NCBI RefSeq assembly: GCF_002367995.1
Contig: NZ_AP018213.1
Location: 1-35,884 of the forward strand
Origin: Calothrix brevissima NIES-22
Lineage (GTDB): Bacteria > Cyanobacteriota > Cyanobacteriia > Cyanobacteriales > Nostocaceae
Reading direction: 5' to 3'
Length of the DNA: 35,884 nucleotides
Both the position numbers and the translations under genes were made by a program. Position 1 is the stretch's first letter, and the number at the start of each line of letters is the position of its first letter. Shown here piece after piece: positions 1 through 35,884 of the stretch. The notes beneath the pieces are model-generated. The model was not told where the DNA came from. It saw only the letters and a program-made list of their open reading frames with translations, and did not search any database.

Positions 1-179
1 AAAGCTTGTGTTGAAGTTCATGAATTTTAAGGAACCTCTAAAAGTTATTGCTTGACATATAGATAATGGAATTTGTAGACTGTAGGAGCGAGATTATTCT
101 GATAAACCATTCACATATCAATGACACAGGAGATAAATTTCTGGTAGAAATTTCTTCTACTCATTTGTGTTGGTTATTA

Positions 180-300
180 CTAAGAGAAAATGCTGTGTAG
201 TACAGGACACTCATAATACACAGTATTTTTTCTTAGCGTAAAGTGCGTTAAATAAAATATACAGTATTTTCTCTTAGCGTAAAGTGCGTTAAATAAGATA
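180..300. repeat. 41-bp-period direct repeat with an inverted partial copy
   Basis: Bases 220-259 and 261-300 are near-identical 40-base copies (two differences), each containing CTTAGCGTAAAGTGCGTTAA. An inverted partial copy (CTAAGAGAAAATGCTGT) lies at 180-196 and matches the reverse complement of 261-277 with one mismatch. The repeats are upstream of the small gene at 496. They could be protein-binding sites or decayed mobile-element sequence; nothing in the sequence decides between these. The remainder of 1-495 holds no convincing gene. Confidence 0.6.
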
Positions 301-495
301 TACGTAGAAATTCCAACTTAAGAATTAATTTAATACCTCTCATCGGTTGACGGTGAGGGTGTGTTGTCGTATAAATAAAAAATGAGAGTTTTTCACAATT
401 AAGAAGGATGGTTCTCAGAATAATCTCGCAAATTATCTGTGGATTTATCTCTTGATGATGGATGCTCTCTACAAATCATCTAGAAATCAACAAAA

Positions 496-813
496 ATGAG
501 TAAATCCTCTATGAATCCAGAAATTTTTTCTTCCGACGAAACTTCGCCGGAGCAATTTGAAGTAGTGCAACTAGAAGTAGTTGACGAATTAACAGACCAG
601 AAACCTGAGCTAGATACATCGAGGTCAAGTTTCTGGCAAAACTGGATCGCTTGCATAAATCAACATTTACAACCAGGTGGTAAACCTGTAGCCGTCATAC
701 TCTCTTTAGGACTCATATCGGTTCCATTGATCCTATTTAGCGGGAGTATTTGGGTAGGTCTGATCCTGGCAACAAGTGCATCTATTGTGGCTATACGTAC
801 CTGTTGGATGTAA
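496..813 (+). CDS. small membrane protein, hypothetical
   Basis: This is a 105-residue protein that I do not recognise. The first 45 residues are acidic and probably disordered. The C-terminal half has two hydrophobic stretches, about residues 65-82 and 85-102, separated by a short SGS turn, which suggests a helical hairpin in the membrane with the N-terminus free. The protein ends in RTCWM just after the second hydrophobic segment. The ATG at 496 is the first in frame; a second ATG six codons later is an alternative. It stands alone, with non-coding DNA on both sides, so the neighbourhood gives no clue to its role. The composition (acidic head, hydrophobic tail) supports a real gene, but function is unknown. 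Confidence 0.5.
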   Translation: MSKSSMNPEIFSSDETSPEQFEVVQLEVVDELTDQKPELDTSRSSFWQNWIACINQHLQPGGKPVAVILSLGLISVPLILFSGSIWVGLILATSASIVAIRTCWM

Positions 814-1340
814 ATTGAACGCACCGCCAACTAAGCCTGTTGGCTATAGTTGGGGATTCTTTCGCTTAAAAAAAATAGCGTTACCAGAAAAACTGGCGTT
901 CTCAGTGTGCCGTTGGAACTTTTGCCTACGAACACTCTAGTAAAAAAATTAGTAATAATAGCAACAAAACTAATAATTACTAATATAAAACTGGTCGTGT
1001 CTCCAGGCTTTGCCTTTTACCGTACCAACGGCATTTTACCACGTCCCTGGGTTTCGCTTACCCTACCTATAACGCAGTTTAGGTAGGGACTGCGCTCAAC
1101 ATTTTTGTTCAATAGCACTAGCAATTCCATGTCAATTAATTTTGGTTAATTGACATGGAATTACTCCGTCTGTGAGAAGTCAAAGTCATATACAGAATTT
1201 TTAGGTAGGTGAGCGCGTAGTAAGGCTTACCAAAGACAAAGCAGATCATCAAACGGGAACCCAGGTAATAGTTGCGTTTCTCGTCATTATGAAAATTTTG
1301 AACTTCCTCAAACTTAAACCAGCTTAACCGACATTGACAG
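814..1340. other. non-coding spacer with palindromes
   Basis: About 530 bases without a credible gene. An open frame at 850-1086 exists, but its translation has no recognisable feature and covers repeat-like DNA. Bases 1061-1068 and 1081-1088 form an inverted repeat (CCCTACCT/AGGTAGGG). A longer perfect palindrome at 1123-1162 is listed separately. Confidence 0.5.
1123..1162. repeat. perfect 17-bp palindrome with 6-nt loop
   Basis: AATTCCATGTCAATTAA at 1123-1139 is followed by a six-base spacer and its exact reverse complement at 1146-1162. No T-run follows on either side, so it is not a classical intrinsic terminator. It could be the remnant of a palindromic mobile element or a protein-binding dyad. 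It sits downstream of both flanking genes (496-813 on plus, 1341-1862 on minus), where a bidirectional transcript end would be placed. Confidence 0.7.
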
Positions 1341-1862
1341 CTACAGCTTCACATCAACGTAGCGCCATTCTGGAAATACCCAAGTAACTGGATTCGTCCC
1401 CTTTTCAACCTGACTGTATACTTTCTCTAACTTTGCCACCGCTACAGTATCTCCCCGCTTTTGGTAAAGATAAGTGGCTGTTTTTAAATGCTTCAACCCA
1501 TTCTGCTTGAGTGCAGTTCCTACAGGTTGGTTTCGAGCTTGATAGTACCAACCAAATAATTGCAGTTTAGCTAAGAGAAAATGCGCTTTGGCTGAATTGG
1601 GATTTACTTTGAGCATCTGCTGATAAATGGAGATCGCCTCATTATTTGAACTGATATCAGCCTCTCTTAGCAAATCATTTTCTGCATTTGCTCTCACTCT
1701 TGGTGAGGTTTGGTGTTTGCTGTCAGTTTGTGCCAATAAATTTTGTATTTTGGATTGACGGGAATTAAAGTAATTTTTGGGCAGTTCAGTCACCCAACCG
1801 ACGAGTAAGCCCAGAATACAAGCTTTGGCTAACAGGGCACGAGAAATAAACATCGTTGACAT
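1341..1862 (-). CDS. TPR-containing exported or membrane-anchored protein
   Basis: This 173-residue protein starts with a hydrophobic stretch at about residues 9-24 (ALLAKACILGLLVGWV), which looks like an uncleaved anchor or signal peptide. Residues about 70-160 contain tetratricopeptide-like helices: NNEAISIYQQMLKVNPNSA is a good TPR helix pair with the usual A/Y/P pattern, followed by a second pair ending near YSQVEK. TPRs mediate protein-protein contacts, so a scaffold role in the envelope is likely. It lies 11 bases downstream of the coupling-protein gene in the same direction and so is probably the last gene of the mobilization operon. A partner of the DNA-transfer machinery is plausible but is inferred only from position. 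Confidence 0.65.
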   Translation of the reverse strand: MSTMFISRALLAKACILGLLVGWVTELPKNYFNSRQSKIQNLLAQTDSKHQTSPRVRANAENDLLREADISSNNEAISIYQQMLKVNPNSAKAHFLLAKLQLFGWYYQARNQPVGTALKQNGLKHLKTATYLYQKRGDTVAVAKLEKVYSQVEKGTNPVTWVFPEWRYVDVKL

Positions 1863-1873
1863 CCTCTCAGTGA

Positions 1874-3457
1874 TTAAAATGCTGTATCCACAAATCTTGA
1901 AGCTTTCAGAGGATAAGCTGTTGGAGTGACTTTAACTTTTGCAGGTTTTGTACCGTCAGCAATTAATAGATATCCTTCTAAGGGTGGCAGTCCTTGCAGT
2001 TCACTGGGTAATACAGCAGAAGTTTCTCGGATGTGCTGGTTAACAGAGCGGGTTTCACTGAACCAACTGTTACCACTTCTGCCTTGAGTTGTTTCTAAGC
2101 GTTCCTGGGAGCCAATTAATCTGGAGCATAATTCAGCGGTGCTATAGTCCCGGCAATTGAGGATGAGTTTAGTGCAACAACCTTGGAGAATTGTTTGCAT
2201 TCCGTACTCGCCGTAAATGTTGGCGATTTGACCTGTCAGCTGAGTACCGAGCATTCCAATACCTGAGAATTTTCGTCCTTCTGCTAGCAAGCGTTCTAAA
2301 CCAACCAGCTTACCCAGGGCTGATAGTTCATCAATGCAAATTACAGTTTTGATGTGGTGGTTCTCGTTGCTCAACAGTCCCCTGAGCATTAATGAAAATG
2401 CCATTGTGTACAGGGGTTTAAACAGTTCGGCTTCGTTTTCAAATATCGGCAGGAATATCCATCTATTGTCATCTTCTTTGCCCCAGCGACTCCAAGAAAA
2501 GTCTGCTGTGGTTTGATGATCAGCGAGGACTTTGTAGAATCGCAGGTAGTTAATGGCTGAACTTTTAATGCCGGCGGCGGTGTTTTCTGCTTCTAAATAT
2601 GTGGCGCTGAGTGTGCCAGTGAGCAGGTTTTTTAATTCTTGTATCGGTTTAAGTGCTATCATCTGCCAAACTTCGGCGTTGGTAGATGTTTTGGCGTACA
2701 AGTCAGATAGCAGTCCTTTGGCGGCTTCATTCCAAAATGGGTCTTTACCTTCTGGGCTGGGAGGAATTAAGCCGGCGGCGATGGTTTCAAATTCCATGTC
2801 TTCACTGCGGTGGCTCCAATGAATTGTTCTGCTGTCTCTGGGGTTGAAGATGAGGGTGTTGTCATCACCGAATTTTTCTAAGATTTCGCCGGAACGGTCT
2901 AAGCAGATAACGCGGTAATCTGGGCGCGATCGCATAATGGAAAGCATTTTCAAAATGGCTTGGGTCTTGCCGGAGCCAGGGGAACCCAAGAACATAAATG
3001 ATAATGGTGCTAAATCATCGGGTAGTTGAATTTCTGCGATTTCCAGTCTGGGTAGTGTCTGCGGTAATATCTGCTGTTTCTTGATCAGCGATTGTTCTTT
3101 GTGCCGCAGTTGTTTCTGTAATTGCTGTGGTGTTTGCAGTTGGGAACCGCGTACAACTCCTGTGACTAGTCTTTCTGGAATGACGGCTATGACAAAGCCC
3201 AAAATTAGGTTGTAGCTCCAAAAGTTCTGCCAGCCGATAATGGGTGTGAGGAGTAATTCGAGGAGAGTGATTGCTAGACCAATTTTTAATGCCAGTTCTT
3301 TACTGGTGGAACCAGACAATATATAGATACCGCATAACATCATCGGGAAAACAGGCCCGGTGAATTTGGCTGTGCCGTAAGCTATTGCACCAAAGAAAAA
3401 TGCAATGCCCAAGCCAATCATGGCTGATGGGTCGGGCTGGTGATTTTGATGAAACAT
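1874..3457 (-). CDS. type IV coupling protein, VirD4/TraD/TraG-like ATPase
   Basis: This 527-residue protein has hydrophobic segments at about residues 12-48 and 58-95, then a soluble ATPase domain. The Walker A motif GSPGSGKT is at about 158-165 and the Walker B motif VICIDEL at about 372-378. GTQLTGQI near 404-411 fits motif III of the VirD4/TrwB family. Proteins of this family sit in the inner membrane as hexamers and hand the relaxase-DNA complex to a type IV secretion channel. It lies directly downstream of the relaxase gene and upstream of the TPR gene, all on the minus strand, as in mobilization operons. No VirB-type channel genes are in the window, so a complete conjugation system is not shown here. 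Start: ATG at 3457; the first membrane segment begins soon after, which fits. Confidence 0.88.
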   Translation of the reverse strand: MFHQNHQPDPSAMIGLGIAFFFGAIAYGTAKFTGPVFPMMLCGIYILSGSTSKELALKIGLAITLLELLLTPIIGWQNFWSYNLILGFVIAVIPERLVTGVVRGSQLQTPQQLQKQLRHKEQSLIKKQQILPQTLPRLEIAEIQLPDDLAPLSFMFLGSPGSGKTQAILKMLSIMRSRPDYRVICLDRSGEILEKFGDDNTLIFNPRDSRTIHWSHRSEDMEFETIAAGLIPPSPEGKDPFWNEAAKGLLSDLYAKTSTNAEVWQMIALKPIQELKNLLTGTLSATYLEAENTAAGIKSSAINYLRFYKVLADHQTTADFSWSRWGKEDDNRWIFLPIFENEAELFKPLYTMAFSLMLRGLLSNENHHIKTVICIDELSALGKLVGLERLLAEGRKFSGIGMLGTQLTGQIANIYGEYGMQTILQGCCTKLILNCRDYSTAELCSRLIGSQERLETTQGRSGNSWFSETRSVNQHIRETSAVLPSELQGLPPLEGYLLIADGTKPAKVKVTPTAYPLKASRFVDTAF

Positions 3458-3545
3458 TGGCTGTTACCGATTTAAATCAAAATTAGTTTGTTTGCACTGT
3501 TCTAGTGATGCAGTCCCTGGTGGTTGTAAGCGGAGTGCTGTTGAG

Positions 3546-4727
3546 TTATCGGCTCAATCCCCGTCGTCTTGGTTGTTCTAGCTGTTGTTCAAGTTCTTCT
3601 TCTAATTCATCTATTACCAAGTCGAGTAATTCTTCTAGTTCTGCTTGGGTGCGTGGAATTGAACCATGTTTTATAGTTTCTTTGATGTCTTCTGCTGGTT
3701 CTTCTTGCTCTAGTAGGTGGGAGATAATTTTTTTATCTCGGTCGTCAGATGACAATGCAGTTGCAGTTAGCGCTAGTGATAGTTGTTGATATCTCTGTTG
3801 CCAGGGGTTAAGTTCAGGTTGCTCTTGGGGTTTTACTTCAGGATGTTCTTGATGTTGGTTGAGTTGAATTTGTGAAAGTTGTTGTGTGGGTTTGGCTGGA
3901 TTTAATAACAGTGAAATAATGCGGTGGTCGTCGCGTTTTGGTTGATAATCGACTCGCTTGTGTTTCTGCAATCCGGGGAATGTGTAAGCTGCACCCAAAG
4001 ATGTGCCGCTAAATTGCTGGTCTTTCATTGAATATGAAATGCCTTTACTCTTGCCGTTGCGCGTTAAGCCGTGGCGAACTTTCACGCCTTGGATTTGCAA
4101 TCGCTCAATCAGTTGCGGCATTGTGGGAGAGTCTGTGGTGGCGCGGTCGATTAGTTCTTGCAGCTGTTGTTTGATGGGTGGTTCTTGTGGCGAAAGGCGA
4201 TCGCCTTTTAAATACTCTTTCTGTTCTCGTTCTATCCGTCTTTGTTGCCCAATACTTGGTTTACGCGATAATTTCTCGTGGCTACCTAGAGTTGGTTGTA
4301 AGCCGTAATCTCTTTCTAGCTGTCGGATGATACTTTCACTGCGTTTGTAGTCCCAGCTATCACGTACAATCTTCCCGTTATCTAAACGTATGCGACTGGC
4401 GCAGATGTGGATGTGGTCGTGTTGGGTGTTGTGGTGTCTGTAGACTACGTACTGGTTGCTGTCAAAGCCCATCTCTTCGAGATAGCGGTTGGCGATTTCA
4501 TTCCAGGTTTCATCGTCTAGTCGCTCGTTGTCTGGTAGTGATAATGAAGCGTGGTACACTACTCGGTCAGCTTCGGGGTTTAATTGACGGGAGATTTTGA
4601 ATTCTCTGGCCAGTGCAATGGCATTGTTACCACCCATGTTGCCACCAATGAGTTTGGCATCTTCTTGAGATTGTAGATAATCGAGGAGTCCCCGGAATCC
4701 TTGTCCTTTAGTCTGGTTGCCAATCAT
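3546..4727 (-). CDS. relaxase / mobilization nuclease (MobA/VirD2-type)
   Basis: This 393-residue protein is the DNA-strand transferase that nicks oriT and stays covalently attached to the 5' end. The N-terminus (MIGNQTKGQGFRGLLDYL) matches the Relaxase/mobilisation nuclease family, with Tyr17 the likely catalytic residue. The metal-binding motif HHNTQHDHIHI lies at about residues 98-108. The C-terminal third is Q/E-rich and ends in RRRGLSR. I chose ATG at 4727 over a TTG at 4751: it has a GAGGA ribosome-binding site about nine bases upstream and gives the standard family N-terminus. It overlaps the end of mobC by 20 bases, which implies translational coupling. The coupling-protein gene follows 88 bases downstream. 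The family assignment is strong; the MOB subclass is not resolved by eye. Confidence 0.93.
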   Translation of the reverse strand: MIGNQTKGQGFRGLLDYLQSQEDAKLIGGNMGGNNAIALAREFKISRQLNPEADRVVYHASLSLPDNERLDDETWNEIANRYLEEMGFDSNQYVVYRHHNTQHDHIHICASRIRLDNGKIVRDSWDYKRSESIIRQLERDYGLQPTLGSHEKLSRKPSIGQQRRIEREQKEYLKGDRLSPQEPPIKQQLQELIDRATTDSPTMPQLIERLQIQGVKVRHGLTRNGKSKGISYSMKDQQFSGTSLGAAYTFPGLQKHKRVDYQPKRDDHRIISLLLNPAKPTQQLSQIQLNQHQEHPEVKPQEQPELNPWQQRYQQLSLALTATALSSDDRDKKIISHLLEQEEPAEDIKETIKHGSIPRTQAELEELLDLVIDELEEELEQQLEQPRRRGLSR

Positions 4728-5106
4728 CTGTTTCCTCGTCTGTTTCTTCAATGAAGGTGTTGGCTATTTCTCGCTGGCAGTGTCGTAGCAGTTCTAGTAG
4801 TTCGTTTAATAGTTTTGGATCTGTTGGCGGTGGGAGTTGCATTTTGATGGCGGTGTTTGTGGCTTTGGCTAGTTGGTTGATGTTATTGCCAATGCGCGAA
4901 AGTTCTAAGTATGTAGCAAGAGTAACTCTGCCCAGTCGTGGCGGTGGTGGGGGGATTGGTCGCAGTAACATACAGCGTCTTGTCAATTCTGCCAAGCTCA
5001 TGCTCGCATCTTCTGCCTTTGAGCGAATCATCTCGTATTCAATGGGGCTGAATAGTGCTTGCAGCCTTTTGGTGCGGACGAGTGATTGAGAAGAACGCTT
5101 GGTCAT
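4708..5106 (-). CDS. mobC: MobC-like relaxosome accessory protein
   Basis: This 132-residue basic protein carries the MobC signature LSRIGNNINQLAK at about residues 68-80, after an RHH-like N-terminal region (FSPIEYEMIRSKAEDASMSLAELTR, shown here only in part as the DNA-binding segment at about 19-43). MobC proteins bind oriT and help melt DNA around the nick for the relaxase. The tail is acidic (EETDEETDDW). The open frame extends upstream to 5313, but that extension covers repeat-rich DNA and has no family resemblance, so I start at ATG 5106. It is the first gene of the leftward mobilization operon and lies next to the candidate oriT. A proline run (PIPPPPPRLG) precedes the signature helix. 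Confidence 0.85.
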   Translation of the reverse strand: MTKRSSQSLVRTKRLQALFSPIEYEMIRSKAEDASMSLAELTRRCMLLRPIPPPPPRLGRVTLATYLELSRIGNNINQLAKATNTAIKMQLPPPTDPKLLNELLELLRHCQREIANTFIEETDEETDDWQPD

Positions 5107-5300
5107 GATTTCATACCGAACTTTGTGCAACTTGTTGAGGGGGTTTCCAAAGGGGGAGACTTCCCACTTTGGCAAGCCTGCCGAGTCGAGCGTAGCGAAG
5201 ACAGTCCGAAGGACTAGGCATGGCTTGCTCCTCACCCGGTTTTCGGGAAGGCAGGAGAGCGCAGGGTGGCCGCCCATGTGGGGGCAATGTGCGTATTGGG

Positions 5301-5384
5301 CTGCTACTGCCAATCAAACGGACGCGAAAATTATGCGCTGCTACTGCCAATCAAACGGACGCGAAAATTATGCGTTGATTGGCA
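5301..5384. other. oriT: candidate origin of transfer (oriT): tandem 37-bp repeat plus inverted arm
   Basis: Bases 5301-5337 and 5338-5374 are two exact 37-base copies. Each contains TGCCAATCAA, and immediately after the second copy comes the inverted form TTGATTGGCA (5375-5384). The second copy and this arm therefore make a 10-bp stem around ACGGACGCGAAAATTATGCG. The site lies between the divergent mobC-relaxase and StbABC/TraKLM-like operons, the usual place for oriT. The region 5110-5300 beside it is rich in short G/C palindromes such as AGTCCGAAGGACT. The function is inferred from position and structure; the nick site cannot be assigned. Confidence 0.5.
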
Positions 5385-5606
5385 TGGTGAGTTTTTACAG
5401 TGAGAATTTTTGGATAACTGTGTAATTTTTTTGAGTAACTCTTTGTGAGTTATCTTACAAGCTATCCGCAATTACCGTTCAATTCTTTACGTTAATATCT
5501 ATTGCTTATTATTAATTAATTTTAGTCAGAGGATATACCTATCTTTGGATAGATGCCCATTATGAAAGTAAAGTTTTAAACATAAACATTAGTTGGGTTT
5601 TACTTT

Positions 5607-6146
5607 GTGGCTAAAGATAGTATTCCTAAGTCTAAAATTCCTGAAGCTCTGAATGCTTTACGCTCTTTGGGTGCTAAGGAATTGGATGAGATTCCGGCAC
5701 GCGCAGCTATTAAAAAAATGCGTCGTCAAATTGAACGGGTGCTTCGTCTTGGCTATTCTTATCAGGAAGTTTCTGAAACTTTAGCGGGCTTGGATATCAA
5801 TATCAGTGCGGAACGTATCCGTTATTTACTCAACGATATCAAGAAGTCTACTCGTAAAAAATCAGTCACTTCTGAGCCGACTGAGAATACCAATACATCA
5901 GTTGTTAATGAGTCTGACCGGGGTAAAAATTCTGTAACTGAGCCTAGTAATTCTCAGTCGGCTACAAAATCTCAAGTTAAATCACAACCACAATCAAAAT
6001 CTAAAACTGCATCTGCCAAGACTAAATCAACTTCGGCTGCGACTTCTAAAACTACTAAACAACCTTTGGATGTGAAAGTCAGCCCAAATCAAAATAACTC
6101 AGGTTTGGCTTTCCAACCTGAATTGATTAGAGATGAGGATTTGTAA
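5607..6146 (+). CDS. small DNA-binding relaxosome/stability protein, StbA/TraK-like
   Basis: This 179-residue protein begins with GTG at 5607. Its N-terminal half contains a helix-turn-helix-like segment, about residues 42-74, with GYSYQEVSETLAGLDINIS and AERIRYLL, the pattern of small plasmid proteins such as IncP TraK and R388 StbA that bind repeats near oriT. The C-terminal half (about 80-160) is low-complexity, rich in S, T, K and Q, and probably disordered. It is the first gene of a tight rightward operon: the next gene starts at the base after its stop. That order (HTH protein, P-loop ATPase, TraM/StbC-like protein) is the basis for the family call, because sequence resemblance alone is modest. 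It may bind the 37-bp repeats at 5301-5374. Confidence 0.65.
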   Translation: MAKDSIPKSKIPEALNALRSLGAKELDEIPARAAIKKMRRQIERVLRLGYSYQEVSETLAGLDINISAERIRYLLNDIKKSTRKKSVTSEPTENTNTSVVNESDRGKNSVTEPSNSQSATKSQVKSQPQSKSKTASAKTKSTSAATSKTTKQPLDVKVSPNQNNSGLAFQPELIRDEDL

Positions 6147-6926
6147 ATGGCAGTTAAATCAAAGCTTCCTGCTGATGGAGTAACTCAAGAAAAAACAAGT
6201 ACTCCATTAAAATCTGTTGGGCGGTTGGTGCTAGTTACCGGTGATAAGGGGGGAACAGGTAAAAGTGTAGTGGCGCGGATTCTACTTGATATTTACCGTC
6301 ACAGAAATATCAACTGTATTGCTTATGAATGTGACAAGTCGAATCCGCAGCTTTATCGTCACTACAATAAGTTAGAACCTGGGGTGCGAACACTCAAACT
6401 AAATCAGCGTGGTGGGGCTGATGCTTTGCAGGATGATTTGAAGTGTTTTTCTCCTCAAGTTTCGCTTGTTGATTTGCCGGCTGGGGCTGCGGAATATTTT
6501 GAGTCGGTGGCGAAGGATATTTTTTTGTTTCAAAATGCCCAGCGTTTGGGTTATCGCATCACTATGGTGTCGGTTTTGGGTCGGGTGAAGGATAGTCTGT
6601 TGCAGTTAAAGCGGTTGATGGATTTCTGCGGTGAGCGCGTAGATTATGTGGTAGTGAAAAATCTTTACTGGGGTGATGAACACAAGTTCACCCGCTATAA
6701 CAATTCTAAGGTGAAGCAGTCTGTTGAAGCTTTGGGGGCTGTTGAACTGTTATTGCCTGAGCTATATGACGATATTTTTGATTTGATTGACTCTCATGAT
6801 TTGACGTTCAGAGAAGCGCTGGAGCATGAGGATTTCAGTTTGAGTAATCAGTCGAGAATTTACGGCTGGATTGATGCGGTTGAAACTGAGTTTGCTAAGG
6901 CGGGTGTAGAGTTGGGGCTGGAGTAA
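6147..6926 (+). CDS. ParA/MinD-superfamily P-loop ATPase, StbB/TraL-like
   Basis: This 259-residue protein has a deviant Walker A motif DKGGTGKS near residues 33-40 with the signature lysine, and LVDLPAG (about 108-114) as the Walker B-like strand. The rest keeps the ParA-like fold pattern (ECDKSNPQ after the second strand). In IncP and IncW plasmids, TraL and StbB are ATPases of this kind encoded between a TraK/StbA-like and a TraM/StbC-like gene and affect conjugation and plasmid positioning. Here the gene directly abuts the upstream gene and overlaps the downstream one by one base, so all three are probably co-translated. It is distinct from the partition ParA at 32427-33191. Confidence 0.8.
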   Translation: MAVKSKLPADGVTQEKTSTPLKSVGRLVLVTGDKGGTGKSVVARILLDIYRHRNINCIAYECDKSNPQLYRHYNKLEPGVRTLKLNQRGGADALQDDLKCFSPQVSLVDLPAGAAEYFESVAKDIFLFQNAQRLGYRITMVSVLGRVKDSLLQLKRLMDFCGERVDYVVVKNLYWGDEHKFTRYNNSKVKQSVEALGAVELLLPELYDDIFDLIDSHDLTFREALEHEDFSLSNQSRIYGWIDAVETEFAKAGVELGLE

Positions 6927-7672
6927 TGGCGAGCGCAAATGGTAAGGGTAATGGTGGGGTATCCCATTTAGATAGGTTGCTGTCAGAAAAGTCACCAGAA
7001 TTTCAAGCCAAGGTGCTGCGGTTTGCGCTGGATTCTGGGATGAAACAGGATGACCCTGCTTTTCGACTGGTGCAGTACATCGGGTATTTGGCACAGCTGA
7101 CAGAAACTGCACCAAATGATTGGAAGTTGTTGTTTGAAAATTTGCAGGTGGAGTTAAACCAATGGAGTCAACTGACGGCGGAGCAATTGAAGACGCAAGC
7201 CGACCACACGGAGAATATCAAAGTTCTAGCGACCAGTTGCAATCAGCTCGCGACAGCCTTGAGCGCTTTAAATCAAACGTCGCTGCAACAGCTAGAGCTA
7301 TTGAAGAACTTAACCAATCTCTCCAGTTATTGGAGCAATACCTCCCCAAACCACACAGAGAAGTTGATTGCACCATTGAGAGAGGAATTGAGCCAGATGA
7401 AGACTATGATATCGAGCCATCAATTGAGCCACAGCGTCGCCGTGGATTTGGCCGCTAAAAATTGGGCGAGAAATTTTATTATTCGACTTTTTTCTCCGGT
7501 GACTTTTTTTATTCTGTTTTTGATTTATTCACACCTTTTTCCGATCAGCGTTCCTTATGAAACTACCAAGTCTTTGGATAAGATTTTGGAGCAGACTGGT
7601 TGGACTAATACTAAGTTGCAACGGGTTGAGAAAAATTTGGGGACTGATCCAAACTCTAGGCGACGGCGGTAA
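6926..7672 (+). CDS. membrane-anchored StbC/TraM-like protein
   Basis: This 248-residue protein has an N-terminal region (about 12-60) resembling StbC/TraM-type plasmid proteins, with phrases such as SPEFQAKVLRFALDSGMKQD and DPAFRLVQYIGYLAQL. The middle (about 70-165) is predicted helical and coiled-coil-like, and one hydrophobic segment lies at about 186-207, followed by a short basic tail ending RRRR. The likely topology is a single membrane anchor near the C-terminus. It overlaps the ATPase gene by one base. Its middle is also spanned by a complete second ORF in another frame (7162-7458), which constrains this part of the sequence. Function is inferred from operon order. Confidence 0.7.
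   Translation: MASANGKGNGGVSHLDRLLSEKSPEFQAKVLRFALDSGMKQDDPAFRLVQYIGYLAQLTETAPNDWKLLFENLQVELNQWSQLTAEQLKTQADHTENIKVLATSCNQLATALSALNQTSLQQLELLKNLTNLSSYWSNTSPNHTEKLIAPLREELSQMKTMISSHQLSHSVAVDLAAKNWARNFIIRLFSPVTFFILFLIYSHLFPISVPYETTKSLDKILEQTGWTNTKLQRVEKNLGTDPNSRRRR
7162..7458 (+). CDS. overlapping out-of-frame ORF, possible small coiled-coil mobilization protein
   Basis: This 98-residue ORF lies wholly within the 6926-7672 gene but one frame apart. It has an ATG at 7162 with AGGTGGAG (7146-7153) eight bases upstream, a good ribosome-binding site. The translation looks protein-like: a helical segment with heptad-like spacing (AIEELNQSLQLLEQYL), an acidic stretch with IEPDEDYDIEPSIEP, and a basic C-terminus QRRRGFGR. 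That ending closely resembles the relaxase ending PRRRGLSR. Overlapping small mobilization genes are known inside relaxase genes (mobB in IncQ, mbeB/mbeD in ColE1), so nesting has precedent, although here the host is a different gene. It could still be a chance ORF. Confidence 0.5.
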   Translation: MESTDGGAIEDASRPHGEYQSSSDQLQSARDSLERFKSNVAATARAIEELNQSLQLLEQYLPKPHREVDCTIERGIEPDEDYDIEPSIEPQRRRGFGR

Positions 7673-7721
7673 AAGCACTGTTGTTTGGAAGTTAATTTAA
7701 AAAACTAGGTTTGCATTCCAC

Positions 7722-7749
7722 TTGACTTATCTATATTAAAGTATAAAAT
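7722..7749 (+). promoter_or_regulatory. candidate sigma-70 promoter for the methyltransferase-like gene
   Basis: TTGACT at 7722-7727 and TAAAAT at 7744-7749 are separated by 16 bases, a good match to the sigma-70 consensus, and lie 35 bases upstream of the ATG at 7784. Assigned from sequence only. Confidence 0.45.
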
Positions 7750-7783
7750 ATTACCATATTTTAGTGAATATAAGTGAACTCAA

Positions 7784-8695
7784 ATGGGGATAAATTTTTT
7801 TGAATTACTTAACCCTGTATTAGATAAGGAAATAACTTTTATTTCTAACCAATTAACAATACCTCCAGAAGAAGTTTATAAACTTCTTCTGGAGGAAGCT
7901 GAACGTAATCAATTAGAGTGGTACTCCAATAGAGTTCCTAACTTGAACTATGAAATCCCTGCTTGCAGACTTGCGTATCTGTATATCGTTGCTGCTGCCA
8001 ATGCCAGCACATTTCAATATGTTCTGGAATCAAATGAAAACTTGCGTAGTTATATTTTAGGGATCGCAGAACAGTATCATGAGTTAAAAATTTGTGCTTT
8101 CGGTGCTGGACCTGGTACAGAACTACTGGGATTGGCAAAGTTTTTTGATAAACAAAAACTTGGTAACAGCGTCAGTGTAGATTTTCAACTGCTCGATAAA
8201 GTTCAGGAATGGACAAGCTCTTGGTATTGTATAAGAGATCAAATAAATGAATATTTCAAAAGCATATATGGGGTTGTTCGCTCAAACTGGCCAATGATAA
8301 CATCAGGAAATTTTATAGCTTGTGATGTTACTGAATTGGATCGTCTTTCTTATCTTGCAAATGTATGGCAACAAGATTTATATGTAATAAATTTCTTATT
8401 ATCCGAAATATTTAATGATGATCCAGGATTACGTTCATTTTTAAGCAAGGTTGTAGAACTTGCGCCTAAAGGAGCAAGATTTGTTTTTATAGAAAGACGT
8501 GGTGCCATGTGGGAAGAACGTATGAAAAATATTGCTACAGACTCAGGATTAATTCTTTCTCCATTTATAGAATCAAAAGGTAATTTAGCGGATGAAGAGC
8601 CAACAAAATTAGGTTTAATATACAGTGCTATTTCCGAAATCAGAAAGCCGCGTTTAACTTGGAATGTTGTATATAGTGTTGGGGTTAAACAATAG
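7784..8695 (+). CDS. SAM-dependent methyltransferase-like protein
   Basis: This 303-residue protein contains ICAFGAGPGTE at about residues 103-113, a clear class I methyltransferase motif I (the glycine-rich SAM-binding loop). LLDKV at about 136-140 is placed like the acidic end of strand 2. FIACDVTEL (177-185) and the strand VINFLLSEIF (201-210) are placed like motifs II and IV. The 100-residue N-terminal region is helical and may bind substrate. The substrate is unknown; no (D/N/S)PP(Y/W/F) motif of adenine/cytosine DNA methylases is present, so DNA amino-methylation is unlikely. It has its own promoter-like site and precedes an AlkB-family gene in the same direction, with a 185-base gap, so co-regulation is possible but not shown. 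Confidence 0.72.
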   Translation: MGINFFELLNPVLDKEITFISNQLTIPPEEVYKLLLEEAERNQLEWYSNRVPNLNYEIPACRLAYLYIVAAANASTFQYVLESNENLRSYILGIAEQYHELKICAFGAGPGTELLGLAKFFDKQKLGNSVSVDFQLLDKVQEWTSSWYCIRDQINEYFKSIYGVVRSNWPMITSGNFIACDVTELDRLSYLANVWQQDLYVINFLLSEIFNDDPGLRSFLSKVVELAPKGARFVFIERRGAMWEERMKNIATDSGLILSPFIESKGNLADEEPTKLGLIYSAISEIRKPRLTWNVVYSVGVKQ

Positions 8696-8892
8696 TTTCA
8701 ATAAAGGCGAGTTTGTCAATTCAACAAAATCTAAATATAATACCCTTCTTGAAGAAGGCTCCAAGCGTTGCAATCACAGCAAAAAAAGTCAATAGCTTGA
8801 TAGAAGCGTTTCAGAAAACGCCTATAATGCTTACTTACACAAATAGGGATTAATAGATATAATAGACATATTCATGGGTATTGAATTTAAAT

Positions 8893-9531
8893 ATGAATAC
8901 TCAATTGAGCTTAAACCTTTGGGCTGATACACTTACCTCAAACTTACAGCCGGAAAAACTTTCTATTCCTGATGGAGATATTATATTTTACCCAAGCTAT
9001 TTCACAGAAGAAGAAAGTAATCGGATAATTCAAGAATTATTTAGAGAAATAAATTGGGGGCAAGATAAAATAAAATTCTATGGTAAAGAAATGAACTTAC
9101 CGAGGCTGACTGCTTGGTATGGTGATTCTGGCAAATATTATACATATTCAAATATTACAATGAATCCAATACCTTGGACACCAATGTTATTGTATATTAA
9201 AAATAAAATTGAAACAGTCGCTGAAGTAGTTTTTAACAGTGTATTACTCAATTTTTACCGTAATGGTAAAGACAGTATTTCATGGCATTCTGATGATGAA
9301 CCAGAATTGGGAAAAGAGCCAATAATTTATTCTGTAAGCTTTGGAGGAGAAAGAAAATTCCAGTTGAGACACAAATATAAAAATAATTTAGAAAAAATTG
9401 AATTAAAATTAAATCACGGTAGTCTTTTAATTATGCAAGGTAAAACGCAGGAATATTGGCAGCATCAGATACCTAAAACTTCCAAACTTGTAATGCCAAG
9501 AGTAAATCTAACTTTTAGAATTATAAAATAA
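8893..9531 (+). CDS. alkB: AlkB-family 2-oxoglutarate/Fe(II) dioxygenase
   Basis: This protein of 212 residues belongs to the AlkB family, which removes alkyl groups from DNA or RNA bases by oxidative demethylation. The iron-binding triad is visible: H-x-D in ISWHSDDE (about H132 and D134) and the distal His in WQHQIPK (about H191). The 2-oxoglutarate-binding arginines lie in RVNLTFR near the C-terminus. NFYRNGKDSISWHSDDE and the following YSVSFGGERKF strand are typical of the ALKBH2/3-like group. I start at ATG 8893; a TTG at 8881 would add four residues. It is AT-rich compared with the plasmid backbone genes. Intact catalytic residues suggest an active enzyme. Confidence 0.9.
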   Translation: MNTQLSLNLWADTLTSNLQPEKLSIPDGDIIFYPSYFTEEESNRIIQELFREINWGQDKIKFYGKEMNLPRLTAWYGDSGKYYTYSNITMNPIPWTPMLLYIKNKIETVAEVVFNSVLLNFYRNGKDSISWHSDDEPELGKEPIIYSVSFGGERKFQLRHKYKNNLEKIELKLNHGSLLIMQGKTQEYWQHQIPKTSKLVMPRVNLTFRIIK

Positions 9532-10067
9532 ATTGAATACATAGCTCCGTTTGCTGGTGACTACATATTAATTTGTATCCACACAAAATAAAAATTCAAT
9601 ATAAAAAGTCAATGTACAACTATGGTGTAGATTGTTTAGTTGCAGCTTGCTTTGATGTTGATTTTTTATGCAATATTTCTAGGAAATAATGATAGATTTG
9701 GCATTTTGAACTACTACTATTTATATTTGGCTCTTCCAAACTAGATATGTTAAATTAACAACAGAAATACCAATTTAGTTTACTTAAACTGTCCAACTGA
9801 AAGGGAATTCTTTTTTAGAGGAGCTAAAACAAAAGCTTTTCTAGAGTCAACTGAATACATTTAGTTATTAACCTCGCTAAATATTAGCGTAGCTTGTTAC
9901 TGTATAAAGTTTGCTACGCATTAGGATTTTTTAACTTGTGCAGTTTCTCTGTTAGCCTTTCTCCCACAACAGCGATACGCAGTAATGGCTCTCAAAAAGC
10001 TTTCGGAGCCAGGCTTTCATATCCAAAGTAAGAAATGGCATTAAGACTGTTGCTTAATCCCGATTGT
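9532..10067. other. non-coding spacer
   Basis: About 540 bases with no credible gene, lying between the 3' ends of the alkB-like gene and the rep gene. There is a small palindrome CGCTAAATATTAGCG at 9875-9889 and scattered short repeats of the cyanobacterial intergenic type. A 25-codon ATG frame near 9613 has no support. Confidence 0.5.
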
Positions 10068-12809
10068 TCATCCAATTCCCAACCAAGGCCGCAGATTAGC
10101 ACGGCGAACTTTCACCCCTGGCTGAGTCTTCGTCCCAATCCGAATATCATTTGATTGCCCACACTCCCAAACATAAACTAATTCGCCATTATACTCAGCC
10201 AACGAATCTACACTCAGTCGCCACACACTATTAGCCGCATCCTTAATATGTTGCAGTTGGTCATGATTAAACCCAGCAACCGCTTGACGTAATTCCTCAA
10301 CTCTTAGCGACAACACCAGCTGACCCAGTGACGACCTATCATCCCAGTTATTAATCATCTGCTGCGTCACAGATGGACTAGTGACGACCTTTTGCGCCTC
10401 ATCGGTCGTCACCGTGACGACCTCTTGACGACCCAAAACACTTTCTGTTGTTGGATTTCCTTCCAGTGACGACCCATCCCCCTCATTCTGCTCCACAGGA
10501 GATAACATCGAGCTGCATTCGTTGCTCTCTTCTGTGATTCCATGAGCAAAAAGGTCGTCACTTGTAAAAAATCCGTCACTACCAATACTTTCAGTCGTCA
10601 CTTGGGTTGTCAATTCTGTCTTCACTAGGTCGTCACCTTTTTGAATAAGGTCGTCACTAGTAGAAATCAACAACGGGAAATTATTCCCTGGCTTGCGGAT
10701 ACCAACACAAGTAATAAACCGTCCCTTATTGGTTTTGCGCTTAGTAGCATCAATCCCCAATTGCGCTTTCAGCAAATTCAGCAACGTACTCGAAAACCGT
10801 TGCTTATTCATCGTTCCTTGCCCGTTATTACTCGCCCATTGCGCGTAATTGGGATAAAGAAACTCTTCGGGGTTTTGGCTAATATCACCAATACCCGTAA
10901 TAGCTTTGGGGTCATAGTACAAACATTCATCAGCCCAATTCGCCAAAGGATTAGTCTCCATGAGGATTTCTTTGCTAAAAGCCGCCAATGACGGCACTTT
11001 GCTATTTGTATCCACAAACAAATCCTGAACTTGGGCAAAGGGCATTTCTAGCACCCAGGACAGCAAACCAGGCAGATAAGGCGTAAACTCCGCTATCAAA
11101 TCCCGGCGCTGATGGGGCGGAATGACATGATTAAACGGCATCGACAGGCGACGGCGAGCTGTAGCGTTAGTGTAATCCGTGCTTTGCATCGCTTCATTGG
11201 CAGCTACCATCACCACACCATGAAATTTAAAACTGCCAGTTTGCTGTACTCCTTTCTTCTCATGTCGCAGGTCGTCATAGCCTGTAATGGCTTTAAAGAC
11301 ACTGACATCACCTGTGTAGCGTTCTGAATCAGTAATACAAATCAGCTTCTTACCGTAGAAGGAAGCTGTTTCAAAGCGATTTTGTTCTAGTTGCTTCAGA
11401 GTAGTGATAGCGTAGTTTTCTTTACCGACTAATTCCTGTACTAGTCTCAGGATTGTGCCCTTCCCAGTACCGCCAGCGCCGATTAACTCTAAATACCTTT
11501 GCATCTTGCCGCCCCGTTCGGTAATGGTGGCGTTAATGGCAGCGCGAATTACTTCCACCCACAGCAGTTGACCGTCACAAACTTCCAGTAGCCATTGCTT
11601 GATAGGGTCACAACCGACACTGCGGTCAGCCCACTTAAAGGGCAACTGTGTCAGCATTCGATAACCAGGGGCGTGGGGGTAGGTTTTCAGGGTATTCACA
11701 TCCAGCACGCAATCTTGTAAGCAGATGAAGCCAGGACAGACTTCCCAGTGATTAATTCTTAAATCCCCCTTGAGGAGATTCAGGGTATTAGCTACAAACC
11801 GATAGCCAAAATCTGGTCTGCGAGATCGCAATTCTGTGACGATAATATCTTGGGCTTCCTCATGGGGAATTTCACCCCAGACACCCTGCTTTTGTTCGGC
11901 TTCATACCAGTACCAAGCTTTATTGGCTACGTGCCAAGCTAGGCGATTGCGGTAATTTTCCGCGATAAATGCTGCAAAAGCTGATTCTGACAACATTTTG
12001 TTGTCAATTTCGCTTTCGCGGAACTGACGTTCCCAAACTTCTAAGGAAACAGCTTTAGCTAGCACTTTCTCTCGAAAAGCGTCGTCGCCGTTGGCTTGAA
12101 TATAATCGTCCATTCCTTTCCCCTCATCTGTACTCCAGTTGCCTGTGGCGATGTACACAGGCACTTTAAACTTAGCTAATTGGTGAGCTAGTTTTCTTTG
12201 GGCGGCAATCACATTTTTGTTAGTAACAGCGCGTTCGTCCGCGTCAAAGGCAATAATCCAGCCAAAATTAGCACGGGCTAGGAATTCTAGGGTATCGACT
12301 AGGTAACGTTTGCCTTGGGGGTCGTTTTTGGCGGGTGTTAAGCCTTGTTCGACACCAGCCAGGGCTACTGTGGGTAAGTCGTGAGAACAGCCGGCGATCG
12401 CCTTAAATAGTCCCTCGGTCAAAAGTAAGCAAGGATGACCGTTGATGTGATAACAAAGTGCTTTGAGGGCTTCTAAATCCACCCAGTAGCGCGGATTGTG
12501 GGGATGACGGGGTAACATTGCGTCATATTCTTCTTTGGTAGCTGTGCGATACTTGGGGGCTTTTTTCTCGTCGGTGTTTTTCCAGGGCTTGTTAGGGCGG
12601 TACTGCCCAAAACCGTTGCTGCCTTCTAGCCAAATGCCAGCTGATTGGGCTGTGTATCCTAAGCGCTGGGTCGCTTCTTTAATGTCCATTGAGCGACAGT
12701 TAGCAGCTATCCATTCAGGGCATAAACCGCGTTTTGTTACACACTCTTTGTAGTGTCTGTCTGTAAGTCTTTTGGTAGTCAGCGTTGCGGTTGTTGGTGT
12801 AGTATTCAT
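10068..12809 (-). CDS. plasmid replication protein: TOPRIM-like primase plus SF3 helicase
   Basis: This 913-residue protein is probably the replication initiator. Residues about 110-240 look like a TOPRIM/DUF3854-type domain: LLLTEGLFKA supplies the conserved Glu (about 132) and FDADE the D-x-D (about 189-191). Residues about 435-570 form an SF3/D5-type helicase domain: Walker A GAGGTGKGT (about 444-452), Walker B LICITDSE (about 489-496), sensor Asn in VMVAANEA (about 533-540) and the ARRRL arginine cluster near 551. A linker of about 715-850 is S/T/D-rich and low-complexity, and its DNA holds the GTGACGACC repeats listed separately. The C-terminal 80 residues form another small domain. A 53-residue RHH protein gene lies upstream on the same strand, as in many rep/cop modules. 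Confidence 0.88.
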   Translation of the reverse strand: MNTTPTTATLTTKRLTDRHYKECVTKRGLCPEWIAANCRSMDIKEATQRLGYTAQSAGIWLEGSNGFGQYRPNKPWKNTDEKKAPKYRTATKEEYDAMLPRHPHNPRYWVDLEALKALCYHINGHPCLLLTEGLFKAIAGCSHDLPTVALAGVEQGLTPAKNDPQGKRYLVDTLEFLARANFGWIIAFDADERAVTNKNVIAAQRKLAHQLAKFKVPVYIATGNWSTDEGKGMDDYIQANGDDAFREKVLAKAVSLEVWERQFRESEIDNKMLSESAFAAFIAENYRNRLAWHVANKAWYWYEAEQKQGVWGEIPHEEAQDIIVTELRSRRPDFGYRFVANTLNLLKGDLRINHWEVCPGFICLQDCVLDVNTLKTYPHAPGYRMLTQLPFKWADRSVGCDPIKQWLLEVCDGQLLWVEVIRAAINATITERGGKMQRYLELIGAGGTGKGTILRLVQELVGKENYAITTLKQLEQNRFETASFYGKKLICITDSERYTGDVSVFKAITGYDDLRHEKKGVQQTGSFKFHGVVMVAANEAMQSTDYTNATARRRLSMPFNHVIPPHQRRDLIAEFTPYLPGLLSWVLEMPFAQVQDLFVDTNSKVPSLAAFSKEILMETNPLANWADECLYYDPKAITGIGDISQNPEEFLYPNYAQWASNNGQGTMNKQRFSSTLLNLLKAQLGIDATKRKTNKGRFITCVGIRKPGNNFPLLISTSDDLIQKGDDLVKTELTTQVTTESIGSDGFFTSDDLFAHGITEESNECSSMLSPVEQNEGDGSSLEGNPTTESVLGRQEVVTVTTDEAQKVVTSPSVTQQMINNWDDRSSLGQLVLSLRVEELRQAVAGFNHDQLQHIKDAANSVWRLSVDSLAEYNGELVYVWECGQSNDIRIGTKTQPGVKVRRANLRPWLGIG
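10328..10657. repeat. iteron-like array of GTGACGACC motifs inside the rep gene
   Basis: Ten copies of a 9-base motif GTGACGACC lie within 330 bases. Plus orientation: 10328, 10381, 10414, 10425 (one mismatch) and 10466. Minus orientation: 10404, 10553, 10593 (one mismatch), 10628 and 10649. Copies at 10404-10412 and 10414-10422 form a perfect palindrome with a one-base centre, and the last two are 21 bases apart. The copies are read in different frames of the rep protein (VVT, VTT, DDL, SSL, GRQ), so it is the DNA that is conserved and not the peptide. The array is probably a Rep-binding region or origin embedded in the gene. Confidence 0.8.
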
Positions 12810-12819
12810 TTTGATTACT

Positions 12820-12938
12820 CCGGATTTTTCAAAATCCGGGTAACTCCTTATTGCAACACGACCGCAGAACTAGTTATGATAGATATGCGATCGCGGTTCC
12901 GAAACGTCTTGCAGGACATTTTCAATTCGGAGTTACCC
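12820..12938. promoter_or_regulatory. inverted repeats upstream of rep, possible operator/leader structure
   Basis: Just before the rep start, CCGGATTTT (12820-12828) and AAAATCCGG (12831-12839) form a 9-bp stem with a two-base loop. GGGTAACTCC at 12838-12847 recurs inverted as GGAGTTACCC at 12929-12938. These lie between the RHH gene and rep, where copy-number control acts in many plasmids. An RHH protein binding the inverted sites, or a leader RNA fold, are both possible. Confidence 0.4.
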
Positions 12939-13029
12939 GCGTTATGACAAGACAATTAATAAAAATCCAGTCTCCACTGGTACGCATCCCCTCTAGCTCC
13001 TACTAGTGGGGATTTGTGTATAAGAGACG

Positions 13030-13107
13030 CTAAATCTGTTGATTGTTTCTGCCCTCCCACCTCATGTCGTTTTGGGTTGTGATGTCCGGTTGATCAGCGT
13101 TAGTCAT
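13030..13107 (-). CDS. possible 25-residue leader peptide between the RHH gene and rep
   Basis: An ATG at 13107 begins one base after the stop codon of the RHH gene, and a 25-codon frame runs to TAG at 13030. The peptide is polar (begins MTNADQPDITTQND and contains RWEGRNNQQ). Very close spacing suggests translational coupling with the RHH gene, and the position upstream of rep recalls leader peptides in plasmid copy control. The ORF is short and could be chance. Confidence 0.25.
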   Translation of the reverse strand: MTNADQPDITTQNDMRWEGRNNQQI

Positions 13108-13108
13108 A

Positions 13109-13270
13109 TTACTTCTTGCTCGCTTTTTTTTCATGGTCTGTTACTGCTTGCTGGGCGATTAGCTCAACTAAATTTGATAGCGTTCGGTTTTCGCTGTCCG
13201 CCCATTCTTGTAGTTTTTCTTTTAACTCAGGACTGCACGTAAAAGTTACTTTCGCCTTAGACGTTGCCAT
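13109..13270 (-). CDS. 53-residue ribbon-helix-helix DNA-binding protein (CopG-like)
   Basis: This short gene encodes a basic RHH protein. The strand KVTFTCSP (residues 7-14) is followed by helix LKEKLQEWADSE and, after the turn NRTLSN, by helix LVELIAQQAV, the Arc/CopG pattern. The C-terminus is lysine-rich. The ATG is at 13270, and a promoter-like pair lies directly upstream. RHH proteins of this size upstream of a plasmid rep gene usually repress rep transcription, so a copy-control role is the best inference, with the inverted GGGTAACTCC sites near 12838 and 12929 as candidate operators. No similarity search was done. The reverse-strand frame over it (13039-13242) is not a gene. Confidence 0.75.
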   Translation of the reverse strand: MATSKAKVTFTCSPELKEKLQEWADSENRTLSNLVELIAQQAVTDHEKKASKK

Positions 13271-13670
13271 TAATTAGAAAAGTTCTGATATATTATGACA
13301 CCTTCAGTTAACATCAAAACTCGTCAAAAAGCATCTGGTTCTAATTAGTTCACTACTTAGTTGACAAGTTCGGAACTTATCTTCTAGTATATTAGTGTCA
13401 AGGTTATCGATACGTCAAATAAATCAGGACAGCCGCAAGTAAGACCCAAGCGCAAAACGCTAAGGCGATTTCCTTTTGAGGGTTGCTCTCTCTTGCGAGC
13501 GCTGTTTTGAGAGCATTCAACTCAACTATTCACAGCAATATCTGCATTGCGTCCGCTATCTAACTGTGGTCGCGGTAATTGTACGTGTCTGCATGACGTA
13601 CTTAAGATTCATGCAGCTCAATTTACACAATTTATAAGCAATTAGCTCACTATCAAATAGAGGTGAAATA
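13271..13670. other. intergenic region between divergent genes with promoter-like sites
   Basis: About 400 bases. On the minus strand, a TTGATG box (plus-strand bases 13312-13317) and a TAATAT box (13290-13295) spaced by 16 bases could drive the RHH gene. On the plus strand, TTGACA (13361-13366) and TAGTAT (13385-13390) spaced by 18 bases could drive the rightward cluster beginning at 13671. The rest, including 13440-13660, shows no gene. Confidence 0.4.
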
Positions 13671-14183
13671 ATGCTGACATCTAATCAGATCAGGCGTTTA
13701 CAAACTACCGACCGATGGCTGAGAGAGATTAGAGATTCAGAAGGATTTAAAGTCTTGAATTACTTCCCAGATGCAACTTTAGGAGATGCAATTCAGGCTG
13801 TTGATGAACTATTACAGTCACATAATTACTGTAATGAAAAGTCTGCTTCTTTTACTGATAACCAGTTGCAAAAGTATTTAGAACAAAAGCCAGTAATGAA
13901 CATTCGCCGTGTGGTAACTCTGCGTGAAAAGATGAGTTCATTCATCCAAAATGCAGCATCAGAAGTAGCAGTTCTGAGCTTACTAACAACAGGTTTTATG
14001 GTTGTTGGTACTATCTTTTGTCACGGCGTTGACCGCATTGAGCAAAGTAGAGGCTCAGAATATCAGCCTACATGGATCAACAACGCTCTTATTTTTGAAG
14101 GAAGCGCCATTGCATCTATCGCCGTCTTCTTGGGTGCAAACTTGATTGGTGCATGTGCAGCAGGAGGCAAGAAAGATGCATGA
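13671..14183 (+). CDS. hypothetical protein with two membrane segments
   Basis: This 170-residue protein is not one I recognise. Residues 1-90 are soluble and helical, with a run typical of a DNA- or protein-binding helix pair but no clear domain. Hydrophobic segments lie at about 98-119 and 139-163, the latter glycine- and alanine-rich. It ends GGKKDA on the inside or outside of the membrane. ATG at 13671 follows AGAGGTGA, a good ribosome-binding site. It overlaps the next gene by eight bases, so the two are probably co-translated. It is the first gene of a rightward cluster running to 19088 that ends in a membrane-anchored ATPase; a common envelope-associated function is possible. Confidence 0.6.
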   Translation: MLTSNQIRRLQTTDRWLREIRDSEGFKVLNYFPDATLGDAIQAVDELLQSHNYCNEKSASFTDNQLQKYLEQKPVMNIRRVVTLREKMSSFIQNAASEVAVLSLLTTGFMVVGTIFCHGVDRIEQSRGSEYQPTWINNALIFEGSAIASIAVFLGANLIGACAAGGKKDA

Positions 14184-14451
14184 CTTAATTCATGTCTACG
14201 AACCTTCTAGCTTGTCACAGTCGAAAGTGTATCAAATAAAGGGTGCGCTGTATCGCTTTACAGGACAATGCCCTTGGGCAAGAATTGACCATCCACAATG
14301 GTGTTTCACCCCGCTTGCTGGACAAAGGCGAAAAGCCGACATCAAGCTAAATCAGAACAAAGTCAGACATGAGATTTATGAAGTCCCAGGTATGGTTGCC
14401 AACCGTAAATCTGAAGTCATGGGACAGGGGATACAACAAACCTTATTCTGA
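14176..14451 (+). CDS. hypothetical small basic protein
   Basis: This 91-residue protein is unrecognised. I start at ATG 14176, which overlaps the upstream stop and has AGGAGG at 14162-14167 eight bases before it; an earlier start at 14146 would give an N-terminus encoded entirely within the upstream gene. The sequence has several aromatic residues and a short YQIKGALYRFTGQ stretch that looks like beta strands, then a basic region with GQRRKADIKLNQNKVRHEIYEV. No membrane segment. The strong ribosome-binding site and tight overlap argue for a real gene translated with its neighbour. Confidence 0.6.
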   Translation: MHDLIHVYEPSSLSQSKVYQIKGALYRFTGQCPWARIDHPQWCFTPLAGQRRKADIKLNQNKVRHEIYEVPGMVANRKSEVMGQGIQQTLF

Positions 14452-14775
14452 TGTGTTCAATGCGACTGGCTTGAATGCACAGTTGAGCGACGCGATCGCA
14501 AAAACTAGGCGATTCGGGAGCGTAATCGTGGGGGGTAAGTAAGCAAGTGTCAGTAAGTCACAAATCCTGAAAAGTATTGTTATTGCGTGGTTATAGCCTC
14601 GTAAAAGCACGATGCCTGCGATTTGTCAGCGTTATTTTCCAAGGTTATTGATAGTTGTCAGCTAAATGCGTATATCAAATACCCTGAATCAGCTAATTAC
14701 GTACATCAAATACCTTGGACTTGTCCGGATTGTCAGTGAATTTTATACACCCTTAAGTAATAACCAAGAGGTAAT
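14452..14775. repeat. non-coding spacer with a 31-bp-period direct repeat
   Basis: About 320 bases without a gene. Two imperfect copies starting CAGCTAA and containing TCAAATACC lie at 14659-14686 and 14690-14716, period 31. They precede the 14776 gene by about 60 bases and could be regulatory sites. A HIP1 site (GCGATCGC) is at 14492. Confidence 0.5.
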
Positions 14776-15285
14776 GTGGCGACGAAAGAATATATAGCTA
14801 AGTATCGCCAGCTGAAGCTTCTTTACGAACGCGAGCTAGACAAACAGATTGCTGATATTACTTGGTATCGAGTGGTAGCAACCTTAAAGCAGCATTTCAG
14901 TTTTGAAGTACAGGCCAAGGATGCTCAAAAGATAGTAAGAGCATTCGCCGGACTAAAACGGCGCTACGGCAGTTTTACGGGTCGCGGTGAAGGTTTTAAC
15001 GAGCGGTGGCAAGCATTTAGATATTTCTATGAATTAGATACTCACTACGACGGCAGACAGTTTTTAGAGATTCTTGCAGACTATCTAAAAATCAATCTTG
15101 ATGACGTACCGCGTAGCACTCGTTATTACTGGTTTGAACGCGCTGGACTTTCTCTGAGTGCTATGGAAGGGCATCACAGCAAAGATTTAGCGCTTGTGGC
15201 CTTTGTTGCAGCTAAATGGGCAATTAACAAGCGCTCGCAACCAATGAAATCCGCAACCATCGAAGTTTTAACACTAGCCAAATAA
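14776..15285 (+). CDS. hypothetical protein
   Basis: This 169-residue basic protein starts with GTG at 14776, preceded by AAGAGGTA, a good ribosome-binding site. It appears all-helical and soluble; aromatic residues and arginines are common (RRYGSFTGRGEGF, STRYYWFERAGL). I do not recognise a family. It is followed after 12 bases by the next gene in the same direction. The composition is compatible with a nucleic-acid-binding protein, but no motif proves that. Confidence 0.55.
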   Translation: MATKEYIAKYRQLKLLYERELDKQIADITWYRVVATLKQHFSFEVQAKDAQKIVRAFAGLKRRYGSFTGRGEGFNERWQAFRYFYELDTHYDGRQFLEILADYLKINLDDVPRSTRYYWFERAGLSLSAMEGHHSKDLALVAFVAAKWAINKRSQPMKSATIEVLTLAK

Positions 15286-15297
15286 GGATTAATCACC

Positions 15298-15954
15298 ATG
15301 TCTGACAAATTTACTAATAACGTCCGCGCTCGCTTATACAAACAGGGCTATCAAGGATTTACCAAAGAAGATTACACAAGTGCAGCTATCGTTGTAGAGT
15401 GCGAAGACCTAAACAATCCCAGCAAAGACCAATTGAGCCAAGCCGTTGAATATCTCAAAACCAAAGCAACCAGCCAATTATCTGTTGCTGATGAACCCGT
15501 TGAAGAAACATTGCCAATACAAGCTCTAGCTGCACAGCCTGAATCTAATCAGCTTGCAGTTGCAGAACCAGAAATTAACGGTATCACTGTAACCAGTGAA
15601 GATAAGCATCAAATTATCACAGCCCAATCATCGGCGCTGGGGTTTGAGTTAACCGAACAAGAAACATTGAGCATTGCTACTGAAGTTGACGACACCTTTA
15701 CCGACTACAGCCAATTCCTCAGCAATGTAACATCTGCAATTAAAAGCTACGTGGATCATAAATTTGATGCCATCGAGCAATCATTTGAAGCTAACGCCCA
15801 AGACTTGAGACAACACGTAAACAGTAGAGCATCTAGATTGAATCAAAAAGTTAACAACTTTTCAGGGGACATTAAAGCGGATATGGGAGGTATCCGCCAA
15901 AACATTAAAAGCACCCAATTCTCAATCCTCACCAGGCTCAACGCGGTTCAATAG
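15298..15954 (+). CDS. hypothetical coiled-coil protein
   Basis: This 218-residue acidic protein is not recognised. Residues about 1-55 may form a small helical domain. Residues about 60-130 are low-complexity and rich in A, E, Q and T. Residues about 140-215 form a long predicted helix with heptad-like hydrophobics (VTSAIKSYVDHKFDAIEQSF, then LRQHVNSRASRLNQKVNNF), a good coiled-coil candidate, so it probably oligomerises. The ATG at 15298 follows AAGGATTAATCACC. It lies in the middle of the rightward cluster, where several neighbours are membrane proteins, and may be a scaffold in that assembly. Confidence 0.55.
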   Translation: MSDKFTNNVRARLYKQGYQGFTKEDYTSAAIVVECEDLNNPSKDQLSQAVEYLKTKATSQLSVADEPVEETLPIQALAAQPESNQLAVAEPEINGITVTSEDKHQIITAQSSALGFELTEQETLSIATEVDDTFTDYSQFLSNVTSAIKSYVDHKFDAIEQSFEANAQDLRQHVNSRASRLNQKVNNFSGDIKADMGGIRQNIKSTQFSILTRLNAVQ

Positions 15955-15961
15955 CGATGAA

Positions 15962-16276
15962 TTGACACTGCTTGAATGCTTAATGATTCGCTATGGCAGG
16001 ATGGACTATTTCTCAAGAATTGCTGTGAGTTTGGGTACGCTTGCTGCTGTGATTTTCCCCTTACATAACTGGCTATATCTGCCAATCAAAGAACATCAAC
16101 AATATCAGCAATATCAAAGACGTAAATCAGCTATTGAGCAATATGTAAGAACAATGTCTTACCACTGCAATCAAATCTTTACCCCACAAAAAGAGTATCG
16201 CTGTGAAAAATTCAATGAAGCTCAAGAATCAGGTAACTTCCAAATCACGCCACCTAGAACACCAGTTAAAAACTAA
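15962..16276 (+). CDS. small single-pass membrane protein, hypothetical
   Basis: This protein of up to 104 residues starts at a TTG at 15962 or, more likely, at ATG 15983 (97 residues). One hydrophobic segment at about residues 18-39 of the longer form (IAVSLGTLAAVIFPLHNWLYL) is followed by a polar, Q/Y-rich segment (EHQQYQQYQRRKS). Two cysteines (in YHCNQ and YRCEKF) in the exported or cytoplasmic tail could pair. The gene ends inside the start of the next gene, with about 60 bases shared in different frames. Unrecognised; the hydrophobic pattern and the packing with its neighbours support coding. Confidence 0.45.
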   Translation: MTLLECLMIRYGRMDYFSRIAVSLGTLAAVIFPLHNWLYLPIKEHQQYQQYQRRKSAIEQYVRTMSYHCNQIFTPQKEYRCEKFNEAQESGNFQITPPRTPVKN

Positions 16277-16856
16277 ATTCAACGCATCCACTAACTTAGT
16301 AGTGAGAGCGCTAACAGGCGATAAATCAGCCCTGAAGTTAATAGGACAAATGGGTAATGACGGCGCAAAGATTAGCGAATTTGCCCCACAAGTAAGAGAG
16401 CAAATGTTAGCTGCTATCAAAGGAACTGAGGACTTAAATGTAGTCCTGAGCGACATCTACAAACAAGCAGGTGTCAGTGGTGAAAAGATTGAAAGAGCAG
16501 TGCAATCAGCAATTTTAGCTGACACTCATCTAGCAAATATCCTAGAAGAGATGAAGCTTGATTTCGCTTCATCCCAGGATAAAGAAGCACTGCGTCATCA
16601 ACAAGCAACAGACCACATCAGACTAAAAACCTGGGTCGATAAGCATATGATGCAGGTAGATGGTGAATACAAGATGTTGCAGACCGAATTACAAACCGAT
16701 ATTAGACAACAAACAATTGACCTGCAACATGATAGAGAACTGGGTAAATATTACCTAGAAATGGGTGATAACGCTCGTGATGATTTCAAGCCTAAAAAAC
16801 AATATGCTGGGCTCTCGATTGTCCAGAAAATCAAAGAAGCATTGTTAGGTTTTTGA
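16203..16856 (+). CDS. hypothetical helical protein
   Basis: This 217-residue protein starts at GTG 16203, or at ATG 16215 four codons later. The sequence is largely helical and polar. Residues about 30-110 look like a packed helical domain (ALTGDKSALKLIGQMGNDG, then EFAPQVREQMLAAIKG), and about 110-190 a long charged helix that could form a coiled coil. It ends with an amphipathic segment (SIVQKIKEALLGF) that might touch membrane. Not recognised. It is the last gene before a 200-base gap in which no gene is seen. Confidence 0.5.
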   Translation: MKNSMKLKNQVTSKSRHLEHQLKTKFNASTNLVVRALTGDKSALKLIGQMGNDGAKISEFAPQVREQMLAAIKGTEDLNVVLSDIYKQAGVSGEKIERAVQSAILADTHLANILEEMKLDFASSQDKEALRHQQATDHIRLKTWVDKHMMQVDGEYKMLQTELQTDIRQQTIDLQHDRELGKYYLEMGDNARDDFKPKKQYAGLSIVQKIKEALLGF

Positions 16857-17062
16857 TAACTAAAACTAGGGTGTGGGGTGTATTGTCAATGAACATGATG
16901 AGTCTAACACGTAAAAATGCGGTTCTCTCGTTGTGGATTTTTTAGGGGACAATAATCACCCTTTGTAGCTACTTAAAAAATTCTCTTCTTTATTCTCCAC
17001 ACCCAAATACTACAAAGCAAGCACACTCTTTTCCCCACACCCTACACCCTTATTCAGCAAAC

Positions 17063-17632
17063 ATGACATACGAAATTGATGATGAACAAGAAGAATTAGT
17101 AAACGAAATTGCTCCAGATACACCGTTACCAAAAGACTTAATAGAACACCTGGACTCTCGCAAACAGCACCGCCAAGATATTATCAAAACCACTGAAAAA
17201 TTAACTAGATTTTTCGTTGGCTGGTCGCTCAATTCAACAGGCTTCTTTATCGCTAAATATCTATTAATAACTGGTGGTGGCGTTAACTTCTGGTTAGCAA
17301 TTTCGCTCTCATTTTCTATATGCAGTGTTGGCTCTTTGGCTGGGTTAACAGGCTTGAGAGTTAATTACAACAGTGATGGGCTAGAGGTAGATAATATGCA
17401 AAATTTCTTAAAAACTGCTGCTGGCTTAGTCTGTGCAGGTGTGACAACTTGGCTTGCAGTCAAAGACTATCAATATTTTGAGCATTTGACATCTGAAACA
17501 GTCAGCCAAATTAACCAAGATATCCAAACCATTGAAAAACAGAATCCACAATCAGACCCTTGGGTAAGTATTGCTGTCGCCTTGGCTTTATTCATCGGTT
17601 CCATTGCAATCATTTTTAAGGGGCGAGAATGA
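17063..17632 (+). CDS. four-helix membrane protein, hypothetical
   Basis: This 189-residue protein has an acidic soluble N-terminus (about 1-48) and four hydrophobic segments at about 51-70, 76-98, 115-133 and 167-185. The region between the last two segments carries a polar helix (SETVSQINQDIQTIEKQ). Such a layout is compatible with a membrane partner for the ATPase encoded next: that gene starts at ATG 17637, five bases after this one ends, so the two are certainly co-transcribed. The family is unknown. The pair (multi-pass membrane protein plus anchored P-loop ATPase) recalls transport or DNA-translocation modules, without proof. Confidence 0.6.
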   Translation: MTYEIDDEQEELVNEIAPDTPLPKDLIEHLDSRKQHRQDIIKTTEKLTRFFVGWSLNSTGFFIAKYLLITGGGVNFWLAISLSFSICSVGSLAGLTGLRVNYNSDGLEVDNMQNFLKTAAGLVCAGVTTWLAVKDYQYFEHLTSETVSQINQDIQTIEKQNPQSDPWVSIAVALALFIGSIAIIFKGRE

Positions 17633-17636
17633 AACA

Positions 17637-19088
17637 ATGAAACAGGGTGTTTTGGAGTTAGCCCTGGCGGGTGTGTGTGGCGTAGCCGCAATCATCGGGC
17701 TTGCAACTTCACAAACACGCCAGCCCTACGATTTGACACAGATTCAGTTCTGCCCAAAGTCAACTAATGATGTCAAAAGTCAAATAGCCTTAGATAAGCG
17801 TTTTTGCAACCAGCCGCGTTTTGTCCTGGCTGAAGAATGGCAACGCTATGGGCTATATGGCAGCATGATTCCTTATAAAGGTGATGCAATTCAATGGGTG
17901 CGTGATTTACCCACAGACAACCCTCATCAGTTGTTGGGTGGTGCGGTTACAGTTACGGGGCTATGGGGTATTGTGGGTTGCTTGCTCGTGCGTACACAAC
18001 GCCTCAAGCGCAAAGATTATGAATTGGGGGAACTAGAAAAGACTGGCGGCTATGCAATTTGGCAGCAGAATAAGCATAAACGTGAAGTTAAACAGCATTC
18101 GATCCAGCTTTATACTGAACGCCTAAAAGATGGGTTGTCAGGACTGGACACAGAGGAACGCAAAGCACTAGGACTGACTGATGAGGAGAACGAACGGGCT
18201 AAGGCTCGAATTCAGCTTGAGGACTTTCTAAAAGCCCGTGCTGTTAATCATTCTGTGATGGATAAGACGATTGCTGAGAATTTAAGGGACAGAGCGAAGG
18301 CGGAGCAAGAACGCAGCAAGATTGAGGGGAAGACCAAGGGCGCGATCGCAAACGGTGACAATCATCAACTGACTGACCAGCGCCTCATCAGTGATTTAAT
18401 CGAAGCGCTCAAGAATCATGAGGACGGTTGGCTGTGGAAGGTCATCGACAATCAAAAGCCCGTGTGGGTATTAGGAGAAGCGGGAAGCGGTAAATCAACT
18501 CTAGCAGCGTCGATTGTCATGCTCAGAGAATATCTGTTTGATATGCCTTTGTATCAGCTGATAGACGCGCACGCCGGAGATAATTTAAGAAACGCATGGA
18601 AGTATTTAAGTCCTCAGTTAATAGCTAAAACAGAAGAAGAGATAGGACAAGCTTTTGATGATGCTCGCGAGCGTTGGTTAGATAGAATTAATAATCAACC
18701 TGACAAGGAACCGCAACAGTTATTGGTTGATGAATTTACGAACTATTCTGAGTCAGATATCACCAAGGAGCCTGCTAAAAAGTTTGTTAAAGCGTCTCTG
18801 AGTGACCCTAGAAAGGCTGAAGAAAGATTAGTTTGTATTGCCCATTTCTTTACTAATACTGCCCTTGGTGGCAGTGATGGAACTGCTAAGGGTAGAGCTA
18901 GAGGTACTATTCAAATTGACCGTAAAACTGCTGATGGTAAGACACCTTTGAAGGTGGCAACGATTAACGGGTTAAATAATTCTGATGGCGATGCAGAAGT
19001 AGATAAAAAGGTGACAATTCCTGGTTGGTTGACTCCCGAAAATATTCACAAGCATTTCAATGGACAGCCAATTGATTTTGATGATTAA
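17637..19088 (+). CDS. membrane-anchored P-loop ATPase (FtsK/HerA/VirD4-like core)
   Basis: This 483-residue protein has two N-terminal hydrophobic segments at about 6-24 and 98-118, a charged helical linker (about 140-260), and a P-loop ATPase domain. Walker A GEAGSGKS is at about 280-287 and Walker B QLLVDEF at about 361-367. GGSDGTAKGRARGTIQ further on resembles the region near the arginine finger of additional-strand ATPases. The architecture (membrane anchor plus cytoplasmic motor) fits the VirD4/FtsK/HerA group more than a transporter, but I cannot place it in a named family. I start at ATG 17637 with a GGGGCGAG ribosome-binding site; the frame is open further upstream inside the previous gene. 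It is the end of the 13671-19088 cluster. Confidence 0.68.
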   Translation: MKQGVLELALAGVCGVAAIIGLATSQTRQPYDLTQIQFCPKSTNDVKSQIALDKRFCNQPRFVLAEEWQRYGLYGSMIPYKGDAIQWVRDLPTDNPHQLLGGAVTVTGLWGIVGCLLVRTQRLKRKDYELGELEKTGGYAIWQQNKHKREVKQHSIQLYTERLKDGLSGLDTEERKALGLTDEENERAKARIQLEDFLKARAVNHSVMDKTIAENLRDRAKAEQERSKIEGKTKGAIANGDNHQLTDQRLISDLIEALKNHEDGWLWKVIDNQKPVWVLGEAGSGKSTLAASIVMLREYLFDMPLYQLIDAHAGDNLRNAWKYLSPQLIAKTEEEIGQAFDDARERWLDRINNQPDKEPQQLLVDEFTNYSESDITKEPAKKFVKASLSDPRKAEERLVCIAHFFTNTALGGSDGTAKGRARGTIQIDRKTADGKTPLKVATINGLNNSDGDAEVDKKVTIPGWLTPENIHKHFNGQPIDFDD

Positions 19089-19484
19089 TCGTTAGAGAAG
19101 CATGGACGTAGTTCCTCAAGGATTTTGGGTTTTTATAAGTTAGACCAGGATTAAGAACTGGGAGTAGAGCGGGTGGCGACAGCGGAGTGTGGGGGGCGGG
19201 CTGCTGAGTTTTGGCCACTTCACGAGTGGGCTTATGCCCGTCCCCCACACCACCCACTCTAAGCGAAGCGTCTCCCAGTTCGTCGGGGCCTCACACTGTT
19301 TTTACTTTCGCTGCGCTTGGCTACCTTTCAGCTATTTACTACGACATTACATATTGCTTAATAATCTGGCTTTGGTTGCTGTTTGGCAAATTTAGCTTGT
19401 TCTCTTATCTTAAACATAAGTTTGGACGAGTCTAAAAAATTTTCTTACAATTGATTAACTCTATTTTTTAGCTAACTTAAAAAA
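19089..19484. other. non-coding spacer
   Basis: About 395 bases without a gene. AACTGGGAG near 19156 and CTCCCAGTT near 19271 form a distant inverted repeat. The G/C-rich part (about 19160-19290) has typical cyanobacterial repeat words (AGCGAAGCG). It separates the plasmid-like cluster from the AT-rich block that follows, and could mark a junction of acquisition. Confidence 0.45.
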
Positions 19485-21092
19485 ATGGATTGGATAAACT
19501 TACAGCAACAACTGCAAGATGATTTTACAAAGAGATTGAGTTTAAATTCAAATCTGTTAAATTCTTTGTCTGATATTAATAATGAATTGAAAATTTATCC
19601 TAATGAATTTAGGATAGTTTATGGTGAAGATTTGAAAAATATTATTAAATATTGTTGGGAGATAACAGACAAATTTAAAAAGACATCTCAAAAAAGCGTA
19701 TATGAGAATTTTGTTAACAATTTACAAGGTAAACTAGGTGAATTAGTAGTCAAGCAATATTTAGGTAATCTTGTTACTGCTATTGACTTGCAAATCAAAT
19801 TAGGCGGTGATGGTAAAGTAGATTTTCGGTTAACTTCTGAACCAAGCCTGGGTATCCAAGTTAAAGTCCGTAGTGGTGAATTTAATTTTGTTAAATGGTC
19901 TGTTGATGTAGAAGAAATTAACAATAATTCTGTTATAATATGTCTTTTAATACCCGAAAAAATCACGATTCTTCAACAAAAATACTGCTTAATTTTTGCA
20001 GGCTTTATCCCAGTGTCTCTTATAAATGGCTCTGGAACCAAAGTTTCTCTAGGAATAAATGATTTATTGTATATTGGTGGATTAAAAAAATATTTATCTT
20101 CGCTTCAATCAAATAATTGCACGCTGAAAAAAATAGAATTTACACCTGCATATCAAGCCAAATCAACTACTTTAACTTCTTGGAAATGTATATACACTCT
20201 AACAGGTCATACGAGTGGGATTAAATATATTTCTATCAGCCCAGATGGTTATATTTTAGCTAGTGCCAGTATAGGATTAGATAACAAAGTTACCAATATT
20301 TGGCATTTGGAGACGCGGAAAAAACTTTACACTTTTACGGCTAATACTAAGGTTGAGTTTCTTGCATTCACTAACCAAGGTCAAACTTTAGTCAGCAGTG
20401 GTAGCGAAGATGAGACAATTAGACTGTGCAATACGGGTACACTGCTGGAATTGCGCGCTTTAAAATATTATGATAAATGGTTCCGCTACCTTGCTATCAG
20501 TTCAGATGGAGATACGATAGCCAGTAGTGGTGGATGGAATAAATTAGGCGGAGAGAGCAGTATTAAACTATTACAACTAAGTACAAAACAAGAATTGCAT
20601 ATTCTACGTGGTCATAGAGATTATGTTCGCTCTATTGCTTTCAGCCCAGACGGACAAATCTTAGCTAGTGGTAGTGACGATACAACTATCAAAATCTGGC
20701 AGGTAAGTACAGGAAAGAAAATTCTAACTCTTACAGGTCACAATGATTGGGTTTTTTCCGTTGCCTTCAGCCCGGATGGAGAACTTCTAGCTAGTAGTAG
20801 CGACGATACAACTATCAAAATCTGGCAGGTAAGCACTGGGAAAGAAGTTCAAACTCTTACGAGTCATACTAGCTATGTTCATGCCGTTGCCTTCAGCCCA
20901 GATGGACAACTCCTAGCTAGTGGTAGCGAAGATAAAACTATCAAAATCTGGCAGGTAAGTAAGGGACAGGAACTTTTTACTCTCACGGGTCATACCGAAT
21001 CAGTCAATTGCATTGCTTTCGCTCCAGATGGGCAAACCCTTGTTAGTGGTAGTGATGATAAAACTATAAAAATTTGGCGTGTCAATAATTAA
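19485..21092 (+). CDS. PD-(D/E)XK-like nuclease domain fused to a seven-blade WD40 propeller
   Basis: This 535-residue protein has two parts. Residues about 70-180 resemble a restriction-endonuclease-like fold: GKLGELVVKQYLG with Glu86, then GDGKVDFRL with Asp113, and IQVKVR with Gln125 and Lys127, i.e. the E...D...(E/Q)xK pattern. Residues about 233-535 are seven WD40 repeats. The last four are almost canonical (GH...VAFSPDG..LASGS.D.TIKIW) and the first three are more diverged. WD40 propellers act as sensors or protein-binding platforms. A nuclease with a propeller sensor fits an anti-phage or cell-suicide effector, but this is inference; the Glu-to-Gln at the (D/E)xK position is seen in active members of this fold. 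The DNA is AT-rich relative to the backbone. Confidence 0.75.
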   Translation: MDWINLQQQLQDDFTKRLSLNSNLLNSLSDINNELKIYPNEFRIVYGEDLKNIIKYCWEITDKFKKTSQKSVYENFVNNLQGKLGELVVKQYLGNLVTAIDLQIKLGGDGKVDFRLTSEPSLGIQVKVRSGEFNFVKWSVDVEEINNNSVIICLLIPEKITILQQKYCLIFAGFIPVSLINGSGTKVSLGINDLLYIGGLKKYLSSLQSNNCTLKKIEFTPAYQAKSTTLTSWKCIYTLTGHTSGIKYISISPDGYILASASIGLDNKVTNIWHLETRKKLYTFTANTKVEFLAFTNQGQTLVSSGSEDETIRLCNTGTLLELRALKYYDKWFRYLAISSDGDTIASSGGWNKLGGESSIKLLQLSTKQELHILRGHRDYVRSIAFSPDGQILASGSDDTTIKIWQVSTGKKILTLTGHNDWVFSVAFSPDGELLASSSDDTTIKIWQVSTGKEVQTLTSHTSYVHAVAFSPDGQLLASGSEDKTIKIWQVSKGQELFTLTGHTESVNCIAFAPDGQTLVSGSDDKTIKIWRVNN

Positions 21093-21178
21093 TTTACTAA
21101 AAAAATATAAATAATAAAGGCTCCTTAGTGGAACCAGAGCTAAAATTTTTATTTCTATTTTAATAATGTGAGTTAAAT

Positions 21179-21385
21179 ATGACTGCTAGTAAAAATAGCC
21201 TGCCTATTGCCCTTTGGATTGCGGAAGGAAAGGACAGAGGAGCCACCCACTTATTGGTAGTTTATAATGGTCAAACTTCTAACTATGAAGCAGTTTATGT
21301 TATGCCAGGTGAAAATCTTCAACGTAAAGAAAGTGAATATAGTACAGGATGGTTTTCAGTTTTAACAAACTACGAAATTTATTAA
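21179..21385 (+). CDS. 68-residue hypothetical protein
   Basis: This small protein appears to be a compact alpha/beta domain: ALWIAEGKDRGATHLLVV followed by YEAVYVMPGENLQRK. The GATHLLVVYN...YVMPGE pattern reminds me of a widespread family of short bacterial proteins of unknown function, but I cannot name it. It sits between the nuclease-WD40 gene and the KAP NTPase gene, with 86 and about 180 bases on either side. Transcription is in the same direction. It may be an accessory, regulator or immunity factor for one of them, which is a guess from position. ATG at 21179 has no strong ribosome-binding site. Confidence 0.6.
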   Translation: MTASKNSLPIALWIAEGKDRGATHLLVVYNGQTSNYEAVYVMPGENLQRKESEYSTGWFSVLTNYEIY

Positions 21386-21568
21386 TTTTATATTTGGCAA
21401 TTAAACTTTATTGATATATAAAATTGATTTGAAGTCAGTCTCTGAGTATTGTTCAACTCAACAGCAAACAATCTGTTAAAAATTAATACTGTGCCGCCTC
21501 TTACGGTTGCCAAGGTGAGGGGATAGTCGTTGTTGAAAGACTTTTATTATGGGAGGCTAAAAACCGTT

Positions 21569-23317
21569 ATGACTGAAAGTACAAATACACCACGTTCTGG
21601 ATATAGTCGAGAAGAAGCAGAAAGTTTTATTAAAAAATTTTTAAGTAATAATAATTATAAAGTTTTAGCTGTGAAGGGGAAATGGGGGGTCGGAAAAACT
21701 TATTTAGTACATAATTTTTTATCTGACAATAAGAAAGATTATTATTATTATGCTTCTGTTTTTGGAATCTCTTCAATTGAACAATTGAAAGGAAGAATAG
21801 TAGCAAATTTTAATCAATTCAATTCAAATTTTGTTAATAAATTTCTAAATAATACAGTAGAATGGATAAGTCGTAATGCGTCAAAATTAGAGCGAACTCC
21901 AAAAATGGACTTAGGATTGCCAGGACAATCTTCCATTCCATTAGTAGGCTCATTAATTTCTGCTGCCGGTGATTTAGCACTTAATATACTTTTTAATGAA
22001 AATGCTAGAAACTCAATTATATGTATTGATGACCTTGAAAGAAAATCTACGTTACCTTTAAATGAATTGCTTGGATTTATTGAATATTTAGTCCAAGAAT
22101 TAAATTGTAAAATTATTTTAATTTATAACGAAGATATTCTTTTAGAAGATGAAATATCAAAAAAAATATTACAGTATTATCGAGAAAAAGTAATTGATAG
22201 AGAATTTTTACTTGAGCCTACAGTAGAAGAGAACTTAAATTTAATATTTAATGAAAGCCCTGATATAGAAGTAATTAAATCAGTATTTTTAAAAGCAGGA
22301 ACTAATAACATTCGTGTAATTCGTAAAACTAAATGGCTTATTGATGAACTAATCCCTTTAATAGAAAATTGGCAGCCAAGTTTACGCAATCAAGTGATAA
22401 ACAATAGTATTGTTATTAATTTAGCAAAAATTGATACTAATTTCCGTAAAAATTTTTCTATTACTATAGACCGTCTATTATATTTAATTAACTCTTCAAA
22501 GTATAAAAACAATGGCACTTCTGAGGAAATAATTCAACTTGTACAGCAAGTTTCTTATCTGGGTTATACCCCTCTAGAAATTGATGAGCTTATCATTAAG
22601 TCGCTTGAAACCTCCCTGTCTAGCTCTGATGAATTAGAGTTTTTACAAAAAGGTGAAATTCTTAATCAAAGAGAAAATAAAAATCAAGTTATTAAGAAAT
22701 TACATAATTTAGGAAAGCCCTACTATAATTCCTTTGGCAATGATCAAAAAGTTATTATTGAAGGAATCATTAGTTTTTTAGAAGAGTATCATCTTGATTT
22801 AAGTATTTCTGAGTTTGAACAAATTGAAAAAATTGCATTATTGGTTGAATTAGATATATCTAATTATGAAAAATCTTTTTTAGAATATAAGTTAAAAACT
22901 TTAGAGCCACATTATTTTAATGACTTGAATGCCTTGAAAGTTAAATTACATAAATATCCTGATTTAGAAGCATATTTAGAAGAACAAAGAAATCAATACC
23001 GACAAAACCTAGATATTACTACAGCATTGAGAAAGCTACTCAATAATGAGTCTCAGTTGATATCACCTTGGTTGGAAGCAGAGATTGATTTTTTAGATAA
23101 CTGTACTGTTGATGAATACTCTAAATGGCTTGAAGAAGGTCATCCTGATTTATATCTTATGGTAAAACAGTTTTTGAAGCTGGGTTTACTTGCATCACAA
23201 AAGTTAGAACAAGCTATTCGTAACTTAGCAAAAAAAAGTAAATTAAATAAAATAAGAGCTAAATTTCTTTACAATATAGATATAGAAAACACATCTAATA
23301 CTAATGATTTGAACTGA
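21569..23317 (+). CDS. KAP-family P-loop NTPase
   Basis: This protein of 582 residues has Walker A GKWGVGKT at about 37-44 and an acidic Walker B, IICIDDLERK, at about 150-159; the DDLER ending is the mark of KAP NTPases. Between them lies the usual KAP insertion, here with a moderately hydrophobic stretch (about 122-142, PLVGSLISAAGDLALNI) that may sit at the membrane. The C-terminal 350 residues are helical and AT-rich in DNA, with no known domain. KAP NTPases include PifA of the F plasmid, which excludes phage T7, so an anti-phage role is a reasonable inference. I chose ATG 21569 with GGGAGG upstream over the TTG at 21530. Confidence 0.82.
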   Translation: MTESTNTPRSGYSREEAESFIKKFLSNNNYKVLAVKGKWGVGKTYLVHNFLSDNKKDYYYYASVFGISSIEQLKGRIVANFNQFNSNFVNKFLNNTVEWISRNASKLERTPKMDLGLPGQSSIPLVGSLISAAGDLALNILFNENARNSIICIDDLERKSTLPLNELLGFIEYLVQELNCKIILIYNEDILLEDEISKKILQYYREKVIDREFLLEPTVEENLNLIFNESPDIEVIKSVFLKAGTNNIRVIRKTKWLIDELIPLIENWQPSLRNQVINNSIVINLAKIDTNFRKNFSITIDRLLYLINSSKYKNNGTSEEIIQLVQQVSYLGYTPLEIDELIIKSLETSLSSSDELEFLQKGEILNQRENKNQVIKKLHNLGKPYYNSFGNDQKVIIEGIISFLEEYHLDLSISEFEQIEKIALLVELDISNYEKSFLEYKLKTLEPHYFNDLNALKVKLHKYPDLEAYLEEQRNQYRQNLDITTALRKLLNNESQLISPWLEAEIDFLDNCTVDEYSKWLEEGHPDLYLMVKQFLKLGLLASQKLEQAIRNLAKKSKLNKIRAKFLYNIDIENTSNTNDLN

Positions 23318-23351
23318 CTTTCAACATTCCAGTCAACAATTCTGACGTTTC

Positions 23352-23471
23352 CTACAAGTCTTTATTTCGATTGTCGTTATAAATCATCAACGTTCTGGGG
23401 TCAGCATGACGGCTCAATTTCTGCACCTTTCTAATATTCCCATCAGTAGCATCAAGCCCCGTCGTAATCGC
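23352..23471 (-). pseudogene. remnant of a tyrosine recombinase C-terminus
   Basis: On the minus strand, 39 codons read AITTGLDATDGNIRKVQKL, then SRHADPRTLMIYNDNRN and a stop. This is the end of a phage-type integrase: it keeps the second conserved His (SRHA) and the nucleophilic Tyr (LMIYNDNR). A stop codon precedes it and no upstream part is found, so it is a decayed fragment. It is related to the intact recombinase at 30032-31024, whose C-terminus reads RHSAITTVLDLNNGNYR and SRHAQVQTVLKYDDNR. Confidence 0.75.
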
Positions 23472-23493
23472 CTACAGTTTATTTATATTTACT

Positions 23494-24099
23494 CTAATGG
23501 TATTTATCTTCTTCCTTTCCCAGAATTTCCCATAGTTCGAGTAGATTCAATACGCTTGAAAGATTTATGGGGTCTTGGATGATTTCAATGAGTGGATTAA
23601 TAACATCTATCATATTTAACGCAATCTTATTCATAATCTTAGAGGAATTAAGCCCATCTCCTATTTTTGCGTAATCTGTCATCATACACTTTTTGATATT
23701 TGCCTTTTGCTGTTCAGTAAGAGCGTCTGCTGCCGATTTGATAGCTTGAATTAATGATGGGATACCCCATACTACGAACTCTAGGGTTTGCGTTTGTGTA
23801 GCTACTTCAATTTTCTTTGTTAGTAATTGTGATGTGTCACGCACACTTTGTACTGTGGGAAGAAAAATACTGAACTTGCCTGTGACACGGTTAAACGTGT
23901 GAGATTTAAATAACAAGCGGTAGTTCGTCAAATATAACATCCCACCAATTGCTTCTTTGTTTTTGAAATCAACAAGCGACATCAATTGATCATATGGAAG
24001 ATGCTTCAATTCATGAGTATTGATTTTAATGACTGCATTAGCAGCTTTGCTGAGAAGTAGTGTTTCATCATTGAGAAGATCCTGGTGGTCGATATTCAT
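23494..24099 (-). CDS. GRAM/PH-like domain protein
   Basis: This 201-residue protein has a segment at about 50-125 typical of bacterial GRAM or PH-like domains: GGMLYLTNYRLLFKSH followed by strands ending in a helix (IPSLIQAIKSAADAL). The C-terminal 70 residues are helical and of unknown role. GRAM-like domains bind lipids or proteins. No enzyme motif is seen. The gene stands alone on the minus strand between the recombinase remnant and a long non-coding stretch. ATG at 24099 is the only good start. Function in this context is unknown. Confidence 0.65.
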   Translation of the reverse strand: MNIDHQDLLNDETLLLSKAANAVIKINTHELKHLPYDQLMSLVDFKNKEAIGGMLYLTNYRLLFKSHTFNRVTGKFSIFLPTVQSVRDTSQLLTKKIEVATQTQTLEFVVWGIPSLIQAIKSAADALTEQQKANIKKCMMTDYAKIGDGLNSSKIMNKIALNMIDVINPLIEIIQDPINLSSVLNLLELWEILGKEEDKYH

Positions 24100-24674
24100 G
24101 TTCTGCTAATTGTAGAGAAATACTTTGTTAAGTTGATTAAAAATATGAACTAACAGTTCATCTCTTGCCTGTTGTACAAGGAGAGATTGCTTATCACTAA
24201 TCAAAAACTCCAGAATCGTCCAAGCATAAGCCTAAAGGGTTAAGTGAAAAATATTCTGGTAACAATATCTTTCCCCTATTGCTGCTTGAACTAACTGAGG
24301 TATGCTCTCAAGGTTCTGTGACCAGAAACCAACCGAATCACCTTTAGTTGCACTCTTGCCCGCTGTAGCTAAAAGTTAATCTCACGAACTTGATATTAAC
24401 TATTTTCATTTCTACCTGTTTTCAACAAGCACTCTTACACCCAAACCCCTATCTATATACGGATGATGGTGTTCGTTACTGTCACCGCCCTATTCATATA
24501 CCGTCAGATCACTTACTTCCTCGTCAACTCTGACACTTTTATTGCCTTTTATTTCGTTTCATCGCCCTCTCGAAATGTCAATCATCTGACAATTACTCCC
24601 CAATCCCCTTTCCCCCCTCGACTTGGACATAGTGCGACAATATACCTTTTTGCACCACTTAGCGCAAAAAATAC
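24100..24674. other. non-coding spacer
   Basis: About 575 bases without a credible gene. A 73-codon plus-strand frame at 24463-24684 has no protein-like character and runs into the adjacent MITE-like element. No repeats of note were seen. The upstream control of the GRAM gene must lie near 24100-24200. Confidence 0.45.
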
Positions 24675-24964
24675 TGTGACTTAAAGGAAAAGATTGCCGC
24701 AAATTAAAGGATAAGCTGGTTCTTGGCAACTTTTGGTGATCTTGGCTGGGGGAAGGCAGAGGGTGAAAGCATTATTCTCTCGACTCTTTCGGATCTTTCT
24801 GAATAGTTGTCGAGTTCCATTAAATAATAAAGTTGCCGTGAGTCCATGACTTAATAAGAGTTTTGGGCTTTGCGATCGCGCCATGACAAAGACAGAAGCT
24901 AGTTAGTCTCTGGATTCGGCAAGCTTATCCTTTAATTTGCGGCAATCTTTTCCTTTAAGTCACA
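24675..24964. mobile_element. MITE-like element with perfect 43-bp terminal inverted repeats
   Basis: Bases 24675-24717 and 24922-24964 are exact reverse complements, 43 bases each (outer end TGTGACTTAAAGGAAAAG). The 204-base core has no credible coding ORF. No target-site duplication is evident (…AATAC and TTCCC outside). Perfect ends imply recent activity by a transposase supplied in trans. A HIP1 site is inside (24872). A palindrome at 27800-27823 shares the CTTATCCTTTAATT word of the inner TIR edge. The transposase family is not determined. Confidence 0.75.
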
Positions 24965-25041
24965 TTCCCAGTTTCGGCTGAACGAATCGCACCCCACATT
25001 ATGATTCAAAGCACATTTATCTGTTTAAATGCCACTTAAAC

Positions 25042-27531
25042 CTAACTCCTAAGTGTTATTGGTAACAATAATGTATCCTCTAATTCTTGTTTTACTTGGG
25101 AGCTTACGGAACATTCACTATTTAGGCAATTGACTAACAAGAGATTAGCATCATAGTACTGCTGCAACAGGCTCAGTTGATGGTTACTAAATTGTAAATC
25201 ATGTCCAATATCGCGATATTCAGTCATGACATATCTGAGTTGTTTAGTCCAAGTTTGACCATTTGACTTCCACCAATTTCCGTAGTCTTCGCAATTTTCT
25301 TGGCAGTTAATTGGTAGTTCTTCCTTCAGTCTTTTCAAACAAATTTGTAAGTTTGGGTAGTTTGGGTCAAGAGCATATTCACACGCGAGATTGAGTGCGT
25401 TAATTAGAATGTTGATTATGTTGAGTTCAATAGTAATCGCACAGGTACAAGCGTGTGCGACTCCGAGAGCTAAGAAAAGGGCACGGTCAAGGACAAGATC
25501 AGAGCTGATGTTGGAATCGAGGGCTAGATCGAGGATACGGATGTTGTCATCGTCAGGGTCGATAGCAGTGTTTTTGTCTATGCTGCGGGCAAGAGAACCA
25601 TGAAGTGCTAAGTCGAAAGAGAACATTGGGTCAAAAGAGGGTGTGTGTGTGCGGTGGACAAGTTCAAGAGTGCGTTGAAGATGTAAGGCGGAAACGTTTA
25701 CGCGGTTGATAACTTCGGCAAGGTCAAAGGTGCGAGCAAGGTCGAGGGCGCGAGCAAGGTCGAGATAGAAGGCTCTAATGGCCGCAGGTTTATAAGATGC
25801 TTTGACAGAATTAGATTTCTTTCTTACCCAGCTACGAAATTGCTGCAATGCTTCATCACTCGCGAATAGCATATCAATTTGAGATTTCATCAATTGTAAA
25901 AAATAGTCTGCACTCTCTAACATTCCTACTGTTAGTAAAAAAATTTCTCGCCAGCGTTTTTCGTTAATTTTTGTAACCAAATATTGCAACATTTCGGCTT
26001 GTTTTCTATCTGGTTTAGAAGGGTTAGAAATTTCTTTAGCTGCAAAGTATTCGTGAAAAGTTAAATGTGAGAAAGAGTAAATACCTTTCGCTCTTTCTAT
26101 TAATAACCCATGTTGAGATTCAATTAATTTTATTATTCCTTCACTGTCCAAATCTAATTCTTCTTGAAGATTACTATGAGCCATTAAATTACTCATGTAT
26201 TGAATAATATATGTCTCAATATATTCCTGTTTAAAGAAGTAGTCACCACGCTCAAAAGTTTCTAGAGCAAATTGGCTTAGTAAATCCTTTTGTCTTCGTA
26301 ATGATAAATCTTTGTATACTTGGCTACGCTTAATATTTCGCTTTATATCCCATTTTTTGAACAAGATATCTAAACCTTCTTCATACAATTTAGAGCGATT
26401 TGATGGAAATTTACCAAATTCTTCAAACACTAAACACAACAAGGTCAAGAATAACGGATTTGTTGCTATATCTTGTATAGGTTTATTCTTTTGTAATTCT
26501 CTAATAATTTCTTGAGATTTAATTAAATTGTTTTTAATCCCAAACCATTTGTTAATAAAATTGGTAATCTGTTCCCAATTAAAATCTGCAATTTCAGCTT
26601 CAGTAAAATTCTCAAAAGTGTATTCTTGTGCAGCAATCCGACAGGTAATTACATAATAATTTTTATGATACTGAATTGTAAATTCTTTAATGATGTTTAA
26701 AATTAGATTGCTATCTTCTTTCTTAACTTCGTCTAGCCCATCTAATAAAATTAACAACCTACCTTCATTGAGAAGTTGTTCTACATCAGCTTTATTGGGA
26801 TAGTTTATGAGTTGATTTAAGTAGTCTAATAAACTGGGTTGGTTAGGTAACTCTGCAAAATCCTTCAGTGTAATAAATAAAGGGATATGCTGCGCTCTAA
26901 ATCTACCCTCAATACACTGGAGTGCTAAAAACTTGAGAAATGTAGTTTTGCCAGCCCCAGGTTTACCTAAAATCATTAGCTTTGAGTATTTCTCCACAGC
27001 TTCCATCCCAGGAACTTGTTCTTTACTTACTTTTCCCAGAGTAAACCGCTCAAAATTCTCAAAAGAAGTACTTTCTAAAAGTTCATCTCTTTTTAGTCTT
27101 CTACGCCTAGTGATTTTCTCTAATACATTGACATTGATATAGATATCTTCTAAGTCTATCGGTTGTGTCATATCTAAAACTCGCATCATGCCGCACCGTT
27201 GAATAATGCGATCCTGGAGTTTTTCTCGTACTGTCTCTACTAAATTATCAATACTTAGAGTCTTAACTGATAACTCTGGTTGAGCAGAAGCGTTATCTGT
27301 AGATGTGCTATTGTCACAAACCTGTTCCCAATCAACCTTTACAGCTTTGCAAATAGCAATAAATGTACTTGCAGTAATTGGTTTGCCCTCCCAAAACCGC
27401 TTTAAAGTCGGCACTGTAGTATATGCAGCGTCAGCCCAAGCCTGTGATTGCCTTCCCCAACCTTTCTTGTTTGCTTCTTCTTCAACTAAATATTTTCCTA
27501 ATTTAGTGGCTCTGAGGGTATCCCTGGGCAT
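25042..27531 (-). CDS. NACHT NTPase with N-terminal helix-turn-helix
   Basis: This 829-residue protein begins with an XRE/HTH-like domain (about 8-70) in a form common to cyanobacterial NACHT proteins (TVPTLKRFWEGKPITASTFI, then AICKAVKVDWEQ). A NACHT NTPase follows: Walker A GKPGAGKTT at about 189-197, Walker B LLILLDGLDEV at about 259-269 with the typical acidic cluster. Residues about 330-520 form the winged-helix/helical NACHT tail (FSHLTFHEYFAA). The C-terminal 200 residues include a leucine/alanine/aspartate-rich region with degenerate DLA repeats (ALDLARTFDLAE, ILDLALDSN). Bacterial NACHT proteins include anti-phage NLR-like proteins, so a defence sensor is a good inference. ATG at 27531 is the only start that gives the full HTH. 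Confidence 0.88.
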   Translation of the reverse strand: MPRDTLRATKLGKYLVEEEANKKGWGRQSQAWADAAYTTVPTLKRFWEGKPITASTFIAICKAVKVDWEQVCDNSTSTDNASAQPELSVKTLSIDNLVETVREKLQDRIIQRCGMMRVLDMTQPIDLEDIYINVNVLEKITRRRRLKRDELLESTSFENFERFTLGKVSKEQVPGMEAVEKYSKLMILGKPGAGKTTFLKFLALQCIEGRFRAQHIPLFITLKDFAELPNQPSLLDYLNQLINYPNKADVEQLLNEGRLLILLDGLDEVKKEDSNLILNIIKEFTIQYHKNYYVITCRIAAQEYTFENFTEAEIADFNWEQITNFINKWFGIKNNLIKSQEIIRELQKNKPIQDIATNPLFLTLLCLVFEEFGKFPSNRSKLYEEGLDILFKKWDIKRNIKRSQVYKDLSLRRQKDLLSQFALETFERGDYFFKQEYIETYIIQYMSNLMAHSNLQEELDLDSEGIIKLIESQHGLLIERAKGIYSFSHLTFHEYFAAKEISNPSKPDRKQAEMLQYLVTKINEKRWREIFLLTVGMLESADYFLQLMKSQIDMLFASDEALQQFRSWVRKKSNSVKASYKPAAIRAFYLDLARALDLARTFDLAEVINRVNVSALHLQRTLELVHRTHTPSFDPMFSFDLALHGSLARSIDKNTAIDPDDDNIRILDLALDSNISSDLVLDRALFLALGVAHACTCAITIELNIINILINALNLACEYALDPNYPNLQICLKRLKEELPINCQENCEDYGNWWKSNGQTWTKQLRYVMTEYRDIGHDLQFSNHQLSLLQQYYDANLLLVNCLNSECSVSSQVKQELEDTLLLPITLRS

Positions 27532-27799
27532 ACTGCATTTCTACCAATATCCTGTTGGTATCGAATTATAACTTACTTATAAAAGTAGAAAATTCAGCAA
27601 ATATGCTCCTAACTGCGCCAATCTGATGAGCCGTCGTGATCTCTCAAAAGGTTTTATTCTGAAAATCAATGAATTTTTAGGTGTTTGTAATGAGGAATAA
27701 GTAATGAGCGAAGATAATCCATGCTTTGTTGGTGCTGTAATCCATTCTTGTGTGGATAAACCCACAGTCTAGCCTATCCTGTTTAGATCGGCATAGGCT

Positions 27800-27823
27800 C
27801 TTATCCTTTAATTAAGGGATAAG
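27800..27823. repeat. imperfect palindrome related to the MITE inner end
   Basis: CTTATCCTTTAATTAAGGGATAAG is nearly self-complementary and shares CTTATCCTTTAATT with the terminal repeats of the 24675-24964 element (right end, 24925-24938). It may be a remnant of the same element family or a terminator/operator in the 340-base gap before the RiPP precursor. No T-run follows. Confidence 0.4.
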
Positions 27824-27906
27824 CACTAAAAAATAACAAGCTGAAAAATTAGTTCTCGGTATACGCCTTCTGCGTGATTCTAAAATTCATTACAAAGGTA
27901 ATTCTC

Positions 27907-28116
27907 ATGACTACTACACTCCTTCAAAGAACATCTCCTGCTCGTACCAAGAGTTTCCTAATCGGCGTTGAGTTACTAAAACAACATTATGAAGATGTTA
28001 CTTGTATACCCTCTGTAGCCATTAAGTCTGCCATAGAGGATGCTCTAAATACTGAAAATGTAATTTTTTCATCGTACCCACAATGCGGCTGGACATTATT
28101 TTCAAGATGTCCATAG
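27907..28116 (+). CDS. candidate RiPP precursor peptide
   Basis: This 69-residue peptide (ATG 27907, AAAGG before it) lies directly upstream of an FxsB-like radical SAM/SPASM enzyme gene. Residues about 15-50 look like a leader helix (KSFLIGVELLKQHYEDV). The last 16 residues carry four aromatic residues, each followed by two non-aromatic ones: F54-S-S, Y57-P-Q, W62-T-L, F65-S-R, plus three cysteines in the second half (33, 60, 68). Aromatic-X-X motifs are the substrate pattern of three-residue cyclophane-forming radical SAM enzymes. A GTG 33 bases earlier is an alternative start. The assignment rests on gene order and pattern, not on a database match. Confidence 0.6.
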   Translation: MTTTLLQRTSPARTKSFLIGVELLKQHYEDVTCIPSVAIKSAIEDALNTENVIFSSYPQCGWTLFSRCP

Positions 28117-28184
28117 GCAACATGAAAAAATCAATTTACAACTTCGGAAAAACTCGGTGGACTTTTCCTGGAATTATCCAATAA
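28107..28184 (+). CDS. possible second mini-ORF in the RiPP locus
   Basis: An ATG at 28107 overlaps the last ten bases of the precursor gene and opens 25 codons ending at TAA 28184, with a second in-frame ATG at 28122. The peptide, MSIGNMKKSIYNFGKT then RWTFPGIIQ, is rich in aromatics like the upstream C-terminus (compare GWTLF with RWTFP). It could be a second, leaderless precursor, a frameshifted extension of the first, or chance. Confidence 0.25.
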   Translation: MSIGNMKKSIYNFGKTRWTFPGIIQ

Positions 28185-28229
28185 ATTTCAAAGATAAACC
28201 ACTGTTTTGATTAAGAAAGTCGTAAATAC

Positions 28230-28264
28230 TTATTTGTAAGGGCAATCTTTGCCCTTACAAATAA
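28230..28264 (+). promoter_or_regulatory. 15-bp hairpin between precursor and radical SAM gene
   Basis: TTATTTGTAAGGGCA (28230-28244) and TGCCCTTACAAATAA (28250-28264) are perfect complements with a five-base loop. No T-run follows, so full termination is unlikely. In RiPP operons such structures commonly allow more precursor than enzyme to be made, by partial termination or mRNA stabilisation. It could also be a small mobile palindrome. Confidence 0.5.
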
Positions 28265-28288
28265 CTACTGCAAATTTACTTGTTAACT

Positions 28289-29500
28289 ATGACGACCATG
28301 AAATTAGTTGAGCAAAATATTCAACCGGATTACTTAGGGGTTCCTTTTAACACCTTTGTTGTAAAGGTTGTCAGTACCTGCAATCTTAATTGCAGTTATT
28401 GCTATATGTATAATCTTCAAGATCAAACATATAAACAACAACCCGCAGTTATAAGCCAAGAAGTTACAAAAGCATTAACTGACAAAATAATTTCTCATTA
28501 CCGTCGCCATCAAATGTCTCTAATTCACATCACTCTGCACGGAGGAGAGCCTTTATTAATGGGGAAAGAAAGGTTACAGACGTGGGTTCGGCAAGTGGGC
28601 GAACGTCTTCATCAGGAGGGAATACCTCATGAATTTGCCATACAATCTAATGGCACATTGTTAGATAGTGAATGGATTGACCTTCTTGCTGAAGCAAAAG
28701 TTGGAATTGGGATCAGTATAGATGGGCCGCAGCAATTCCATGATATGTTTCGCGTTGATCATAAAGGAAATGGGTCATTTAACAAAGTTTTAGCAAATAT
28801 TCGGCTTCTACAAGAGCATCCAAAAGGAAAAGAAATTTTTTTGGGTCTTCTTTCAGTCCTTAATATAGATATTCCGCCCACTGAATTCTTTGAATTCTGG
28901 GAATTTCTTAATGTTAGGGCACTTGATATCCTTCTTCCTGATGCTAATCATGCATATCCACCAAGGCAAGGAAGAATTTCATATGGAGACTGGATGATTC
29001 AGTTTTTTGATCTTTGGCTAAATCAGAACAGAGAAGACAGAATCGTTCGCTTCTTTAACAGCATATTACGGTTGATATTTGGCTATCCATTTAGTGTTGA
29101 GTATATAGGTGGAAAGCCAGTTGGAGTCTGCGTTATCGAAACAAACGGAGATATAGAGCCTTTAGATGTCTTAAAATCTTGCAAAGATGGAATAACAAAG
29201 ATGGGCTTAAATGTTTTGAACAATGAATTTGATGATTTGTATAGCTTTCCTCTCACTAAAATCTATCAACAGGGAGCAAGATTACTTTGTGATACCTGTA
29301 AAAATTGTGAAGTGCTAGATGTTTGTGGAGGAGGTTATTTACCGCATCGTTATAGCCATGAAAATGACTTCAACAATCCATCTGTCTACTGTGATGACTT
29401 ATACCGCTTAATTCTCCATATTCGCAGACGTGTAGGTGAGTTTCTTCCCAAGGATATGCAAGCATCTCTAAGTGGTTCTGCTATTTGTAGCAAATTGTAA
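28289..29500 (+). CDS. radical SAM/SPASM peptide maturase, FxsB-like
   Basis: This protein of about 403 residues has the radical SAM cluster CNLNCSYC (Cys31, 35, 38) and HGGEP (about 84-88), plus a C-terminal SPASM domain with cysteines at about 281, 298, 334, 337, 340, 346 and 368 that can bind auxiliary iron-sulfur clusters. DVCGGGYLPHRYSHENDFNN followed by PSVYCDDL is the typical ending of the FxsB and cyclophane-forming group. The predicted reaction is a carbon-carbon crosslink in a peptide substrate, most likely an aromatic side chain to the beta carbon of the residue two further on. The presumed substrate is the peptide at 27907-28116. ATG 28289 was chosen; 28298 is an alternative. No exporter or protease gene is adjacent. 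Confidence 0.85.
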   Translation: MTTMKLVEQNIQPDYLGVPFNTFVVKVVSTCNLNCSYCYMYNLQDQTYKQQPAVISQEVTKALTDKIISHYRRHQMSLIHITLHGGEPLLMGKERLQTWVRQVGERLHQEGIPHEFAIQSNGTLLDSEWIDLLAEAKVGIGISIDGPQQFHDMFRVDHKGNGSFNKVLANIRLLQEHPKGKEIFLGLLSVLNIDIPPTEFFEFWEFLNVRALDILLPDANHAYPPRQGRISYGDWMIQFFDLWLNQNREDRIVRFFNSILRLIFGYPFSVEYIGGKPVGVCVIETNGDIEPLDVLKSCKDGITKMGLNVLNNEFDDLYSFPLTKIYQQGARLLCDTCKNCEVLDVCGGGYLPHRYSHENDFNNPSVYCDDLYRLILHIRRRVGEFLPKDMQASLSGSAICSKL

Positions 29501-29557
29501 GAGATGAGAGTTGTTGGGAAATAAGGGAGAATAGAAAGTTAGTACTTAAGCGGGGAA

Positions 29558-29870
29558 ATGCTGAACATCGAACGGGCATTAAAGCAAGATAGGCTGTTAC
29601 GAGCAAGAGAAGTTGAAGAAAATTTATCCGGCTATTATGACCAAGATTAAGTTCCAACTCTCACCTAAACCATCAAAAGTGCAGAAGAAAAAGGAAGGAA
29701 AAACAGGCTTTGTCCCAGTCAAAGCTAGATGGGTGATAGAAAGAGCAAACTCGTGGATGGAAAGGTGTAAAAGTTTGGTCAAGAATTTTGAAAGAACTCT
29801 TGATCATGCCACCACCAAGGTTAATCTTTGTTTTGTCCGCCTGATGCTTAAAAGACTAGCGACTGGTTAG
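29558..29870 (+). pseudogene. internally deleted IS transposase (IS5-like DDE family)
   Basis: The 5' end encodes MLNIERALKQDRLLRA from ATG 29558, the start of a cyanobacterial DDE transposase. After a few codons a different frame (open from 29613) continues with the C-terminus, including FVPVKARWVIERANSWMERC and NLCFVRLMLKRLA. The central 150 or more residues with the catalytic core are missing and the two ends are out of frame. It is therefore a non-functional deletion derivative. Confidence 0.8.
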
Positions 29871-29974
29871 ATAGATCCCAAATGGGTTCTATATGGAATT
29901 TACAACCAAGTTCTAGGTAGTGAGCGTCAACATGATTAACAACCCATCGCCTTGGCTGATGAAGAAAAATTAAA

Positions 29975-30022
29975 CCTCTTCTCTCCCCTGCTCCTCTGCT
30001 CCTCTGCCCCTCTGCCCCCCTG
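29975..30022. repeat. C/T-rich simple repeat
   Basis: A run of CTCCCCTG/CTCCTCTG/CCCCTCTG units occupies this stretch just before the recombinase gene. Such pyrimidine-rich strings are common in intergenic DNA of Nostoc-type genomes. It ends directly before the ATG at 30032 and so may form part of the 5' leader of that gene. Confidence 0.75.
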
Positions 30023-30031
30023 CTTAAAACC

Positions 30032-31024
30032 ATGAACCCCATTCACCCTGAAAATTTAACTGTTTTGGAAAACTCGCTCTCCTTAGTGATCGGTGAGGAT
30101 TTTTCTCTGGAGAATGACCCCGATGTTATTCAGCAGCTGATTGGGGATAAGCGGAGTGAGAACACTAAGCGCGAATACCAAAAAGATTTGAAAGATTTCT
30201 TTCTGTTTGTCGCCAAAAAAGAACCCAGCCGGGATTTGGTTTTGGAATTCCTTCACCTGGAACAGCGTCATGCTGTTGCTGTGGTTCTCAAGTATAAGGC
30301 ACACCTGATTAAGAAAAAACTGGCTGAAGCTACGGTGAATCGTCGTCTCAGTGCTATCAAGTCAATGGTAGAGATGGGGCGACGGTTGGGGGTCTGCAAT
30401 TTCTCTTTAGATGATGTCAAAGGTGAAAGGGTCGAAACCTACCGGGACACTACAGGCATTCCCGCTACTGACTATGCCAAAGTTATTGCGCTGGTTGACC
30501 AGAATACTTTAAAGGGCAAGCGCGATTATGCCATTCTGCGATTACTTTGGGATAATGGCTTGCGCCGTAATGAGATAGTCAATTTGAATGTGCGTGACTT
30601 TAACGCCAAAGAAAAAACGCTCTCAATCCTGGGTAAAGGTAAGGGTAGCCAGAAGGAAGTTCTTGACTTATCAAACAAAACTGCCTCTTCTCTTGCCAGT
30701 TGGATTAAAGCTTCTAAGAAAAAACGTGGTGATGACCCGCTTTTTACTGTGCTGGCCTATCACAAGAATGGCGCGAGACTAACCGGGGAGGCAATCAGGC
30801 GATTGGTGGATGGGCTATGTAAGCAAGCCGGAATTACTAAGAAGATGTCACCGCATCGTGTCCGCCACAGTGCGATTACTACAGTATTGGATCTGAACAA
30901 TGGTAACTACCGGGCTACTCAGCGATTCAGCAGACACGCTCAAGTACAAACGGTGTTGAAATATGATGATAACCGCCAACGTTTGCAAAAGCAGATGAGT
31001 GACTCAATATCAGAATTGATTTAG
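30032..31024 (+). CDS. tyrosine recombinase / integrase
   Basis: This 330-residue protein has the full set of tyrosine-recombinase residues: Arg in DNGLRRNEI (about 178), His-x-x-Arg in SPHRVRHSA (His275, Arg278), His in FSRHAQVQ (302) and the nucleophile Tyr in VLKYDDNR (311). The N-terminal 130 residues contain a SAM-like core-binding domain (NTKREYQKDLKDFFLF). It is thus a complete DNA-strand-exchange enzyme, likely used in plasmid dimer resolution or integration. No attachment site was recognised. It is homologous to the remnant at 23352-23471. ATG at 30032 is the first start and matches the family length. Confidence 0.9.
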   Translation: MNPIHPENLTVLENSLSLVIGEDFSLENDPDVIQQLIGDKRSENTKREYQKDLKDFFLFVAKKEPSRDLVLEFLHLEQRHAVAVVLKYKAHLIKKKLAEATVNRRLSAIKSMVEMGRRLGVCNFSLDDVKGERVETYRDTTGIPATDYAKVIALVDQNTLKGKRDYAILRLLWDNGLRRNEIVNLNVRDFNAKEKTLSILGKGKGSQKEVLDLSNKTASSLASWIKASKKKRGDDPLFTVLAYHKNGARLTGEAIRRLVDGLCKQAGITKKMSPHRVRHSAITTVLDLNNGNYRATQRFSRHAQVQTVLKYDDNRQRLQKQMSDSISELI

Positions 31025-31093
31025 GAAAGACCTAAGAATTTAGATATTAGCTTTAACAGGACTTACTTTTACTGAATACTTATAAAACAAAAA

Positions 31094-31130
31094 CCTGCCA
31101 ATTTTTTTAGGATTTAAAAAATTTGACAGG
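31094..31130. terminator. hairpin between convergent genes
   Basis: CCTGCCAATTTTTT and AAAAAATTTGACAGG pair with about one mismatch and an A/T-rich stem, giving T-runs on both strands. It lies between the convergent 3' ends of the recombinase (31024) and the small antitoxin-like gene (31155), so it is a likely bidirectional terminator. Confidence 0.6.
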
Positions 31131-31154
31131 ATTTTGGATTTTTGTAGTGCTTTA

Positions 31155-31370
31155 CTAAATTAAAGTTTTATCATTAATCTCTCCGAATATAACTACTCCT
31201 CTTGGCTTTAAAGCTTTTCTCTTTCTAGCTCTAAGTTTAAGTTGCTGTTTCTGTAGTCTAAGTTTTTGTCTAGTCAATTCTTCAGCTATTAGTTCTTTAG
31301 CTCTGTTCTCGATTTGAACTTGGCTTTCTATTGGTTGTTCTTGAATTTTTTCACTCAGGCTTTTCCCCAT
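31155..31370 (-). CDS. antitoxin-like small protein, HTH apparently missing
   Basis: This 71-residue protein overlaps the 3' end of the toxin-like gene by 20 bases in another frame. Residues about 10-35 (EQPIESQVQIENRAKELIAEE) match the N-terminus of HigA-type antitoxins that pair with Gp49/HigB toxins. The XRE helix-turn-helix that normally follows is absent: from residue 36 on the protein is a lysine/arginine-rich helix (KLRLQKQQLKLRARKRKAL). Either the antitoxin is truncated and diverged, or it neutralises the toxin without DNA binding. It may be inactive; other frames were checked and show no HTH. Confidence 0.6.
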   Translation of the reverse strand: MGKSLSEKIQEQPIESQVQIENRAKELIAEELTRQKLRLQKQQLKLRARKRKALKPRGVVIFGEINDKTLI

Positions 31371-31734
31371 GTATTTCTTCTTCCTCTTTTAATCTTCTAA
31401 GATGTTCTTTGTAACGTTTATCAGCCTTTTTGATAAGTTGCTTATAAAATAATTTTTCACTAACACCAGACTTATCACCTGCTACTAGTAAGATAGCTCT
31501 TCTCACAGGGTCAAAGGCAAACGCTACACGCCAAACTCCATCCGAAGCTAAAAATCGTAGCTCTTTCATGTTGCTGTACTTTGACCCATTTAGTGTGTCA
31601 ACATGAGGTCGTTTGAGTTGGGGGCCAAATTGTTCTAACAATTTAGCTGTTGCAAGTAACTCATTTTTTACTTCTTGAGGTAGAGCATCAAACTCAAGTT
31701 CAAAAGCATCGTAAAATTTAACTTTCCATTCCAC
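31351..31734 (-). CDS. HigB/Gp49-like toxin of the RelE superfamily
   Basis: This 127-residue protein follows the Gp49/HigB pattern: VKFYDAFELEFDALP at the N-terminus, GPQLKRPHVDTLNGS at about 37-51, KELRFL at about 57-62 and WRVAFAFDPVRRAILLVAGDKSG spread over about 67-90. These toxins cleave mRNA at the ribosome. The C-terminal 30 residues are charged (LIKKADKRYKEHLRRLKEEEE). The toxin is upstream and its 3' end overlaps the partner gene, the usual order for HigBA. It likely contributes to plasmid maintenance. ATG at 31734 is clear. Confidence 0.8.
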   Translation of the reverse strand: MEWKVKFYDAFELEFDALPQEVKNELLATAKLLEQFGPQLKRPHVDTLNGSKYSNMKELRFLASDGVWRVAFAFDPVRRAILLVAGDKSGVSEKLFYKQLIKKADKRYKEHLRRLKEEEEIHGEKPE

Positions 31735-31867
31735 TAATTATTATGGTTAAAATTTCATACATTTTCAAGAGTATATCGAGTAATCAAATTAACAATCAAG
31801 GTGAAATATTTACTAAATGTGCTAACTATGACTACCACATTTATAACAGAATCCCAAAGCCCAGGTT

Positions 31868-32434
31868 TTAACTAAAACGCTGCATCATTGATTGCGCTCG
31901 CTTCATATTAGCAACCTGCATTCGCTGCTCTCCTTTTGCTTTCGCCAGTGCCAGAATATCCTGCCATGCTTGGGGGTCAGCTTCATAGTGTTCAAATAAT
32001 GCTTCTATTAATACTTCCCGGCTGATGCCATTAGCTTTGCAAACTTTACTCAAGCGTTCACTCAGTTCTGCTTCCAGGCGAATCGTACTTTGCTTGGTTT
32101 TGAGTTCTGAATGCGTAGATACCTTGGCATCCTGATATCTAGATGTCGAGATATCTTGACTGCTAGATGTAGGGGTATCTTGAGTATTAGAATCTGGAAT
32201 CCCCTGGTTACTAGATACCTCTGTATCTTGATATCCAGATGTCGAGATATCTTGACTGCTAGATGTAGGGGTATCTTGAGTATTAGAATCTGAAATCTCC
32301 TGATTATTAGATACCTCTGTATCTTGATATCTAGATGTCGAGATATCTTGATTGCTATTAGTTAAGGAGGCATCACGGGTGGGAACACTGGGACGTTGAC
32401 GTTTTTTCAGGCGTTCTAGGGCATCATCACTCAT
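31868..32434 (-). CDS. RHH-domain partition partner protein (ParB-like role) with internal repeats
   Basis: This 188-residue protein overlaps the upstream parA by eight bases, the classic parA-parB arrangement. Residues about 108-150 form a ribbon-helix-helix domain (STIRLEAELSERLSKVCKAN and GISREVLIEALFEHYE). Residues about 25-105 are a low-complexity S/T/Q/D region made of 32-residue repeats with QDISTS, YQDTEVS and QDTPTSSS. The corresponding DNA is a 96-bp repeat carrying TATCTAG-type motifs, listed separately. RHH centromere-binding proteins of type Ib Par systems bind iterated sites near their operon, so this one may bind motifs inside its own gene. The extended disordered region may contact ParA. 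Confidence 0.75.
   Translation of the reverse strand: MSDDALERLKKRQRPSVPTRDASLTNSNQDISTSRYQDTEVSNNQEISDSNTQDTPTSSSQDISTSGYQDTEVSSNQGIPDSNTQDTPTSSSQDISTSRYQDAKVSTHSELKTKQSTIRLEAELSERLSKVCKANGISREVLIEALFEHYEADPQAWQDILALAKAKGEQRMQVANMKRAQSMMQRFS
32134..32355. repeat. 96-bp tandem repeats within the partition-partner gene
   Basis: The sequence from GATATCTAGATGTCGAGATA at 32134 recurs at 32230 and 32326, an exact period of 96 bases (two full copies and a partial third). The DNA is dense in GATATC, TATCTAG, TAGATAC and GTATCTTG words on both strands, resembling the motif upstream of parA (33244-33299) and of the 35282 gene. It may serve as a centromere (parS) embedded in coding sequence. Confidence 0.75.
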
Positions 32435-33191
32435 GGGTCAGCATTTTGATAATTTGCTCAAAGGGATATTGCAGGTCGCTGTATCCAAGTTCAGATAACA
32501 GTTTTCCTTTGCGGATGGCACGTTTAAACTGTTCTGACTCTCGAATAGAGGGTAACACGGGAATATTGCCAGCAAATTCTCTCATAGCAGCAATGTTCTC
32601 TTTACCCTCAATAGTTTGAGTGTTGCCAATCCACCGATCTCGAAAAGGGATTACTCCTAGTACCTGTCCTGTAAATGCCATGATTGATGTTTGGTCTTGT
32701 AAAAAGTCCAGAGTATCAATTAAAGAATTAACTCCTTTAGTGGTGGCTTCTACAGGAATTAGAACTGTGTCCGATGCGCCTACTGCGGTTAAACAGATTT
32801 GCGATCTGGAGGGCTGGACATCAATAATTACGTAATCAAATAAAGATTGCACATTACGTAATCGCAGTTTAAGGATAAACGCACCTGTGCCACTGTTAAT
32901 TAGGTAATCTGAAACTTTGAACAAGCTTCTATCAGCAGGGATGAGGAACAGGTTACTGTGTTGCGTGGGATAAATGCCGTCTTCTGTGGTAACAGCACCA
33001 GTAAGGACTTCTAGCAAACTGGGCTGATTGGCAGCTACTTCGTGATTTAGGTAAAAAGTTAAATTGGCTTGTGGGTCACAGTCTATGGCTAAGACTCGTT
33101 TACCCTGACTGGCCAGCAGCAGAGAGAGAAAAAAAGCTACAGTGGTTTTCCCTTGTCCGCCGGAAAGCGAAACACAGGCACAGGAAAGCAA
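32427..33191 (-). CDS. parA: ParA-type partition ATPase
   Basis: This protein (254 residues from TTG 33191) has the Walker A sequence SGGQGKTT (about 10-17). LAIDCDPQANLTFYL (about 34-48) is the Walker A' strand, and FDYVIIDVQPS the Walker B. In standard ParA the P-loop begins KGG; here the signature lysine is replaced by serine, which I recall as usual for a cyanobacterial plasmid subgroup. ParA drives plasmid positioning with its DNA-binding partner, here the RHH protein encoded next with an eight-base overlap. The frame is open to a TTG at 33257, but those codons lie in the repeat-rich operator region; starting at 33191 gives the normal short N-terminus. Start uncertain. Confidence 0.85.
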   Translation of the reverse strand: MLSCACVSLSGGQGKTTVAFFLSLLLASQGKRVLAIDCDPQANLTFYLNHEVAANQPSLLEVLTGAVTTEDGIYPTQHSNLFLIPADRSLFKVSDYLINSGTGAFILKLRLRNVQSLFDYVIIDVQPSRSQICLTAVGASDTVLIPVEATTKGVNSLIDTLDFLQDQTSIMAFTGQVLGVIPFRDRWIGNTQTIEGKENIAAMREFAGNIPVLPSIRESEQFKRAIRKGKLLSELGYSDLQYPFEQIIKMLTHE

Positions 33192-33243
33192 TTTATATAT
33201 TGTCCAACTCAATAACGAAAAGCTTACACACAGTATTTCTTTA

Positions 33244-33299
33244 TGTCTAGATGTCAAGGTATCTAGAACTAAAGGTATCTGGATATCCCGATACCTAGA
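33244..33299. promoter_or_regulatory. parA operator with TATCTAG-type repeats
   Basis: Four related sites lie in 56 bases: TGTCTAGAT (33244), TATCTAGAA (33260), TATCTGGAT (33276) and, inverted, ATACCTAGA (33291). The first three are spaced 16 bases apart. They are just upstream of the chosen parA start, where an RHH partner would repress transcription and/or assemble a partition complex. Confidence 0.65.
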
Positions 33300-33357
33300 C
33301 TAGAAACAAGAGCGCGTAAACTCTACAGCGTGTTATGCCCATCAAGAATTGCGATCG

Positions 33358-34551
33358 CTATTTAAACCTGTAGTTCCACGTCTTTATAGCTAAATCAATA
33401 TACCAACCTAAATTCTCTGGAGTTTTACTTTTATATGAATTCCACCATGTAAAAGTTTCCTCATCAATTGGTGGTTTAATACCTTTCAAAAGATATATCA
33501 ACAACTGAAACGTATTTTGTGAGGCTAACGAAGCTTGAAATAGGTATTGGTTAGCTTTAGTCCATAATGACATACCATGCCTATTAAATGAGAGTCCGAT
33601 ATTATTAGGTTTATTCTTTAGGTCAATAGTAGTTTTAGTACATACTAACCATTCAACAATGGACTTTTCTGAGAAAGGATTGTTATCTTTAGCTAAGATA
33701 AAACCAAATCGTGCTACAGGTATTTTTATATTTGTCTTAACATGAGTGGGCAACCACAAAAATAATATAATTCCTTTGCTAGTATTAGTTATTTCTGCTA
33801 GTTTTTTATGATTTTCTCCTTCACCAGTTGCATACAATACCTTTCTATAGGTAGAGCTAACCATTTCTTTTACTTTTGGTTGAGCCATTAATAATGTTCG
33901 CAAAGCTAGAAAATCCTGGCGAGACTCTAGAGGTAAGTTACTTATAAAATTTCTAATAAAAATTGATAAACTTATTGGGGATAACTCAGAACTTGTTTGA
34001 CTCTCAGGTAAACCTAAGATAGGGTAAGGAATATCATAAGTTTTACTACATATTTGAAATCTGGCTGAGTTCTCATGTATTTTGATAGTGAACTCATAAA
34101 AGCAAATATCATCTTCAAACTTTGAGGCTTCTTTATCTGTATAGTTATCTTCATGAAAAGCAGGTGCTACCGCTATTAACTTTACTGGTAAAGAGTAATC
34201 TATAATATCTGAAAATGGTTGCTCTTGCAAAATTGCTTTTCGATAACGAGTTAACTGAGAGACTAAACCTCTATCCTCTTCATTCTTTAACTCAATTATT
34301 ACTGGCTGCTTGCATGATTTAGTAAAACATAATAAATCACATCGTTGCATTTTAATGTTATGCTGACGCTTGACTAAAGCTAAGTCAGGAAAGATTTTTT
34401 GGAAATTATCTTCGATATAATCTTCTAAATGCAATTCTGACTGAAAGTTGATTTTGCCTCCTACATATATTAAATGAGGATTTACTTTTTCTAATTCATC
34501 ATTAAGCCGTTTAGAGGATACTGTTAAATTTTTGGCTTTCAGGTAGGGCAT
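33358..34551 (-). CDS. PD-(D/E)XK nuclease-like protein (NucS/DUF91-like N-terminus)
   Basis: This 397-residue protein has an N-terminal nuclease-like domain, about residues 36-110: SELHLEDYIEDNF supplies acidic residues, CDLLCF the catalytic Asp (72), IIELK the E-x-K (Glu87, Lys89) and SQLTRYRKA the Q...Y helix common to NucS/DUF91-type enzymes. The C-terminal 280 residues are unfamiliar, with aromatic-rich strands (TFTWWNSYKSK). It may be a DNA-repair or defence nuclease. It is transcribed in the same direction as parA but 100 bases upstream and so lies outside the par operon. ATG at 34551. Confidence 0.72.
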   Translation of the reverse strand: MPYLKAKNLTVSSKRLNDELEKVNPHLIYVGGKINFQSELHLEDYIEDNFQKIFPDLALVKRQHNIKMQRCDLLCFTKSCKQPVIIELKNEEDRGLVSQLTRYRKAILQEQPFSDIIDYSLPVKLIAVAPAFHEDNYTDKEASKFEDDICFYEFTIKIHENSARFQICSKTYDIPYPILGLPESQTSSELSPISLSIFIRNFISNLPLESRQDFLALRTLLMAQPKVKEMVSSTYRKVLYATGEGENHKKLAEITNTSKGIILFLWLPTHVKTNIKIPVARFGFILAKDNNPFSEKSIVEWLVCTKTTIDLKNKPNNIGLSFNRHGMSLWTKANQYLFQASLASQNTFQLLIYLLKGIKPPIDEETFTWWNSYKSKTPENLGWYIDLAIKTWNYRFK

Positions 34552-34754
34552 AAACGTTTATCTTAATAGCATTGTTTTAAATCTATATTTCATCTATATT
34601 TTTTCGTAGTGCTTCTAAGTCTTCATCAACTACTTGGTTAGCTGTGTAGTTAGAGGATGTTTGAAAAGTTTTAGGGAGTCAAAAATTAAGCCAATCGCTT
34701 CACCATAAATTGATAACTGCAATCTCTGAAGTATTCAGTCTAAATTCAGAAATT

Positions 34755-35282
34755 CTAACTTGCCGGATGATATAGTCCCGTATTTGGGTTAAATTCCCAC
34801 CCTAACCCTGCTCTATCCTTGCCTTTGCACCATCCCACAAAAAGCGGTGGTGGCAGATTAATTCGCTGCTCGCGTATAGTTTCTACATTTACACCAAGTC
34901 TTGAAGCTAAACCTTCTTCCGTTAGCGGTTGGATTCTTTGAGTTTGCCCTTGATAATATGAATTGTTGTACGATTTATTCCGCCGCTTCGGTTGGTTGTT
35001 GAGATAATTTTGAATTTTAATAATCGCCTCAGCAAATTGTTTCATTTGGGCTGTTATCTCTTCAGTTTTTTGTTCTAAAGATTCCAGGCGTTTATCTTCA
35101 TCTTCATTACCAACAATTGTATCAAGGTCATCTAGAGAACCATCTAGGTATAGCTCAATAAAACGGGTGAGTGTCGCCGTTGCCGTCGTGCCTTTCTTTT
35201 TGCAACGAGCGATAAACTGCTCCCACATCTTTTGGTCACAGTTGAAAGATGCTAGCTTCTTTGTTCTCCCTGTATTGCTCAT
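34755..35282 (-). CDS. RHH-type DNA-binding plasmid protein
   Basis: This 175-residue protein begins with a ribbon-helix-helix domain (about 10-50: KLASFNCDQKMWEQFIARCK, then TATLTRFIELYLDG). A coiled-coil-like segment (about 62-93: RLESLEQKTEEITAQMKQF) follows, then a basic Q/N-rich linker. The C-terminal 60 residues (LTEEGLASRLGVNVETIREQ) look like a second helix-turn-helix, followed by a small end domain with WCKGKDRAGLGWEF. Two DNA-binding parts would allow it to bridge sites. The start codon itself lies in a three-fold 11-bp repeat that may be its own operator. A role in plasmid maintenance or copy control is inferred. Confidence 0.7.
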   Translation of the reverse strand: MSNTGRTKKLASFNCDQKMWEQFIARCKKKGTTATATLTRFIELYLDGSLDDLDTIVGNEDEDKRLESLEQKTEEITAQMKQFAEAIIKIQNYLNNQPKRRNKSYNNSYYQGQTQRIQPLTEEGLASRLGVNVETIREQRINLPPPLFVGWCKGKDRAGLGWEFNPNTGLYHPAS

Positions 35283-35313
35283 ATCTAGGTAATGTCTAGG
35301 TACTATCTAGGTA
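35282..35313. promoter_or_regulatory. three-fold 11-bp-phased operator repeat
   Basis: TATCTAGGTA at 35282, TGTCTAGGTA at 35293 and TATCTAGGTA at 35304 repeat every 11 bases, one helical turn. The first overlaps the start codon of the RHH gene (ATG at 35282 on minus). RHH proteins bind phased direct repeats as cooperative dimers, so autoregulation is likely. The same core occurs upstream of parA and in the partition-partner gene. Confidence 0.7.
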
Positions 35314-35397
35314 AACTTGTCTGCGGACAGGAACAACTGAGCGTGTTTCCATCTTGATAACTACCTTGACACTATCATGATGAGCGTATGAGTGCGA

Positions 35398-35884
35398 AAG
35401 GAGAAGAGCTTTCTCTTAAAGGTCTTTTTAAAGCTCTTGGCAGCTAGAAAACCCTTGTGGAGACTGAACTTGAGGATTTTGCTCTTTTCAAGAGCAAGAG
35501 CAGTAAGATAAGGAGAAGAGCTTTCTCTTGAAGGTTTTTTAAGCTTTCTCTTAAAGGTCTTTTTAAAGCTCTTGGCAGCTAGAAAACCCTTGTGGAGACT
35601 GAACTTGAGGATTTTGCTCTTTTCAAGAGCAAGAGCAGTAAGATAAGGAGAAGAGCTTTCTCTTGAAGGTCTTTTAAGCTTTCTCTTAAAGGTCTTTTTA
35701 AAGCTCTTGAAAGCTAGAAAACCCTTGTGGAGACTGAACTTGAGGATTTTGCTCTTTTCAAGAGCAAGAGCAGTAAGATAAGGAGAAGAGCTTTCTCTTG
35801 AAGGTTTTTTAAGCTTTCTCTTAAAGGTCTTTTTAAAGCTCTTGAAAGCTAGAAAACCCTTGTGGAGACTGAACTTGAGGATTT
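35398..35884. repeat. tandem array of 135-bp units running off the window
   Basis: CCCTTGTGGAGACTGAAC begins at 35452, 35587, 35722 and 35857, an exact period of 135 bases. The first, partial copy starts near 35398 and lacks about 23 bases present in later copies; the last is cut by the window end. Copies differ at only a few bases (CTTGGCAG versus CTTGAAAG; GTTTTTT versus GTCTTTT). Each unit has internal stems, such as GCTCTTTTCAAGAGC and several CTTTCTCTT/AAGAG words. No ORF spans it. Recent amplification is evident; an origin, a partition site or a structured RNA are possible. Confidence 0.9.

Follow-up and report, generated by a model that had tools for sequence, protein, structure and literature searches.

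A candidate replication site of facing iterons embedded in the rep coding sequence of cyanobacterial plasmids

Introduction

What function can a short word have that is repeated ten times, in both orientations, within the protein-coding sequence of a plasmid replication gene, and which protein would read it? The question is raised by the rep gene of the window, by which we mean the whole stretch of Calothrix brevissima NIES-22 DNA analysed here, one whole contig of 35,884 bases from a nine-contig genome of 9.26 Mb. Information on Rep proteins of cyanobacterial plasmids is described as limited in the available text of one paper (PMC10899382), and the studies on CyRepA and CyRepX deal, in their accessible portions, with other Rep types (PMC10079941, PMC10899382). 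Origins inside initiator genes are already known, as are iteron sites of primase-helicases of the D5 type. The original prediction regarded iterons inside rep as unusual; they are not without precedent, as the available excerpts of two papers show for lambda O (PMC3985674) and the RepA_N protein of pSK41 (PMC5703833).

Results

Domain structure of Rep

The rep gene (10068-12809, minus strand) encodes a protein of 913 amino acids. As evidenced by Pfam, NCBIfam, VIA-align and an AlphaFold model, the order of domains is a DnaG-like TOPRIM primase (DUF3854), a D5-type helicase, a winged helix, a disordered linker and a C-terminal domain. The N-terminal DUF3854 spans residues 128-243 (PF12965, 1.8e-22 in Pfam) and the helicase, D5_N plus DUF5906, residues 279-553 (11151-11975, minus strand). 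A D5_N/primase_Cterm helicase core is present, the NCBIfam model primase_Cterm scoring 103.7 bits against a cut-off of 108.7. The winged helix, our proposed reader of the iterons, comprises residues 651-704 (10698-10859, minus strand) and is seen in the AlphaFold model as two helices and two strands, while in Pfam it gave only a Pox_D5 match at an E of 0.0094, below the cut-off. Residues 718-811 (10377-10658, minus strand), with a pLDDT of about 25, are the sole long disordered stretch in the model; the array adjoins this linker and lies within it for nearly all of its length. The C-terminal domain, residues 812-913 (10071-10376, minus strand), is folded in the model and conserved in 14 chosen relatives, so that the array is evidently translated through.

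A Foldseek search of the C-terminal domain against the PDB gave no match at E<=0.001. Neither a RepA_N nor a phage O domain is among the Pfam hits of Rep up to an E of 0.01, and instead of a C-terminal DEXDc helicase Pfam finds D5_N/DUF5906. The closest solved fold is that of the SaPI5 primase-helicase.

Near rep, on the opposite strand, lies an oxygenase of the 2OG-FeII_Oxy_2 family of 2OG-Fe(II) enzymes (8881-9531), presumably AlkB-like. The window further contains a mobilisation module (1877-5313) with a TrwB-like coupling protein, a MobA/VirD2-type relaxase and a NikA/MobC protein, as well as a NACHT protein with a C-terminal NCH2 helical domain (25045-27531). A 135-bp tandem repeat (35407-35884; 3.5 copies, 98% match) reaches the contig end and is perhaps the place where the assembly of a circle broke.

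The iteron array of the window

A recount found GTGACGACC at 10328-10657 in eight exact copies and two with one mismatch, in both orientations, just as predicted, and the readings of the copies in the rep frame, VVT, VTT, DDL, SSL and GRQ, are likewise as claimed. Block 1 consists of four copies on the minus strand (10649-10657, 10628-10636, 10593-10601 and 10553-10561), all exact except the third, which has one mismatch. A central spacer of 78 bp (10475-10552) separates it from block 2, with copies on the plus strand at 10466-10474, 10425-10433, 10414-10422, 10381-10389 and 10328-10336, the second with one mismatch and the others exact, and the last one within the initial part of the C-terminal domain. 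Within block 2, the copy at 10404-10412 (minus strand) is oriented as in block 1, and as this copy faces the wrong way the array is not strictly two-block. It forms the left arm, and the copy at 10414-10422 the right arm, of what had been called a perfect palindrome; the inverted repeat is real, with two 9-bp arms around one central base, but it is not perfect, 18 of its 19 positions matching. Three further GTGACGACC-like copies with two mismatches were found from 10553 to 10657. Note that the spacer of the window is not richer in AT than the linker plus C-terminal part (0.526 against 0.533).

Across the whole window there are 15 matches to GTGACGACC with at most one mismatch, compared to 2.42 on average and at most 7 in 100 dinucleotide shuffles, and the five that lie elsewhere (3740, 3926, 11270, 28289 and 30729) each carry one mismatch. 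The exact 9-mer is present 8 times in the window contig, versus 16 times in the remainder of the genome. The codon-shuffled control proposed with the original prediction came out in its favour: in 20,000 shuffles of residues 701-845 the exact word appeared 0.34 times on average and at most three times, and no 9-mer of any kind exceeded four.

Occurrence of the array in homologous rep genes

Three sources supplied the relatives: plasmid records, of which 77 matched (many only distantly); 291 genomes of the order, of which 81 matched at E<=1e-30; and genome contigs, which contributed 64 loci. A profile of the helicase end matched 98 open frames, the match extending through the winged-helix end in 95, and the removal of near-duplicates left 62; 61 homologues were tested, L049 being left out as too short after the winged helix. 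When the commonest 8-mer in the DNA after the winged-helix-coding end was compared with 200 local codon shuffles, it proved to be over-represented in 50 of the 61 at p<=0.05 and in 47 at p<=0.005. A control segment of equal length before the winged-helix end yielded one of 61 at either level. As a further control we used 72 other open frames of at least 400 codons from the same loci, taken as they stand, whose last 600 bases scored in four cases at p<=0.005, one of these being a simple in-frame repeat. The suggestion that the array marks a class of replicons is supported by its frequency among the homologues.

Eleven homologues were without a significant array (L011, L018, L035, L040, L042, L046, L061, L080, L088, L095 and L105). 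One of them, L011, is a near relative of array-bearing plasmids and has GTGCTGAC in three exact copies, or ten with up to one mismatch. L061, L080 and other array-less relatives keep Rep and its C-terminal domain with no recognisable array in rep. A search of the fetched flanks of all eleven, 159 to 4000 bases long, for exact 8-mers present at least four times within 450 bases gave nothing convincing beside rep: the repeats of L061, L018 and L105 are at least 1 kb from the linker start, L095 has in-frame 45-bp units alone, and the remaining seven showed no exact 8-mer cluster. In L049, a member of the family with a short tail whose frame ends 17 residues after the winged helix, no comparable array was found downstream; GATCGCCA occurs four times within 600 bases (p 0.006), and three of these copies sit within GCGATCGC, a common cyanobacterial repeat that we take to be HIP1.

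A scan of viral contigs returned no relative, and among phages none of the 690 records that matched Rep did so across more than 80% of the protein. Three records were inspected. S-EIV1 (L122) has no array within or after its primase. In LR797314 (L123) the frame stops shortly past the winged helix, and four exact and two near copies of TTGTGCTG follow just 3' of the stop (p 0.044). In P4, included as a comparator, an annotated crr with type 1 repeats (GGTGAACA) starts 45 bp past the alpha stop codon, and a separate annotated origin region with type 1 repeats is found at 9310-9413.

Conservation and confinement of the iterons

The conservation of iterons was assessed in 18 ordered pairs of near relatives, chosen for a common word and some of them taken in both directions. 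In these pairs 934 of 1016 iteron bases were identical, compared to 4639 of 6184 other bases in the first 400 of the linker; the iterons were better conserved in 17 of the 18 pairs, and in 16 when the comparison took in linker and tail at full length. The window and L054 agree at all 72 iteron bases, as against 69% of the remaining bases among the first 400. Near relatives thus retain the motif better than the surrounding linker, in agreement with the claim that selection acts on the DNA, and the alignment of homologues bears this out further, in that near relatives keep the word while far relatives swap it and retain much of the layout.

The words are also nearly exclusive to rep. In the window contig and six whole plasmids, i.e. 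circular records of which two are near relatives of the window, 52 copies of the respective own 8-mer are located in rep and a single one outside. In the same seven sequences the GC-skew extremes are 1.1 to 11.1 kb away from the array and in no fixed relation to it, and the original idea of locating an origin by GC skew thus failed to place one at the array.

Diversity of words, recurrence of layout and helical phasing

The iteron words across the lineages include GTGACGAC, GTGCTGAC, GTGACGG, GTGATGG, CTGACGAC, GTGACAAC, GTGTAGAC, GTGCAGAC and TGCACCAC, and in 34 of the 50 arrays GTG stands near the 5' end of the first-block consensus. As to whether coexisting reps avoid each other's iteron, raw counts for pairs of rep genes from the same genome give a different iteron in 12 of 14 (in two of these by one base) and a common core in two of 14.

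Despite the differing words a layout recurs, consisting of a block, a spacer, a mirror block and helical phasing. Exact copies are found in both orientations in 43 of the 50 arrays, the remaining seven being one-sided, and 37 of the 43 have a single change of orientation, where 8.6 are expected from shuffled strand labels with either order allowed; the window array, owing to its copy at 10404-10412, is one of the six that are not strict. The central spacer has an AT content of 0.62 versus 0.52 in the rest of the linker and is the richer of the two in 36 of the 37 strict arrays. Neighbour spacings cluster at 9-12, 21-22, 31-33 and 41-42 bp and fit best to a period of 10.8 bp (R 0.68, n=365, the spacings coming from related genes and being non-independent). 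Multiples of 3 make up 61% of the spacings, and the others (n=142) show phasing of at least equal strength (R 0.74 at 10.5 bp). In 49 of the 50 arrays the copies fall into at least two frame/strand states.

Candidate readers of the array

The 53-residue RHH protein encoded upstream of rep (13109-13270, minus strand) had been put forward as a reader. We rejected this candidate, as the RHH protein of L013 is 98% identical to that of the window, yet the word of L013 is GTGCTGACT. In L009 Rep is 97% identical to that of the window and the iterons are the same, while the RHH protein is merely 38% identical, and L010, with the same iteron as the window, has no RHH hit upstream or across the whole plasmid. 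L055 combines the word of the window with an RHH protein of 89% identity. The 53-residue protein is perhaps a repressor of rep.

A second RHH protein of the window, with 188 amino acids (31871-32434, minus strand), adjoins a ParA (32430-33257, minus strand). Its low-complexity N-terminal half derives from 96-bp tandem units, with seven copies of TATCTTGA, all in one frame and on one strand, and these units may be an intragenic partition site or a mere peptide repeat. On a related plasmid, L116 (NZ_CP050444.1), the gene at 25435-26673, beside a ParA at 26690-27433, contains ACAAGTCA 32 times in both orientations, an arrangement resembling a centromere within the gene for the partner of ParA.

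For Rep itself, iteron similarity was correlated with residue similarity, corrected for overall identity, in 48 homologues, with registers set by eye; of the 50 arrays, those of L099 and L100 were omitted. The winged helix, which holds 60 of the 629 tested columns, was not singled out and contributed one of the top 25 and six of the top 50 columns; most top columns are in the helicase, and the correlation is confounded by relatedness.

The clade words were verified in 19 sequences. In a tree built without the winged helix, L014 (mostly GTGCTGACT) groups with L059, L063, L066 and L067 (GTGACGAC) at 100/100, and the window clade (GTGACGACC) stands beside plasmids with GTGCTGACT, placements that imply at least two changes of word (GTGACGAC/GTGCTGAC) in the clade. 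Two word classes (9 versus 8 sequences) are separated by 15 of 705 ungapped columns, and six of these, 644, 657, 663, 666, 691 and 701, lie in residues 640-708, an enrichment with a P of 0.0013 in a statistic that ignores relatedness. Residues 691 and 701 are situated in the two strands of the wing in the AlphaFold model: R691 with C or A701 accompanies GTGACGAC, and V or I691 with K or H701 accompanies GTGCTGAC. Recombination of the 3' part could give the same picture of class-specific residues. Taken from sequence comparison, the evidence for Rep as the putative reader is mixed.

Discussion

Known systems resemble the cyanobacterial arrangement in different respects. P4 alpha, SaPI5 Rep and SCCmec Cch2 are likewise initiators of the D5 (primase_Cterm) primase-helicase type with iteron sites, and SaPI Reps, according to the available text, use their C-terminal domain to bind iterons directly 3' of their own gene, apparently in the form of two hexamers (PMC7581432). 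In those systems the site is outside the gene, whereas the cyanobacterial array, although it also adjoins the winged-helix-coding end, is within the open reading frame and followed by a further folded domain; moreover, the cyanobacterial primase is of the DnaG-like DUF3854 type, and the word has diversified between lineages of one family while the layout recurs. ORF904 of pRN1, as described in the accessible part of the source, combines a primase, an SF3 helicase and a winged helix with an essential cis site directly 3' of the gene (PMC4234260), but its primase is an archaeo-eukaryotic prim-pol and its site a stem-loop instead of iterons. The position relative to the winged helix is the same for the SaPI, P4 and pRN1 sites as for the cyanobacterial array, but here the frame runs across.

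Like the lambda origin, pSK41 and the pT181 dso, rep has sites within the initiator gene, here candidate sites in the part that codes for the linker. The lambda origin is located inside gene O (PMC3985674), and for pSK41 RepA_N and the pT181 dso the excerpts available describe an origin inside the initiator gene whose encoded peptide is dispensable for replication (PMC5703833, PMC3985674). These initiators are unrelated to the cyanobacterial Rep, and in contrast to lambda, with its four 19-bp iterons, the cyanobacterial initiator carries its own helicase and its blocks face each other. CyRepA1 and CyRepA2 of cyanobacterial plasmids have the N-terminal DUF3854 in common with the present Rep (PMC10079941, in the portion consulted). 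They differ in their C-terminal DEXDc helicase, where Rep has a helicase of the D5 type, and the array is in the 3' part of the rep gene, while in that portion the ORF of CyRepA2 and the region upstream of it are reported to be necessary. Iterons inside the present rep genes were not found described in the open-licence literature, as judged from titles and the starts of abstracts. Going by the available parts of the sources, what seems new is the combination of known elements, its spread among plasmids of cyanobacteria, and a word that diversifies within a layout that recurs.

We consider it likely, with a probability of about 0.7, that the array is a cis-acting replication site, an origin or its core, situated within the sequence that codes for its own initiator, with the winged helix as the reader. 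This reading builds on the non-random words, their layout, phasing, conservation and near-exclusivity on the plasmids, on the predicted disorder of the encoded peptide and on the predicted fold of Rep, and the initial description of the array as resembling an origin or Rep-binding site gains support, as a candidate, from the same comparisons. The winged helix would bind the 9-bp iterons, the two facing blocks would seat two helicase rings head to head across the spacer, and the spacer would then open for the primase domain to start synthesis. The simplest history, we infer, is that the reading frame was extended over a site formerly located 3' of the gene, the peptide encoded by the array now being a disordered tether to an added C-terminal domain; the repeats just 3' of the phage frame in L123 (p 0.044) lend this weak support, and the short-tailed L049 has no comparable array downstream.

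A more modest role would be that of a control or accessory site, for copy number or plasmid pairing as with the P4 crr, that Rep binds while synthesis starts elsewhere, for instance in the AT-rich region 9541-10067 downstream of rep. That region has an AT content of 67%, P4 does have an origin region besides the crr adjoining alpha, and GC skew does not mark the array; the SaPI and pRN1 origins, however, are described in the available texts as lying directly after a rep gene whose C-terminal part binds DNA, and both the single own-iteron copy outside rep among 53 and the spacers, richer in AT than the rest of the linker in all but one of the strict arrays, speak for the array itself, so that we regard an accessory role as unlikely. 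Still less probable is a role in partition or as an operator, with the upstream-encoded RHH protein or some other protein of the plasmid as the reader. Proteins of the RHH type bind short repeats in both orientations, and an RHH gene is found upstream of rep in the window and some relatives, with a gene annotated as ParG at this place in one of them. The 89% identical protein of L055 goes with the same word, but L013, L009 and L010 uncouple protein and iteron, the array is at the opposite end of rep from the gene start, and the window has a separate ParA with an RHH partner.

That the repeats are a by-product of a low-complexity peptide or of repeat expansion, with no function as DNA, we hold to be very improbable. 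The excess of spacings that are multiples of 3, the purely in-frame units of L095 and the repeats in four of 72 other frames would fit such an origin, but codon shuffles that preserve the peptide fail to reach the observed count, all arrays but one use two or more frame/strand states, and phasing also holds for the spacings not divisible by 3.

Starting again from a replication site read by the winged helix, a wider scenario can be drawn, to which we give somewhat less than an even chance. A large class of cyanobacterial replicons would have moved a 3' origin of the P4/SaPI type into the gene, its facing, phased blocks would seat two rings, and the iteron word and the wing would change together, so that a single gene would reveal the specificity of the plasmid. 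With initiator, specificity domain and origin united in one stretch of DNA, the replicon would be inherited and recombined as a single, self-contained unit.

One gene would thus encode a protein and, probably, the binding site of that protein in the same bases, as far as can be told from the DNA. For dozens of plasmids the origin, the specificity word and the reader are predicted from sequence alone, and rep plus its promoter may constitute a full replicon, a prediction that would be useful for vectors. About 50 naturally occurring combinations of a winged helix with an iteron become available for studying the evolution of initiator specificity, and it may be possible to read the docking code of a plasmid family from its sequence.
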